Notes under the pieces: generated by a model | What the model saw: the letters and a program-made list of their open reading frames with translations, nothing else | Databases searched by the model: none | Told to the model about the DNA's origin: nothing | DNA from: Anaeromyxobacter terrae | Lineage (GTDB): Bacteria > Myxococcota > Myxococcia > Myxococcales > Anaeromyxobacteraceae | DNA: 64,000 nt | Direction: 5' to 3' | NCBI RefSeq assembly: GCF_022690685.1 | Contig: NZ_JALCYY010000020.1 | Location: 1 to 64,000, forward strand | Program-made: the position numbers and the translations under genes | Shown: positions 1 through 64,000 of the stretch, one piece after another | Position numbering within the stretch: position 1 is the first letter of the stretch | How the letters are laid out: the number at the start of each line of letters is the position of its first letter

Positions 1-403
1 CCGCCGCGACGGGCGGCGCGGGCACCGGCGGCGGCGTGAGCGTCGTGAGCCGCGGGGCGCGGGCGGGCGCGGGGGCAGGGACCGTCTCGCGCGACCAGTG
101 CTGGAGCGCCGTCTCCACCGCCTTCGTCGCCTTCGAGGCGTCGAGCGCGAGGCGCAGGAACGCGTCCGCCCGAAGTGCGATCGCGGACGCGCTGGCCGCA
201 CCCTTGACGATGACCGTCTCGAGCCGGGCGAGCCCTGCGGCGTTGCCCGCGGCCGTGAGGGCGCTCATCGCCGCGGCCGTCTGCGCGCTCAAGTCCGCGG
301 CGTCCCGCGTGCCCGGCGTGGAGTCGAGGAGCGCTCCGCGTGCGTCGCCGAGGACGCCACCTTGCACCTCGGGCATGACGCGGAGCTGCTCCGGGAGCGT
401 CAT
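1..403 (-). CDS. Roadblock/LC7-like protein, 3' end cut by window edge
   Basis: The reading frame starts with ATG at 403 and stays open to the window edge, so about 134 residues are visible and the C-terminus is missing. Residues 1-105 read like a Roadblock/LC7 (MglB-type) domain: a short Leu-rich first helix, a VQGGVLGD strand, a turn with ALLDS, an Ala-rich long helix, then a LETVIVKG strand and an AIALRADAFLRLAL strand. After that comes a Pro/Ala-rich linker, so a further domain probably lies outside the window. Roadblock proteins commonly regulate small GTPases or signalling kinases in myxobacteria. A good sigma70-like promoter lies at 572-601, giving a leader of about 160 nt. The fold call is by eye only; another small alpha/beta regulator is possible. 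Confidence 0.5.
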   Translation of the reverse strand, partial: MTLPEQLRVMPEVQGGVLGDARGALLDSTPGTRDAADLSAQTAAAMSALTAAGNAAGLARLETVIVKGAASASAIALRADAFLRLALDASKATKAVETALQHWSRETVPAPAPARAPRLTTLTPPPVPAPPVAA

Positions 404-876
404 GGGCCGCCTCGCCGCGCGCGCGCGCTGCACCAGGGCCGCGCGCTCCCGTCGCCCGTCGACGTGACGGCATCGCGGGTGAGGACGCGCTCTGGCGACG
501 ACGTGAACATCGGTCCCTCGGGTCCGAGTCGAGCCGCGCCACCGGGCGACGGCCTGCGACAAGACGCCGCGATGTTAGGGAGCGCCGTTCGAGCGTGTCA
601 ATGCGACGATTCACTACCAGTTTACGTTCGATATCCCGTCGTCCCGCGGTCGCGCGACAGGCTGGAGCGCCACGCTCGCACCCACCCGCCGCAAGGTCGC
701 TGAATTCCACGAGGCGGGTAGGGCGCGCACCCACGACGCCTCACGTCCGCGGACACATCGATCCGTCGCGGCGCGACGGCGGAGGTGCGCGCGAGCTCGC
801 TCGGCATCGCCAAATTCCCTGCGACGAGCTGTCCGGTGATACTGGGCATCTCGCCGCAGCCCCGGAGGAACGCCAC
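404..876. other. Divergent intergenic region
   Basis: The 473 bp between two divergent genes contain no ORF with convincing codon bias. It holds a leftward promoter (572-601) and a Shine-Dalgarno GGAGGA (864-869) for the rightward gene. I looked for a GEMM-type riboswitch core, because such switches precede cytochromes in deltaproteobacteria, and did not see one. Confidence 0.5.
572..601 (-). promoter_or_regulatory. Sigma70-like promoter for the roadblock-like gene
   Basis: On the minus strand TTGACA (601-596), an 18-nt spacer and TAACAT (577-572). The -35 is a perfect consensus and the -10 matches 4 of 6. Transcription would start near 565. Confidence 0.5.
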
Positions 877-2256
877 GTGCTCCACCCCCATCGCGCCGGA
901 CTCATCCTCTTCGTCGCCCTCGCCGCCTGGGCGACCCCGGCGCGCGCGCACCAGGCCTATTACGGCGACTTCTGCGCCGGCTGCCATTCCTCGACCGTGC
1001 AGACGTGCAACGGGTGCCACTCGCACGGGACGCACTCGGGCGCGACGAAGAGCGACATCAACCTCGCCGTTGCGCTCGACAAGGGCACCTACGCGCCGGG
1101 CGCGACCGTGACGGTGACGATCACCGGCGGCTACCAGTCCGGCTGGTTCCGGGCCCTGCTCCTCGATGCGGGCATGAAGGAGCTCGCCCGCAGCAGCTGT
1201 CCGGGAAGCCAGGGCGGCTGCGCGACGACCGGCTACCCCGTGACGCTCACCGCGGCCGCGCCGACGTCGCCCGGCACGTACACGTGGGCGATCGCGTGGT
1301 ACGGCAACTACGCGCACGAGGGGACCGGGGCCTCGTTCGGCAGCGGCACGTCCTCCACGCTCCGGGCCGGCTACTTCACCGCCGATGCGAGCAACCCCGA
1401 CCACGGCTACCAGGTCGTGGCGCTGCCCGCCTTCACGGTGAGCGGCGCTGGAGCGCCGGCGATCGGCGTCGCGCCGACGTCGCTCGCGTTCGGCACGGTC
1501 AGCGTCGGCGCCTCCGCCACGAAGACCGTCACCCTCACGAGCACCGGGACCGGCACGCTCACCGGGGGCGTCGCCGTCGCGCAGGGGACGAGCTCCGAGT
1601 ACTCCGTCTCGCCCGCCACCTTCTCGCTCGCGCCGGGCGCGAGCCAGACCGTCACCGTGACGTACGCGCCGGCAGATACGACGAGCGACACCGGCTCGCT
1701 CGTGGTGACGAGCGACGACGCCGCGAGGCCGAGCGTCTCGGTCGCGCTGCAAGGGACGGGCACGGCCACGGCGCTGCCGACCGCCGCGCTGTCGCCGGCG
1801 TCGCTCGACTTCGGCTCCGTGACCGTCGGCGCGTCGGCGTCGCAGGCCGTTCAGCTCCAGAACACCGGCGTGGCGACACTGACGGTGACGTCCATCGCCC
1901 GATGCGGCAGCCCGGCGACGAGCACCGAGTTCGGCTGGACGGCGCTCCCGCAGCCGTTCACGATCGCCGCCGGCCAGAGCGTCACGCTCACCGCGACCTA
2001 CGCCCCGGCCGACGCCGGCGCGGACACGGGGTGCCTCGTCGTGACGAGCGACGACCTGCAGAACCCCACCCTCGCGCTGAGCGTCCGCGGGAGCGGTACC
2101 CAGCCGTCCGGCGGCGCCCCCTCGAGCGGAGGCTGCAGCTCCGGCGCGGGCGGGAGCGCGTCGACGCTGCTCGTCCTCCTCGCGGCGCTCGGGATGCGGG
2201 GCGTTGCGTGGCGGCGCCGCGCGAAGAGCTCGAGCACGTCCGCCGCTGGGCGGTGA
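877..2256 (+). CDS. Secreted di-CxxCH protein with choice-of-anchor D repeats and MYXO-CTERM-like tail
   Basis: 459 residues from GTG at 877, chosen because GGAGGA (864-869) sits 7 nt upstream and a signal peptide follows at once (hydrophobic core residues 7-20, cleavage after ARA at 24). Two CxxCH motifs at 33-37 and 44-48 could bind two c-type hemes. Residues about 60-180 form a beta-rich domain. Two immunoglobulin-like choice-of-anchor D repeats follow (about 190-300 and 305-410), each with an LDFGSV/LAFGTV strand and ending in a TYAPAD...TGSLVVTSDD pattern. The C-terminus is Gly/Ser-rich with GGCSS, a hydrophobic stretch and WRRR, the layout of a MYXO-CTERM sorting signal. I infer an exported, surface-sorted protein with a possible redox role. 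Neither heme binding nor sorting is shown. The frame is also open upstream of 877, but that part lacks coding character. Confidence 0.75.
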   Translation: MLHPHRAGLILFVALAAWATPARAHQAYYGDFCAGCHSSTVQTCNGCHSHGTHSGATKSDINLAVALDKGTYAPGATVTVTITGGYQSGWFRALLLDAGMKELARSSCPGSQGGCATTGYPVTLTAAAPTSPGTYTWAIAWYGNYAHEGTGASFGSGTSSTLRAGYFTADASNPDHGYQVVALPAFTVSGAGAPAIGVAPTSLAFGTVSVGASATKTVTLTSTGTGTLTGGVAVAQGTSSEYSVSPATFSLAPGASQTVTVTYAPADTTSDTGSLVVTSDDAARPSVSVALQGTGTATALPTAALSPASLDFGSVTVGASASQAVQLQNTGVATLTVTSIARCGSPATSTEFGWTALPQPFTIAAGQSVTLTATYAPADAGADTGCLVVTSDDLQNPTLALSVRGSGTQPSGGAPSSGGCSSGAGGSASTLLVLLAALGMRGVAWRRRAKSSSTSAAGR

Positions 2257-2318
2257 GCTTGTTGGCAAGACGCTCACCGCATCCGCGCTAGCGGGCGAGT
2301 TGCACCAGGACGTCGTGC

Positions 2319-2347
2319 TTGACGACTCACCTACCGCGCTGTAGATC
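2319..2347 (+). promoter_or_regulatory. Possible promoter of the RbfA-like/rtcB operon
   Basis: TTGACG (2319-2324), 17-nt spacer, TAGATC (2342-2347). The -35 matches 5 of 6 and the -10 only 3 of 6. It would give a leader of about 200 nt that includes the hairpin at 2518-2539. Confidence 0.35.
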
Positions 2348-2517
2348 CCGCGCCGTTCAGGCGGCTTCTGCGCCGGGGAGGTGTCCCATGCCGATTCAGC
2401 TCGACGGTGTCCCGGGATGCTCCTCGGAGTGCGCGTAGCCGTTTCCCCGCTCGATCCTCACTGACGGGTCCCGGTGCGCGCGCTCCTCGGAGCGCTGCGT
2501 CCAGTGCACGTACACCC

Positions 2518-2539
2518 GCGCCCTCGCTGGCGAGGGCGC
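2518..2539 (+). promoter_or_regulatory. Perfect GC hairpin in the leader of the RbfA-like gene
   Basis: Ten-base arms GCGCCCTCGC (2518-2527) and GCGAGGGCGC (2530-2539) separated by TG. It ends 17 nt before the ATG at 2557, has no U-tract, and so lies across the ribosome loading zone rather than acting as an obvious terminator. Confidence 0.45.
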
Positions 2540-2556
2540 GGCAGGGAACCGTCTTC

Positions 2557-2991
2557 ATGTCCAAGAGAACGCACCGAGCCGGCGCGCGGCCGTCGCGCGC
2601 CCAGCAGGCCCCTCTCTACCCAGGAGATCCCGACGCCGATGCCACGGGGCATCGCCAGGAACGACTCGAACGCATCCTTCACGACGAGATTCAGACGCTC
2701 ATCCGCGACGAGGCCGCCGATCCCGCGCTCGAGGGCGTGAGGCTCGTCTCCGTCCACCTCTCGGTCGACGGCGGGCACGCCCGCATCGGCTACGTCGTCG
2801 AGGCGCCCCTCTCGGCCGAGCGCCAGGTCGAGACCGCTTCTCTCGCAGGGCTGGGGCGCGCCGCCGGCTTCCTCCGCGCTCGCCTCGCGTCACTGCTCGA
2901 TCTCAAACGACTCCCGAAGCTCTCCTTCACGTTCGTGGGCGTTCAGGACCCGGGCGCGAGCTCGTCCGGAGGTGCCCCATGGCACGAGTGA
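2557..2991 (+). CDS. RbfA-like protein (paralogue linked to rtcB)
   Basis: 144 residues from ATG 2557; an earlier in-frame ATG at 2407 would add an Arg/Ser-rich leader without codon bias and run through the hairpin, so it was rejected. Residues about 33-128 follow the ribosome-binding factor A pattern: RQERLERILHDEIQTLI helix, DEAADPALEGVRLVSVHLS strand, ARIGYVV strand, an A-rich helix ending GFLRARLASLLDLKRLP, then KLSFTFV. RbfA is a KH-type protein that binds immature 30S subunits near the 5' end of 16S rRNA. Bacterial rbfA normally sits with nusA-infB-truB; here it overlaps rtcB by 13 nt, so the two are surely co-transcribed and translationally coupled. The basic N-terminal tail of about 30 residues is extra to the family core. 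The role in RNA repair is inference from context. Confidence 0.7.
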   Translation: MSKRTHRAGARPSRAQQAPLYPGDPDADATGHRQERLERILHDEIQTLIRDEAADPALEGVRLVSVHLSVDGGHARIGYVVEAPLSAERQVETASLAGLGRAAGFLRARLASLLDLKRLPKLSFTFVGVQDPGASSSGGAPWHE

Positions 2992-4136
2992 TCCCGCCGC
3001 CTCCGGGACGCGGGGCCGTCCCGGTTCACGTCTGGAGCCGGGAGCCGCCACCCGCGGCCGTCGCGCAGCTCGAGCGCATTGCTGCGCAGCCGTACGTGGT
3101 CGGTCACGTCGCCGGCATGCCTGACCTGCACGTCGCGCACGGTGTGGCCGTCGGCACCGTGTTCGCGACCGAAGGCGTGGTGGTGCCATCCGCGCTGGGC
3201 GGCGACCTCGGGTGTGGCGTTGCGGCGGTGCAGCTCGACGTGTCCTCACAGGCACTCGGTCGCCAGGACCTGCAGCGGATCCTGGCGGGCTGGTCTGCTC
3301 GCATCCCGGTTGGCGACGCGGTGCACCGCGGGAAGGGAGTGTCCGCACCGCCCGACCTCCCGAACCAGCCGCTCTCGACGAGCTCCCTCGAGCACGCCCG
3401 GGAGCGGCTCATGCGCCGCCATCTCGGCACGCTCGGCGGAGGTAACCACTTCGTCGAGCTCGACCGCGACATGGAGGGTCGGATCTGGCTCCTCGTCCAC
3501 TCTGGCTCGCGTGGCCTCGGATCGGCCATCGGCGCCCACCACCTCAGGGCCGCCGAGGCGTCCGGCGTCGGCGACATCCCCGGCCTGTCGGTGGACTCCG
3601 ACGCGGGAGGAGCGTGCCTGGCCGACATGAGCTGGGCTCTCGCGTTCGCGTCGGCCAACCGGGAGGCGCTCCTCGCGTCGGCCGTACGGGTCGTCCACGA
3701 GGTCACTGGCGCTACACCTGACCCGTCCACCCGGATCGACTGCCATCACAACTTCGCGCGCGAGGAGCATCTCGGGCGCAAGTTGTGGGTCCACCGGAAG
3801 GGCGCGATCGCTGCTCCTGCCGGCGCGACGGTGCTCATACCAGGTTCCATGGGCACGGCCTCCTACATCGCCGTGGGACTCGGCGAGCCGACATCGTTCG
3901 GGTCGGCGTCGCACGGCGCTGGGAGGGTGATGACGCGGCGGGAGGCTCGCGAGCGTGTCAGTGTCGAACGGCTCGCGCGCTCGATGCGCCGGGTCATCCA
4001 TGATGAACGACGCGCGCACGGCCTTGTCGAGGAGGCGCCCGAAGCGTACCGGGACATCAAGGAGGTCCTGGAGGACGAGGCGGACCTCGTCCGCCCGGTC
4101 CGGCGGCTCGAGCCACGGGTTGTCCTCAAGGGCTAG
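2979..4136 (+). CDS. rtcB: RtcB-type RNA ligase
   Basis: 385 residues. RtcB joins RNA 2',3'-cyclic phosphate or 3'-phosphate ends to 5'-OH ends using GTP and Mn2+. Visible family motifs: GGDLGCGV with the metal Cys at 79, GTLGGGNHFVEL with the metal His at 157, VHSGSRGLG (173-181), HHNFAREE (256-263), HRKGAIAAPAG (272-282), GSMGTASY (289-296), and SHGAGR with the His that becomes guanylylated at 312. All active-site residues I can identify are present. It is somewhat shorter than E. coli RtcB (408 aa). ATG 2979 lies inside the end of the RbfA-like gene, so translation is probably coupled. No rtcA, prfH or archease gene is adjacent. A strong hairpin terminator follows at 4144-4177. Confidence 0.92.
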   Translation: MARVIPPPPGRGAVPVHVWSREPPPAAVAQLERIAAQPYVVGHVAGMPDLHVAHGVAVGTVFATEGVVVPSALGGDLGCGVAAVQLDVSSQALGRQDLQRILAGWSARIPVGDAVHRGKGVSAPPDLPNQPLSTSSLEHARERLMRRHLGTLGGGNHFVELDRDMEGRIWLLVHSGSRGLGSAIGAHHLRAAEASGVGDIPGLSVDSDAGGACLADMSWALAFASANREALLASAVRVVHEVTGATPDPSTRIDCHHNFAREEHLGRKLWVHRKGAIAAPAGATVLIPGSMGTASYIAVGLGEPTSFGSASHGAGRVMTRREARERVSVERLARSMRRVIHDERRAHGLVEEAPEAYRDIKEVLEDEADLVRPVRRLEPRVVLKG

Positions 4137-4143
4137 GAACGCA

Positions 4144-4177
4144 GCAGGGCTCGGGAGGCGGCGCTCCCGAGCCCTGC
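4144..4177. terminator. Hairpin terminator between convergent genes
   Basis: Perfect 14-bp stem (4144-4157 with 4164-4177) around the loop GCGGCG, without a U-tract. It separates rtcB from the convergent gene at 4226-4846 and can serve both directions. Confidence 0.7.
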
Positions 4178-4225
4178 ACGGGTGAAGGCGAAGTGTTGCT
4201 CGCGCTTCGCCAGCGTGAGCTACCA

Positions 4226-4846
4226 CTACCCGCGCCCGGTCAGCATCTTCCAGGCGGCCCAGGCCCCGGTGAAGATCGCGACGTAGAACATCATCACGAG
4301 CGTCATCTTCCAGTTGATGATGCCGACCACCAGCAGCGCAGCGAGCATGGCGTACCTGACCCACCGACCGCCAACGCTTCCGTTCCGGGCGATAAGCGCC
4401 GCGGCTCCCTCGATCCAGAACGAGGGTGGAGCGACGTCCGGCGTCCCCGAGAGCCTGTGCCCTTCCAGTTGTCGAGCCGTCGCGATGAGCGACGGGACGG
4501 CGACCGTAAAGCTGATCATGCCAAGCAGAGCGGCGACCGACGGGCCAAGCATCTCCCGGTCGTTCAGCATGAGGATCGCGACCATCACGCAGGCAGGCAG
4601 CCCTACCGGCCACATGACGAAGAAGTTGAAGGCGAGAAGGGCGCGCAGGCTCCGGCGCACGTCCCTCTCACGCTTCCCCATGTCGGAAGTGTCCGGCTTG
4701 TCGAGGCGGAGGCGCCTTCGGGACCAGCGCCATCCGAGGTAGGCGCCGCCCCAGACCGCCGTCAGGCCGACGAAGACGACCGCCAGCGGGACCCATCGCA
4801 TCGCTCGATTGAACCCGCAGTCGTACAGATCTGCAAGCTCAGCCAC
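4226..4846 (-). CDS. Multi-pass membrane protein of unknown function
   Basis: 206 residues from GTG 4846. Hydrophobic segments at about 17-38, 72-96, 103-122 and 165-200 (the last perhaps two helices, containing GIINWKMTLVMMFYVAIF) suggest four or five transmembrane helices. A basic cytoplasmic stretch RRRLRLDK...KRERDVRRS lies between the first two. I recognise no catalytic motif or family. It starts 3 nt after the stop of the gene at 4850-5236, with the AGGA of a ribosome-binding site overlapping that stop, so the two form a coupled pair. Real coding is likely from length, codon bias and hydrophobic periodicity. Confidence 0.65.
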   Translation of the reverse strand: MAELADLYDCGFNRAMRWVPLAVVFVGLTAVWGGAYLGWRWSRRRLRLDKPDTSDMGKRERDVRRSLRALLAFNFFVMWPVGLPACVMVAILMLNDREMLGPSVAALLGMISFTVAVPSLIATARQLEGHRLSGTPDVAPPSFWIEGAAALIARNGSVGGRWVRYAMLAALLVVGIINWKMTLVMMFYVAIFTGAWAAWKMLTGRG

Positions 4847-4849
4847 GTC

Positions 4850-5236
4850 CTACTCAACCCGGCGAGGGAGATCGAGTTCATCACCAAGGCACAGGCCAGC
4901 GAGGTCATCGGCGAGATGTCGAACGGCGGGCTGCACAACCGCCGCGCGGGACCGACGGCGGAAACCCTCCCGCACTCGGTCAGCGGATGCCGCGACGAAC
5001 ACCGCGAGCGCCATCATCGCGACGGGAAAGACCGCCAGCGTCAGACGCATCAGCGCGAACGCTGCGGCCGTTGCCGTCCCAACGCGGGCAACTCCCACCA
5101 CCGCCACCGACCGTTCGCTGGTCGGGGCCACCACCGGCGGCGACGACCTGCCGAGGGAAACGCGTCGCGCTCCTCCCGAGATGCAGCGAACCACGTCTCT
5201 CGTCCGAGAGCGCCTGTTCGCTTGCGCGTCGCGCAC
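4850..5236 (-). CDS. Small hypothetical membrane protein
   Basis: 128 residues if started at GTG 5236. The first 40 are basic and weakly coding, so the true start may be internal. Residues about 43-85 hold one long or two short hydrophobic segments (AVVGVARVG..., LAVFPVAMMALAVFVAA), followed by the basic patch DRVREGFRRRSR and an acidic end. No family recognised. The stop is 3 nt from the next membrane gene (4226-4846), which argues for a two-gene unit. The gene has no visible promoter or Shine-Dalgarno. Confidence 0.4.
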   Translation of the reverse strand: MRDAQANRRSRTRDVVRCISGGARRVSLGRSSPPVVAPTSERSVAVVGVARVGTATAAAFALMRLTLAVFPVAMMALAVFVAASADRVREGFRRRSRAAVVQPAVRHLADDLAGLCLGDELDLPRRVE

Positions 5237-5332
5237 ACCGGGCGTGCGTGGCGCACAGCGGGTGAACTCGGTTGCCCGCTCGCGCGTGTGAAGGTGCTAG
5301 CCTTTCGGAGCATTCTTCCGGCGGAGGCCCCC

Positions 5333-6178
5333 ATGTCCACGCGCCCGTTCGCTCTCGTGCTGGTCGCCGCGCTCGCGTCGTGCAGCGGTCCGAGCGCACC
5401 TTCTTCGCCGTCCGGCCCGTCCGACGGCGAGCCGAACGACACCTTGGAGACCGCGACGCCGCTCGCGGCGGGGTCCCCGTTTCACGCGACCTTCTCTCCC
5501 GAGCCTGACGTGGACTTCTACGTGTTCACCGTGCCGGAGGGAGGTCGGTGGGTTCACCTCCAGACGTCCGATCCGGATGCCTACTCGGGCTGTGACCAGG
5601 CCCGGACGATGGTCGAGCTCCTGGCGTCGGACGGAACGCGGCTCGCGCTGGCCTACGACCTCGTCCCCGCGCCCTGCGTGGACATGCTGTGGTGGGAGCC
5701 CGCGGGGACGTACTACGTCCGCATCATCCACCTGGAAGACACGGGAGACCTCGACTACGACCTCCTGCTCACCTTCACGACCGGAACCGAAGGGACGGCG
5801 GTGGAGGCCGAGCCGAACGACTCGATGAACGCGCCGATGGGCCCCATCGCAGCAGACGCGGTGATCTCGGCGACGTTCTCGACGCGGTACGACGAGGACT
5901 ACTACGCGATCTCGAACGCGACGGGCTCGTGGCAAACCGTGTCCGTCGCGTGGTTCGTGGGCGCGGTGGGGTACTGTCCCATTCCCGAGGCCTCGATGGA
6001 TCTGCTGTTGCCGAGCGGCGTCAGCGTCTGGACCGACACGTACGAGTGGGTTCACGGGTGCGAGAGGCCCGTCTACCGCTTCGCTCCGGGCACGACGTAC
6101 TACCTCCGCATGCTGGCGTCGAACGACCCGTTCATCGAGACGATCTTTCCGTACCTGGTCGAGGTCGACTTCCGGTGA
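5333..6178 (+). CDS. Lipoprotein with two pre-peptidase C-terminal (PPC)-like repeats
   Basis: 281 residues from ATG 5333, preceded by GGAGG with 6 nt spacing. The N-terminus is a lipoprotein signal: Arg, hydrophobic core ALVLVAALA, lipobox ASC at about residue 17. A Ser/Pro linker then leads into two beta-rich units, each opening with the EPND signature (about residues 32-35 and 161-164) and containing the FDxDFY/DEDYY and GTYYVRI/GTTYYLRM strands of PPC domains. PPC domains are found at the ends of secreted proteases, but no protease domain is present here, so it is probably a surface or periplasmic binding lipoprotein. A terminator (6306-6339) follows. Confidence 0.75.
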   Translation: MSTRPFALVLVAALASCSGPSAPSSPSGPSDGEPNDTLETATPLAAGSPFHATFSPEPDVDFYVFTVPEGGRWVHLQTSDPDAYSGCDQARTMVELLASDGTRLALAYDLVPAPCVDMLWWEPAGTYYVRIIHLEDTGDLDYDLLLTFTTGTEGTAVEAEPNDSMNAPMGPIAADAVISATFSTRYDEDYYAISNATGSWQTVSVAWFVGAVGYCPIPEASMDLLLPSGVSVWTDTYEWVHGCERPVYRFAPGTTYYLRMLASNDPFIETIFPYLVEVDFR

Positions 6179-6305
6179 CGCGAGCCGGAGGAACGGCGTC
6201 GCGTGATCGGCTGCGAAATGAAGGGGCTGCCCGGCGGCCACGAGCGGTCTGGACCCGCCGCCTCGCGACCGGCGCGTCCGCAGCCGTCGGCGCGACGAAG
6301 ACAGC

Positions 6306-6339
6306 GAGGCCCCGAGGACTTCGCAGTCCACGGGGCCTC
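6306..6339. terminator. Bidirectional hairpin terminator
   Basis: GAGGCCCCG-A-GGACT, tetraloop TCGC, AGTCC-A-CGGGGCCTC: 14 base pairs with one A-A mismatch. It lies between the rightward PPC lipoprotein gene and the leftward tRNA-Phe. Confidence 0.75.
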
Positions 6340-6359
6340 TGATGTTCGAGCGCGGTGAG

Positions 6360-6432
6360 TGCCTGGGGGCGGAATCGAACCACCGACACGGGGATTTTCA
6401 GTCCCCTGCTCTACCGACTGAGCTACCCAGGC
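6360..6432 (-). tRNA. tRNA-Phe (GAA)
   Basis: 73-nt cloverleaf on the minus strand. Acceptor GCCTGGG (6432-6426) pairs with CCCAGGC, the anticodon stem GGGGA/TCCCC encloses CTGAAAA (anticodon GAA), and the T arm contains GGTTCGATTCC. The terminal CCA is not encoded (the next bases read CTC), so it must be added enzymatically. Confidence 0.95.
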
Positions 6433-6472
6433 GAACGGTCCGCGGGAGGCCGGGGGGCCGCCGCGGGGTAGC

Positions 6473-6502
6473 GTTCTACGATCGACCGGGGCCGGAAGGC
6501 AA
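6473..6502 (-). promoter_or_regulatory. Possible tRNA-Phe promoter
   Basis: Minus strand TTGCCT (6502-6497), 18-nt spacer, TAGAAC (6478-6473), each 4 of 6. The -10 lies 40 nt upstream of the mature tRNA 5' end. Confidence 0.35.
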
Positions 6503-6549
6503 ATCGAAAACGCGGACGGCGCCGGCGCGCCCTCCGGGCGGTGCGCGCG

Positions 6550-6927
6550 CTACTCCGAGCGGTCGGCGCGGGCGGCGGGCGACGGCTCGCCCAGCGGCAC
6601 GGCGCGCGCGGCGACGCGCGAGTTGTGCAAGGACGAGCGCGCCTGGCGCAGGGCGGGCGGCGGCGGCGTCATCCGGCGGGCGATGTCCTCGGCGTGCTGC
6701 TCCAGCGAGGCGCAGGCGATGGCGGTCACGCCCTCGTGCCGCTCGCGCATCTCCCGCCAGAAGCGGACGCGCGCCTGGTTCACGACGAGCCGGTCCTCGA
6801 GGTGATCGAAGGTCGCCTCGAGCGTGCGCCGCTCGGCGAGGAGCCGCGCGCGCTCCACCTCGAGCTCCCTCGACGGCCCGCAGGCGGCCCCGAGGGAAAC
6901 GGCGGCGAGAAGCGCGAGCGTTCTCAA
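6550..6927 (-). CDS. Small coiled-coil lipoprotein
   Basis: 125 residues from TTG 6927, picked because GGAGGGAG lies 6 nt upstream and a lipoprotein signal begins right there (RTLALLAAVSLGAAC, lipidated Cys at residue 16). The mature part, about residues 20-75, is a charged amphipathic helix rich in Glu, Arg and Leu, typical of a coiled coil; the end is Pro/Ala-rich. No family recognised. It is probably anchored to a membrane and protein-binding. An upstream in-frame ATG (7002) would bury the signal peptide and was rejected. Confidence 0.65.
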   Translation of the reverse strand: MRTLALLAAVSLGAACGPSRELEVERARLLAERRTLEATFDHLEDRLVVNQARVRFWREMRERHEGVTAIACASLEQHAEDIARRMTPPPPALRQARSSLHNSRVAARAVPLGEPSPAARADRSE

Positions 6928-7221
6928 GCGGACCTCCCTCCAAGGGCCACCGGGCGTCGCGCCTCGGTCCGCTCGAACGTCTCCACGCAGGCGCCCGGAC
7001 ACATCCTCCGCGCGAGACGGACCCGGGTGAGGACGGCACGCGGAACCCCGCCTCGCCTCGGCGGAAAAACCGCTCGGGCCGTGCCGCCCGGGTCCCTCCC
7101 GGTTGGAGGGGAGCCCCGGAATCGACGACCCCGGCGACGGGCGCGCGGCCGCGCGAGCGCCGCGCGCGATCGTTGGCCCTGCAACGAACGAAGCGGCGAC
7201 GGTGCGGCCCCACCTCCCGGC

Positions 7222-7968
7222 CTACACCTTGGGGACCGCCTTCAGCACGGCGCGCCCGTCCTTCACCTCGACCCTGAAGTCGACGGACTTCGCCTTGAAG
7301 CGCGTCATGAGCTCGGGGACCTGCTTCGCGACGGTCTTCGCGACCGCCTCGTAGGTGAGGCGCGAGACGTCCTCGTTGCACTGCTTCTTCGCGGCGACGT
7401 AGGCGTCGTAGAGCGCCCGGAGCTGCGCCTCCCCGACGCCGCCCGGCGCCGGGGTGCGCGAGGGCGCGGGCGTCTGCGCGGGCCGCGCGGACGTCGCCGT
7501 CGGGCTCGCGGGCGGGGCCGGCTCCGTTGCCGCGGCAGCGGCCCCGTCCACCGCGCTCTTCCCGCCGGCCTCCCGCGCGCGGAGTCGCGCCTTGAAGAGA
7601 TCGCGCTTGTAGGTCCCCTCCTCCCGCTCGCGCGCGCTCCGCAGCCAGAGCCGCTCGTAGGAGAGGTAGCGCGCGTGGAGCGCCTGGATGCGGAAGCGGA
7701 GCGCGGCGTTGCGCGTGAACGTGCCCTTCACCCGGGCGATGCTGCGCTTCAGCTCCTCGCGCCAGGGCGCCGGCTCGCGTCGCTCGATGCCGAGGAAGTA
7801 CTGCTCGTAGCGGGCCTTGAGGGTCTCGAGCTCCTCCTCGAGCTCCTGCACCGCCACGGCGAGCTCGTCCTTGCCACGGCGGGACCTGGAGAGCGGATCC
7901 TCGGAGGCCGGCGCGCCCTTCGCGAGCGGAGCTCCGGGGCGCGCGGGCGGCTTCGGCGGGACGGGCAC
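7222..7968 (-). CDS. Conserved myxobacterial protein, MXAN_5187-like
   Basis: 248 residues from GTG 7968. Residues 33-130 are strongly helical and charged (ELEEELETLKARYEQYFLGIERREP, then RFRIQALHARYLSYERLWLR), followed by a Pro/Ala/Thr-rich linker (about 145-175) and a C-terminal domain of about 70 residues containing LYDAYVAAKKQCNE and FRVEVKDGRAVLKAV. The arrangement resembles the 'MXAN_5187 C-terminal domain' proteins of myxobacteria, from memory and not from a search. Function unknown; cytoplasmic, with no signal peptide. A -10 hexamer lies only 6 nt upstream of the start (see 7975-8004) and there is no Shine-Dalgarno, so the mRNA is probably leaderless. Confidence 0.7.
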   Translation of the reverse strand: MPVPPKPPARPGAPLAKGAPASEDPLSRSRRGKDELAVAVQELEEELETLKARYEQYFLGIERREPAPWREELKRSIARVKGTFTRNAALRFRIQALHARYLSYERLWLRSAREREEGTYKRDLFKARLRAREAGGKSAVDGAAAAATEPAPPASPTATSARPAQTPAPSRTPAPGGVGEAQLRALYDAYVAAKKQCNEDVSRLTYEAVAKTVAKQVPELMTRFKAKSVDFRVEVKDGRAVLKAVPKV

Positions 7969-7974
7969 GCGCGG

Positions 7975-8004
7975 AGTCTATCGGCCGCGCGCGGAGGCGA
8001 TCAA
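7975..8004 (-). promoter_or_regulatory. Promoter giving a leaderless transcript of orf 7222-7968
   Basis: Minus strand TTGATC (8004-7999), 18-nt spacer, TAGACT (7980-7975), then 6 nt to GTG 7968. The usual 6-8 nt between the -10 and the start of transcription puts +1 on the start codon. Confidence 0.5.
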
Positions 8005-8012
8005 CGTTCCCG

Positions 8013-9095
8013 CTACGGCGCACCCGCCGCGGCGACGGCGGGGCGCTCCTTGCGCGCACCCACCCACACCGCGACGCCCACCGCGAGGATCAGGAACGAG
8101 GTCCACTGGCCCGCGCCGAGGCCGAGGTACACGCCGCGCTCGACGTCGCCGCGGAAGAGCTCGACGACCGTGCGGAGCACCGCGTAGGCGAGGAGCCAGC
8201 TCGCGAGCACCTGCCCGTGGAAGCGCTTGCGGGGCCGGAGGACGAAGGCGAGCACGAGGAACAGGGCGAGCTCGCCGAACGCCTCGTAGAGCTGGGTGGG
8301 GTGGAGCGGGAGCGTGGTCGCCCCGCCCGCCGCGAGGAAGTGCGCCGGGTCCGGGCGGTCGAGGAAGGTCCGGTACGCCATCGACTCGGGCGGGAAGCGC
8401 ACCGCCCACGGCAGCGACGCGTCGGCGAGCCCGCCCCAGCAGCATCCCGCGAAGAAGCAGCCGAGCCGGCCGAGGAAGTGGCCGAACGCGACCGAGGGGA
8501 TGAGCGTGTCGGCGTAGGCGAGGAACGGCATCCGGTGCCGGCGCATGTAGAGCGCGGCGGCGACCACCGCGCCGATGAAGCCGCCGTAGAAGACGAGGCC
8601 GCCCTCCCAGATGGCGAGGACGCGCGGGATCCGCCCGATGGGCGACGCGACGAGGGCGCTGCCCGGGCCGAAGTAGTCGCCGAAGTTCACGAGGATGAAG
8701 TAGACGCGGCTCCCGGCGAGCGCGGCGACGAGCACCCAGAACGCGAGGTCGGCGATCCGCTCGGCGTCCTGCCCCACGCGGCGCGCCTCGCGCTGCGCGA
8801 GCCAGATCCCGATGACGAACGCCGCGGCGATGAGGAGACCGTAGGCGTGGACGGGGAGCCGGAGCTCCCGGTCGAGCACGCCCGCGCGCCAGAGGACGAC
8901 CACGGCGGCGGCGAGCGCGGCGCTCGAGAGCGCGTCGGCGCGGAAGGCCCGTGCGGCCGAGAGCGGCTCGTCCGCGCGCCGCGCCGCGCGGAGCCGCGAC
9001 GCCGCGCGCCCGATGACTGCGATGACGAGCACCGCCAGGGCGACGAGCTTGCCGAGGCCCTCGGGGACGACGAGGTGCAGGAGGATGGGGTGCAT
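8013..9095 (-). CDS. lgt: Phosphatidylglycerol-prolipoprotein diacylglyceryl transferase
   Basis: 360 residues from ATG 9095. Lgt is an inner-membrane enzyme that transfers diacylglycerol from phosphatidylglycerol to the lipobox Cys of prolipoproteins. Signatures seen: LPVHAYGLLIA near residue 80, GGLVFYGGF in the centre, GRLGCFFAGCCWG in the signature loop, and LHPTQLYEA toward the end. At least seven hydrophobic segments fit the family. The N-terminus carries about 75 extra residues with one additional transmembrane segment compared with E. coli Lgt (291 aa). lspA, the next enzyme of the lipoprotein pathway, is nearby on the same strand, and the window encodes several lipoproteins that would be substrates. 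Confidence 0.93.
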   Translation of the reverse strand: MHPILLHLVVPEGLGKLVALAVLVIAVIGRAASRLRAARRADEPLSAARAFRADALSSAALAAAVVVLWRAGVLDRELRLPVHAYGLLIAAAFVIGIWLAQREARRVGQDAERIADLAFWVLVAALAGSRVYFILVNFGDYFGPGSALVASPIGRIPRVLAIWEGGLVFYGGFIGAVVAAALYMRRHRMPFLAYADTLIPSVAFGHFLGRLGCFFAGCCWGGLADASLPWAVRFPPESMAYRTFLDRPDPAHFLAAGGATTLPLHPTQLYEAFGELALFLVLAFVLRPRKRFHGQVLASWLLAYAVLRTVVELFRGDVERGVYLGLGAGQWTSFLILAVGVAVWVGARKERPAVAAAGAP

Positions 9096-9189
9096 TCGGA
9101 TGCCTCGTCGGAGCAGGGAGCGGGCGGAGGATCTGACGCCGGGCTGACCCCGGGCGCCGGAGGGCGCGCCGGGGATCGGCCGGCCGCGC

Positions 9190-9822
9190 CTAGCCGCCGC
9201 TGGACGCGCGCCGGTCGCCCTCGGCGGGCGTGCTCGCCTGGGCCGCCTTGCCGGCGCCGGGGTGGAGCACCAGCATCGCGACGCCCACCACGATGAGCGA
9301 GTCGGCGACGTTGAAGGTCGGCCAGCGGATGTCCGGCCGGTTCCACCAGTACCACTCGACGAAGTCGATCACGTACCCGCGGGCCAGCCGGTCGAGGAAG
9401 TTCCCCACCGCGCCCGAGAGCACGAGCGCCAGCGCGAGCTGGAGGTAGCGCTGCTCGGGGCGCAGCTTCCGGTAGTAGTAGAGGATGAAGGCGACCGCGC
9501 CGAGCGAGACGAGCGTGAAGAAGCCGTTGCGGAAGCGCTCGGAGTGGCCGCGGAACAGCCCCCACGCCGCGCCCGGGTTCTCGACGTAGTTCATGCGCCA
9601 GACCGGCCGCCACACGTAGTACGGCTCCGTCGAGATCGCCTCGAGGTGCTCGTGGTCGAGGAACCCCGCCACCCGCTCGCCGAGCGTCTGCGCGCCGGTC
9701 CGCTCGAACAGCGTCGTGAGCCGCTCGACGGCGAGGTACTTCGTCCACTGGTCGACGGCGACGAGCGAGACGAAGAGGAGGGCGAGGAGCGCCCACTTGG
9801 AGAACGGCCGGTTCGCGCTCAT
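9190..9822 (-). CDS. lspA: Lipoprotein signal peptidase (signal peptidase II)
   Basis: 210 residues from ATG 9822. LspA is an aspartyl protease of the inner membrane that cleaves prolipoproteins after Lgt has lipidated them. Family motifs: VAVDQWTKYLAV near residue 22, NYVENPGAAWGLF, GNFLDRLARGYVIDF with the first catalytic Asp, and FNVADS with the second. Four hydrophobic helices are visible. It is longer than E. coli LspA (164 aa), mainly because of an insert of about 35 residues after the first motif (through VWRPVW). ATG overlaps the stop of ileS by 4 nt (ATGA), so it is coupled to ileS, the same neighbour as in enterobacteria. Confidence 0.95.
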   Translation of the reverse strand: MSANRPFSKWALLALLFVSLVAVDQWTKYLAVERLTTLFERTGAQTLGERVAGFLDHEHLEAISTEPYYVWRPVWRMNYVENPGAAWGLFRGHSERFRNGFFTLVSLGAVAFILYYYRKLRPEQRYLQLALALVLSGAVGNFLDRLARGYVIDFVEWYWWNRPDIRWPTFNVADSLIVVGVAMLVLHPGAGKAAQASTPAEGDRRASSGG

Positions 9823-12668
9823 CGCAGGGCGCTCGCGCACTTGCCGCAGAGGGTGGGGTGGGCCGGATCGACGCCGCGGTCGTCGGCGTAGATCCAGCAC
9901 CGCTCGCACTTCTCGCCCGGCGCGCGCTCGACGTCGACGCCCGAGGGGCCGTCGGCGAGCGTCACCTTCGAGACGATGAAGAGGGTCGGCAGCTCCGCCT
10001 TCGCCTCCTCGAGGAGGGCGCGCGTCTCGCCCTCCGCGCGGATCGTCACCGCGGCCTCGAGGCTCTTCCCGATGAGCCCCGCCCGCCGCGCCTCCTCGAG
10101 CTTCTTCTGCACCATCGCGCGGACCTCGAAGAGCTTCCCGTAGCGGGCCTCGAGGGCGTCCGCGTCGGCCGGCCGCGCGCGGGTCGGGAGCCCGGCGAGG
10201 AACACGCTCTCGGCGGGCCTCCCCGGCAGGTGACCCCACGCCTCGCTCGCGGTGAACGACAGCACCGGCGCGAGGAGCCGGAGCACGTCCTGGCAGACGA
10301 GCCAGAGCGCCGTCTGCGCCGAGCGGCGGGGCTTCCCGTCCTTCTTCCAGGTGTAGAGCCGGTCCTTGATGATGTCGAAGTAGAGGGAGGAGAGGTCCAC
10401 CGCGCAGAGCTGCATGGTCGCGTGGTAGGCGAGGTGGAACTCGTAGTTCTCGTACGCCGCCTTCACCTTCTCGTCCCAGGCGGCGAGCTTCGCGAGGGCC
10501 CAGCGGTCGAGCGGCTCGAGCTCCTCGACCGGCACCGCGTCGCGGGCCGGGTCGAAGCCGTCGAGCGCGCCGAGCATGTAGCGCACGGTGTTTCGGATCT
10601 TGGTGTAGCCCTCGGCGAGGCCGGCCACGATCTCGTTCGAGATGCGCACGTCGTCGCGGTAGTCGGCGGCAGACACCCACAGGCGCAGGATGTCCGCGCC
10701 GTACTTCTTGATGATCTCCTCGGGCGCGACGGTGTTCCCGAGGCTCTTCGACATGGCCTTGCCGTGGCCGTCGAGGACGAAGCCGTGGGTGAGCACGCCG
10801 CGGTAGGGGGCCTGGCCGCGGATCGCGACGGACGTGAGGAGCGAGGAGTGGAACCAGCCGCGGTGCTGGTCCGAGCCCTCGAGGTAGAGGTCCACGGGCA
10901 CGCCGAAGCCGCGCTTCTCCGCCACCGCCGCCCACGACACGCCCGAGTCCCACCACACGTCGAGGATGTCCTGCTCGCGGCGGAACTCGGCCTTCCCGCA
11001 CTTCGGGCACCTGTCGCCCTGGGTGAAGTCGGCCGGGGCGTGGCGGTACCACGCCTCGATGCCCTCCGCCTCGAACGCCTGGGCGACTCGCCCCATCACC
11101 GCGGGCGAGACGAGCGGCTCGGCGCAGCCCTCGCAGTAGAAGACCGGGATCGGCACGCCCCAGGTGCGCTGCCGGGACAGGCACCAGTCCGGGCGGTTCT
11201 CGATCATCCCGTAGATGCGCTCCCGTCCCCAGCGCGGGATCCACTGCACGCGGTCGATCGCGGCGAGCGTCCGCTTGCGCAGCCCGTCGTGCTCGAGCGA
11301 GAGGAACCACTGGTCCGTCGCGCGGAAGACCACCGGGTTGTGGCAGCGCCAGCAGTGCGGGTAGCTGTGGCGGAGCGAGGCCTTGGGGTCCGAGAGGAGG
11401 TGTCCAGAGGCCTGGAGGTCCGCCACGATCTCGGCGTTCGCCTCGAAGATCTTCTTGCCGGCGTACTTGCCGGCCTCTTCGGTGAAGCGGCCGGCGCCGT
11501 CCACCGGGTTCAGCACCTCGAGCCCGTAGGCGAGGCCGACCTGGTAGTCCTCCGCGCCGTGCCCGGGCGCGGTGTGCACGAGGCCGGTGCCGGCCTCGAG
11601 GGTCACGTGCTCGCCGAGGATCACCGGCGACTCGCGGTCCATGAACGGGTGGCGGTAGATGAGCCCCTCGAGCGCCTTCCCGTCGAGGTAGGCGAGGATC
11701 CGCTCCGGGTGCACGAGGTGCGCGCTCGGCACGAGCCCGCCCCCGCCCGTCGCCGCGGCGTGCGCGTCGGGGGAGTGCGCGACCGGCACGTCCTTCACGA
11801 GGAGCTCGTCCGGCGCGCAGTCGGCGAGGAAGCGGGTGAGGAGGTCCTTCGCGACGACCAGCACCTGCCCGTGGAGCTCGTAGGCGACGTAGGTGAAGTC
11901 CGGGTGCGCCGCCACGGCGAGGTTCGCCGGGAGCGTCCAGGGCGTCGTGGTCCAGATGACGAGGCGCGCCTTCTTTCCGGCGAGCTTCGCCTCGGGGAGC
12001 GGGGAGACGAGGTCGAAGGCGACGTAGATCGAGGGCGAGGTGTGGTCCTCGTACTCGACCTCCGCCTCGGCGAGCGCGGTGCGGTCGGTGATGCACCAGT
12101 AGACCGGCTTCTTGCCGCGGAAGAGGAAGCCCTTCTCCGCGGCGCGCGCGAAGGTCCGGACGATCTCCGCCTCGTAGCCCTTCGACATGGTGGTGTACGG
12201 GTCGTCCCAGCGGCCGAAGACGCCGAGCCGCTTGAACGACTCGCGCTGCCGATCGATCCACTTCCGCGCGTAGGCGCGGCAGGCCTCGATGATCTGGGCG
12301 CGATCCATGTCGCGCTTCTTCGGCCCGAGCTCCTTGTCCACCTTGAGCTCGATGGGGAGCCCGTGGCAGTCCCAGCCCGGCACGTAGTCCGCCACCTCGC
12401 CCTTGAGGTTGCGGTACTTCACCACCACGTCCTTCAGGATCTTGTTGAGCGCGTGGCCGATGTGGATGTCGCCGTTCGCGTAGGGCGGCCCGTCGTGGAG
12501 GACGAAGCGCTTCGCGCCCGGCCGCTCCGCGTTCGAGGCGACGAGGCGCTGGAAGATCGCCTGCTCCTCCCAGCCGCGCAGGATCTCCGGCTCCCGCTGC
12601 GGCAGGTTCGCCTTCATCGGAAACGCGGTCTTCGGGAGGTTGACGGTGTCCTTGTAGTCCACGAGCAT
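9819..12668 (-). CDS. ileS: Isoleucyl-tRNA synthetase
   Basis: 949 residues from ATG 12668, with AGAGGAAA just upstream. It charges tRNA-Ile with isoleucine. Class I motifs: GPPYANGDIHIGHALNKI (HIGH box near residue 58-61) and MSKSLGN (KMSKS box, near 610). The CP1 editing domain lies between, including TTTPWTLPANLAV and DYQVGLAYGLEV. The C-terminal zinc ribbon has CERCWIYAD...CGKC. Length matches bacterial type I enzymes (E. coli 938 aa). It is the first gene of an ileS-lspA operon with its own promoter at 12689-12717. Confidence 0.97.
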   Translation of the reverse strand: MLVDYKDTVNLPKTAFPMKANLPQREPEILRGWEEQAIFQRLVASNAERPGAKRFVLHDGPPYANGDIHIGHALNKILKDVVVKYRNLKGEVADYVPGWDCHGLPIELKVDKELGPKKRDMDRAQIIEACRAYARKWIDRQRESFKRLGVFGRWDDPYTTMSKGYEAEIVRTFARAAEKGFLFRGKKPVYWCITDRTALAEAEVEYEDHTSPSIYVAFDLVSPLPEAKLAGKKARLVIWTTTPWTLPANLAVAAHPDFTYVAYELHGQVLVVAKDLLTRFLADCAPDELLVKDVPVAHSPDAHAAATGGGGLVPSAHLVHPERILAYLDGKALEGLIYRHPFMDRESPVILGEHVTLEAGTGLVHTAPGHGAEDYQVGLAYGLEVLNPVDGAGRFTEEAGKYAGKKIFEANAEIVADLQASGHLLSDPKASLRHSYPHCWRCHNPVVFRATDQWFLSLEHDGLRKRTLAAIDRVQWIPRWGRERIYGMIENRPDWCLSRQRTWGVPIPVFYCEGCAEPLVSPAVMGRVAQAFEAEGIEAWYRHAPADFTQGDRCPKCGKAEFRREQDILDVWWDSGVSWAAVAEKRGFGVPVDLYLEGSDQHRGWFHSSLLTSVAIRGQAPYRGVLTHGFVLDGHGKAMSKSLGNTVAPEEIIKKYGADILRLWVSAADYRDDVRISNEIVAGLAEGYTKIRNTVRYMLGALDGFDPARDAVPVEELEPLDRWALAKLAAWDEKVKAAYENYEFHLAYHATMQLCAVDLSSLYFDIIKDRLYTWKKDGKPRRSAQTALWLVCQDVLRLLAPVLSFTASEAWGHLPGRPAESVFLAGLPTRARPADADALEARYGKLFEVRAMVQKKLEEARRAGLIGKSLEAAVTIRAEGETRALLEEAKAELPTLFIVSKVTLADGPSGVDVERAPGEKCERCWIYADDRGVDPAHPTLCGKCASALR

Positions 12669-12688
12669 TTTCCTCTGGGAAACCAGGG

Positions 12689-12717
12689 GTTCTAGCAGCG
12701 CGGCGGCACTTCTTCAA
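12689..12717 (-). promoter_or_regulatory. Promoter of the ileS-lspA operon
   Basis: Minus strand TTGAAG (12717-12712), 17-nt spacer, TAGAAC (12694-12689). Predicted +1 near 12682, a leader of about 14 nt that still contains AGAGGA. Confidence 0.5.
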
Positions 12718-12742
12718 CGAACCGCTTCGCCCGGGCGCTCCA

Positions 12743-12771
12743 TTGCGGGCCGGGCGACACGCCGCTAACCT
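12743..12771 (+). promoter_or_regulatory. Possible rimK promoter
   Basis: TTGCGG (12743-12748), 17-nt spacer, TAACCT (12766-12771), three matches each. The -10 ends 10 nt before an in-frame ATG at 12782, the same spacing as in the DsbA-family gene downstream. Confidence 0.35.
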
Positions 12772-12859
12772 TCCCCGCCTCATGCCGCCCCCCCGCAGGA
12801 ACGGAGCGCGACCCCGCGCGCGCCGCCGTCGCGCGACCGCTTCGGGAGAGGGGCTCGGC

Positions 12860-13771
12860 GTGGCCATCCTCTCACGCAACGCGAAGCTCTACTCGACCCG
12901 CCGGCTCGTGGAGGCGGCGCTCGCGCTCGGGCACTCCCCGCGCGTGCTCGACACGCTCCGCTGCAACATGGTGCTCGGCCGCGACCGGCCGCGGATCTTC
13001 TACGCGGGCGAGGAGGTCCTCGCGACCGACCTCCACGTCGTCATCCCGCGCATCGGCGCGTCGATCACCGGCTACGGCCTGTCGGTCGTGAACCAGTTCG
13101 ACATGATGGGCGTGCCGGTCCTCAACAACTCGATCCCCATCGCCCGCTCGCGCGACAAGCTCCGCGCGCTGCAGCTCCTCTCGCGCTTCGGGATCGACAT
13201 CCCGCGCACGGTGATGTGCCGCTACCGCGACGAGGTCCCCCAGGCGGTGGAGATGGTGGGCGGGCTCCCCTGCATCATCAAGCTCATCCAGGGGACGCAG
13301 GGCGTGGGCGTCATGATCGCCCACACCTCCGCCGAGGTGGAGGGCATGCTCGACACGCTCTGGACGCTCGGTCAGGAGATCCTCCTGCAGGAGCTCGTCG
13401 TCGAGTCGCGCGGCAAGGACGTGCGAGCGCTCGTGGTGGGCGACCGGGTGGTGGCCGCCATGCGGCGCACCGCGCGCGCGGGCGAGTTCCGCTCCAACAT
13501 CCACCGCGGCGGCGTCGCGGAGGCGGTCGAGCTCGACCGCGAGTTCGCCGAGGTCGCGGTGAAGGCCGCCCGCGTCATGGGGCTCGAGGTCGCCGGCGTC
13601 GACATGCTCGAGGCGCGCACCGGCCCGAAGATCATGGAGGTGAACTCCTCCCCCGGCTTCGAGGGGCTCGAGGCCGCCACCGGCGTGGACATCGCCACCG
13701 CCTACGTGTCGCACGCCATCGAGTACGGCCACGCCCGCCACTCCGGCTACGCCGGCGGCCACCTCGTGTGA
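12860..13771 (+). CDS. rimK: RimK-type ATP-grasp ligase (ribosomal protein S6 glutamate ligase family)
   Basis: 303 residues from GTG 12860, chosen because GGGAGAGGGG precedes it by 6 nt and the protein then begins AILSRNAKLYSTRRL, like E. coli RimK (300 aa). RimK adds glutamates to the C-terminus of ribosomal protein S6. ATP-grasp features: GGLPCIIKLIQGTQGVGV (glycine-rich loop with ATP-binding Lys), EILLQELVVESRGKDVRALVVGDRVVAAM, and the metal-binding end VDMLEA...KIMEVNSSPGFEGLE. The alternative ATG 12782 would add 26 Arg-rich residues and would be leaderless from the promoter at 12743. Substrate specificity cannot be told from sequence; related ligases act on other peptides. Confidence 0.85.
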   Translation: MAILSRNAKLYSTRRLVEAALALGHSPRVLDTLRCNMVLGRDRPRIFYAGEEVLATDLHVVIPRIGASITGYGLSVVNQFDMMGVPVLNNSIPIARSRDKLRALQLLSRFGIDIPRTVMCRYRDEVPQAVEMVGGLPCIIKLIQGTQGVGVMIAHTSAEVEGMLDTLWTLGQEILLQELVVESRGKDVRALVVGDRVVAAMRRTARAGEFRSNIHRGGVAEAVELDREFAEVAVKAARVMGLEVAGVDMLEARTGPKIMEVNSSPGFEGLEAATGVDIATAYVSHAIEYGHARHSGYAGGHLV

Positions 13772-13819
13772 GTGGAGGTGAGGAACGGGCAGGCGAGCAG
13801 GCCAGCCCGCGGACGCCCC

Positions 13820-13849
13820 TTCACCAAACCAGATCACCACATCTAGAAT
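13820..13849 (+). promoter_or_regulatory. Promoter giving a leaderless transcript of the DsbA-family gene
   Basis: TTCACC (13820-13825), 18-nt spacer, TAGAAT (13844-13849, 5 of 6). The -10 ends 10 nt before GTG 13860 and no Shine-Dalgarno lies between. Confidence 0.5.
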
Positions 13850-13859
13850 CCGCGCACCC

Positions 13860-14528
13860 GTGCCACCTCGAACCCCGCCCGTCGAGCCCATCCCGCTCGT
13901 GCTGTACGAGGATCCGCTCTCTCCCTGGTGCCTCGTCGCCGAGAAGCGCATCGCCGCCGCGCTCTCGGACCTCGAGCGCACCTACGAGCCGCTCCGCCAC
14001 GAGCCGTTCCCGCTGCGCCTCGAGCCGCGCGCCATGTCGCGCACCGAGCGTGAGCGGCTCGCGCGCGCCGCGCGCCGCGCCGCGAAGGAGCCGGAGGCGC
14101 AGGGCATCACGCCCGACCTGTGGCTCTCGCAGGATCCGCCGCTCTCGTCCATCCCGCCGCTCGCGGCGCTCGCCGCGGCGCGGCTGCAGGGCGTCGGGCG
14201 CGAGGAGGCGCTCCGCACCGCGCTCCGGCAGGCGGCCCTCTTCCGCGGCGTGAACGTGTCGCGCCGGGACGTGCTCTACGAGCTCGCCGGGTGCGCCGGC
14301 CTCGACGTCTCCCGCTTCGCCAGCGCGCTCTCGACCCCGTGGACCGAGCGGCGCGTGCGCGCGTGCTACGAGGAGGCGGTGGATCGGGGCGTCGAGGTCG
14401 CGCCCGCGCTCGTCGTGGGCGAGGAGTGGCTCGTCGCCGGCCCGCGCTCCATCGACGAGTACCGCGAGATCCTGGAGCGGTACGCGCGGGTGCGCCACGG
14501 CATCCCCATGGCGCGCGTCATTCACTGA
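13860..14528 (+). CDS. DsbA/FrnE-family thioredoxin-fold protein
   Basis: 222 residues from GTG 13860. The N-terminal strand LVLYEDPLSPWCLVAEKRI carries a single active-site Cys in an SPWC motif, where the DsbA/FrnE family usually has CPWC. A helical insert covers about residues 60-150 (including GREEALRTALRQAALFRGVNVSRRDVL), and the thioredoxin fold closes with VEVAPALVVGEEWLVAGPRSIDEYREIL; the VAPALVV segment marks the expected cis-Pro loop. With only the second Cys kept, thiol-disulfide oxidation of the DsbA type is doubtful, and an isomerase or glutathione-S-transferase-like role is possible. No signal peptide, so cytoplasmic. The protein is read without a Shine-Dalgarno. Confidence 0.75.
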   Translation: MPPRTPPVEPIPLVLYEDPLSPWCLVAEKRIAAALSDLERTYEPLRHEPFPLRLEPRAMSRTERERLARAARRAAKEPEAQGITPDLWLSQDPPLSSIPPLAALAAARLQGVGREEALRTALRQAALFRGVNVSRRDVLYELAGCAGLDVSRFASALSTPWTERRVRACYEEAVDRGVEVAPALVVGEEWLVAGPRSIDEYREILERYARVRHGIPMARVIH

Positions 14529-14728
14529 GCGTTTCGAAGAGTGTGCCCGCGCCCGTGCGCGGCGGGCACGCCCACATCCCCCTCGCCGCGCTTCCACGTG
14601 CATTTGCGCCGCGATCTCGCCCGGCACGCGCGTTGCGTTTACGCTCGCCGCGGGGTCCGCGAGGCGCCCCGGTGAATGCGGACGCCCGTCGCGCGTCGAT
14701 CGAGCGAGCCCTCGCGAAGGAGTCCCCG

Positions 14729-15976
14729 ATGAAGCGCCTCCTCCTCGTCGCCGTCACCGCCCTCGCCTCGGGGTGCATCGTCCCCGCCGTGGAGAGCCGG
14801 ACGGTCTACTCGCCCCCGCCCATGCCGGCTCCAGCGCCGCCCCGCGCCCAGGTGGTCTGGTACGACGGCCAGCACTTCGTGCCCGAGGCGTTCGGCGGCG
14901 GCTGGTGCTACGCGGAGGGACCGCACCGCCACGACTACGCCCCCGAGCGCCTCGACGACTACGACGTCTACGACGGGGCCTACTCCTACCGCGGTCCGTA
15001 CGTGTTCTCGTACTACGGCGGTCACCCGGTGCCCGGCCGCGGCTGGTGCTACGCGCGCGGTCCTCACACGCACGAGTACCTCCCGCCCGACGGGCCGGAC
15101 TTCGCGTGGAACCGGGGGCGCGGCTACGTCTTCCGCGGCGGGTGGCGTCCGAACCGCCCGCCGCCGCAGAACTACTGGCCGACGGTCGCGCCGGCCCGGC
15201 GCCCGGCGCCGCGTCCGGCTCCGGCCTACGACGATCGCCGTCCCGCCTACCCCGACTACGGTGAGGCGCGCCCGGCGCCGCGCCCCGGCTACCCCGACAC
15301 CCGCCCGGCGCCGCGCCCGGCTCCCTATCCCTCGCCTTCGTACCCGCCCCCGCGACCCGCGCCGGCTCCGGCTCCCGCCCCCGCGCCCGCTCCGACCTAT
15401 CCCCCGTACCCGCCGCCGGATCGCCCCGGTCACTCCGACGACGCCCCCGGTCACGGCAACCTCCCGCCCGGCCACGGCGGCACGCCGCCCGGTCACGCCT
15501 CCCCGTCGCCGGCTCCCTATCCGCAGACGCCACCTCCTGCGCCGTACCCGACCCCGGATCGGCCCGGCCGCGACGACGCCCCCGGCCACGGCAACCTTCC
15601 GCCGGGCCACGGCGGCACGCCGCCCGGCCAGGCCACCCCGTCGCCGACGTACCCGCAGACGCCGAGCCGTTACCCGCCGGCGAGCCGGCCCGGACGCGGC
15701 GACGATGACCGCGACCACGGCACGCCGCCCGGTCGCGCCGCCCCGCCCGCGCCGACGCAGCCGCCGCCCTCCGCGCCCGCGCCTTCCTCGCCCGGCAACA
15801 GCGGCGCCGCCCCCGGCCACGGCGGGACGCCGCCCGGCCAGGCCACGCCCGCACCCGCCCCGAACGGCCGTCCGGATCGCGCCGGTCCCCGCGGCAACGG
15901 CAACGGCAAGGGTCAGGGTGGCGAGAAGAAGAACGACGACGACGAGAACAACGGGCGCGGCAACGGCCGGCGCTGA
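14729..15976 (+). CDS. Proline-rich lipoprotein with tandem repeats
   Basis: 415 residues from ATG 14729 (AAGGAG 6 nt upstream). Lipoprotein signal MKRLLLVAVTALASGC, lipidated Cys at 16. Residues about 45-150 contain two related Tyr/Gly/His-rich units (GGGWCYAEGPHRHDYAPE and GRGWCYARGPHTHEYLPP), which may be a small repeated domain with one Cys each. The remainder is Pro/Ala/Gly-rich, with near-identical blocks built on PGHGNLPPGHGGTPPG, and the C-terminus is Asn/Gly/Asp-rich and charged. The mature protein looks like a folded head on a long extended stalk attached to the outer membrane or spanning the periplasm. Function unknown. A terminator follows at 16027-16052. Confidence 0.75.
   Translation: MKRLLLVAVTALASGCIVPAVESRTVYSPPPMPAPAPPRAQVVWYDGQHFVPEAFGGGWCYAEGPHRHDYAPERLDDYDVYDGAYSYRGPYVFSYYGGHPVPGRGWCYARGPHTHEYLPPDGPDFAWNRGRGYVFRGGWRPNRPPPQNYWPTVAPARRPAPRPAPAYDDRRPAYPDYGEARPAPRPGYPDTRPAPRPAPYPSPSYPPPRPAPAPAPAPAPAPTYPPYPPPDRPGHSDDAPGHGNLPPGHGGTPPGHASPSPAPYPQTPPPAPYPTPDRPGRDDAPGHGNLPPGHGGTPPGQATPSPTYPQTPSRYPPASRPGRGDDDRDHGTPPGRAAPPAPTQPPPSAPAPSSPGNSGAAPGHGGTPPGQATPAPAPNGRPDRAGPRGNGNGKGQGGEKKNDDDENNGRGNGRR
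15419..15662 (+). repeat. In-gene tandem repeat, two copies of about 110 bp
   Basis: Copy 1 starts at 15419 and copy 2 at 15557. Both encode DRPG...DDAPGHGNLPPGHGGTPPG followed by a PSP...YPQTP stretch. A third, shorter echo (APGHGGTPPGQATPAP) lies near 15810-15855. Confidence 0.7.
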
Positions 15977-16026
15977 GGCCGTCCCGGCGCTTCCCGCCCT
16001 GCGGCGGTGAAGTGCGAGAACACCCG

Positions 16027-16052
16027 GAGGCCGCCCGTCCGCGGGCGGCCTC
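16027..16052 (+). terminator. Hairpin terminator after the proline-rich lipoprotein gene
   Basis: Perfect 11-bp stem GAGGCCGCCCG / CGGGCGGCCTC around TCCG, followed by TTCGCGTCT. It lies 50 nt after the stop at 15976. Confidence 0.65.
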
Positions 16053-16104
16053 TTCGCGTCTCGGCGCGCCGCCTTTCCGCCCCGGCCGTGACCTCTGCGG
16101 CAAC

Positions 16105-16132
16105 TTGCCGGGCCCGGTCGGGGTGATAGCGT
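16105..16132 (+). promoter_or_regulatory. Promoter giving a nearly leaderless transcript of the Fe-S oxidoreductase gene
   Basis: TTGCCG (16105-16110), 16-nt spacer, TAGCGT (16127-16132). Only 8 nt separate the -10 from ATG 16141, and no Shine-Dalgarno is present. Confidence 0.4.
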
Positions 16133-16140
16133 GCCGCGTC

Positions 16141-18177
16141 ATGAGCCCCCTCCTCACGGCCGCGATGCTCGTCTTCGCGCTCGCGTTCTTCGCGTTCACG
16201 ATGCTCCGGAGGCTCGCGCCGCTCCTCGCGCTCCGGCGCGACGACCGGATCTCGCGGACCGGCGAGCGGCTCGCGACGCTGCTGCGCTACGGCCTCGGCC
16301 AGAAGCGGCTCGTCGATCCGGAGGAGCGCGGTCCCGGCCTCCTCCACGTCGTCATCTTCGCGGCGTTCCTCGTGCTCGCGCTCCGCACGGTGACGCTCTT
16401 CGGGATGGGCTTCGCGGAGGGGTTCCACCTGCCGCTCCTCGCGCCCGAGGCCCCGCTCGGCCTCGTCTACGGCTTCGTGAAGGACCTCGTCGTGCTCGCG
16501 GCGCTCGTCGGCGTCGCGGGCTTCCTCTGGCGGCGGCTCGTCACGAAGCCGGACCGGGTGACGCTCTCGACCGAGGGCGTCGTGATCCTGCTCTTCATCG
16601 CCGGCCTCATGGTGACGGACCTCCTGTTCGAGGGGGCGGAGCTCCTCGCGCGCGGCGCGCCCGGCTCCGCGTGGGGACCGGCCGGCGCGCTCGGCCGCGC
16701 GCTCCTCGCGCCGCTCGCGCCCGGCCAGGCGCAGGCGCTCGGCGCCCTCGCCTTCTGGCTGCACCTCGCCATCATCCTCCTGTTCCTGAACGTGCTCCCG
16801 TTCGGGAAGCACTTCCACATCATCACCGGCCTGCCGAACGTGTTCTTCGCGCGGCTTCCCCCGGCTGTCGCGCTCCGCAAGCTCGAGCTCGAGGCGGAGG
16901 ACGCGAGCTTCGGGACCGCGACGGTGAAGGACCTGTCGTGGAAGGAGGCGTGGGACGTCTACAGCTGCACCGAGTGCGGCCGCTGCCAGACGCACTGCCC
17001 GACCTACGTCACCGGCAAGCCGCTCTCGCACAAGGAGGTGAACCGGTCGATCCGGCACCACCTCGGCGAGGTCGCCCCCCAGCTCACCGCCGCGGCCCGC
17101 GCGAAGGATCCGGCCGCTCGCGAGGCCGCGCTCGGCGCGCTCCCGCCCATCACCTCGGTCATCCCCCCGGAGACGTTCTGGGCCTGCACCACCTGCGGCT
17201 GGTGCGAGACCGCCTGCCCGGTGCTCATCGAGAACATCCCGCGCCTCGTGGACATGCGCCGGCAGCAGGTGCTCGTCGAGTCTGCCTTCCCGGACGAGGC
17301 GGCGCGCGTGTTCAAGGGGATCGAGACGCAGGGGAACCCCTGGGGCATCGGCTCGAACAAGCGCACCGAGTGGTGCGAGGACCTCGACGTGCCGCGCGCC
17401 GCGGCCGGCGAGCCGTTCGAGTACCTGTTCTTCGTGGGCTGCGCGGGTGCGTTCGACGACCGCCAGAAGAAGGTCTCACGGGCGATCGTGCGGATCCTCC
17501 GCGAGGCGAAGGTCTCGTTCGCCATCCTCGGCGAGGAGGAGACCTGCAACGGCGAGGCGGCCCGCCGGCTCGGCAACGAGTACCTGTTCCAGCTGCAGGC
17601 CCAGGCGAACGTCGACACGCTGAACGGCTACGGCGTGAAGAAGATCCTCGTCCAGTGCCCGCACTGCCTCAACACCATCAAGAACGAGCTGCCGCAGTTC
17701 GGCGGCCGCTACGAGGTCGTGCACCACGCCGAGCTCATCGCGAAGCTGGTCGCCGAGGGGAAGCTCACGCCCGGAGCGGCGGAGGGGCTGGGGCCCGTCA
17801 CCTTCCACGATCCGTGCTACCTCGCCCGCTGGAACGGCGTCACCGAGGCGCCCCGCGAGGCGCTCGGCGCGGTCGCGGGCGTGAAGCTCGTCGAGATGGA
17901 GCGCAACCGGCGGCAAGGCTTCTGCTGCGGCGCGGGCGGTGGCCGCTTCTGGCTCGAGGAGAAGCTCGGCACGCGGGTGAACCAGAACCGGGTGGACGAG
18001 GCGGCGCGGACGCTCGGCGAGACGGGCGGCGTCATCGCCACCGGCTGCCCGTTCTGCCTCACCATGATGAAGGACGGCGTGAACGAGACCGGCCGCGAGG
18101 AGAAGCTCAAGGTCATGGACGTCGCCGAGATCGTCGCGCTCGGGCTCCCCGCCGCACGCGCGCCGCGCGAAGGGTAG
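16141..18177 (+). CDS. Membrane-bound (Fe-S) oxidoreductase, EMO / HdrD-like
   Basis: 678 residues from ATG 16141. Residues 1-240 form about six transmembrane helices, like a nitrate-reductase gamma-type cytochrome b domain (His residues in GLLHVVIF, AFWLHLAI and FGKHFHIITG could ligate heme). Two [4Fe-4S] ferredoxin motifs follow (CTECGRCQTHCP near 278, CTTCGWCETACP near 349), then two CCG (DUF224) modules: CNGE...CPHC (about 470-510) and HDPCY...CCGAGGG...GCPFC (about 557-637). This is the architecture of ETF:(mena)quinone oxidoreductase, which passes electrons from reduced electron-transfer flavoprotein to the quinone pool during fatty-acid or aromatic oxidation. No etfAB genes lie in this window, so the partner is inferred. 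Other HdrD/GlcF-like roles are possible. Confidence 0.82.
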   Translation: MSPLLTAAMLVFALAFFAFTMLRRLAPLLALRRDDRISRTGERLATLLRYGLGQKRLVDPEERGPGLLHVVIFAAFLVLALRTVTLFGMGFAEGFHLPLLAPEAPLGLVYGFVKDLVVLAALVGVAGFLWRRLVTKPDRVTLSTEGVVILLFIAGLMVTDLLFEGAELLARGAPGSAWGPAGALGRALLAPLAPGQAQALGALAFWLHLAIILLFLNVLPFGKHFHIITGLPNVFFARLPPAVALRKLELEAEDASFGTATVKDLSWKEAWDVYSCTECGRCQTHCPTYVTGKPLSHKEVNRSIRHHLGEVAPQLTAAARAKDPAAREAALGALPPITSVIPPETFWACTTCGWCETACPVLIENIPRLVDMRRQQVLVESAFPDEAARVFKGIETQGNPWGIGSNKRTEWCEDLDVPRAAAGEPFEYLFFVGCAGAFDDRQKKVSRAIVRILREAKVSFAILGEEETCNGEAARRLGNEYLFQLQAQANVDTLNGYGVKKILVQCPHCLNTIKNELPQFGGRYEVVHHAELIAKLVAEGKLTPGAAEGLGPVTFHDPCYLARWNGVTEAPREALGAVAGVKLVEMERNRRQGFCCGAGGGRFWLEEKLGTRVNQNRVDEAARTLGETGGVIATGCPFCLTMMKDGVNETGREEKLKVMDVAEIVALGLPAARAPREG

Positions 18178-18181
18178 GGGG

Positions 18182-19099
18182 ATGGTGGAGCGGCTCCCGG
18201 CCCCGCCGCTCCCGCCCTTCCTCGCCCGGGCGCTCCCCTTCGAGCGCTCGACGGTCGCCGCGGGCGGGCTCGCCCTCCACGTCGTTGAGTCGGGCCCCGC
18301 CGGCGCGCCCACCGTCGTGCTCCTCCACGGGAACCCGACCTGGAGCTTTCTCTGGCGCGAGGTGGCCCTCCTGCTCCGGGACGCGCCGCTCCGGCTGGTG
18401 ATGCCCGACCTCCCCGGCCTCGGTCTCTCCGAGAAGCCGCGCGACCCGCGCTTCCACACGCTCGAGAACCACGCCCGCGTGATGGGCGCCCTCCTCGACG
18501 CCGTGGCGCCCGGCCGCTTCGTCCTCGTCGTGCACGACTGGGGCGGCCCCATCGGCCTCGCCGCGCTCGCCGCTCGGCCGGGCCGGCTCGCCGGCCTCGT
18601 CGTCACCAACACCGGCGTGGGCCCGCCGCGCCCGGGCGCGCGCAAGACCGCGTTCCACCGGCTCGCGAACCTGCCCGTCCTCCCCGCGCTCCTCTTCCGG
18701 CTCCTCGGCTTCCCGCAGAACGCGCTCCACCTCGCCCAGGCCGACCGCCGCTCGATCCGCGGCGACGTCGCGCGCGGCTACCGCTGGCCGCTCCGCCGCC
18801 TCCGCGATCGCGTCGCGCCCCTCGCGCTCGCCCGCATGGTCCCGCTCCGCCCCGATCACCCCTCCGTCTCGGGCCTCGAGCGCGCGCTCGCCGTCGCGAG
18901 CGCGTTCGACGGCCCGGCCGCGATCGTGTGGGGCGAGCGCGATCCGGTGCTCGGCCGCGCGCTCCGCGGGGTCGCCTCGGCGCTCCCCCAGGCGAGCGTG
19001 ACGCGCCTCCCCGCCGGCCACTACCCGCAGGAGGAGGCGCCCGGCCCGATCGCCGACGCCATCCGCGACGTCGCGCGCCGCGCGGGCTTCCTCTGCTGA
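18182..19099 (+). CDS. Alpha/beta hydrolase, haloalkane dehalogenase-like
   Basis: 305 residues from ATG 18182, 4 nt after the previous stop and preceded by a G-run. Alpha/beta-hydrolase features: HGNPTWSFLW (49-58), DLPGLGLSEKP (76-86), nucleophile elbow VVHDWGG with Asp119 as nucleophile and Trp120 next to it, the acid Asp254 in WGERDP, and His280 in AGHYPQEEAP. An Asp nucleophile followed by Trp together with Asn51 in HGNP is the halide-binding set of haloalkane dehalogenases, which hydrolyse carbon-halogen bonds to alcohols. Ordinary serine hydrolases would show GxSxG. The natural substrate is unknown, and this is unrelated to reductive dehalogenation. Cytoplasmic; probably co-transcribed with the oxidoreductase. 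Confidence 0.8.
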   Translation: MVERLPAPPLPPFLARALPFERSTVAAGGLALHVVESGPAGAPTVVLLHGNPTWSFLWREVALLLRDAPLRLVMPDLPGLGLSEKPRDPRFHTLENHARVMGALLDAVAPGRFVLVVHDWGGPIGLAALAARPGRLAGLVVTNTGVGPPRPGARKTAFHRLANLPVLPALLFRLLGFPQNALHLAQADRRSIRGDVARGYRWPLRRLRDRVAPLALARMVPLRPDHPSVSGLERALAVASAFDGPAAIVWGERDPVLGRALRGVASALPQASVTRLPAGHYPQEEAPGPIADAIRDVARRAGFLC

Positions 19100-19144
19100 G
19101 AGAGCGTGAAGGAACCGCCCGCCGCGACCCCTTCGACAGCAGGA

Positions 19145-19945
19145 TCATCGGCCGGCGGGGCGCGGGAACGCCGCCGCCGCCGCATCGAGCCGGCGCGCCA
19201 CCTCGCCCTCGAACGACTCGAGATCGTTCCCGGAGCGCGGATCGGCGCCCACGCAGGTGAGGATCTCGTCGTAGGGCGACGGCGCGGCGCCGAGGGCGTC
19301 GTAGTCGATCCGGCGCGGCAGGGGCTCGCCGTCGTTGCCCGGCCGGAACGCGCCGAAGAGCCCCTCCGAGCCGGGGGCGAGCTCCTCCTTCAGGGCGAGG
19401 AGCCGGCGCAGCGCGGCGCGGAAGGGAGCGTGCTCGAGGTGGCGGAGCTCCACCTGCGTCCCCGTGCGCGTCGCGACGCCGGCGAGCGCCGCGCGCAGGA
19501 ACGGAACGTCGGTGACCACGAGCCCGTAGAGGTGAAAGTCGCCCGCGAGGGCGCGAGCGAGGAGCGCCGCCTCCTCCTCCGACAGCCAGGCGTGGCTCGG
19601 GCAGAGGAACGCGTCGCAGGTGACGACGTCGTACGCGCCGCAGTCGCGCAGGTCGGCGCCGCCCGTCGCGAGCGGATGGGCGAGGCAGCCGACGCGCGTC
19701 TCCTCCGCGTCGAGGAAGCCGAGCAGCGGGCAGATCCGCACCGAGGGGAAGAGCGGCGTGGGCGCGCCCTCGGCGAGCGCCGCCGCCGCGGCGCGGAACG
19801 CGGCCGGGGTACGCGGGACGCGGGCGAGCGCGCGGGTGCGCCGGGAGAGCTCCGCGCGCAGGCCTTCGCGGGAGAGGTCGTGGCTGTTGTAGAGCCCGCA
19901 GCACGCGCCGCAGCTCGCCCCCGCCGTCTGGCAGAGCCGCAGCAC
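19145..19945 (-). CDS. Cys-rich conserved protein of unknown function
   Basis: 266 residues from GTG 19945, preceded by GGAGGAGTGAGG. It opens with LCQTAGASCGACCGLYN, three Cys in a tight cluster suited to bind a metal or Fe-S centre; further Cys occur in VRICPLLGFLD, VGCLAHP, RDCGAYDVVTCDAFLCPSHAWL. The spacing resembles Cys-rich YkgJ-like zinc/iron-chelating proteins, but I do not recognise the family with confidence. The rest is helical and soluble. It starts 9 nt after the archaemetzincin stop, so the two form an operon. Its convergent neighbour ends 45 bp away without an obvious terminator. Confidence 0.65.
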   Translation of the reverse strand: MLRLCQTAGASCGACCGLYNSHDLSREGLRAELSRRTRALARVPRTPAAFRAAAAALAEGAPTPLFPSVRICPLLGFLDAEETRVGCLAHPLATGGADLRDCGAYDVVTCDAFLCPSHAWLSEEEAALLARALAGDFHLYGLVVTDVPFLRAALAGVATRTGTQVELRHLEHAPFRAALRRLLALKEELAPGSEGLFGAFRPGNDGEPLPRRIDYDALGAAPSPYDEILTCVGADPRSGNDLESFEGEVARRLDAAAAAFPRPAGR

Positions 19946-19954
19946 CGCGAGGCC

Positions 19955-20464
19955 TCACTCCTCCGCGCCGAGCGCCGCCCGGCAGCTCGCGCACAGGCCC
20001 GGTCCCTTGCGGTCGGAGTCGGCGGCGTCGCGCGAGACGAACATGGCGCAGTGGTAGTCCGTGCAGTGCGAGAGGCCGAGGAGGTGGCCGGTCGCGTGGA
20101 CGGTCTCGACCTGCGCGCGGCGCCGGACCTCCCCCGGCTCGCCGTGCGAGAGCCGCGCGAGCGAGAAGATCGCCGCGCCCGCGTCGCGATCGGCGTCGCC
20201 GATCACGTAGGGCGCGTCGGGCAGGAACAGGTCGACGTCGGTGATCCCCACCACCGGGACGGGCCCGCTCCCGCCCGAGCGCAGCGAGGCGAGCCGGCGG
20301 AGGATCGAGGTCGCGTGGTACTGGCCGCGCGCCTCGTTGAACGCGTAGCGCGGGCGGTCGAGCGAGGGGCCGGCCTTCGCCGCGATCCCGAGCACGTCGC
20401 GCAGCGCGTGGCTCGCCTCGGCGACGAGCTTCGAGCCCACCTCGCCGAGGGGCACGAGGAGCAC
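19955..20464 (-). CDS. Archaemetzincin-like protein lacking the catalytic Glu
   Basis: 169 residues from GTG 20464, just before the first strand (LLVPLG). Archaemetzincins are zinc aminopeptidases with HExxHxxGxxH followed by Cx4CxMx17CxxC. This protein keeps most of the family: RYAFNEARGQYHATSILRRL, VGITDVDLFLPDAPYVIGDAD, AIFSLARL, SDRKGPGLCASC. The active site reads VHATGHLLGLSHC: all three zinc His are present, the Cx4CxM (CTDYHCAM) and CxxC are intact, but the general-base Glu after the first His is Ala (codon GCG instead of GAG). It should still bind zinc yet be unable to cleave peptides by the usual mechanism. It lies between tRNA-Gln and the Cys-rich gene. A single-base sequencing error cannot be excluded. 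Confidence 0.85.
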   Translation of the reverse strand: MLLVPLGEVGSKLVAEASHALRDVLGIAAKAGPSLDRPRYAFNEARGQYHATSILRRLASLRSGGSGPVPVVGITDVDLFLPDAPYVIGDADRDAGAAIFSLARLSHGEPGEVRRRAQVETVHATGHLLGLSHCTDYHCAMFVSRDAADSDRKGPGLCASCRAALGAEE

Positions 20465-20526
20465 GTGGCTCGGGCGCGCGAGCGCCTTCAGCTCCGCGCG
20501 CGCGCTGCCGGGCCTTGGGCCGGAGT

Positions 20527-20600
20527 TGGCTGAGGCGGAAGGATTCGAACCTTCATACGCGGATCCAAAGTCCGCAGTCCTGCCGTTGGACGACGCCTCA
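20527..20600 (-). tRNA. tRNA-Gln (TTG)
   Basis: 74 nt on the minus strand including an encoded CCA (20529-20527). Acceptor TGAGGCG/CGCCTCA; anticodon stem GCGGA/TCCGC around CTTTGGA (anticodon TTG); T arm GGTTCGAATCC. It lies 63 nt upstream of the archaemetzincin start, so both may share a transcript. Confidence 0.95.
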
Positions 20601-20700
20601 GAATCGTTGCGACGCACGGGCGGCCTGCTTTTCCTCGCTGCGCTCCCCCGGCGCGGGTTCCTCTCGTCGACGCGGGCCCCTCCACCCGCGCGGCAGCGAC

Positions 20701-21696
20701 CTACCAGCGTACCAGGGCACTCCCCCAGGTGAAACCCGCCCCGAACGCGCAGAGCCCCACGAGGTCGCCGCGCTTCACGCCCCGCTCCTCCACGGCCTCG
20801 GCGAGCGCGATGGGGATCGAGCCGGCGGTGGTGTTCCCGTACTTCTGGATGTTGTTGAAGACCTGGGCGTCCTCGAGCTCGAGGCTGCGCTGCACCATCT
20901 GCGCGATGCGCAGGTTCGCCTGGTGCGGCACGAGCACCTTCAGGTCCTTCGTCGTGAGCCCGTTCCGGTCGAGCGCGGCGCGCACCACCTCCGGCATCTT
21001 GGAGATGGCGTGCTTGAAGACCTTCTGCCCCTCCATGTGCGGGTAGATCGCGCCGGACTCGATGTGCGCGACCTGGACGCGCGGGTGGTACTTGGAGCCG
21101 GGCGCGTCGGTCCAGAGCTCCTTCGCGTAGCGCCCGTCGGCGTGGAGGTGCACGGACAGCACCCCGCGGCCCGGCTCGTCGGTGGCCTCGAGCAGGGCCG
21201 CGCCCGCGCCGTCGCCGAAGATCACCGCCACGTCCCGGCCGCGCGTGGACACGTCGAGGCCGGTCGAGTGGATCTCCGAGCCGACGAGCAGGACGCGCCG
21301 GTACACGCCGGCGCGGATCCAGGCGTCCGCGACCGAGAGCCCGTACAGGAAGCCCGAGCACTGGTTGCGCACGTCGAGCGCCGGCACTCCCGGGATGCCC
21401 AGCTTCGCGTTGAGGAAGCAGCCGTCGCCCGGGAACATGTGGTCGGGCGAGAGGGAGGCGTAGATGATCGCCTCGATGTCGCTCGCCTTCCACCCCGCCT
21501 TGTCGAGCGCGCGCTTCGTCGCCTCGAAGGCCAGGTCCGAGTTCTCGGTCCCCTCGCGCACCCAGCGCCGCTCCCGGATCCCGGTCCGCTCCTGGATCCA
21601 GGCGTCGGACGTCTCCATGCGGCGGGTGAGCTCCTCGTTCGTGACGACGCGGTCGGGGACGAAGGTGCCGAGGGCGGCGAAGGCGGCGCGGGGCAT
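20701..21696 (-). CDS. fabH: 3-oxoacyl-ACP synthase III (FabH) family
   Basis: 331 residues from ATG 21696. KAS III condenses an acyl-CoA primer with malonyl-ACP to start fatty acid synthesis. Features: LGTFVPDRVVTNEEL near the N-terminus, TSDAWIQERTGIRERRW, active-site Cys in NQCSGFLYGL (usual form ACSGF), His in VPHQANLRI, Asn in GNTTAGSIPIAL, and C-terminal CAFGAGFTWGSALVRW. Length is normal (E. coli 317 aa). It stands alone, not in a fab cluster, 65 bp downstream of gyrB on the same strand. The Gln-Cys variant suggests that a specialised primer, or a role in secondary lipid synthesis, is possible. Confidence 0.88.
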   Translation of the reverse strand: MPRAAFAALGTFVPDRVVTNEELTRRMETSDAWIQERTGIRERRWVREGTENSDLAFEATKRALDKAGWKASDIEAIIYASLSPDHMFPGDGCFLNAKLGIPGVPALDVRNQCSGFLYGLSVADAWIRAGVYRRVLLVGSEIHSTGLDVSTRGRDVAVIFGDGAGAALLEATDEPGRGVLSVHLHADGRYAKELWTDAPGSKYHPRVQVAHIESGAIYPHMEGQKVFKHAISKMPEVVRAALDRNGLTTKDLKVLVPHQANLRIAQMVQRSLELEDAQVFNNIQKYGNTTAGSIPIALAEAVEERGVKRGDLVGLCAFGAGFTWGSALVRW

Positions 21697-21761
21697 CGCG
21701 GGGTCCTTGGTGATCGCCCGCGCTGCGCTGCCCAGAGGCTCGCGCGCGCGGGCGGCTTGGG

Positions 21762-24257
<2,496 letters not shown>

Positions 24258-24273
24258 TTAGGCGAGACAGTGG

Positions 24274-24302
24274 GGTATAGCAGGCAAGGCGGCTGCTGGC
24301 AA
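24274..24302 (-). promoter_or_regulatory. gyrB promoter
   Basis: Minus strand TTGCCA (24302-24297, 5 of 6), 17-nt spacer, TATACC (24279-24274, 4 of 6). +1 near 24267, about 50 nt before the CTG start. It sits between recF and gyrB, so gyrB need not depend on dnaN-recF transcription. Confidence 0.55.
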
Positions 24303-24336
24303 CGTTCCCTTCTGCGACCCAAGTCTTCGGATCGAC

Positions 24337-25446
24337 TCAGGAAACGAGCGGGGTCACCACCCCGCGCTCCACCCTATAGAAGGTCGTATCCGGACCTGCC
24401 GCGGGCTCGATGAGGCGCCGGTCGGTGGAGGTGAGGAACGCCTGCGCCGGCAGCGCGGCCAGGTAGGCGAGCAAGTAGCGGTTCTTGGCGGGATCGAGCT
24501 CGGATGACACGTCGTCGAGCAGGAGCAGCGGCGGGCGCCCGAGCGCCGCGCGCAGGTTCTCGATCTCGGCGATCTTGAGGGCGAGCACGAGCGCGCGCTG
24601 CTGCCCCTGGCTCGCGTAGGCGCGCGCGCCGCGGCCGTCGAGCGCGAGGACCAGCTCGTCCATGTGGGGGCCGGCGGAGGTGAAGCCGCGCTCCCGATCG
24701 CGCTCGAGCCGCGCCGCGAGGGCCGCGTCGAGGCGCGCCGCCACCTCCTCCTCGCTCCCCTCGCCGGGCACGCCCGCCGCCGGCCGGTAGGCGAAGCGTG
24801 CGTCCGGCGCCTCGGGGCCGGAGATCTCGCTGAAGGCGGCGCGCACCCGCGGCGCGAGCTCGTCGACGAGCGCCTGCCGGCGCCGCACGAGCCGCGCCCC
24901 GGCCCGCACGAGCGGGGCGCGGAAGCTCGCCTCGACCTCCGCGACCCCGCCGCGCAGGGCCGCGTTCCGGGCGCGCAGCGCCCGCACGTAGTCGCGCGCC
25001 TCCCCCAGCACGGCCGGCCAGCGGTTGAACGCGGCCCGATCGAGGAAGCGGCGGCGACCCTCCGGTCCGCCCTTCACGAGCAGCAGGTCGTCCGGGGCGA
25101 AGCACACGGCGGCGAGCCCCTCGAAGTAGTCGTCGAGCCGATCCTGTGGCTTGCCGTCGAGGAGCGCGATCCGGCCGCCCGCGGCGACCTGCACCGCCAC
25201 CCGACGGACCCCGCCCGGCCCGTCGAAGTCGCCCGCGACCTCGCCCTTCTCGGCGCCGTGGCGGACGAGCTCCACGAGCCGCGCCGCCCGGAGCGGCTTC
25301 AGCGTGGTGAGGAAGTAGATGGCCTCGAGGAGGTTCGTCTTCCCCTGGCCGTTCTCGCCGAGGAGCACCGTCGCGCGCGGCGAGGGCGCGAGCTCCACCT
25401 CGGCGAGGTTTCTGAAGTCCTTTACGGCGAGGGAGAGGAGCTTCAC
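24337..25446 (-). CDS. recF: DNA replication and repair protein RecF
   Basis: 369 residues from GTG 25446. RecF is an SMC-like ATPase that loads RecA at single-strand gaps with RecO and RecR. Walker A GENGQGKTN near residue 31, the RecF region AVCFAPDDLLLVKGGPEGRRRFLD, signature YASQGQQRALVLALK, and Walker B LLLLDDVSSELD are all present. Length is typical (E. coli 357 aa). The start is 8 nt after the dnaN stop, so it is co-transcribed with dnaN, the usual origin arrangement. Confidence 0.96.
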   Translation of the reverse strand: MKLLSLAVKDFRNLAEVELAPSPRATVLLGENGQGKTNLLEAIYFLTTLKPLRAARLVELVRHGAEKGEVAGDFDGPGGVRRVAVQVAAGGRIALLDGKPQDRLDDYFEGLAAVCFAPDDLLLVKGGPEGRRRFLDRAAFNRWPAVLGEARDYVRALRARNAALRGGVAEVEASFRAPLVRAGARLVRRRQALVDELAPRVRAAFSEISGPEAPDARFAYRPAAGVPGEGSEEEVAARLDAALAARLERDRERGFTSAGPHMDELVLALDGRGARAYASQGQQRALVLALKIAEIENLRAALGRPPLLLLDDVSSELDPAKNRYLLAYLAALPAQAFLTSTDRRLIEPAAGPDTTFYRVERGVVTPLVS

Positions 25447-25454
25447 ACGGGACG

Positions 25455-26585
25455 TCAGATCCGCATCGGCATCACCACCGCGGTGAAGCCCTGGTCCTTC
25501 TCGTCGCCGCCGCGGAGCACGCCTGGCGAGAGGTCGTCCGCGAGCTCGAGCTGCACGTCGGCGCTCTTCACGACCGCGAGCACGTCCATGAGGTAGCGCG
25601 CGTTGAACCCGATCTTGAGCGGCTCGCCCTCGTACTCGACCGGCACCTCCTCCTTCGCCTCGCCGAGGTCCGGGTTCTGCGAGAGCACCCGGAGCGTGCC
25701 CTTCGAGAGCTCGAGCTTCACCGCGTGGGCCTTGTCGGTGGAGAGGAGCGAGATGCGGCGCAGTGTCTCGAGGAAGCGGTCGCGGCCGATGCGCACCACC
25801 TTCTCCCCCTGCTTCGGGATGACCTGCCGGTAGTCCGGGAAGAGCCCCTCGATGAGCCGCATCGAGAGGGTGACGCCCTTGCGGTGGAAGATGGCGCTGT
25901 TCTCGACGAAGCCGAGCTTCGTCTCGCCGCCCGCCTCGCCCCCCTCCACCGCCTCGGCGAGGAGCTTGCGGAGCTCCTGGAGCCCCTTCTTCGGCAGGAT
26001 CACGCCGCGCTTCAGCCCGAACGTTCCGCTCACCGCGCGCTCGGAGAGCGAGAGCCTATGACCGTCCGTCGCGACGAGGCGGAGCAGCTCGGGGCCGGGC
26101 TCGAAGTAGACGCCGTTCAGGTTGTAGCGGGTCTCGTCGTTCGAGACGGCGAAGAAGGTGCGCTCGATCATCTCGAGCAGCTCGTCCGGCTTCACGTCCG
26201 CGAAGGTCACCTTCTCGAAGCGCGGCAGCGCCGGGAAGTCCTCGGCGGGGAGGCCCACGATGCGGAACTCGGAGGGGCCGCTCCGCACCTCGAGGTAGTT
26301 GTTGTTCGCCCGCTTGAGCGTGACCTGCTGCTCGGGCAGGGCGCGGACGATCTCGTACAGGTGGCGCGCGGAGACGGCGAGGGCGCCCTCCTTCAGCACC
26401 TCGCAGCTCTCGTCGTGCTCGGACGAGACGGCGAGGTCGAGGTCGGTCGCGGAGACGACGAGCTGACCCTTCTTCGCCTCGAGGAGGACGTGGGAGAGGA
26501 TCGGCATCGTGCTCTTCTTTTCCACGATGCCCTGGGAGCGCCCGAGCGCCTTCGAGAGCTCAGCGACTCCGATCTTCAGTTCCAT
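25455..26585 (-). CDS. dnaN: DNA polymerase III sliding clamp (beta subunit)
   Basis: 376 residues from ATG 26585, with AAGAGGA upstream. The clamp dimer encircles DNA and tethers the polymerase. Three repeats of the clamp fold can be traced: start MELKIGVAELSKALGRSQGIVEKKSTMPILSH, ATDGHRLSLSE in the second domain, GLFPDYRQVIPK and the C-terminus VVMPMRI typical of the family's M-P-x-R/M-L/I end. The frame is open upstream to 26789, but that part is the origin-like intergenic region. Confidence 0.97.
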   Translation of the reverse strand: MELKIGVAELSKALGRSQGIVEKKSTMPILSHVLLEAKKGQLVVSATDLDLAVSSEHDESCEVLKEGALAVSARHLYEIVRALPEQQVTLKRANNNYLEVRSGPSEFRIVGLPAEDFPALPRFEKVTFADVKPDELLEMIERTFFAVSNDETRYNLNGVYFEPGPELLRLVATDGHRLSLSERAVSGTFGLKRGVILPKKGLQELRKLLAEAVEGGEAGGETKLGFVENSAIFHRKGVTLSMRLIEGLFPDYRQVIPKQGEKVVRIGRDRFLETLRRISLLSTDKAHAVKLELSKGTLRVLSQNPDLGEAKEEVPVEYEGEPLKIGFNARYLMDVLAVVKSADVQLELADDLSPGVLRGGDEKDQGFTAVVMPMRI

Positions 26586-26930
26586 GGGAAGATCCTCTTC
26601 TTTTGATCTAGGAGTAACAGCAGGGGCCGAGTGTATGTGGAAAAGAGCTCGGAACCCGCGAAACTCCTGGAGCTTTCGGCCTGGAAAACTCTCCGGATCC
26701 CTTTGGGTCGAGTTTGTGTAGCGCGGGCCGAGAAACGGTGTCAACAGCCGCCCACATCCCGTCCCCACGAGGATCGGTGCTGGATCCACAGATGATCCAC
26801 AATGCCGCGCCGAGGGCGGGAGCGAGGCGCGCCGGCGCGGGCGCGGCCTCGAGCGGACGCAAGCGAGCGCAGGCCGCCGTGGAGCGACCTGCGCGAGGGC
26901 GGGAGCGGCGTAGAGAGGGCAGCGCGCGGG
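26586..26930. other. oriC: Putative replication origin (oriC) between dnaN and dnaA
   Basis: 345 bp between the divergent-free pair dnaA and dnaN (both leftward). Relative to the DnaA box TTATCCACA I find TTTTCCACA on the minus strand (26636-26644, one mismatch), GGATCCACA (26782-26790, two mismatches) and TGATCCACA (26793-26801, one mismatch), the last two spaced 11 nt apart in phase. The 26590-26645 part is the least GC-rich stretch nearby and could be an unwinding element. No perfect box is present. The dnaA-rpmH gap contains none, so this side is the better candidate. Confidence 0.5.
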
Positions 26931-28310
<1,380 letters not shown>

Positions 28311-28604
28311 GCTGCTGCCCCCCCAGGTGCGCGCAACGGAACGAGGATCCCCCCTCCGACGCCCGGGCTTCCGGACGGCGGCTCACTCGGCGCTCGGAGG
28401 GCGAGAGTGCAGGCGGCCTCGTGTTGCGTGGGGGCGGAAGTTAGCCAAGGTCCACCGAGGGGATCAAGGGCGTCGTGCCTCGCTCGCGAAAGGACGGGCT
28501 TTTCGCGCGGCGAGCCGGTGACGGATCGCGCACGGATCCGCGGGAACCGGCCAAGTCTCTGGAAACCTTGACATCTCGCGGCTGATCGGGGAGGTTGCCG
28601 CGCC
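28311..28604. other. Divergent dnaA/rpmH intergenic region
   Basis: 294 bp. Leftward, a promoter-like pair for dnaA lies at 28438-28467. Rightward, a perfect TTGACA (28568-28573) lies 31 bp before rpmH, but no acceptable -10 follows at 16-18 nt. No DnaA box was seen, so DnaA autoregulation from here is not evident. Confidence 0.4.
28438..28467 (-). promoter_or_regulatory. Possible dnaA promoter
   Basis: Minus strand TTGATC (28467-28462), 18-nt spacer, TAACTT (28443-28438). It would leave a leader of about 120 nt before ATG 28310. Confidence 0.35.
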
Positions 28605-28754
28605 ATGAAGCGGACATATCAGCCGAAGAAGCAGCGCCGTAATCGCACGCACGGTTTCAGGAAGCGCATGAGCTCGCCGGGCGGGCAGAACGTGATCAAG
28701 AGTCGCCGCGCGAAGGGGCGCAAGCGCCTCACGCCGAGCACGCCGAAGAAGTAG
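28605..28754 (+). CDS. rpmH: 50S ribosomal protein L34
   Basis: 49 residues from ATG 28605, starting [20 protein letters not shown], the almost invariant L34 sequence, and ending [10 protein letters not shown]. Ribosome-binding site GGGGAGG lies 10 nt upstream. It heads the rpmH-rnpA-yidD-yidC block, oriented away from dnaA as in most bacteria. Confidence 0.97.
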
Positions 28755-28762
28755 CACTGCAG

Positions 28763-29107
28763 GTGAAGCTACCCAAGGCGGCGCGTCTGCGCCGCCGCCG
28801 CGAATTCCTCCTCGTCCAGCAGCGCGGTACGCGGCTCTACGCCGGAGACGTGCTCGTCCTGTCGCTCGACTCCGGCGGGGCCCGGCCGCGCATCGGGATC
28901 ACGGTGTCGTCGAAGATCGCGAACGCGGTCGAGCGCAACCGGGTGAAGCGCTGGGTGCGGGAGGAGTTCCGCGCGATGCAGGGCGATCTGCCCGCGGTGG
29001 ATTTCGTCGTGATCGCTCGCGCGGGCGTGCTCGCCGCGGGCAGGGACGGGATCCGCCGTGCGCTCGACGCCGCGCGGGTGCGGCTCGCACCCAAGGGGAG
29101 CGCGTGA
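28763..29107 (+). CDS. rnpA: Ribonuclease P protein component
   Basis: 114 residues from GTG 28763, 8 nt after rpmH. RnpA assists the RNase P RNA in maturing tRNA 5' ends. The family signature [12 protein letters not shown] (RNR-type basic helix) is at about residues 52-63, preceded by [15 protein letters not shown] and followed by [10 protein letters not shown]. The start overlaps nothing; its stop overlaps yidD by 4 nt. Confidence 0.95.
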
Positions 29108-29328
29108 TCCGGGGTGCCCTCGTGCTCCTCGTGCGTCTCTACCAGCGGCTCGTGTCGCCGCTGCTCCCGCCCTCCTGCCGCTTCTATCCGAGCTGCTCCG
29201 CCTACGCGGTGACGGCCCTCGAGCGCCACGGCGCGCTCAAGGGGTCGGCGCTCGCGGCGCGGCGTCTGCTCAAGTGCCATCCCTTCCATCCCGGCGGCAT
29301 CGATCCGGTGCCGGAGTCCGAGAGGTAA
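29104..29328 (+). CDS. yidD: Membrane protein insertion efficiency factor YidD
   Basis: 74 residues from GTG 29104, which overlaps the rnpA TGA (GTGA). YidD is a small peripheral membrane protein that helps insertion of YidC substrates. The signature [54 protein letters not shown] runs over almost the entire protein; the three Cys are in place. Usual position between rnpA and yidC. Confidence 0.95.
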
Positions 29329-29330
29329 CC

Positions 29331-30974
29331 TTGGGTCCCGAGAACCGTCGTGTCCTCATCGCCACCGTCCTTTCCGTGGCGGTCCTCATCGTCTGGCAGT
29401 TCGTCTTCCCGTCGCAGAAGCCGAAGCCGGCCGCGCAGAAGCGGCCCGAGGCGGCCCAGACCGCGCCGGCTGCGCCCGCGCCGGCCGCCCCTGCCCCGGC
29501 GCAGCCGGCCGCGCCGGCGGTCCCGGAGAACGCCCCCGAGGAGCTCGTGAAGCTCACCGGCGATGGGTTCGAGGTGGTGCTCACGAGCCATGGCGGCGCG
29601 CTCAAGGAGGTCGTGCTCGAGGGCGAGAAGTTCCGCCGCGATCACGAGGGCAAGCCCGTGCAGATCGACCTCGTGCGGGTGGCGAAGGATCAGCCCTACC
29701 CGCTCGCGGTGGTCGCCTCGCCCGAGCTCGGCGGCGCCCAGGACGCCGCGAGCGATCCGGCGGCCCGCGCGCCGATGCGGATCGTGGCGAAGGACGCGCG
29801 CTCGGTGACGTTCGAGGGGCGCGCCGGGAACGCCTCCGTCCGGAAGACCTACCGCCTCACCGGCAAGCCGCACGAGCTCGCGCTCGATCTCGAGGTGCAG
29901 GGCGCGGCCGCCTCCGGCGCGGGGATCGTGATCCTCTACCCCGGCCACATGCCGCCCGCGACGAAGTCGGGCGGGTTCTTCTCCGGGCCTCCGGTCGAGT
30001 TCATCCGCCCGGTGTGCCGCGCGGGCACCACGACCGAGCGCTTCAAGGTCGACGGCGACCAGGCGGTCGAGAAGGTGGAGGGGACGGCGGCCTGGGCCGG
30101 CCTAGACCAGGGCTACTTCGTCTCCGCGATCTTCCCGGCCGAGCCGGCCGGCACCTGCATCTTCGCGAAGGGGACGGAGAAGGGCAGCGCCCTCGCCGCG
30201 CTCCGCCTCCCGTTCGAGGGCGGCGCCCGCAAGTACGCGCTCACCGTGTACTCCGGCCCGAAGGACCTCGACCACCTCCGCGCCTACGGCCGCAACTTCG
30301 AGAGCGCCATCGACTACGGCGCGATGGCGCGCCCGTTCGCGTTCTTCGCGCGCCTGCTCCTCTACGTGATGCGCTGGTTCGAGCGGCTGGTCGGCAACTG
30401 GGGCGTGGCCATCATCCTCCTCACGCTCCTCGTGAAGCTCCTGCTCTACCCGCTCACCGCGAAGTCGATGCAGTCGATGAACGAGATGCGGAAGCTGCAG
30501 CCCGAGATCGAGAAGCTCAAGGCGAAGTTCGGCAGCGACCGCGAGAAGCTGAACCTCGCGACGATGCAGCTCTACCAGCAGCACAAGGTGAACCCGCTCG
30601 GCGGCTGCCTGCCGATGCTGATCCAGCTCCCGATCTGGTTCGCGCTCTACGCGACGCTCCAGACCTCGGTCGAGCTGTACCGCGAGCCGTTCCTCTGGAT
30701 CCACGACCTCACGATCAAGGACCCGTTCTTCGTCCTGCCGATCGCGATGGGCGTCTCGCAGTTCATCATGCAGCGGCTGTCGCCGCAGCCGGCCGACAAC
30801 GCGCAGGCGAAGATGATGCTCTACTTCATGCCCGGCTTCTTCACGCTCCTCATGATCAACGTGCCGGCGGGCCTCACCCTCTACATCTTCGTGAACAACC
30901 TCCTGTCCATCGCGCAGCAGCAGTGGATGATGCGGCGCATGCCGGCCGTGCCGGCGCCGGCGAAGGCCAGGTAG
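29331..30974 (+). CDS. yidC: Membrane protein insertase YidC
   Basis: 547 residues from TTG 29331, with AGAGG 5 nt upstream and the first transmembrane helix (VLIATVLSVAVLIVWQFVF) starting 9 residues in. A Pro/Ala linker (about 27-60) leads to the large periplasmic beta-domain (about 65-335). The conserved five-helix core follows: NWGVAIILLTLLVKLLLYPLTAKSMQSM, QLYQQHKVNPLGGCLPMLIQLPIWFALY, FFVLPIAMGVSQFIMQRLSP and LYIFVNNLLSIAQQQWMMRR. The Arg that YidC carries in the groove is not obvious by eye. It inserts membrane proteins such as the ATP synthase c subunit encoded later in this window. Confidence 0.96.
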   Translation: MGPENRRVLIATVLSVAVLIVWQFVFPSQKPKPAAQKRPEAAQTAPAAPAPAAPAPAQPAAPAVPENAPEELVKLTGDGFEVVLTSHGGALKEVVLEGEKFRRDHEGKPVQIDLVRVAKDQPYPLAVVASPELGGAQDAASDPAARAPMRIVAKDARSVTFEGRAGNASVRKTYRLTGKPHELALDLEVQGAAASGAGIVILYPGHMPPATKSGGFFSGPPVEFIRPVCRAGTTTERFKVDGDQAVEKVEGTAAWAGLDQGYFVSAIFPAEPAGTCIFAKGTEKGSALAALRLPFEGGARKYALTVYSGPKDLDHLRAYGRNFESAIDYGAMARPFAFFARLLLYVMRWFERLVGNWGVAIILLTLLVKLLLYPLTAKSMQSMNEMRKLQPEIEKLKAKFGSDREKLNLATMQLYQQHKVNPLGGCLPMLIQLPIWFALYATLQTSVELYREPFLWIHDLTIKDPFFVLPIAMGVSQFIMQRLSPQPADNAQAKMMLYFMPGFFTLLMINVPAGLTLYIFVNNLLSIAQQQWMMRRMPAVPAPAKAR

Positions 30975-30988
30975 CTCTCGGGGGAGCC

Positions 30989-31492
30989 ATGGACGAGACG
31001 AACGGGACCGCAGGCCCGCCGCCCGCCGAGGCGCCGGAGAAGGTCGCCCGGGCGCGGGAGTTCTGCACCGGGCTCCTCGAGCGGCTCGGCGCCGCGGTGG
31101 ACCTCGAGGTGAAGGAGACGGCCGATCAGATCGGCGTCGCCCTGAACCCGCGCGCCGGGAACGCGCTTGAGCTCTCCTCGGCGCTCGTCGAGGCGATCCA
31201 GTACCTCGTGAACCGCGTGGTGAACCCGCGCTCCGAGGGGCGCAAGTGGGTGAACCTCGAGGTGGGCGGGTTCGCCCAGGAGGGCGACCCGGCGGTCAAG
31301 GCGATGGCGGAACGGCTCGCCGCGACCGCCATCCGCACCGGCAAGGTCCTCGCCGTGGCGCCCATCAGCGCGCGCGAGCGCCGGCAGATCCACCTCGCCC
31401 TCGTCGACCACGAGGGCGTCGTCACCCGCAGCGAGGGTGAGGGAATCTTCCGGCAGCTGCTCGTCATCCCGGCCGCACGGGGCGAGCGGTAG
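30989..31492 (+). CDS. khpB: Jag/KhpB-family RNA-binding protein (KH-R3H)
   Basis: 167 residues from ATG 30989. KH-like part: GVALNPRAGNALELSSALVEAIQYLVNRVVN, followed by WVNLEVGGF. R3H part: SARERRQIHLALVDHEGVVTRSEGEG, with the R-x3-H pair. Jag/KhpB proteins bind RNA and affect cell division and septal growth in Gram-positives; the role in myxobacteria is unknown. The N-terminal Jag_N domain is missing; the first 20 residues are Pro/Ala-rich. It is placed after yidC, the standard order. Its stop overlaps the next GTG. Confidence 0.88.
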   Translation: MDETNGTAGPPPAEAPEKVARAREFCTGLLERLGAAVDLEVKETADQIGVALNPRAGNALELSSALVEAIQYLVNRVVNPRSEGRKWVNLEVGGFAQEGDPAVKAMAERLAATAIRTGKVLAVAPISARERRQIHLALVDHEGVVTRSEGEGIFRQLLVIPAARGER

Positions 31493-31713
31493 TGGCGCGT
31501 CCCCGCACGAAGGCGGAGCGGCTCTTCTCGGCCGCTGTGGTCCGGCGCTCCTTCGAGCTCCAGGACCGCGAGTACGCCGCCGGGTTCCGCTTCGTGTACG
31601 AGGGCGTGCTGCGCGACCTCGAGCTCCAGGACGCCGAGGTCGACGCCTACCTCGCCGAGCACCGGAGCGAGGTCGAGGCTGCGATCGGCCGGCGCGGCGC
31701 GAAGAAGAGGTAG
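31492..31713 (+). CDS. Small conserved hypothetical protein
   Basis: 73 residues from GTG 31492, which overlaps the khpB TAG by one base. Very charged, with two predicted helices: FELQDREYAAGFRFVYEGVLRDLEL and AEVDAYLAEHRSEVEAAIGRR, ending in KKR. No cysteine, no signal peptide. The position between khpB and rsmG is where many genomes have mnmE and mnmG, neither of which is here. Function unknown; good codon bias and tight spacing on both sides support a real gene. Confidence 0.7.
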   Translation: MARPRTKAERLFSAAVVRRSFELQDREYAAGFRFVYEGVLRDLELQDAEVDAYLAEHRSEVEAAIGRRGAKKR

Positions 31714-31719
31714 CCGGCG

Positions 31720-32367
31720 ATGGACCCCGCCTTCCACGAGGCGCTGCGGCGCGGCATCGAGGCCTTCGCGCTGTCCATCCCCGCCGCCGCGCTCCCGCTC
31801 CTCGAGCGCTACGCCGACCGGCTCCTCGCCTGGAACCGGAAGGTGAACCTCACCACCATCACCGATCCGGCCGAGGTCGCCGAGAAGCACCTCGTCGACA
31901 GCCTGCTCCTCCTCCCGCTCCTCGACGGCGCGCGCACGCTCCTCGACGTGGGCGCCGGCGCCGGGCTCCCGGGCGTGCCGCTCGCCTGCGCGCGGCCGGG
32001 GCTCGAGGTCACCTGCTGCGACTCGGTGGCGAAGAAGGTCGCGTTCGTGAAGGCGGTCGCCGCCGAGCTCGACCTCTCCGTCCGCGCGTTCGCCGTCCGC
32101 GCCGACGGCGATCCGGATCGGGAGAAGCTCCCCCGCGCCGACGCGGTGGTCTCCCGCGCGCTCGCCGATCCGGAGCGGTGGGTGCCGCTCGGCGTCCGCT
32201 ACCTCGCGCCGGGCGGGACGCTGTTCGCCATGCTCGGCCGCGACGTCGATCCGGCGCAGCTCGCCGCCCTCGGCGAGGCGAACGGGCTCGCGCTCGTCGA
32301 CGTGGCGAGGTTCGAGCTGCCGCTCTCCCGCTCCGCCCGCGCCATCGCGCGCTGGCGCGTCGGTTAG
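31720..32367 (+). CDS. rsmG: 16S rRNA (guanine527-N7)-methyltransferase RsmG
   Basis: 215 residues from ATG 31720. RsmG (GidB) methylates G527 of 16S rRNA using S-adenosylmethionine; loss gives low-level streptomycin resistance. Motifs: [28 protein letters not shown] near residues 35-60 and the SAM-binding [16 protein letters not shown] near 73-88. The rest of the Rossmann-like fold follows ([25 protein letters not shown]). Length is normal (E. coli 207 aa). Last gene of the rpmH operon block; parAB often follows directly but here comes only after 4.7 kb. Confidence 0.95.
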
Positions 32368-32453
32368 AGCGGCTCGAGCTGGCGCCGGCGAAGCGCCGCC
32401 GACCGCCTGGCGCAGGCAGCGGTTCCCCGCGCGCCGTGACCTCGCCGTCACGC

Positions 32454-32750
32454 TCAGGGGATGGAGCGGACGACCTTCCTGAACTCGTCCTCGGTGAAGA
32501 GCCGGTGGGTCTCGGTGCGGACGAACCCGGCCCCGGCGATGGCGAGGACCATCCTCGCGACCGCCTCGTCGTTCGGCGCGTCGACGATGAACAGCGTGTC
32601 GTGCGCGCTTCCCATGATCCCGTAGAAGGCGCGCACCTCCCCGCCCATGCTGCGGACGGTCTCCTTCGCGGCCTCGACCCGGGCCGGGCTGCCCTTGATC
32701 TGCTCGATCCCCTTCGACGTGAAGCCGAACAGCACCAGATAGGAAGCCAT
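32454..32750 (-). CDS. GYD domain-containing protein
   Basis: 98 residues from ATG 32750, with GGAGG 5 nt upstream. The sequence YLVLFGFTSKGIEQIKGSPARVEAAKETVRSMGGEVRAFYGIMGSAHDTLFIVDAPNDEAVARMVLAIAG matches the ferredoxin-like GYD fold, with GIMG-HD in place of the usual MGxYD-F turn. GYD proteins are small, soluble and of unknown biochemical role. It is convergent with rsmG across 86 bp that contain a short hairpin (CGTGAC...GTCACG). Confidence 0.85.
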   Translation of the reverse strand: MASYLVLFGFTSKGIEQIKGSPARVEAAKETVRSMGGEVRAFYGIMGSAHDTLFIVDAPNDEAVARMVLAIAGAGFVRTETHRLFTEDEFRKVVRSIP

Positions 32751-32882
32751 CGCGCCCTCCGTCCTGCACGCAGCCTTGCGCTCGCGCGACGCGATGGTCG
32801 CGCGCGGGCGGCGCTTCGGGCTCCTCGTCCGATGGGTACCCCACCACGGGCGCAGCTCCCCGCCGCACTGCGCCCGGCCTCC

Positions 32883-33876
32883 TCAGCGTCCACCGGGAGG
32901 GGCGGCCTCAGGCTCCAGGCCGAGCGCGCAGCCGTGCCGCTCGCTGCCTGGCGAACCGGCCCGAGCGACGTCCGCCTCCGCGTCCGTCCCCTCCGCGAGC
33001 CGGCGCGCCGCCTCGAGGTCCCCGCGCGCGCCCGGGCAGTCGCCGCTCGAGTCCGCGAGCGTCATCCGCGCGAGCCGCGCGATCGAGGTGCCCGACGGAC
33101 GCGACGAGCGCGCGGGCCCGCTCGAGGTGGGCGCGCGCGTTCGGGCGGTCGAGCGAGGCGATCGCGACGAGCGCGTTCGCCTGGCCGACCGTGAACCCTG
33201 CCTGCTCGCGCAGGCGCAGTGACTCGCGGTGGCTCGCGAGCGCCTTCGCGGGCTGGCCCGCCTTCTCGGCGAGATCGGCCTGGTGCCGGATGGCGTAGGA
33301 GATCCGCATCGGGTCCTCAGCGGCCCTCGCCTCGGCGAGCGCCTCGGCGTACCCGTGAGCGGCCTCGGCGTCGCGGCCCTGCACCTGCGCGACGAGGCCG
33401 ACGTGGAACAGCGAGTCGGCGAGCGCGCCGTGATCGCCGAGCGGGCGGCGGAGCGCGAGCGCCTCGCGGAAGTCGCGCTCGATCGGTCCCCAGTCCCCGC
33501 GCGCCGCCAGCAAGGTCCGCCAGTACGCCGCGAGCGCGCCGGCGTCCATCGCGTCGGCGACGCCTGCCGGGGACGTGGCGGCCGCGCGCGCCTCCTCGGC
33601 GCGGGAGATCGCGGGCTCGAGGTCGCCTCCGCGGGCGAGCGCGCGCTCTCGCTCGGCCTCCGAGAGCTGGACGAGCAGGTGCGCGCGGTCCCCGCGGCGG
33701 GCGGCCAGCGCCCGCTCGAGCGCCGCGATCGATTCGTCCCACCGTCCCGCGAGCGTCAAGCGAGGGACGTCGGTCACGGGCGCGTGGCGGCAGGCCGAGA
33801 GCAGCGCGGCGACGAGGCACGCCCGCACGCGGCGAGCGCGGACGAGGGCGAGCGCGTTGACGATGGGTCGCACCAT
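32883..33876 (-). pseudogene. TPR lipoprotein gene broken by a +1 frameshift
   Basis: From ATG 33876 the protein opens with a basic N-terminus, a hydrophobic stretch and a lipobox (VAALLSAC), then carries TPR-like helices such as WDESIAALERALAARRGD, FREALALRRPLGDHGALADSLFHVGLVAQVQGRD and YAIRHQADLAEKAGQPAKALASHRESLRLREQAG. After LERARALVASVG, near 33090, codon bias jumps to another frame: the first frame continues to a stop at 32908 as Arg/Gly-rich noise, while the other frame reads TSIARLARMTLADSSGDCPGARGDLEAARRLAEGTDAEADVARAG and stops at 32883. One extra base in the CCC run at 33091-33093 would explain it. It may be a true mutation or a sequencing error; without it the protein would be about 330 residues. 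Confidence 0.6.
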
Positions 33877-33907
33877 GCCTCCGCTGTAGAGGCGTCGAGA
33901 TGCGGCG

Positions 33908-34493
33908 TCAACGCCTTCGCGCCTCGGGGCAGTGGGCGGACAGGATGAGCCCCATTTGCGCCCCGGGCAAGGAGGTCCCACGCGCGCCCGGCGCGGCTGA
34001 CCACTTGGCGCCCATGGCTCTGCCCTCGTGGTTGTATGTGCAACTGGGAACTCCCGGCGGGCGCTCGTCCTGGAGGCCCTGGTCACGGAAAGTGAAGCGA
34101 GCCCTTCCGGCGGATCGCGCGCGCGCCTTCTCGGTGGGCGGCCCTTCCGAACCCCAGGAGCCGGCGATTCGCGCCCGGACGCCGACCGGCTGCGGCGTCG
34201 AACCGGGAGACCCGGTGATCGCGCGTTCGGGGTCGGCGCTGCTCGCGTCGAGGAGCGGTGCGCCGCTCGAGGCGCACCCGCTCAGGTGCACCAACGCCGG
34301 GGCGTTCGGCCGCGGCGAGCATGGCGATGTCCTTGGCGAACGCGCCGGTCCAGAGGGCGGCCGTGCCGAGGGGCTCGGGAAGCGATGAGAGCGCCGGCAG
34401 TGTCGTGGGGGTCGTGCGCGACGGTGTTCCGGCGTCGGGGTCGGGAACGAGTCCGTAGCGCTCCTTCGCCAGGAAGGCGTAGGTCGCCTCCAT
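33908..34493 (-). pseudogene. Decayed coding remnant
   Basis: Two stretches with protein-like composition occur in successive frames. From ATG 34493: MEATYAFLAKERYGLVPDPD, then LSSLPEPLGTAALWTGAFAKDIAMLAAAERP. Near 34315 the bias moves to a second frame reading NAPALVHLSGCASSGAPLL, ITGSPGSTPQPVGVRARIAGSWGS and SAGRARFTFRDQGLQDERPPG, ending at 33908. Upstream of 34493 the first frame also continues with SEAERFVYALRPEPRP. The pattern fits one gene with at least one and perhaps two frameshifts. Family not recognised. It could be chance in GC-rich DNA. Confidence 0.3.
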
Positions 34494-35077
34494 ATCCCCG
34501 CCATGGCGAAGCGGGCGGGGCTCAGGGCGAAGCGCGTACACGAAGCGCTCCGCCTCGCTTTCATGATGCGGTGCACCGTCGCCTCGAGGCGGTATCCGAG
34601 GGCTCCGGCGCGCCCTTCCCCCGACTCGGTGGAGGTTCCCCGTGTGGCCGAGTCGAGACGCACCGCAGGAGCGCGACCCGCCGATGCTCGAGCACGCGCC
34701 GGATGCGATGAACGCTCGGTACTCGTGACCGGCGCACGGGCGCTTCAGGCCGCCTCGCCAAGATCGGCTTCGACGCGCGCTACAGGGACGTCGTCCTTCG
34801 CCGCGCCGGGGGCGCGCCACGAGCAGGAGGGCACGGTCGTGCGCCGGGCCGCCCGAAGTCTGCATCGTACGAGGTGATGTCTCGGCCCGTTCCGCGAGGC
34901 GGCGGCGGGGGCGCGGGGCGAAACCTATCGCCTCGCTGGCATCGAGAGGAGATCGACGGGGCCCGGGAGGAGCACGCGAGTCCGCGGGGGCCGGTCCTGC
35001 ATCAGGCCTCCGAGCAGTTCCCGCACTCGCGGGTGCGGGCGTCCTCGCCGGGATGGAGCTTCGTTCCGGAAGGCGAT

Positions 35078-35091
35078 GTTCCACGTGGAAC
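35078..35091. promoter_or_regulatory. parS: parS site 1
   Basis: Perfect palindrome GTTCCACGTGGAAC, flanked by T and G. It matches the myxobacterial form of the near-universal ParB site TGTTTCACGTGAAACA. Confidence 0.9.
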
Positions 35092-35942
35092 GGCGCGAGT
35101 CGCAAGGGAGTGAGCCAGGCGGTCCCGGACCCGCGCCGGCTGCGCGGTCCGCTCGCCGGTGAAGGCGCCCGGAGAACCCGTCGCGAAGGTCCGGCCCCTG
35201 CCCCACCACCGCTGAAGAGAGCGGGGAGCGTGGCGGGGTGAGCGTCCCATGCCCGCGGTGACGACGGGTAGCTGGAGAAGCTGGAGGCGGCGCGGGTTCG
35301 CTGCGCGGAGGCCCATGGCGACGCTGAGCGCTGGCGGGGCGAGGCACGCGTGGGCGCAGGGCGCGGGCGACGCAAATGGTCTGACGAGAAACTCGGCTCG
35401 CTGCTCGGCGCCACCGTCGCGGGGTGAGCCCGGGCGCGGGTCGCGGGGGGTGCTGAACTCGACTCGGACGTCGCAAGCGCAGGTCGGTTGCTCGTCCTGC
35501 GATGGGGGCTTCCCGAGGATGGCGAACGCAACGGGCTCTCAGCTCCCGGTTCGCCTCCGCCATCGAGCCGCGCTCGGTCTCCGCGATGCTCGATCGCGCC
35601 CGTACCCTCCGGCGCTGGGCGGTCGCCCGGGCGGAATGCAGCGCCTCCCGGTCTCCTGACGGGGCGATGTCCGTGCACGTGCGTGCGTCCGGGCTGTCGC
35701 GCTTCTGGATTTCCCGGGACGGAGGCGGTGCGGGTTCGCGGCGCCGGGGCCATCGCGCCCGGAGCGATGGCGAGGCGCGCGAGCGGCGCTTGGCCGAGGC
35801 CGTGGGCTGCGTGCGGTGGGCGGGCGCGGCTTCGCACGGACCGGACGGGCGGCCAACGCCGCGCCCGTGGCCGGAGAACGGTGCCCTCGGAGCTACGGGT
35901 CGCCTTCTGGAGGCACGCCCTTCGCCGGGAGGCGTGGAGCGT

Positions 35943-35956
35943 GTTCCACGTGGAAC
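35943..35956. promoter_or_regulatory. parS: parS site 2
   Basis: GTTCCACGTGGAAC, identical to site 1; 865 bp further on. Confidence 0.9.
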
Positions 35957-36122
35957 GTCGGGCACGGCGCGCGGCCCGGAGGCTCGTCGGTGCGTGCGCG
36001 GTGCCGGGGAGATGCCGGCTCGAGATGGCCTCTCGCCGCCGATGGATCCGGGGTCTGCACCGGACCTCGATCCCCATCCCGCCTTCGGACTGATGGCCGT
36101 GGCCGCTTGCGTCGACCTTCCC

Positions 36123-36156
36123 CCGCTCGTGCTTCGACAGGGTAAGCGACGAGCGG
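36123..36156. repeat. Palindromic intergenic repeat
   Basis: CCGCTCGT (36123-36130) and ACGAGCGG (36149-36156) flank an 18-nt loop that includes CTTCGACAGGG. The form resembles the dispersed 'CCGCTCGTxCTTCGACAGG...ACGAGCGG' type of bacterial palindromes (REP-like). Confidence 0.5.
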
Positions 36157-36461
36157 ATCGAAGATCGCTGGTCCTGAGCCAGTGCATGAACCGGGAGCCT
36201 CGGTAACAAACCAGACCGGGAGCATGGGTGACAGTCGGCTGCGGGCTCGGAGGTGCCGGCGCCCTGGATCGAGAGCACCCGGTGGACGAGCGTCGGGCGT
36301 TATGTCGAGGCTCTGCTTCACGATGGAGTGCGTGAGGCGTGGCCCGTCCCGTCCCAGAAGACGTACGGTCGTCCGAGGCAACGGTGCCCACCAGGAGCGA
36401 CACCGAGTCGGTTCCCGAGCTCTGGGCGCGCGCAGAAGTAGGCCGAGGAGCCGCCGCCGCT

Positions 36462-36475
36462 GTTCCACGTGGAAC
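36462..36475. promoter_or_regulatory. parS: parS site 3
   Basis: GTTCCACGTGGAAC, preceded by T; 519 bp after site 2. Confidence 0.9.
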
Positions 36476-36853
36476 GTTGCTGGGGCGCGGGCGCGGCTCA
36501 CCGTCCACGGAATGAGGACCGCGTCGGCCTGCCCCGGGCGCCTGTCAGCCGGGAGCTGGCTCTTGGGAGGTCACCGCCTGGGCATCGCATCCGCGGCCGA
36601 TGCGAAGGCGGGCGCGGCGCCAGGCCGCGTGACGCTCCTCTCTTCTCGAACGACGACCCGTCGCGCCGCGTCGTTGAAGGCAGCGACCACTCCCGGGCCA
36701 CGCGTGCCGGGTGGCTCGGAATCGGGGTGACGGCAGAGTGCGCCGCGCGGGCAGGCTGAGCGCCGCGGGCGGTCCGCGCGTCGGCTCGCCGTTGAGCTGG
36801 GGACGCGCGCCAGGCCGGTCGGCGCCCGCGGGAAGCAGGCCCCCGGTGGCGGT

Positions 36854-36867
36854 GTTCCACGTGAAAC
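36854..36867. promoter_or_regulatory. parS: parS site 4 (asymmetric half)
   Basis: GTTCCACGTGAAAC, one half as in the local consensus and the other as in the universal consensus; the flanks extend it to TGTTCCACGTGAAACA (36853-36868). Confidence 0.88.
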
Positions 36868-36910
36868 ATTCCGCCAGGCAGACCCGCGGCCGCTCCTGGC
36901 CCGGGAGAAC

Positions 36911-36924
36911 GTTCCACGTGGAAC
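36911..36924. promoter_or_regulatory. parS: parS site 5
   Basis: GTTCCACGTGGAAC, only 57 bp from site 4 and 198 bp before parA. Confidence 0.9.
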
Positions 36925-37121
36925 AGCCGGAGGCGAGAAGGACGAGGGCGACGATGGGCGGAAAGCGGAGGCGCCGGAAGCGTTCGGGCGCCGCGTCGTG
37001 TCAGATCGATCGGGCACAGTGCGCGCCGGCGCGGCCAGGGGGTCGCGCGAACGAACCGAGAGGTCCCGAGTTGGCGAACACGACGGATGGGGCGCGCGCC
37101 CCGCGGACGGATGCTCAGGCC

Positions 37122-37901
37122 ATGGGCCGGATCCTCACCATCGCGAACCAGAAGGGCGGCGTCGGCAAGACCACGACGGCCGTGAACCTCGCCGCCTCCC
37201 TCGCCGCCGCCGAGCGGCGCACGCTCCTCGTCGACGTCGATCCCCAGGGGAACGCCGGCAGCGCCCTCGGCATCCGGCGCGACGAGTCGGAGCACTCCAT
37301 CTACGAGGTGCTCGTCGACGGCGTGCCGATGGCGAGCGCGGTCCGCAAGACCGAGCTCAAGTTCCTCGACCTCGTCCCCGCCTCGAAGCACCTCGTCGGC
37401 GCGGAGCTCGAGCTCGCCGAGCTGGAGGCGCGCGAGTCGCGCCTGAAGCGTGCCGTGGACGAGGTGGCGGGCTCGTACGAGTACGTGGTCATCGACTGCC
37501 CCCCGTCGCTCGGGCTCCTCACGCTCAACGGCCTCGTCGCCGCCCAGGGCGTCGTCATCCCGCTCCAGTGCGAGTACTACGCGCTCGAGGGGCTCGCCGA
37601 CGTGCTGAAGACCATCGAGCTCGTCCGCTCGAGCGCGAACCCGGGGCTCACGGTGGACGGCATCGTCCTCACCATGTTCTCGCCCAACAACCTCTCGAAC
37701 CAGGTGGCGGACGAGATCCGGCGCACATTCTCGGACCAGGTCTTCAAGACCGTCATCCCGCGCAACGTGCGGCTCTCCGAGGCGCCGAGCCACGGCAAGC
37801 CCATCCTGCTCTACGACGTGACGTCGAGGGGCTGCCAGAGCTACCTCGAGCTCGCGCGCGAGGTGACGGGCCGCTTCGGTCAGCTCGGAGGTGTCGCGTG
37901 A
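37122..37901 (+). CDS. parA: Chromosome partitioning ATPase ParA
   Basis: 259 residues from ATG 37122; the frame is open upstream, but the family start MGRILTIANQKGGVGKTTTAVNLAASL begins here. ParA is a deviant-Walker ATPase whose DNA-bound gradient moves ParB-parS complexes. Deviant Walker A KGGVGKTT with the signature Lys, VDVDPQGNAGSALG, VVIDCPPSLGLLTLNGL (Walker B) and the C-terminal VIPRNVRLSEAPSHGKPI are present. Length is typical of chromosomal ParA/Soj. Stop and parB start overlap (GTGA). Confidence 0.97.
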   Translation: MGRILTIANQKGGVGKTTTAVNLAASLAAAERRTLLVDVDPQGNAGSALGIRRDESEHSIYEVLVDGVPMASAVRKTELKFLDLVPASKHLVGAELELAELEARESRLKRAVDEVAGSYEYVVIDCPPSLGLLTLNGLVAAQGVVIPLQCEYYALEGLADVLKTIELVRSSANPGLTVDGIVLTMFSPNNLSNQVADEIRRTFSDQVFKTVIPRNVRLSEAPSHGKPILLYDVTSRGCQSYLELAREVTGRFGQLGGVA

Positions 37902-38800
37902 GCCTGGCCGACAAGCGGAGGCCGGCGCTCGGGCGGGGCATGGCCGCCCTGCTCTCGAACGCGCCGCCGCCCGCGAGCGTCGCGACCGCGTCGGCTCCCG
38001 CCGCTGCGCCGGCGGCCGCCGGACGCGGGCTGCTCTCGTTGCCGCTCGAGGCGATCGAGCGGAACCCGGAGCAGCCCCGCAAGCGCTTCGACGAGGCGAA
38101 GCTCGAGGAGCTCGCGGCGTCCATCCGCGAGCACGGGGTGGTGGAGCCCATCCTCGTCCGCAAGGAGGGCGGCAAGTACCGCATCGTGGCCGGCGAGCGG
38201 CGCTGGCGCGCCTCGCAGCGCGCCGGGGTCCGCGAGATCCCCGCCATCGTGCGCGAGACGAGCGACCGGCAGGCGTTCGAGATCGCGCTCATCGAGAACC
38301 TCCAGCGCGCCGACCTGAACGCGATCGAGGAGGCCGAGGCCTACGAGGTGCTCGCGAGCGACCACGGCCTCAAGCAGGACGAGATCGCGAAGCGGGTCGG
38401 CAAGGAGCGCTCGACGGTCGCGAACGCCTTGCGGCTCCTGAAGCTCCCCGAGGAGGTGCGCGACTCGGTCCGCCAGGGTCAGCTCGACATGGGCCACGCC
38501 CGCGCCCTGCTCGCCATCGACGACGCCGAGGCCATCAAGCGGGCGGCCCAAAAGGCCATCCGTGAGGGGCTCTCCGTCCGGGCGACCGAGGCGCTCGTGC
38601 GCTCGCTCGGGCGGAAGGAAAGCGACCGCCCCGCCAGCACTTCCGAGAGCCCGGCCGTCAAGGCGCTCGGTCAGCGGCTGCAGCGCCGGCTGGGGGCCAG
38701 GTGTAGGGTCGTGCCCAAGTCTGCAGTCGCCGGGCGCCTGGAGATTGAATATTCCTCGCTCGACGAGCTGGACGGAATACTCGCGAAGATTGGAGCGTAG
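37898..38800 (+). CDS. parB: Chromosome partitioning protein ParB
   Basis: 300 residues from GTG 37898. ParB binds parS, spreads as a CTP-dependent clamp and stimulates ParA. Residues 1-45 contain the ParA-interacting basic start (RRPALGRGMAALLS) and an Ala/Pro linker. The CTPase motif GERRWRAS lies near 102-109, with IEENLQRADLNAIEEAEAY-type box (here LIENLQRADLNAIEEAEAYE), then the helix-turn-helix VGKERSTVANALRLLKLP. A C-terminal dimerisation domain ends in LEIEYSSLDELDGILAKI. The cognate parS sites lie 1-2.8 kb upstream. Confidence 0.97.
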   Translation: MSLADKRRPALGRGMAALLSNAPPPASVATASAPAAAPAAAGRGLLSLPLEAIERNPEQPRKRFDEAKLEELAASIREHGVVEPILVRKEGGKYRIVAGERRWRASQRAGVREIPAIVRETSDRQAFEIALIENLQRADLNAIEEAEAYEVLASDHGLKQDEIAKRVGKERSTVANALRLLKLPEEVRDSVRQGQLDMGHARALLAIDDAEAIKRAAQKAIREGLSVRATEALVRSLGRKESDRPASTSESPAVKALGQRLQRRLGARCRVVPKSAVAGRLEIEYSSLDELDGILAKIGA

Positions 38801-38811
38801 TTCCCTGTACC

Positions 38812-38829
38812 GCCGCCCGAGGGGGCGGC
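38812..38829 (+). terminator. Short hairpin between parB and the bactofilin gene
   Basis: GCCGCCC / GGGCGGC, 7 bp around GAGG, 12 nt after the parB stop and without a U-tract. It might reduce read-through from parAB into the bactofilin gene. Confidence 0.3.
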
Positions 38830-38866
38830 AGCCCCGATGTCCGGGGAGCAACCACAGCGAGGACGG

Positions 38867-39400
38867 ATGTCCTTCTGGACAAAGCTGCGGGAGGAGGCGA
38901 CGTCGCCGGCGGTCGGCGCGGACGCACCCGGAGCGCCCACGCCCGCGAAGTCACCGAACGAGGAGCCGAGAAACATGGCCATGCTGAAGCGCGATGAGCT
39001 GTCGTCCGTTCCCACCCCCACCGGCGATCTCAACGCCCTGCTCGGCCGCGGGTCCGAGTTCGAGGGCAAGCTCACCTTCGAGGGCACCGTCCGCATCGAC
39101 GGCAAGTTCACCGGGACCATCGTGACGAACGACGTGCTCGTCGTCGGCGAGGGCGCGAAGGTCAACGCCGAGATCACCTGCGGCACGATCATCGTGCACG
39201 GGGAGATCAACGGGAACGTTCGCGCCAAGAGCGCGATCGAGCTGCACCACCCGGCGCGCATGCGCGGCAACATCGAGTCGCCGTCCCTCATGATCGAGAA
39301 GGGCGTGATCTTCGAGGGGCAGACCAAGATGGAGGGCGTGGAGAAGGGCGGCGCGAAGCCGGCCTCCGCTCCCGGCCCGGTCGCCGCCGTGAAGTCCTAG
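38867..39400 (+). CDS. Bactofilin
   Basis: 177 residues from ATG 38867 (GAGG 4 nt upstream); ATG 38837 and ATG 38975 are also in frame. Bactofilins form nucleotide-free beta-helical filaments. Residues from about 65 to 160 show the repeated beta-helix pattern: LTFEGTVRIDGKFTGTIVTNDVLVVGEGAKVNAEITCGTIIVHGEINGNVRAKSAIELHHPARMRGNIESPSLMIEKGVIFEGQTKM. The N-terminal 50 residues are unstructured with a Pro/Ala linker, and the tail is short. In Myxococcus xanthus, bactofilins encoded beside parAB (BacNOP) organise the ParABS system near the poles; the same linkage here suggests a similar scaffold role (inference). Confidence 0.9.
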   Translation: MSFWTKLREEATSPAVGADAPGAPTPAKSPNEEPRNMAMLKRDELSSVPTPTGDLNALLGRGSEFEGKLTFEGTVRIDGKFTGTIVTNDVLVVGEGAKVNAEITCGTIIVHGEINGNVRAKSAIELHHPARMRGNIESPSLMIEKGVIFEGQTKMEGVEKGGAKPASAPGPVAAVKS

Positions 39401-39424
39401 CCTTCACGACCACGCGAACACCCT

Positions 39425-39476
39425 AGAGACGAAGAGAGCGGGCTCCGGGATGACCGGGCCCGCTCTTCTCGTCTCT
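39425..39476. terminator. Long bidirectional terminator
   Basis: AGAGACGAAGAGAGCGGGC pairs with GCCCGCTCTTCTCGTCTCT (19 positions, two mismatches) around a 14-nt loop. It separates the convergent bactofilin and hsp20 genes. Confidence 0.7.
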
Positions 39477-39508
39477 GGGCGCGGAGCGCCCAGGCATCGC
39501 TTCGGGAG

Positions 39509-39946
39509 CTACGCCCCGATCTTCACCTGGATGGCCCGCGGCTTCGTCTCGGCCCGCTTCGGCAGGTGGACGGTGAGCAGCCCGTTCCTCGCCTCGGCGC
39601 GGATCTTCTCGGCGTCGACCGTGGCCGGCAGCGAGAACGAGCGCGTGAACGTCCCGTACGCCAGCTCGATGCGGTGATAGCTGTCGCGCCTCGCCTCGTT
39701 CTCGAGCTTCCGCTCGCCCTTGAGCGTGAGCACCCCGTTCTCGAACCGGATGTCCACGTCCTTCGGGTCAACCCCAGCGAGGTCAAAGCGGAGCGCGAGC
39801 TCGTCGTCGTCCTCGAAGATGTCGCAGGGCGGAGTCCAGCCGACCGACTCGCTGGTCTTGTAGGTGCGGTCGTCGAACAGCCGGTTCATCTCGTCCTGGA
39901 GACGAGCGAGGTCACGAAAGGGCTCCCATCTCGTCGGCATCGCCAT
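39509..39946 (-). CDS. Small heat shock protein, Hsp20/alpha-crystallin family
   Basis: 145 residues from ATG 39946, chosen because AAGGAGG lies 9 nt upstream; the ATG at 39955 directly abuts that site. Hsp20 proteins are ATP-independent holdases. The N-terminus RWEPFRDLARLQDEMNRLFDD and the alpha-crystallin domain (CDIFEDDDELALRFDLAGVDPKDVDIRFENGVLTLKGERK, YGTFTRSFSLPATVDAEKIRAEARNGLLTVHLPK) are typical, including the A-x-x-x-n-GvL motif ARNGLL. A promoter at 39974-40001 and an inverted repeat at 40011-40032 lie upstream. Confidence 0.95.
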   Translation of the reverse strand: MAMPTRWEPFRDLARLQDEMNRLFDDRTYKTSESVGWTPPCDIFEDDDELALRFDLAGVDPKDVDIRFENGVLTLKGERKLENEARRDSYHRIELAYGTFTRSFSLPATVDAEKIRAEARNGLLTVHLPKRAETKPRAIQVKIGA

Positions 39947-39973
39947 GATTTTCATCCTCCTTTTGGCAACGCG

Positions 39974-40001
39974 AACGTAAAGCGGGGTCGCGGGCTGTCA
40001 A
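39974..40001 (-). promoter_or_regulatory. hsp20 promoter
   Basis: Minus strand TTGACA (40001-39996, perfect), 16-nt spacer, TACGTT (39979-39974). Leader of about 20 nt that contains AAGGAGG. Confidence 0.5.
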
Positions 40002-40010
40002 ACGGGAGGG

Positions 40011-40032
40011 CTTGGACAGGCGTAAGTCCAAG
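40011..40032. promoter_or_regulatory. Inverted repeat in the hsp20/atpH divergent region
   Basis: CTTGGAC (40011-40017), 8-nt spacer, GTCCAAG (40026-40032), perfect 7-bp arms, ending 10 bp upstream of the hsp20 -35. Size and symmetry fit a dimeric regulator's operator. It is not CIRCE (TTAGCACTC-N9-GAGTGCTAA). Confidence 0.4.
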
Positions 40033-40093
40033 TACTGTCGGGAGATTCGTGCTTGACCGTCGCACCCACACCGTGCTACGGAGCGCGTCCCTT

Positions 40094-40633
40094 ATGATCA
40101 TGGGTTCCATTGCCCGGCGGTACGCGCGGGCGCTCTTCAGCCTGGCTGTGGAGATGGGTCGAGTAGAGCCCTGGAGCGAGAGCCTCCAGTCCCTCAAGGA
40201 GGCTGTCGAGGGCTCCGCCGATCTCCGCGACGTTCTGTCCAACCCGGTGTACTCGCGCGAGCAGCGGCGGGCCATCGTGGAGAAGCTCACGGCCGCGTTC
40301 CGGCTCGAGGCCGAGCCCGCGAACCTGCTCCTCCTCCTCGGCGATCGGAACCGCCTCGACTACCTGGGCAACATCGTCGAGCACTTCCGGGCCCTCGCCG
40401 ACGCGCACCTCGGCCGGGTCCGCGCCAAGGTGACGAGCGCGGTCCCCCTCGACGCCGCCGCCGCGAAGGCGATCGCCGACCGGCTCTCGCAGGCGACGAA
40501 GGCGACCGTCCTCCTCGACCGCGAGGTCGACCCCGCCCTGCTCGGCGGCGTCGTCGCGCAGGTCGGCAGCGTCGTCTACGACGGCTCGGTCCGCACCCAG
40601 CTCGAGGATCTGCGGCGCCAGCTGAAGCAGTAG
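40094..40633 (+). CDS. atpH: ATP synthase F1 subunit delta
   Basis: 179 residues from ATG 40094 (GGAG 10 nt upstream; ATG 40100 also possible). Delta forms the peripheral stalk link between F1 and the b subunit. It starts MGSIARRYARALFSLAVE after two residues, contains FRALADAHLGRVRAKVTSAVPLD, and ends LLGGVVAQVGSVVYDGSVRTQLEDLRRQLK, the family C-terminal signature. First gene of the cluster atpH-A-G-D-C. atpF, usually directly upstream, is instead 13 kb away. Confidence 0.95.
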   Translation: MIMGSIARRYARALFSLAVEMGRVEPWSESLQSLKEAVEGSADLRDVLSNPVYSREQRRAIVEKLTAAFRLEAEPANLLLLLGDRNRLDYLGNIVEHFRALADAHLGRVRAKVTSAVPLDAAAAKAIADRLSQATKATVLLDREVDPALLGGVVAQVGSVVYDGSVRTQLEDLRRQLKQ

Positions 40634-40676
40634 CGAACCTTAACTGTCAGTTCATCCTCCTCCGGAGAGCCTCACG

Positions 40677-44575
<3,899 letters not shown>

Positions 44576-44578
44576 CCG

Positions 44579-44977
44579 ATGGCGCTCACCCTCGACATCG
44601 TCACGCCGGAGCGGCGTGTCCTCTCCGTCGCCGCAGACGAGGTCCGCGCGCCGGGCGTCGCGGGCGGCTTCGGCATCCGCCTGAACCACGAGCCCTTCAT
44701 GACGGCGCTCGAGCCCGGCAGGCTCACGTACGTGGAGGGCGGGCGGGAGCACCACTACGCGGTGGGCGGCGGCTTCCTGCAGGTCGCCGACAACCGGGTC
44801 ATCGTGCTCGCCGACACCGCCGAGGCGGCGGCCGACATCGACGTGGAGCGGGCGAAGCGCGCCTTCGACGAGGCGCAGGACCGGCTCCTCCGCCTGACCG
44901 AGCAGGACGGCCACTACGCCGAGGAGTCGGCGCGCGTGCGCCGGGCCGCGGCGCGGCTCTCGGTGGCCGGGCGGTAG
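44579..44977 (+). CDS. atpC: ATP synthase F1 subunit epsilon
   Basis: 132 residues from ATG 44579, 3 nt after atpD. The N-terminal beta-sandwich (ALTLDIVTPERRVLSVAADEVRAPGVAGGFGI, then LEPGRLTYVEGG...YAVGGGFLQV) and a C-terminal pair of helices (ADIDVERAKRAFDEAQDRLL) are both present, so it can adopt the inhibitory up conformation known for bacterial epsilon. Last gene of cluster 1; an intrinsic terminator with U-tract follows. Confidence 0.95.
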   Translation: MALTLDIVTPERRVLSVAADEVRAPGVAGGFGIRLNHEPFMTALEPGRLTYVEGGREHHYAVGGGFLQVADNRVIVLADTAEAAADIDVERAKRAFDEAQDRLLRLTEQDGHYAEESARVRRAAARLSVAGR

Positions 44978-45004
44978 GTCCGCTCACCTCACGGCTTCGA
45001 CCTC

Positions 45005-45042
45005 GCGGGGAGGCGCATGGCGCGCCTCCCCGCTGCTTTTTT
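45005..45042 (+). terminator. Intrinsic terminator of atpHAGDC
   Basis: Perfect 12-bp stem GCGGGGAGGCGC / GCGCCTCCCCGC around ATGGC, followed by TGC and a run of six T (45037-45042). Confidence 0.92.
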
Positions 45043-45160
45043 CAGGGCGCGAGAGGCACGAAAAGCGGACGGATCGTGAAAGACGCGGGAGGGCGCGGCG
45101 GGGTCCGCGCGCTCATCGCGGCGAGGGCTCGGCACGCCCGCCCCGGGACGGGCAAAAGCG

Positions 45161-45189
45161 TTGAATCTCCGAGGGAAACCGGCTAAAAC
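45161..45189 (+). promoter_or_regulatory. gyrA promoter
   Basis: TTGAAT (45161-45166), 17-nt spacer, TAAAAC (45184-45189). +1 near 45196, giving a leader of about 65 nt before ATG 45262. Confidence 0.5.
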
Positions 45190-45261
45190 CACCCCTTCTC
45201 CCAGGTGGCCCGCGCGCTCGAACCCCCTCGCGCGCCTCTGGCCCGGGAGGGAAGAGCGCCG

Positions 45262-47967
45262 ATGGCCGAAGAGAACCTCCCGCCGAGCCCGCCCGCCGCC
45301 CCCGCGGCGCCGCCGCCCGGAGACGGGCACCGCGCCCAGGTCGCGATCGAAGACGAGATGCGCAAGTCGTATCTCGACTACTCGATGTCGGTCATCATCG
45401 GCCGCGCGCTGCCGGACGTGCGCGACGGCCTGAAGCCGGTGCACCGCCGCGTGCTGTACGCGATGCACACCGAGGGGCTGCACCACAACAAGCGCTACTC
45501 CAAGTGCGCCGGCGTCGTCGGCGAGGTGCTGAAGAAGTACCACCCCCACGGCGACGCCTCGGTCTACGACGCGCTGGTCCGCCTCGCGCAGGACTGGAAC
45601 CTCCGCTACCCGCTCATCGACGGCCAGGGCAACTTCGGCTCGGTCGACGGCGATCCCGCCGCGGCCTACCGGTACACCGAGTCGCGCCTCGAGCGGCTCG
45701 CCGACTTCCTCCTCGCCGACATCGACAAGGAGACGGTCGACTGGGGCCCGAACTTCGACGACTCGACCGTCGAGCCGCTCGTCCTGCCGACCCGCTTCCC
45801 GAACCTGCTCGTCAACGGCTCGGCGGGCATCGCGGTCGGCATGGCGACGAACATCCCGCCCCACAACATGGGCGAGGTGATCGACGCGGTGATGCACCTC
45901 ATCGAGAACCCGAAGGCCACCGTCCTCGACCTCATGCGCTTCATCCCCGGGCCGGACTTCCCGACGGCGGGGATCATCCAGGGGCGAGACGGGATCCGCG
46001 CCGCTTACGAGAAGGGGCGCGGCACGATCCAGGTGCGAGCGCGCGCGTCGATCGAGGTTCACCCCAAGACCGAGCGCGAGGCGATCGTCGTCACCGAGAT
46101 CCCCTACCAGGTGAACAAGGCGAAGCTCGTCGAGCACATCGCCGAGCTCGTGCGCGAGAAGCGCCTCGAGGGGATCAGCGACCTCCGCGACGAGTCGAGC
46201 CGCGAGGGGATGCGGATCGTCATCGAGCTGAAGCGTGACGCGGTCTCGCAGGTGGTGCTGAACAACCTGTACGCGCACACGCAGATGCAGACCGGCTTCG
46301 GCGTGACGCTCCTCGCCATCGACGGCGGCCAGCCACGCATCCTCACCCTGAAGGAGATGCTCGAGCGCTTCGTCGCCCACCGCCGCGACGTCGTCACCCG
46401 CCGCACGCGCTTCGAGCTGCGCAAGGCACGCGAGCGCGAGCACATCCTGCTCGGCCTGCAGATCGCGCTCGACCACCTCGACGAGATCATCGAGCTCATC
46501 CGCAAGGCGCCCGACCGAGACACCGCGCGCGACGGGCTCATGACGCGCTTCGCGCTCTCGGAGCTCCAGGCGAAGGCGATCCTGGAGATGCAGCTGCAGC
46601 GCCTCACCGGCCTCGAGCGCCAGAAGATCCTGGACGAGCTCGCCGAGGTGCAGAAGTTCATCGCCCGCCTGAAGGAGATCCTGGCCTCCGAGGCGGTCAT
46701 GATGGAGGTCATCGTCTCGGAGCTGAAGGAGGTCCGGCAGCTCTTCGCCGACGAGCGGCGCACGGAGATCCTGGGCGAGGCGACCGACTACTCCACCGAG
46801 GACCTCATCGCCGAGGAGGAGATGGTCGTCACCGTCTCCCACGCCGGCTACGTGAAGCGGAACCCGGTGTCGCTCTACCGCGCCCAGCGGCGCGGCGGGC
46901 GCGGCAAGACCGGCGCGGCGACGCGGGACGAGGACTTCCTCGAGTCGATCTTCGTCGCCTCGACGCACAGCTACCTGCTCGTCTTCTCCGACAAGGGGAA
47001 GGTCTACTGGCTCAAGGTCCACGAGATCCCGCCCGCCGGCCGGGCCGCGCGGGGAAAGCCCATCGTGAACCTCGTGCAGCTCTCGCCGGGCGAGAAGGTC
47101 GCGGCGATCCTGCCGGTGCGGCGACTCCCCGAGCCGGCCGGCGCCGAGGAGGCGGCCGAGATCGCCGCCGAGCCGGGCGAGGCCGAGGGAGCGGATCCCG
47201 CCGAGAAGGCGAGCGCGGCGGCCGCCGGCGAGGCCGGACAGTTCGTGTTCATGGCCACGCGCCGGGGCCTCATCAAGAAGACCCGCCTCGAGCAGTTCGC
47301 GCGGCCGCGCGGCGCCGGCATCATCGCGCTCGGCATCGAGGAGGGCGACGAGCTCATCGCGGCGCGGCTCATCGACGGGAAGAGCCACGTGCTCCTCTCG
47401 ACCGCGCAGGGGATGGCGATCCGCTTCGAGGAGTCGGACGTCCGCGCCATGGGGCGGACCGCCTACGGCGTGAAGGGCATCACCCTCGAGGCGGGCGACG
47501 CGGTCGTCTCGGCCGAGTCGATCCCCGCCGCGCCGGCGGAGGGCGAGCCCGCGCCGACGGTCCTCACCGTCACCCAGAACGGCTACGGCAAGCGCACCGA
47601 GCTCGCCGAGTACCGCGTCCAGACGCGCGGCGGGAAGGGCATCATCACCATCAAGACCACCGAGCGGAACGGCCCGGTGGTCGCCGCGGCGCTCGTGTCC
47701 GACGCCGAGGAGGTGATGCTCATCACGAACGGCGGCATGCTCATCCGAATGCCGGCGCGGGGGATCAGCGTCATCGGGCGGAACACCCAGGGCGTCCGGC
47801 TCATCACGCTCGAGTCGAAGTCGGAGCAGGTGGTGGGCGTCGCGCGCGTCGCCGAGACGACCCCGGAGGCGGCCGCGGCCGGCGTCGCCGAGGCGCCGGA
47901 GGGCGAGGAGCCGCCGGAGGGCTCGCCGGAGGACGAGGGCGGCGGGGAGCCGGAGGCCGGCGCGTGA
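45262..47967 (+). CDS. gyrA: DNA gyrase subunit A
   Basis: 901 residues from ATG 45262 (GGGAGGGAAGAG upstream). GyrA breaks and rejoins DNA and wraps it. Seen: [31 protein letters not shown], the quinolone region [19 protein letters not shown] with Ala at 99 and Asp at 103 (E. coli 83 and 87), the catalytic Tyr138 in YRYTESRL, and the GyrA box [10 protein letters not shown], which marks gyrase rather than topoisomerase IV. The C-terminal pinwheel carries an Ala/Glu-rich insert (about residues 618-657) and an acidic tail. The preceding 18 codons from an earlier in-frame start are not family-like. Its stop overlaps the next gene by 4 nt. Confidence 0.97.
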
Positions 47968-48803
47968 GGCGTCGCCCGGGCCCCTTCGCCGCCGCGCTCG
48001 CGGCGGCGCTCGCGCTCGCCTGCGCCTCGCCGGCGAAGCGCCTCGAGGAGGCGACCGCGCGCCGCCACGCGGGCGACGCGAAGGGCGCGCTCCAGGGCTA
48101 CAAGGCGGTGCTCGCCGAGCTCGGCGACGCCGCGCTCTCCTCCGACGAGGCGGCCGTGCGCCTCAAGGCGCTCCGCTTCGCGGGGGACGTCTCGTACCTC
48201 GAGCTCGGCGACTACACCGGCGCGATCTCCTACTACCGGCGGATCGTGGCGCTCTACCCGGGCGGCAAGGAGGCGCGCGAGGCGCGCGTCCAGATCGGCG
48301 ACATCTACCGCGAGCGCTTCCGCGACCCGCTCGCTGCGATCGCTCAGTACGCCGACGTCGCCGCCTCGGACGCGCCGGAGGCGCCGCGCTACCAGCTCGA
48401 GGTCGCGCGCGCCTACCTCGAGCTCAAGAACTGGTCGCAGGCCCGCACCGAGGCGCGCATCCTGCGCGAGAAGTGGCCGGACCACGAGCTCGCCGACGAG
48501 GCGCAGCTCCTCGCCGCGCAGGCGTGGTCGCTCGAGAAGCGCGACGACGAGGCGCTCTCGGCGTTCCAGGCCCTCATCGACCGAAAGCCGCGGCCGGAGC
48601 TCGTGGCGCGCGCGCTCGAGGGGCAGGCCCTCATCCACGCGCAGGCGGGCCGCTTCGACCGGGCGCTCGAGCTGTACGCGCTCGCCCTGCCCATCCACCC
48701 GAACCCGGACGCGATCCGGACCAACATCGAGGCGGTCACCGAGCGCCGCGAGCGGGCGAAGCCCGCGACGCTGCCCGGCGATCGCGCCGCCGCCTTCCGC
48801 TAG
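47964..48803 (+). CDS. TPR lipoprotein
   Basis: 279 residues from GTG 47964 (GTGA overlap with the gyrA stop). Signal peptide with lipobox ALAC near residue 20. Repeated helix pairs fit tetratricopeptide repeats: [130 protein letters not shown]. Like BamD/YbgF-type proteins it may scaffold envelope complexes; the specific partner is unknown. It is translationally coupled to gyrA, an unexpected pairing. Confidence 0.8.
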
Positions 48804-48820
48804 TCACCCAGAGGAAAGCC

Positions 48821-50110
48821 ATGAAGACGGACCTGTCGGAGAAGCTGTTCGCGAAGGCGCAGACCCTGTTCCCCGGCGGCGTGAACTCGCCGGTGCGCGC
48901 GTTCCGCGGCGTCGGCGGGACGCCCCGCTTCATCGCGCGCGGCAGGGGCAGCCACCTGTTCGACGTCGACGGCAACGACTACGTCGACTACGTGCTCTCC
49001 TGGGGCCCGATGATCGTCGGGCACGCTCACCCCGAGGTGATGCGCGAGGTGCAGGACGCCATGAAGGAGGGCGCGTCCTTCGGCGCCCCCTCGCCGCGCG
49101 AGATCACCCTCGCCGAGCTGGTGCGCGAGCGGATGCCCTGGATCGAGAAGATGCGCTTCTGCTCCTCGGGCACCGAGGCGACCACCGCCGCGATCCGCGT
49201 CGCGCGCGGCTTCACCGGGCGCGACGACATCCTCAAGTTCGAGGGGTGCTACCACGGCGCCGGCGATCCGCTCCTCGTGAAGGCCGGCTCGGGCGTCGAG
49301 ACGCTCGGGCTGCCCGACTCGCCGGGCGTGCCGGCGGACCTCGCGAAGCACACGCTCACGCTGCCGTACAACGACCTCGCCGCGGCGGAGCGGCTCTTCG
49401 CCGAGCGCGGCGACACGCTCGCCGGCGTCATCATCGAGCCGGTGGTGGGCAACATGGGCGTGCTCGTCCCGAAGGCGGGCTACCTCGCGGGCCTGCTCGC
49501 GCTCTGCCGCAAGCACGGCGCGCTCTTCATCGTCGACGAGGTGATGACCGGCTTCCGCGTGTCGTCCGGCGGCGCGTGCGGGCTCTACGGCATCCGGCCG
49601 GACCTCGTCACCTTCGGCAAGGTCATCGGCGGCGGGCTGCCGGTGGGCGCCTTCGGCGGGCGCGCCGACGTGATGGACCGGGTCGCGCCGGCGGGGCCCA
49701 TCTACCAGGCGGGCACGCTCTCCGGGAACCCGATGGCGATGGCGGCCGGGAACGCCACCCTGCGGCTCATGACCCCCGCCGCCTACGAGAAGCTCGAGGG
49801 GCTCGGCGCGAAGCTCGCGGACGGGCTCCGCGCCCGCGCGGCGGCCGCGAAGGTGCCGGTCCAGGTGAACCGGGTCGGCTCGATGCTCACGGTGTTCTTC
49901 TCGGAGAAGCCGGTGTTCGACGCGGCGAGCGCGCGGCACTCCTCGACGAAGCGCTTCGGCGCCTTCTTCCACCGCATGCTCGAGGGCGGCGCGTACCTCC
50001 CCCCCTCGCAGTTCGAGGCGGCGTTCCTCTCGACGGCGCACTCCGAGGGCGACGTCGAGCACACGCTCCTCGCCGCCGAGGCGGCCTTCGCCGAGGCCGC
50101 GAAGGTCTAG
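48821..50110 (+). CDS. hemL: Glutamate-1-semialdehyde 2,1-aminomutase
   Basis: 429 residues from ATG 48821 (AGAGGAAAG upstream). This PLP enzyme converts glutamate-1-semialdehyde to 5-aminolevulinate, the C5 route to heme. Signatures: LFPGGVNSPVRAFRGVGGTPRFI, RFCSSGTEATTAAIRVAR, KFEGCYHGAGDPLL, IVDEVMTGFRVS, and the Lys region TFGKVIGGGLPVGAFGG; the catalytic Lys is in place. Length matches the family (E. coli 426 aa). Confidence 0.97.
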   Translation: MKTDLSEKLFAKAQTLFPGGVNSPVRAFRGVGGTPRFIARGRGSHLFDVDGNDYVDYVLSWGPMIVGHAHPEVMREVQDAMKEGASFGAPSPREITLAELVRERMPWIEKMRFCSSGTEATTAAIRVARGFTGRDDILKFEGCYHGAGDPLLVKAGSGVETLGLPDSPGVPADLAKHTLTLPYNDLAAAERLFAERGDTLAGVIIEPVVGNMGVLVPKAGYLAGLLALCRKHGALFIVDEVMTGFRVSSGGACGLYGIRPDLVTFGKVIGGGLPVGAFGGRADVMDRVAPAGPIYQAGTLSGNPMAMAAGNATLRLMTPAAYEKLEGLGAKLADGLRARAAAAKVPVQVNRVGSMLTVFFSEKPVFDAASARHSSTKRFGAFFHRMLEGGAYLPPSQFEAAFLSTAHSEGDVEHTLLAAEAAFAEAAKV

Positions 50111-51244
50111 ATGGCGCCCGGCTGGGCGGAGCGCTTCGCGCCGTTCGAGGGCGTCGCCTACCTCGACGCCGCGAGCCAGGGGCCCATCCCGCTCGCGGCG
50201 TCGCGCGCCGGGCGCGAGGCGCTCGCGCTGAAGGAGCGCCCCTGGCGCATCTCGAGCGCGACCTACGTCTCGGCGGTCTCCGAGGCGCGCGCCCTCGCGG
50301 CGCGCCTCCTCGGCGCGCGCGAGGAGGCGGTCGCGCTCGTCACCGGCGCCGGCCAGGTGGTGAACGCGGTCGCCCGCGGGCTCGATCTGGGCGAGGGTGA
50401 CGAGGTCGTCCTCGCGCGCCACGAGTTCCCCTCGAACGTTCTCCCCTGGCGCTGGCTCGCGCGTCGCGGCGTCGCGATCCGCGTCGTCGAGCCCGATCAC
50501 CCGGCGGGCGCGGTCTCGGCGGAGCGGCTCGCCGAGGCGGTCGGCCCGCGCACGCGGGTCGTCGCGTTCGCCCACGTCTCGTACCTCCACGGCGGGCGGC
50601 TCGAGCCCGGGCCCGTCGTGGAGGCGGCGCGCCGGTTCGGCGCCATCACGGTGGTGGACGGGAGCCAGGCGGCGGGCGCGCTGCCCTTCGACTTCGGAGG
50701 CTCCGGCGTCGACGTCTACGCCGCCTCGGCCTACAAGCACCTCCTCGGCCCTTACGGCTGCGGGCTCGGCCTCTTCTCGGCGCAGGTGCTCGACCGGCTC
50801 GCGGTGGGCGACGTGAACTGGCTCGCGGTGAAGGGGGCGGAGGACTACGACCACCTCCCCGCGCACATCGAGCTCAAGGCCGGCGCGCAGCGCTACGACG
50901 CCCACGAGACGGCGGCCTTCTTCAACCTCCTCCCGTTCGTCGAGTCGCTCCGGCTCCTCCTCGAGGCCACGCCCGCGGCGGTCCAGGCCCACGCGCGCGC
51001 GCTCGGCGATCGCCTCCTCGCGCGCCTGCCGCCCGGCTTCGCCGCCGCGAGCCCGCTCGAGCCGGCTGCGCGCAGTCACCTCCTCTGCCTGCGGGCGCAG
51101 TCCTCCGCCGGCACCCTGGCCGCCTATGAGCGGCTCCGCGCCGCCAAGGTCTGGGTCTCCCTGCGCGGCGACCGGATCCGAGTGTCGCCGCACCTTTACA
51201 GCACGGACGAGGACGCCGACCGCCTGCTCGCCGCGCTCTCCTGA
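50111..51244 (+). CDS. Class V aminotransferase-fold PLP enzyme
   Basis: 377 residues from ATG 50111, directly after the hemL stop. Class V fold: YLDAASQGPIPLAASRAG at the start, VALVTGAGQVVNAVARGL (phosphate site), VVAFAHVSYLHGGRLEPG, ITVVDGSQAAGALPFDF with the PLP Asp, and the PLP Lys in ASAYKHLLGPYGCGL. The order resembles NifS/IscS-like or kynureninase-like enzymes that act as desulfurases or lyases, but no loop Cys typical of cysteine desulfurase was seen at the expected place. Substrate unknown. It is co-transcribed with hemL by spacing. Confidence 0.8.
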   Translation: MAPGWAERFAPFEGVAYLDAASQGPIPLAASRAGREALALKERPWRISSATYVSAVSEARALAARLLGAREEAVALVTGAGQVVNAVARGLDLGEGDEVVLARHEFPSNVLPWRWLARRGVAIRVVEPDHPAGAVSAERLAEAVGPRTRVVAFAHVSYLHGGRLEPGPVVEAARRFGAITVVDGSQAAGALPFDFGGSGVDVYAASAYKHLLGPYGCGLGLFSAQVLDRLAVGDVNWLAVKGAEDYDHLPAHIELKAGAQRYDAHETAAFFNLLPFVESLRLLLEATPAAVQAHARALGDRLLARLPPGFAAASPLEPAARSHLLCLRAQSSAGTLAAYERLRAAKVWVSLRGDRIRVSPHLYSTDEDADRLLAALS

Positions 51245-51285
51245 AGAGGGCGGGGTGGGAGCGCTCCCGTCGGGGTGCGAGACCA

Positions 51286-51315
51286 TTGACGTCCCTGCCG
51301 CGCCCCTGCTATACG
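51286..51315 (+). promoter_or_regulatory. Promoter of ATP synthase cluster 2
   Basis: TTGACG (51286-51291, 5 of 6), 18-nt spacer, TATACG (51310-51315, 4 of 6). +1 near 51322, leader about 70 nt to TTG 51393. It gives the Fo genes their own transcription, independent of atpHAGDC. Confidence 0.6.
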
Positions 51316-51392
51316 GGCGTGCCTTTCCGCCCGCGGAAGCATTGGGGAATCCCGCTTCTCCGGGGTGCGGAGGGGCCGGCAGCGGAGGGTCT

Positions 51393-51656
51393 TTGGCGGG
51401 TCCCGAGGATCGAGAGCGCGGGTCCCCTGACGACAAGGGGCTCTCCGGCCTCGCCGAGGGGTACCGGAAGGCCGCGCCGTACATGGCGGCCTCCTCGAGC
51501 CTCGTCGGCGCGGTCGGCGTGTTCACGTTCCTCGGCTACCTCGCCGACCGGAAGCTCGGGAACGAGGTCCCCTGGCTCACGATGCTGGGGGCGGTGCTCG
51601 GCATGACGGGCGGCTTCATCAGCTTCTTCAGGCAGGTCCTCAAGGGAAAGAAGTGA
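51393..51656 (+). CDS. AtpZ/AtpI-family protein
   Basis: 87 residues if started at TTG 51393 (GGAGGG 3 nt upstream; the start is uncertain as the frame stays open far upstream). Two transmembrane helices ([22 protein letters not shown] and [19 protein letters not shown]) flank a short basic loop with [10 protein letters not shown], the AtpZ pattern. AtpZ and AtpI are small membrane proteins encoded at the head of atp operons; they assist assembly of the c-ring or act as Mg2+/Ca2+ transporters. Overlaps the next gene by 4 nt. Confidence 0.75.
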
Positions 51657-52021
51657 AGCATCAGGTCATCACCGTCGCCCTCTCGCTCGCCTTCGTCGGC
51701 CTCGCGCTCGCCGCGGGGCAGTACCGGCGCGCGGCGCTCATCGGCGCGACGACCTGCACCTTCACGGCCCTCGGCTCGATGCTCGTGCTCTCCCGCTCGG
51801 TGCGGAACGCCGAGAAGCCGCTCAAGCCCGCCCTGCTCGTCATGACCGTCGCGTTCCTCGCCCGCATCCTCCTCGTCGCGCTCGGCACGGTGTTCGTCGC
51901 GCGCGCGGGCGAGAACGTCTTCGCCTTCGTCGTCGCCTTCTTCGTGCCGTACTTCGCCTTCAGCGCCGTCGAGGGCGCCTACCTCCACTCGCTCCGCCGC
52001 TACACGGGAAGGGCCGCATGA
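51653..52021 (+). CDS. ATP synthase subunit I-like membrane protein
   Basis: 122 residues from GTG 51653. Four hydrophobic segments (at about 5-22, 27-47, 60-80 and 85-107) fit the ATP synthase I family, which helps c-ring assembly. There is no clear family motif, so the assignment rests on topology and on its place between atpZ and atpB. The stop overlaps atpB by 4 nt. Confidence 0.7.
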
Positions 52022-53166
52022 CCGCCATCCTGACCCTCGCGCTCACGCTTTCCCTCGCCCAGGCGCCCGCCGCCGTCGGCACCGATGCCGCGACGGCGCA
52101 CGAGGCCACCGCCCCCGCCCCGGAGGGCGGGCACGGCGAGGCCGTCCACGAAGCGCCCGCCGGCGAGCACGGCGCCGCCGAGGGCGGCCACGGCGGCGGG
52201 GGGCACGGCGGCGGGCTCTCCGAGTCGCTCATGCACCACGTGACCGACGGTCACACGCTCGAGTACCCGGGCTACTGCGAGGGCGGCTTCGCCTGGAACT
52301 GCGAGATCGACCTCGACCACGTGTTCGGCACGCAGCGCGACCCCGCCACCGGCAAGGCGTCCGGCCCGCTCGTCTTCGGCGCGCTCGACATGACGCCCAC
52401 GAAGCACGCGGTGATGATGTGGCTCGCCTCGCTCGTGCTCATCGTCGCGTTCGTCGCGGCGGTGCGAAAGAAGGGGCTCGTTCCGCGCGGCCTCTACAAC
52501 TTCCTCGAGATGCTCGTGCAGTTCGTGCGGAACGAGATCGCCCGCAAGAACATCGGCGAGCACGAGGGCGACCGCTTCGTCCCGTACCTCGTCACCGCGT
52601 TCTTCTTCATCCTCTTCGTGAACCTGTTCGGCCTGCTCCCCTGGTCCGCCACGGCGACCGGGAACCTGTCCGTCACGGTCGCGATGGCGCTCTTCACCTT
52701 CGTCATCACGCAGTACGCGGCGATCAAGGCGATGGGGCTCGGCGGGTGGCTGAAGCACCTCACCGGCGGGGTCGCGCCGTGGCTCTGGCCGATCATGATC
52801 CCGGTCGAGATCCTCGGCCTGTTCACGAAGCCCTTCGCCCTCACCGTCCGTCTCTTCGCCAACATGGTGGCGGGCCACATCGTCATCTTCTCGCTCATCG
52901 GCCTCATCTTCGCCCTCGGGCACTGGGGCGTGGCGTTCGGCTCGGTGCCGATGGCGCTCGGCATCTACATGCTCGAGCTCTTCGTCGCCTTCGTGCAGGC
53001 GTACATCTTCACGATGCTCTCCTCGCTCTTCATCGGTCAGGGCCTCGCGCACCACGGCCACGACGAGGAGCACGGCGAGCACGGCCACGCCGAGCCGGGG
53101 ATGGGCTCGGCCGATCACGGCACTCACGGTTCTCACGTGGCGGGGGCGTCCCCCGGCCATGGGTAG
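52018..53166 (+). CDS. atpB: ATP synthase Fo subunit a, with His-rich extensions
   Basis: 382 residues from ATG 52018; E. coli subunit a has 271. Subunit a forms the half-channels for protons. The core (about 125-342) is normal and has the essential Arg278 in [19 protein letters not shown]. Extra parts: a signal-peptide-like start ([16 protein letters not shown]), then a His/Gly/Ala/Glu-rich stretch to about residue 80, followed by a segment with two Cys (87 and 95), and a C-terminal tail with 10 His in the last 38 residues. If the N-terminus is exported, this places a metal-binding-like His array and a potential disulfide outside the membrane. In-frame overlap with the upstream gene supports the long start. 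Confidence 0.95.
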
Positions 53167-53241
53167 TCGAGCGCTCCACGCGCCACGGGAAACAAGCGGC
53201 CCGGTAATCCCGCACCTTTCGAAAGACAAGGCAGGAAGACC

Positions 53242-53472
53242 ATGACCTCCACCGCCCTCGCGTTCCTCTCCGCTGGCTTCGGCGCCGGCCTCGCCGTCCT
53301 CGGCGCCGGCCTCGGCATCGGCAAGCTCGCCGCCGCCGCCATGGAGGGCTCCGCCCGCCAGCCGACCGTCGCCGGCGACATCCGCACCTCGATGATCATC
53401 GCCGCCGCCCTCATCGAGGGCGTGACGCTCTTCGCGATCGTCGTCTGCGTGCTCCTCGCCATCAAGGCGTAA
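53242..53472 (+). CDS. atpE: ATP synthase Fo subunit c
   Basis: 76 residues from ATG 53242 (GGCAGGAAG upstream). Two transmembrane helices joined by the polar loop ARQP (39-42). The proton-carrying acid is Glu in the second helix (AALIEGVTLFAIVV); Glu is followed by Gly, and the first helix lacks the Gln of sodium-type c subunits, so a proton-type ring is indicated. Helix 1 is GxGxG-rich (GFGAGLAVLGAGLGIGKL). Confidence 0.96.
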   Translation: MTSTALAFLSAGFGAGLAVLGAGLGIGKLAAAAMEGSARQPTVAGDIRTSMIIAAALIEGVTLFAIVVCVLLAIKA

Positions 53473-53528
53473 GTCGCACCTCGAAGCCTCGTCGAACCCT
53501 CACCTCCTCTTCACCCACGGAGTCGCGC

Positions 53529-54062
53529 ATGGCCTCCCTCGCGTCCCTGCCCCTCGCAGCCGGAGGGCTCACGGACCTGAACCCCGGCCTCACCCTCTGG
53601 GCGGCCATCACGTTCCTGTTCCTGCTCGTGGTCCTCTCCAAGTTCGCGTGGGGACCCATCGTCAAGATGCTCGACGAGCGCGAGCGGACCATCCGCGAGG
53701 CGATCGAGGCGGCCAAGAAGGAGCGCGCCGAGGCGGAGCGGATGCTCGGTGAGCAGAAGGCCTCCCTCGCCCACGCGCAGCGCGAGGCCGCTGAGCTCGC
53801 CCGGCGCAACCAGCAGGAGGTCGAGGCGCTCCGTCAGGAGCTGACCGCGCGCGCCCGCAAGGAGGCGGACGAGCTCGTCTCCTCCGCCCGCAAGCAGATC
53901 GAGGAGGAGAAGACGAAGGCGATGTCCGAGCTCCGCGCGGTGGTCGCGGACCTCGCCATCGACGCCGCCTCCCGCCTCGTGAAGGCGAACCTCGACGACG
54001 CCTCGCAGCGCCAGCTCGTCGAGGAGTACATCGCACAGCTCCCGGCGAACCGCGCCGCGTAA
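53529..54062 (+). CDS. atpF: ATP synthase Fo subunit b
   Basis: 177 residues from ATG 53529. One N-terminal transmembrane helix (TLWAAITFLFLLVVLSKFAW) and a long charged helix that forms the peripheral stalk (RERTIREAIEAAKKERAEAERML, QEVEALRQELTARARKEADEL and so on). The C-terminus ends with DLAIDAASRLVKANLDDASQRQLVEEYIAQL. No second b-type (b') gene exists in this cluster, so b is a homodimer. Last gene of cluster 2; terminator at 54088-54128. Confidence 0.93.
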   Translation: MASLASLPLAAGGLTDLNPGLTLWAAITFLFLLVVLSKFAWGPIVKMLDERERTIREAIEAAKKERAEAERMLGEQKASLAHAQREAAELARRNQQEVEALRQELTARARKEADELVSSARKQIEEEKTKAMSELRAVVADLAIDAASRLVKANLDDASQRQLVEEYIAQLPANRAA

Positions 54063-54087
54063 GCGCGCTCTTCGGCCGGTGTCATCG

Positions 54088-54128
54088 CGCTCCGGCGGGC
54101 CCCGCGTCCGCCGGAGCGTTTCTCTTTT
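54088..54128 (+). terminator. Intrinsic terminator of ATP synthase cluster 2
   Basis: 11-bp stem CGCTCCGGCGG / CCGCCGGAGCG around a 9-nt loop, followed by TTTCTCTTTT. Confidence 0.85.
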
Positions 54129-54151
54129 CCGCGGGCTAGAAACAAGGTCGC

Positions 54152-55264
54152 ATGGGTCTCTCGATCGGCATCGTCGGCCTCCCCAACGTGGGGAAGTCCA
54201 CCCTCTTCAACGCGCTCCTCGGCGCGGCGCAGGCCGCGGCGGCGAACTACCCGTTCTGCACCATCGAGCCGAACGTGGGCGTCGTGCCGGTGCCCGACCG
54301 GAGGCTCGAGCGGCTGGCCGCGCTCTTCAAGCCGAAGAAGACCACCCCCACCACGCTCGAGTTCGTGGACATCGCCGGCCTCGTCGCCGGCGCCTCCAAG
54401 GGCGAGGGGCTCGGCAACCAGTTCCTCGGCAACATCCGCCAGGTCGACGCGATCGCCCACGTGCTGCGCTGCTTCGAGGACCCCGACGTCGTGCACGTCG
54501 CGGGCAAGGTCGATCCGCGCGGCGACAAGGAGGTCGTCGAGACCGAGCTCATGCTGAAGGACCTCGACTCGGTCGAGAAGCGGCGCGAGCGGGCGATGAA
54601 GAACGCCAAGGCGCCGGGGAAGCCCGGCGAGCTCGCGAAGGCGGAGCTCGCCGCGCTCGACCGCGCCAAGGCCGGCCTCGAGGCGGGCACGCCCATCCGC
54701 GCGCAGAAGCTCTCCGACGAGGAGCGCGCCCTGCTCGCGGACCTCTTCCTCCTCACCTCCAAGCCGGTGCTCTACATCGCCAACGTGGACGAGTCGCAGC
54801 TCGGCAAGGAGGCGACCGACCCGAGCATCCAGGCGGTGAAGGCGCTCGCCGAAGCCGAGGGCGCGGGGATGGTGGAGATCTCGGGCAAGGTCGAGTCCGA
54901 GCTCGCCGCCCTCGCCCCCGGCGAGCGCGAGGAGTACCTCGCCTCGCTCGGCCTCGAGGAGCCCGGGCTCGACCGGCTCGTCCACGCCGGCTACCGGCTG
55001 CTCGGCCTCATCACCTACTTCACCGCCGGCGAGGACGAGTGCCGCGCCTGGACCGTGAAGAAGGGCACGCACGCCCCCCAGGCCGCGGGCGTCATCCACT
55101 CCGACTTCGAGAAGGGCTTCATCAAGGCCGAGGTGATCCGCATCGAGGATCTCCTGGAGCTGAAGAGCGAGTCCGCCGCCCGCGAGAAGGGCAAGCTGCG
55201 CATCGAGGGCAAGGAGTACGTCGTCCAGGACGGCGACGTGATGCACTTCAGGTTCAATGTCTAA
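54152..55264 (+). CDS. ychF: Redox-regulated ATPase YchF
   Basis: 370 residues from ATG 54152 (a short AAGG lies 5 nt upstream). YchF/Ola1 is an Obg-like NTPase that prefers ATP and binds ribosomes. G1 GLPNVGKSTLFNAL (8-21), switch regions including NYPFCTIEPNVGVVPVPD and DIAGLVAGASKGEGLGNQFL, then YIANVDE in place of the NKxD motif, as in all YchF. The C-terminal TGS domain is seen at CRAWTVKKGTHAPQAAGVIHSDFEKGFIKAEV. Length matches the family (E. coli 363). Confidence 0.96.
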   Translation: MGLSIGIVGLPNVGKSTLFNALLGAAQAAAANYPFCTIEPNVGVVPVPDRRLERLAALFKPKKTTPTTLEFVDIAGLVAGASKGEGLGNQFLGNIRQVDAIAHVLRCFEDPDVVHVAGKVDPRGDKEVVETELMLKDLDSVEKRRERAMKNAKAPGKPGELAKAELAALDRAKAGLEAGTPIRAQKLSDEERALLADLFLLTSKPVLYIANVDESQLGKEATDPSIQAVKALAEAEGAGMVEISGKVESELAALAPGEREEYLASLGLEEPGLDRLVHAGYRLLGLITYFTAGEDECRAWTVKKGTHAPQAAGVIHSDFEKGFIKAEVIRIEDLLELKSESAAREKGKLRIEGKEYVVQDGDVMHFRFNV

Positions 55265-55487
55265 CGGGGGGCTGCGTCGGGTGTTTGAATGGGGGACTGC
55301 GTCCCCCGCCCCGTCGAGCGAAGCTCGCCGGGGCCCCACCCCCGCTCGGCGGGGCCTGTGAACCTGCGCGCCCGCGGTCGCGGGTGCGCGCAGGTTCCCC
55401 GCCGGAGGGGCTTCGCCCCTCCCGCGGTGAGTCCGATCGAAAGGCGTGACGGGTGTCGTCGCCTCGGCGCCCCGCGGTCGGCTTCGG
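55265..55487. other. Structured intergenic region with several hairpins
   Basis: 223 bp between the convergent genes ychF and orf 55488-56066, unusually rich in inverted repeats: GGGGGAC-TGC-GTCCCCC (55291-55307), AACCTGCGCGC...GCGCGCAGGTT (55361-55396, stem of 16 pairs with a 2-nt bulge) and GAGGGGC-TTC-GCCCCTC (55406-55422). They may act as a terminator block or be a mobile hairpin repeat. Confidence 0.55.
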
Positions 55488-56066
55488 TCACCGGTCGACC
55501 GGCTGTCCGTGCCGCTCGCCGCGCTCGGGTGAGACGAGCAGCGCCTCGCGCCCCGCGCCGTCGAAGGCCGCCGCGAGCGTCGCGAGCGGCACCTCTTGAC
55601 GCGCAGGCGAGCGCGACGGGTCGATGAAGCGCACGCGCGCGTCCGGGGCGGCGCCGGGCGCGACGTCGAGGAGCCGCGACGCCCACGCGGCCGGGCCCAG
55701 CGCGGTGGAGCTCGCGAGCAGGACGGCGTGGCGGCCGGGTGCGGCGCCCGGGTAGACGAGGCGCGGGTTCACCCCGAGCACGACGAGCCCCGCCGCGCCG
55801 GAGAGGGAGAGCATCCGCGCGAGCGAGCCGGAGACGACCTCGGAGCGGACCCGGTACAGCCGCGCGAGGACCACGCGCGCGTTCGCGAAGGTGGCGCCGC
55901 CGGGGATGGCGGAGAACGCCGCGGGGAGCGCGGCCCCCGACCTCCCTGGGTCGACGCCGAACAGCAGCGACGTCGCCAGCGCGCAGCACGCGCCCAGGCA
56001 CCCGTCGCCCGCGTCCCGGTTCCGCGGCGCGAGGGCCGCGTCGAGCGTCGCGTCCGGCTCCGCCAT
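55488..56066 (-). CDS. Hypothetical protein
   Basis: 192 residues from ATG 56066, 3 nt after the stop of the THUMP gene. Alpha/beta composition with no signal peptide; Cys-rich start (DGCLGACCALATSLLFGVDPG) then ARVVLARLYRVRSEVVSGSLARMLSLSGAAGLVVLGV. No catalytic motif recognised, and the GxG patterns are too general to assign a fold. Coding is supported by codon bias and tight spacing. Confidence 0.6.
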   Translation of the reverse strand: MAEPDATLDAALAPRNRDAGDGCLGACCALATSLLFGVDPGRSGAALPAAFSAIPGGATFANARVVLARLYRVRSEVVSGSLARMLSLSGAAGLVVLGVNPRLVYPGAAPGRHAVLLASSTALGPAAWASRLLDVAPGAAPDARVRFIDPSRSPARQEVPLATLAAAFDGAGREALLVSPERGERHGQPVDR

Positions 56067-56069
56067 GGC

Positions 56070-56609
56070 TCAGCCCGGCCGCAGCAAGGGGTGGTGCTCC
56101 AGCTCCTCGCGCGAGAAGAGCGCGACGCCCGCCTGCGAGCCGATGGTCTCGACGTCCAGCACGTAGTCAGGATCATGGAACGTGATACGGGGCGCCTGTC
56201 CCGACGCGGCGAGCCGGTCGAGGAGCCCCTCGGCGAGGACGCGCTCCTCCTCCAGTCCGGAGAGGCGCGACTTCATCCCTCGCCGGTGGACGCGAACGTG
56301 GAACGACCTCCCCGCGAGCACCGGCGCGTAACGTGCCGTCGCCTCCCGCGCGCGAGCCTCGAACTCCTCCGGGCTCGAGAAGGTGAAGACGGTCTCGACC
56401 GGCGTCACCCGCGCGAGCGACGCGGTCGCGGCGGGATCGCTGGCGGCGCGCTCACGAAGGGTGGCGAGGAGCGCGCGCGGGTCGTCCGCGTGGGCGACGA
56501 GGACGTTGTAGTAGCGCGTCTCCTCGACGCGCGCGAGCGAGCGCAGCAGCCGCAGCGCGTCGTTGTAGCCGCCGCCCTGCACCGTCACGACGACGTTCCA
56601 GTCGCGCAT
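56070..56609 (-). CDS. THUMP domain-containing protein
   Basis: 179 residues from ATG 56609. THUMP domains bind RNA substrates of tRNA-modifying enzymes. The pattern is NVVVTVQGGGYNDALRLLRSLARVEETRYYNVLVAHADDP, VETVFTFSSPEEFEARAREATARYAPVLAGRSFHVRVHRRGMKSRLSGLEEERVLAEGLLDRLAASG, then DPDYVLDVETIGSQAGVALFSREEL. The core strands FHVRVHRRG and PDYVLDVETIG fit THUMP. There is no methyltransferase or thiolase domain attached, so a partner or stand-alone role is likely. Shares an operon with orf 55488-56066; divergent from the Mut7-C gene. Confidence 0.72.
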   Translation of the reverse strand: MRDWNVVVTVQGGGYNDALRLLRSLARVEETRYYNVLVAHADDPRALLATLRERAASDPAATASLARVTPVETVFTFSSPEEFEARAREATARYAPVLAGRSFHVRVHRRGMKSRLSGLEEERVLAEGLLDRLAASGQAPRITFHDPDYVLDVETIGSQAGVALFSREELEHHPLLRPG

Positions 56610-56663
56610 CGGGTGCCAGCCCGCCCCGTGGCGTGCGCCACTCGCCGGTCGCACCCTCCGGTC

Positions 56664-57419
56664 GTGAGGCGCGCGCTGTTCCGATTCTACGCCGAGCTGA
56701 ACGACTTCCTGCCGCCCGCGCGCAAGGGGGTCCCTTTCGTGCACGCCTTCGAGGGCACCCCCTCGGTGAAGGACGTCATCGAGTCGCTCGGCGTCCCGCA
56801 CACCGAGGTGGACCTCGTCCTCGCCGACGGCGAGGCGGTGGACTTCGGCTGGGGGCTCCGCGACGGGGCGCGCGTGAGCGTCTACCCGGTGTTCGAGTCG
56901 CTCGACGTCGCCTCGGTGACACGCGTGCGCGCCGAGCCGCTGCGCGACACCCGCTTCGTCGCGGACGGCCACCTCGGCAGGCTCGCGCGCTACCTCCGGA
57001 TGGCGGGCTTCGACGTGCGCTGGGAGCGTGACGCCAAGGACGACGCGCTCGCCCGCGTAGCCTCCGAGGAGCGGCGCATCCTCCTCACGCGCGATCGCGG
57101 CCTCCTGAAGCGGAGCGCAGTGAGCCACGGCTACTGCGTTCGGGAGGCGGATCCCCCTCGCCAGCTCGCGGAGGTGATCCGGCGCTTCGACCTCGGACGC
57201 GCGGTCGCGCCCTTCCGCCGCTGCCTCCGCTGCAATGCGCTGCTCGAGCCAGTCCGCAAGGAGGACGTGCAGGACCTGCTCCCCCCACGCGTGCGCGAGC
57301 GGTACGCGGTGTTCCGTCGTTGTCCGGAGTGCGGCCGCGTCTACTGGCCGGGCTCGCACCACGCGCGCATGGAGCGGATCCTCGAGGACGCGCTGCGGGC
57401 GACGCGCGCGAGCGGGTGA
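56664..57419 (+). CDS. Mut7-C RNase-domain protein with N-terminal ubiquitin-like fold
   Basis: 251 residues from GTG 56664 (no clear Shine-Dalgarno; an internal start is possible). Residues 1-80 resemble the beta-grasp Ub-Mut7C domain (RFYAELNDFLPPARKGVPFVHAFEGTPSVKDVIESLGVPHTEVDLVLADG). Residues about 90-245 match the Mut7-C RNase family: RFVADGHLGRLARYLRMAGFDVRWERDAKDDALARVASEERRILLTRDRGLL with acidic catalytic candidates (Asp in FVADG and TRDRG), then a zinc ribbon CLRCN...CPECGRVYWPGSHHARM. Such proteins are predicted PIN-like nucleases. Divergent from the THUMP gene by 54 bp. Confidence 0.8.
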   Translation: MRRALFRFYAELNDFLPPARKGVPFVHAFEGTPSVKDVIESLGVPHTEVDLVLADGEAVDFGWGLRDGARVSVYPVFESLDVASVTRVRAEPLRDTRFVADGHLGRLARYLRMAGFDVRWERDAKDDALARVASEERRILLTRDRGLLKRSAVSHGYCVREADPPRQLAEVIRRFDLGRAVAPFRRCLRCNALLEPVRKEDVQDLLPPRVRERYAVFRRCPECGRVYWPGSHHARMERILEDALRATRASG

Positions 57420-57561
57420 GCGGGCCCGCACGCGCCTAACCCGGGCTCCGCCCCCGACGCACCCGGGAGCGCACCTCGGCGATCGTCCGTCCGTGCGCCG
57501 AGTGGGCCCTCCCGTCGAGCTTGCGTCCGTGCGGGGGGTCGGGGTTGTGTCGGCGCCCTGA

Positions 57562-57996
57562 ATGCGAGCACACTTTGTCGCAGAGGTGAATTGCCCCGCT
57601 CTCATCGCCGTGGATATCGCGGTGGCGGATCGCCGCCCAGTGCTGGTGGTGGACGACGACGCCGCGATTCGCGAGGTCGTCCAGATCATCGTCGAGGCGG
57701 AAGGCTATCCGGTGGTAACCGCGGCCGAAGGCGCGGAGGCGCTCCGTCACCTGCGTTCGGGGCTTCGCCCCGGCATGATCCTCCTGGACCTGCGGATGCC
57801 GGGCATGGACGGGCGAGCGTTCCGCGAGGTGCAAAGCGCAGAACCGGAGCTCGCCGAGATCCCGGTCGTGATCCTGTCGGGGGACAGCGACGCCTCTCGC
57901 GTCGCGGGCAGCCTAGGGGCTGAGTGGCTTCTGAAGCCCGTCGATCTCGACCGGCTGTTGTCGGTCGTGAAGCGCCATTGTGGCTCGCCTGCGTAA
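57562..57996 (+). CDS. Response regulator receiver protein
   Basis: 144 residues from ATG 57562; GTG 57610 or 57622 are alternatives and nearer to the fold's start (VLVVDDDAAIREVVQIIVEAEGYPVVTAAEGAEAL). The acidic pair DD, the phospho-acceptor Asp in MILLDLRMPGMDG, Ser in VVILSGD and Lys in WLLKPVDLDRLL are present. No output domain, so it acts as a CheY-like protein. It ends 48 nt before the 1904-aa kinase on the same strand, suggesting that the two work together. Confidence 0.85.
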   Translation: MRAHFVAEVNCPALIAVDIAVADRRPVLVVDDDAAIREVVQIIVEAEGYPVVTAAEGAEALRHLRSGLRPGMILLDLRMPGMDGRAFREVQSAEPELAEIPVVILSGDSDASRVAGSLGAEWLLKPVDLDRLLSVVKRHCGSPA

Positions 57997-58044
57997 TCCG
58001 CGTCACCCGAGGGGCGCGCGCGGGCTTCCTCGCGGGGGCATGAC

Positions 58045-61000
58045 ATGACCCCTGCGCCTCCCCAGTACACCGTCACCGAAACGGTGTGGAAGGACGGCCG
58101 CAAGGCGCTGTACCGCGCGATCCGCGCCGCCGATCACGTCCCTGTCGTCCTGAAGACGCTCGAGCCCGAGGGGTGCCGCCCGAGAGACCTCGAGAGGCTT
58201 CGCCACGAGCACGAGATCGCCAACGCACTCGACGTCCGGGCGGTCGTGAAGTCCCTCGCCCTCGAGACCTACCAGGGCCTGCCAGTCCTGGTCCTCGAGG
58301 ACTTCGGCGGCCGGTCTCTCGACCGCGTGTTCGCGGCCCCCGTGGCCACGGACACGTTCCTCGACCTCGCCGTACGCATCGCGGGCGCGGTCTCCGAGCT
58401 CCACCGGCAGGGCGTCATCCACAGGGATCTGAAGCCCGAGAACATCCTCGTCGACCCTCGCACCCTCGAAGTGAAGCTCGCCGACCTCGGGCTCGCCACG
58501 CGCCTGCCTCGCGAGCAGCAGGCGGCTCGGCCACCCCTGCTCATCGAGGGATCGCTGCCCTACATGTCGCCGGAGCAAACGGGCCGGATGAACCGCTCCG
58601 TCGACAGCAGGACCGACCTCTACTCGCTGGGCGTCACGTTCTACCAGATGCTCACGGGGCGCTTGCCGTTCGAGGCCGGCGATCCTCTGGAGTGGGTCCA
58701 CTGCCACGTGGCCCGCGCGCCTCCCGCCGTCTCCCGGCTCGTCCCGGACGTGCCCGCGGCGATCGAGCGGATCGTGATGAAGCTCCTCGCCAAGATCGCG
58801 GACGACCGCTACCAGACCGCCCGCGGCCTGAAGTTCGACCTCGAGCGCTGCCTCGCGCAGTGGCGCGTCGGCCACCGGATCGATCCGTTCCCGCTGGGAG
58901 AGCGGGACGTGCCGGATCGGCTGCAGATCCCGCAAAGACTCTACGGGCGCGACGAGGAGGTCGTCGTGCTACTGGACGCCTTCGAGCGCGTCGCCGATAC
59001 GGGAGCTCCCGCGCTCGTACTGGTGTCGGGCTACTCCGGCGTCGGCAAGTCATCGCTGGTTCACGAGATCCAGAAGCCGATCGTTCGACGGTGGGGACTC
59101 TTCGTCGAGGGCAAGTTCGATCAGTACAAGCGCGACGTCCCTTACTCGACCATCGCCCAGGCCTTCCGCGGACTGGTGCGCGATGTCCTGGCAGAGGGTG
59201 AGGATCGCATCGGCGAGTGGAGTCAGCGGCTCAAGGGTGCCTTGGGGATCAACGGCCGTCTCATCGGGGGCATCATCCCCGAGGTTGAGCTCATCATCGG
59301 AAGGCAGCCTGCGGTCCCCGAGCTCCCGCTCGCCGAGGCGAAGAACCGTTTCCACATGGTGTTCCGGCAGTTCCTGGGCGTGTTCGCGCGCAAGGAGCAC
59401 CCGCTCACCGTCTTCCTCGACGACCTGCAGTGGGTCGACTCGGCGAGCCTCGAGCTGCTGGCCGACGTCCTCACGCACCAGGACACCCGCCACCTGCTCG
59501 CCATCGGCGCGTACCGCGACAACGAAGTCACCGCGGCACATCCGCTGATGGCGATGCTCGCCGGGTTGCGCAAGGCCGCCGTCGCGGTGCACGAGCTGGT
59601 TCTCACCCCGCTCTCCCGGGAACACCTCGGCCAGTTCGTCGCCGACGCGATGCGGAGCTCCCCGGAGCAGATCCGGGAGCTGGCGGACCTCGTCGTCGAG
59701 AAGACGGCGGGGAACCCGTTCTTCGCCATCCAGTTCCTGACCTCGCTCCAGGACGACGGCCTCATCTGCTTCGACCCGGAGTCGCTGGCGTGGCGCTCCG
59801 ACGTCGCCGCAGCGCGCGCCAAGGGGTACACCGAAAACGTCGTCGAGCTGATGGTGGCGAAGCTCCAGCGGCTGCCGGCGGAGGCGCAGGAGGCGGTGAG
59901 GCTCGCCGCATGCGTGGGAAACGTCGTCGCCGCCGACACCCTGGCGATGCTGCGGGAGCGATCGGAGGAGGAGACCCATCGCGATCTCTGGGTGCTCGTT
60001 CGAGAAGGGCTGCTCGACCGCTCCGGTGACAGGTACAGGTTCTCGCACGACCGCGTGCAGCAGGCCGCCTACGCGCTCATCCCCGAGGAGCGGCGAGGGG
60101 CGACCCACCTACGGATCGGGCAGCTGCTCCTGGCCCACACACCCGCCGAGCAGCTCGGCGAGAGCGTGTTCGACATCGTGAACCAGCTCAACCTCGGCTC
60201 CTCGCTGATCACCGACCGGAGCGAGAGGACGAAGCTCGCCGAGCTGAACCTCATCGCGGGGAGGCGAGCCAAGGCATCGGCCGCATACGCCGGCGCCGCC
60301 GGGTACGTCCTGCGCGGCGTTGCGCTCGTAGACGAGGAGAGCTGGGACGTCGACTACGGGCTGACCTACGATCTGCACCTGGAGCTGGCGCAGCTCGAGT
60401 ACCTGCTCGGCAACCGGGGCCGGTCCCAGGAACTCGTCACCGCGCTACTCGCCCACGCCCGCGACAAGGTCGACCGGGCTGCCATCTACGAGTTCCTGGT
60501 CGACCTGCACACCACCGAGGGAGACAACGACAAGGCCGTCGAAACGGCCCTCCGGTGCATCTCGCTGTTCGGGATCGAGCTGACGCCACACCCCACCCGG
60601 GAAGAGGTGCAGCAGGAGTACGACGAGCTCTGGCGGAACCTCGGCGCGCGAGAGATCGAACACCTGATCGATCTACCGGCGATGACGGATCGCGAGACGC
60701 AAGCCGCGCTCGGAGCGCTCGCGGCGCCGACGGTCGCGGCCATGTTCACGGATCTGAACCTGCTCCTGCAGCTGAGCTGCCACATGGTGAACTTGTGCCT
60801 GCGTCACGGGAACGCCGCCGCGTCCGCAGTGGGCTACGTGTGGCTCGGCATCACGCTCGGCCCGGTGTTCGGCAAGTACCAGGAGGGCTATCGCTTCGGC
60901 AAGCTCGCCTACGACTACGTGCAGAGGCACCGCCTCGTCGCGTTGAAGCCGAGGATCGACATCTGCTTCGGCGATCTCATCAACTTCTGGACGAAGCCGC

Positions 61001-63759
61001 TGCAGACCGACCTCCGGTATCTCGAGGAGGGGTTCCGCGCCGCGGTCGAGGTGGGTGACCTGACCTACGCCTGCTACTGCGCCAACCACATCGTCACGGT
61101 CATGATCACGCAGGGCTCGCCGCTCGAGACGGTCTACCGCGAGTCCGAGGTGCGCCTCGAGTTCGTCCGCAAGGCCAGGTACGCGCCGGTCGTCGACGAG
61201 ATCGTGAGCATGCAGCGCTTCATCCAGAACATGCGGGGGCTCACCGCGAGCTTCTCGACGTTCGACGACGCGACGTTCGATCAGCGGGTGTTCGAGGAGC
61301 ACCTCCATCGCGAGGTCAGGCCGCTCACCGTCTGCTGGTACTACATCCTCAAGCTCGCGGCGCGCTTCATCTCAGGAGACTACGCGGAGGCGATCGAGGC
61401 CGCAGAGCGGGCGCGAGCGCTGCTGTGGTCGACTCCCGGCCACATGCAGGTCCCCGAGTTCCACTACTACCGGGCGCTCTCGCTCGCCGGCGCGCACGGA
61501 GGCGCGCCGCCACAGACGCAGCGGGAGTACCTGGAGGCGCTGCGCGAGCACCATGCGCAGTTTCGCGAGTGGGCCGAGAACTGCCCCGAGAACTTCTCCA
61601 GCAAGAGTGCGCTCGTCTCCGCCGAGCTGGCTCGCATCACGGGCGACGACCTCGAGGCGATGCGCCTGTACGAGCGGGCGATCCGGTCCGCGCGCGACAA
61701 CGGGCTCGTCCAGAACGAGGCGATCGCGAGCGAGCTCGCGTCGAGGTTCTACCGGACGAGGGGGTTCGAGGCGTTCGCCGACACGTACGTTCGCCACGCG
61801 CGAGCCTGCTACCGGCGCTGGGGTGCCGATGGGAAGGTGCGGCAGCTCGAGCGGCTCCATCGCCACATCCTCGAGACCGGGCCGTTCGACCCGACCGCGT
61901 CGATCGCGGTGCGTCCCGAGCAGCTGGACCTTCTCTCCGTCGTCAAGGCGTCACAGACCATCTCGGGAGAGATCCTGTTCGACAGGCTCGTCGGGACGCT
62001 CCTGAGGGTCGCGCTCGAGCAAGGGGGCGCGCAACGCGTCTGCCTGTTCCTGGCGCACGGCGACGACCTCTTCATGGAGGCGGAGGCGGTCGGCGGGGAA
62101 AACGGCGTGACGACCCAGCTCCGGCCGGCGCTGCCGCTCACGGCGGCGTCGGACGAGCTCCCGCCCGCCGTGCCGCCCGTGCCTGCCTCGCTCGTCCAGT
62201 ACGCGTGGCGGACGCGGGAGCCCGTCATCCTGGACGATGCGGCCAGCGCGTCGGGGAAGTTCTCATCCGACCCCTACTTCGCCCGCCGGAGACCGAGGTC
62301 GGTGCTCTGCCTGCCGATCCTGCGCCAGGCCGAGCCCGTGGGCCTGCTCTACGAGGAGAATGACCTCGTTGTGGGGGCGTTCACGCGGGATCGCCTGGAG
62401 GCGCTAAGGCTGGTCGCGGCTCAGGCGGCCATCTCGGTGGAGAACGCGCGGCTGCTCGCCCAGGAGCGCGGGGCAAGGGCTGGAGCAGAGGACGCGAGGA
62501 GGGCCGCGGAGCAGGCGAAGGCAGCCGCCGAGGAGGCGGAGCGCCGGTCGGCCTTCCTGGCGGAGGCGGGGGCGCTCCTCGCGGGCTCGCTCGACCATGA
62601 GGAGACGCTGAGACGCGTCGGCCGGCTGTGCGTGCGGTCGCTCGCCGACTGGTGCCTGATCGATCTCGTCGAGGGTCAGCAGCTCCGGCGAATCGCCGGA
62701 GCGCACGCCGATCCGGCGAAGGAGCCGGTCATCGAGGAGCTCCTGAGGCGCTATCCGCCGACCTACGACGCGCCTCACCCTTCCGCCCGGGCCCTGCGCA
62801 GCGGCGAGCCCATCCTGATCTCCGAGCTGCCCGCCGAGGGCATTCGCGCGTACTGCTACGATGACGAGCACGCCAGGCTCATCTCGGAGATGGGGTGCCG
62901 GAGCGCGCTGGCCGTACCGCTGCTGGCGCGGGGGCGGGTCCTCGGCGCCCTGACGCTCGGCTCGGGCACGCTGGGCCGATACAAGCGCGCCGATCTGGAG
63001 CTCGCCCGGGAGCTGGCGGATCGCGCCGCGATCGCGATCGACAACGCCCAGCTCTACCGCGAGGCGCAGCAGGCGGTCCGCTTGCGCGACGAGTTCCTGT
63101 CGATCGCCTCCCACGAGCTGCGCACGCCGATCCAGTCGTTGCAGCTCGTCGTGCAGAGCCTCGAGCGCGGGCTCCACGCCACGAACCCGTCCATCGCGCC
63201 CCACATGCTCACCCTCGCCGCCCGCGAGACCCAGCGCCTCACCGCGCTCGTCACGCAGCTCCTCGACGTCACGCGCATCCAGGACGGGCGCCTCACGCTC
63301 GCGCTCGAGGAGTTCGATCTCGTCGCCGAGGCGCGGCGGATCCTCGAGCGCATGGAGGTCGAGCTCGAGCGGGGCGGGACGGCGCTCACGCTCCACGCCG
63401 AGGAGGGGATCGTGGGGCGGTGGGACCGCTCGCGCATCGACCAGCTGCTGACGAACCTCCTGTCGAATGCCATCTCGTACGGCGGCCGGAAGCCCATCGA
63501 CCTGACGCTCGAGCGGATGCGCGACCGACGCGTGCGGATCACGGTCCTCGACCGCGGAATCGGCATCCCGGCCGATCGTCTCCCGCACATCTTCGAGCGG
63601 TTCGAGCGGGCCACCTCGACGCGCCACTACGGCGGGCTCGGTCTCGGCCTGTTCATCGCGCGCCAGATCGTGGAGTCGCATCAGGGGACCATCTCCGTGC
63701 GCAGCGAGCCGGGCCGCGGCTCGTGCTTCGAGGTCGAGCTGCCGCTCCAGCCGACTTGA
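58045..63759 (+). CDS. Serine/threonine kinase - AAA ATPase - GAF - histidine kinase chimera
   Basis: 1904 residues from ATG 58045. Domains: Ser/Thr kinase (about 10-270; VVLKTLE Lys, HRDLKPEN at 127-134 and DLG in place of DFG near 147; the glycine-rich loop is degenerate); PknB-linked ATPase (about 300-560; Walker A GYSGVGKSSLVHE at 328-340, Walker B VFLDDLQWVD at 456-465); an all-helical TPR-like region (about 700-1270); GAF 1 (about 1300-1470); coiled coil; GAF 2 (about 1506-1670); histidine kinase with phospho-acceptor His1690 in ASHELRTPIQSL, N box NLLSNAISYG, VLDRGIGIP and GGLGLGLFIARQIVESH (about 1780-1900). Such multi-sensor kinases are common in myxobacteria and cyanobacteria. The signal is unknown. 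The upstream CheY-like gene is the likely phosphotransfer partner. Confidence 0.92.
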   Translation: MTPAPPQYTVTETVWKDGRKALYRAIRAADHVPVVLKTLEPEGCRPRDLERLRHEHEIANALDVRAVVKSLALETYQGLPVLVLEDFGGRSLDRVFAAPVATDTFLDLAVRIAGAVSELHRQGVIHRDLKPENILVDPRTLEVKLADLGLATRLPREQQAARPPLLIEGSLPYMSPEQTGRMNRSVDSRTDLYSLGVTFYQMLTGRLPFEAGDPLEWVHCHVARAPPAVSRLVPDVPAAIERIVMKLLAKIADDRYQTARGLKFDLERCLAQWRVGHRIDPFPLGERDVPDRLQIPQRLYGRDEEVVVLLDAFERVADTGAPALVLVSGYSGVGKSSLVHEIQKPIVRRWGLFVEGKFDQYKRDVPYSTIAQAFRGLVRDVLAEGEDRIGEWSQRLKGALGINGRLIGGIIPEVELIIGRQPAVPELPLAEAKNRFHMVFRQFLGVFARKEHPLTVFLDDLQWVDSASLELLADVLTHQDTRHLLAIGAYRDNEVTAAHPLMAMLAGLRKAAVAVHELVLTPLSREHLGQFVADAMRSSPEQIRELADLVVEKTAGNPFFAIQFLTSLQDDGLICFDPESLAWRSDVAAARAKGYTENVVELMVAKLQRLPAEAQEAVRLAACVGNVVAADTLAMLRERSEEETHRDLWVLVREGLLDRSGDRYRFSHDRVQQAAYALIPEERRGATHLRIGQLLLAHTPAEQLGESVFDIVNQLNLGSSLITDRSERTKLAELNLIAGRRAKASAAYAGAAGYVLRGVALVDEESWDVDYGLTYDLHLELAQLEYLLGNRGRSQELVTALLAHARDKVDRAAIYEFLVDLHTTEGDNDKAVETALRCISLFGIELTPHPTREEVQQEYDELWRNLGAREIEHLIDLPAMTDRETQAALGALAAPTVAAMFTDLNLLLQLSCHMVNLCLRHGNAAASAVGYVWLGITLGPVFGKYQEGYRFGKLAYDYVQRHRLVALKPRIDICFGDLINFWTKPLQTDLRYLEEGFRAAVEVGDLTYACYCANHIVTVMITQGSPLETVYRESEVRLEFVRKARYAPVVDEIVSMQRFIQNMRGLTASFSTFDDATFDQRVFEEHLHREVRPLTVCWYYILKLAARFISGDYAEAIEAAERARALLWSTPGHMQVPEFHYYRALSLAGAHGGAPPQTQREYLEALREHHAQFREWAENCPENFSSKSALVSAELARITGDDLEAMRLYERAIRSARDNGLVQNEAIASELASRFYRTRGFEAFADTYVRHARACYRRWGADGKVRQLERLHRHILETGPFDPTASIAVRPEQLDLLSVVKASQTISGEILFDRLVGTLLRVALEQGGAQRVCLFLAHGDDLFMEAEAVGGENGVTTQLRPALPLTAASDELPPAVPPVPASLVQYAWRTREPVILDDAASASGKFSSDPYFARRRPRSVLCLPILRQAEPVGLLYEENDLVVGAFTRDRLEALRLVAAQAAISVENARLLAQERGARAGAEDARRAAEQAKAAAEEAERRSAFLAEAGALLAGSLDHEETLRRVGRLCVRSLADWCLIDLVEGQQLRRIAGAHADPAKEPVIEELLRRYPPTYDAPHPSARALRSGEPILISELPAEGIRAYCYDDEHARLISEMGCRSALAVPLLARGRVLGALTLGSGTLGRYKRADLELARELADRAAIAIDNAQLYREAQQAVRLRDEFLSIASHELRTPIQSLQLVVQSLERGLHATNPSIAPHMLTLAARETQRLTALVTQLLDVTRIQDGRLTLALEEFDLVAEARRILERMEVELERGGTALTLHAEEGIVGRWDRSRIDQLLTNLLSNAISYGGRKPIDLTLERMRDRRVRITVLDRGIGIPADRLPHIFERFERATSTRHYGGLGLGLFIARQIVESHQGTISVRSEPGRGSCFEVELPLQPT

Positions 63760-63807
63760 GGTGCGCCGCGTCGAGGTCGAGTGCCGTCCTCGCCGGGCGA
63801 GCGGCGC

Positions 63808-64000
<193 letters not shown>

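Follow-up and report, generated by a model that had tools for sequence, protein, structure and literature searches.

In the myxobacterium Anaeromyxobacter terrae, a gene for a paralogue of the ribosome assembly factor RbfA (RbfA2) overlaps a gene for an RNA ligase of a separate RtcB subfamily (RtcB-R), and this pair is probably a dedicated rRNA-repair operon, in which RbfA2 would position a break in 16S rRNA for sealing by RtcB-R. The case is built on computed evidence: the identity of both genes, the intact active site of the ligase, the RbfA fold of its partner, their linkage in one clade across phyla, and an RNA-repair context.

Both genes lie on the forward strand of the window, that is, the whole stretch of 64,000 nucleotides that was analysed. 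The rbfA2 gene (2557–2991, +) encodes a protein of 144 aa and rtcB-R (2979–4136, +) a ligase of 385 aa, and the two frames, as read from the sequence, share 13 nt (2979–2991, +). A sequence-only reading of this DNA had described a 144-aa RbfA-type ORF overlapping rtcB by 13 nt; its coordinates are right, and the products match the Pfam families RBFA and RtcB. A GGAGG resembling a ribosome-binding site for rtcB-R is found inside rbfA2 (2968–2972, +), six bases from the ATG of rtcB-R, and GGAGG or GGAGGTG is similarly placed in many relatives. The overlap is also kept in relatives, the close relative Anaeromyxobacter oryzae having the same 13 nt. Just 5′ of the rbfA2 start there is an inverted repeat with perfect 12-bp arms around a 2-nt centre (CCGCGCCCTCGCTGGCGAGGGCGCGG; window 2516–2541), and the upstream ORF (window 595–2256) shows, by eye, haem-like CxxCH motifs as well as similar segments that recur. 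Inverted repeats of at least 9 bp were found upstream of the pair in 0 of 81 linked relatives. An RtcR-type sigma-54 promoter was found in 0 of 88 upstream regions, which counts against the rRNA-repair reading.

The canonical rbfA, which the same reading had expected elsewhere in the genome, is present on another contig of the source genome (G000, contig C85; 104 bits), with the end of infB and a 143-aa DUF503-like ORF on one side and truB and rpsO on the other. Two further RtcB genes are encoded on C13 and C55 of this genome. Several RtcB paralogues are likewise known in another myxobacterium, Myxococcus xanthus, as paralogues 1–3 (Maughan and Shuman, 2015, as cited in PMC9223846).

RtcB-R belongs to the RtcB ligase family (PF01139, 302.5 bits) and has the full catalytic set, D76, C79, N156, H157, H174, H257, N258, and H312. 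The D76..C79 metal-site motif (3204–3215, +) is conserved in 82 of the 83 linked RtcBs, and H312 of the SHGAGR motif (3912–3914, +), by homology the histidine expected to be guanylylated, in all 83; over the whole set, the catalytic residues are kept in 81–83 of 83. Judging from these residues, the active site is intact. RtcB-R is only about 35–43% identical to other RtcBs and scores under the cut-offs for RtcB2 (TIGR03073, 165.7 vs. 271.8; PRK09588, 197.7 vs. 407). In a quick maximum-likelihood tree, the RbfA-linked RtcBs form one clade (SH-aLRT 92; one label change), which splits into two subclades, each supported at 100; the PrfH-linked RtcB2 are placed far away. The canonical rtcBA operon with RtcR likewise contains an RtcB ligase, whose catalytic residues are the same, but neither rtcA nor rtcR was read beside the window pair, and no third conserved gene adjoins the pair outside genus-level synteny.

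The partner protein matches Pfam RBFA (PF02033) over residues 33–125 with 51.9 bits, above the gathering cut-off of 34.7, and this RbfA KH-like core (2653–2931, +) is modeled with pLDDT of about 90–97. It is below the NCBIfam rbfA equivalog TIGR00082 (41.8 vs. 51.15). Some members of the RbfA2 subgroup called group B score under the Pfam gathering cut-off, and the single RbfA2 sequence of Alteromonadaceae bacterium M269 gives almost no Pfam signal (13.7 bits), a result that counts against the rRNA-repair reading. Profiles of both RbfA2 subgroups have RbfA as their leading PDB matches (E 1.8e-13 and 3.4e-8). Furthermore, the AlphaFold models of the window RbfA2 (pLDDT 83) and of the very divergent M269 RbfA2 (pLDDT 85) both have RbfA as the first Foldseek match, and the window model reaches VIA Z 13–15 for the best RbfA rows, with Z 15 against Thermus thermophilus RbfA. 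Profile and predicted structure thus bear out the earlier assignment to RbfA rather than to another KH family.

RbfA2 and canonical RbfA, the 30S assembly factor, have in common the Pfam RBFA match and the KH type II fold. They differ in several respects besides the equivalog score. RbfA2 is extended at the N-terminus by a stretch of its own (about 30 aa for the window protein, residues 1–30; 2557–2646, +; pLDDT 50–60), which is absent from the canonical copies in the alignment; in group B, this extension carries a D-G-x-D/S-P-R/K type motif (L088, L091, L102, and L137). The segment after beta3, of the D-S-G-R-I-L-L type, is present in canonical myxobacterial copies and absent from the RbfA2 alignments; in Staphylococcus aureus, it is the helix that contacts S7 (PMC9917171). 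RbfA2 also lacks the Arg of the DPR motif that canonical RbfA has at alpha1/beta1, and because both this residue and the S7-contacting helix are missing, the 30S site of RbfA2 could differ from that of RbfA. Finally, the canonical gene is located beside infB and truB, the rbfA2 gene instead beside rtcB. A basic Lys-Arg pair in the alpha3/beta3 loop (residues 117–118; 2905–2910, +) is conserved in linked RbfA2s: among sequences with letters there, K or R is found at the first position in 86 of 86 and at the second in 84 of 86, while both positions are lost in three of four orphan RbfA2s, those without RtcB-R. In the RbfA tree, RbfA2 stands apart from canonical RbfA, with the exception of canonical rows that were badly cut and sit on long branches; monophyly of RbfA2 is therefore not firmly claimed.

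The pairing is not local and is far above chance. By protein search, the RtcB-R subfamily is found in 72 of 195 Myxococcota genomes, including four divergent members confirmed by locus reading. At least two RbfA matches occur in all 72 of these genomes, compared with 11 of the 123 without RtcB-R (Fisher p 5e-42 over the 195 genomes, a value that ignores relatedness). RbfA2 is immediately upstream and on the same strand at every RtcB-R locus read. A 4-nt overlap (ATGA, GTGA, or TTGA) is possible in 55 of 74 linked loci and one of 8–17 nt in 11 more; as the start codon nearest to −4 was chosen, these counts are biased towards the 4-nt class. The linkage that the sequence-only reading would have sought in related genomes is therefore found in relatives and, as follows, across phyla.

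An RtcB-R alignment was used to scan 84,980 genomes, and the best 80 loci among the matches listed were kept. Among these matches, the loci close to the query have RbfA2 directly upstream, in Planctomycetota, an Acidobacteriota MAG, and two Gammaproteobacteria, and more distant RtcBs, from Gilliamella, Bacteroidales, and Clostridia, have no adjoining RbfA2. In a phylum-wide sample of Planctomycetota, RtcBs at least 44% identical are linked in 14 of 14 cases and those at 43% or less in 0 of 16. The distribution is patchy: the pair is found in 72 of 195 Myxococcota, about 14 of 392 Planctomycetota, and 1 of 369 genomes of a gammaproteobacterial sample. Canonical rbfA was also found in nine of nine genomes of other pair-bearing lineages. 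Protein distances of RbfA2 and RtcB-R correlate with each other (r 0.90 overall, 0.71 within the mixed-phylum subclade), and the mixing of phyla in one linked subclade suggests that the pair moved between phyla as a unit. As for vehicles, tblastn gave no match of RbfA2 on plasmids or phages, and RtcB-R in viral contigs was rejected as a candidate, the best 80 RtcB matches there being 34–40% identical, below the linked subfamily when identity alone is compared.

There are exceptions. Of the 11 Myxococcota genomes with at least two RbfA matches and no RtcB-R, three Anaeromyxobacter genomes, G024, G152, G043, and G104 could be classified; the other four are G056, G062, G188, and G193. Orphan RbfA2s are encoded in three Anaeromyxobacter genomes (L041 6928–7404, L042 6607–7035, and L043 6218–6694), where they lie on a long branch of the tree and have lost the KR pair, and in G024 (L044 6552–6887). 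In G152, RbfA2 is present and no RtcB is found on the short remainder of the contig, and the second RbfA of G043 is a copy of the canonical type. That a few genomes retain RbfA2 with no RtcB-R beside it counts against the rRNA-repair reading. In G104 (L175 896–1818), only remnants are left: an N-terminal part of RbfA2 continues straight into the C-terminal half of RtcB-R, and frame breaks are present, which looks like joint decay of the two genes. An in-frame stop breaks RbfA2 in G110 (L047 2619–3062), where the adjoining RtcB-R is open; this stop may be an assembly error or mark a pseudogene.

Neighboring genes give the strongest functional hint in one genome, that of M269. There, RbfA2–RtcB-R is located within about 22 kb of other RNA-repair genes, in an island (L172 7331–14807; L173 7745–13502; same contig as L102) with RlaP, RtcB2, PrfH, an RNA ligase of family PF09414, and an HD-plus-P-loop kinase; beyond intervening genes, rtcA, rtcB, a band-7 protein, and RtcR follow at a distance of about 9 to 15 kb. 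M269 PrfH matches TIGR03072 with 262 bits, and its RtcB2 passes both TIGR03073 and PRK09588. The full island was found in this genome only and has other genes interspersed, which counts against the rRNA-repair reading. At 11 sampled loci of Myxococcus type, a tRNA-Gln (TTG) gene is found about 150–245 nt downstream of rtcB-R, for example in L052 (4186–4259), L055 (5988–6061), and L082 (4194–4267). A conserved tRNA neighbor was considered and rejected, since tRNA-Gln is absent from this position in other lineages.

The closest known system is RtcB2–PrfH of the Escherichia coli ATCC 25922 type. It is likewise an overlapping two-gene operon of an RtcB paralogue and a protein docking near the decoding center, as RbfA2 would do, and the two pairs share one island in M269. 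Unlike in that system, the partner here is an RbfA paralogue rather than a release factor, RtcB-R belongs to a separate clade below the TIGR03073 and PRK09588 cut-offs, and RbfA2 adjoins RtcB-R and not prfH. A search of the source genome with the PrfH model gave at best 114.4 bits, under the cut-off of 166.65, in a 453-aa frame, and a GGQ motif scan for PrfH near unlinked RtcBs returned only M269 and one unrelated ORF. The best reading is that RbfA2–RtcB-R may work like PrfH–RtcB2 without being a member of that system. Since just one among the 195 Myxococcota genomes has a PrfH above its cut-off, RbfA2–RtcB-R could fill that role in this phylum. A literature search for RtcB with RbfA returned unrelated papers only; the 2016 RNA-repair survey of Burroughs and Aravind was outside its scope, and an earlier mention is possible.

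Where on the ribosome such a pair would act is suggested by structures of canonical RbfA. The sequence-only reading had placed RbfA on the 5′ side of 16S rRNA, which needs correction: RbfA contacts the 16S 3′ end, the neck helix h28, and the h44–h45 linker, with the top of h44 shifted, and not simply the 5′ side (PMC9917171; PMC8201178). Colicin E3 cuts at A1493/G1494, and RtcB2–PrfH counters it, RtcB2 repairing the cut (PMC9223846), while MazF removes the last 43 nt of 16S rRNA and RtcB religates them (PMC12186496). Because these breaks lie where RbfA binds, RbfA2 is proposed to hold the 3′ fragment and expose the break. The idea of a repair operon had come from the earlier reading; its RNA-repair role is supported by the context in M269, in one genome, and for the guiding of the ligase to damaged 30S subunits we infer 30S binding, RbfA2/RtcB-R contact, substrate, break position, nuclease, and repair as follows. 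RbfA2, with its KH core kept, its own N-terminus, and no C-terminal helix, would bind the 30S subunit at its neck and at the 16S 3′ minor domain, hold the 16S 3′ fragment in place, and displace the top of h44. The break would thereby be exposed to RtcB-R, which would seal its 2′,3′-cyclic phosphate and 5′-OH ends. Candidate breaks are a colicin E3-type cut at A1493/G1494 or a MazF-type loss of the last 43 nt.

A narrower version of this repair-operon reading has the pair undo MazF-type trimming by the cell itself at the 16S 3′ end, as in stress ribosomes, rather than the action of foreign toxins. E. coli RtcB religates MazF-cut 16S rRNA (PMC12186496) and RbfA holds the 16S 3′ end (PMC9917171), but the lack of a third gene conserved beside the pair outside genus-level synteny speaks against it, and we regard this version as tentative and rather doubtful. 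Alternatively, RbfA2 could serve RtcB-R as a general RNA-binding cofactor, in a role like that of archease, with tRNAs or other RNAs and not the ribosome as substrates. RtcB cofactors such as archease do exist (PMC10630183), the active site of RtcB-R is complete, RbfA2 differs from RbfA at some residues that contact 16S rRNA, and in Myxococcus-type genomes the pair is closely followed by tRNA-Gln. However, this tRNA neighbor is missing in other lineages, RbfA2 keeps the RbfA fold and the basic alpha3/beta3 loop, and the small subunit is the established site of action of RbfAs with known function (PMC9917171; PMC8201178), which makes a general cofactor unlikely. It is quite improbable that the pair is a route of pre-16S maturation, cutting and religating precursor rRNA in normal assembly rather than responding to damage: RbfA does act in 30S assembly, and its deletion accumulates 17S precursor (PMC8201178), but the patchy distribution and the joint decay in G104 suit an accessory system, and canonical rbfA is kept in the genomes tested. 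That the adjacency is neutral or due to chance, with no joint function, is scarcely credible, as the survival of RbfA2 without adjacent RtcB-R in a few genomes is set against one-clade linkage across phyla with overlapping frames, the joint decay in G104, and the long branch and lost KR pair of the three Anaeromyxobacter orphans.

RNA ligases are able to seal many breaks. To our knowledge, PrfH, with RtcB2, is the only ribosome-directed partner of an RNA ligase. The chances are about even that RbfA2–RtcB-R represents a new class of ribosome repair in at least four phyla, in which a duplicated assembly factor serves as a damage-specific adaptor that grips the broken 3′ fragment of 16S rRNA for a ligase of its own. 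If so, a second, unrelated adaptor would have been drawn from the ribosome assembly pathway, and rRNA repair would have arisen more than once. The 16S 3′ minor domain would then be a concrete substrate, and the extra RbfA and one of the several RtcBs in many myxobacteria would have a role.
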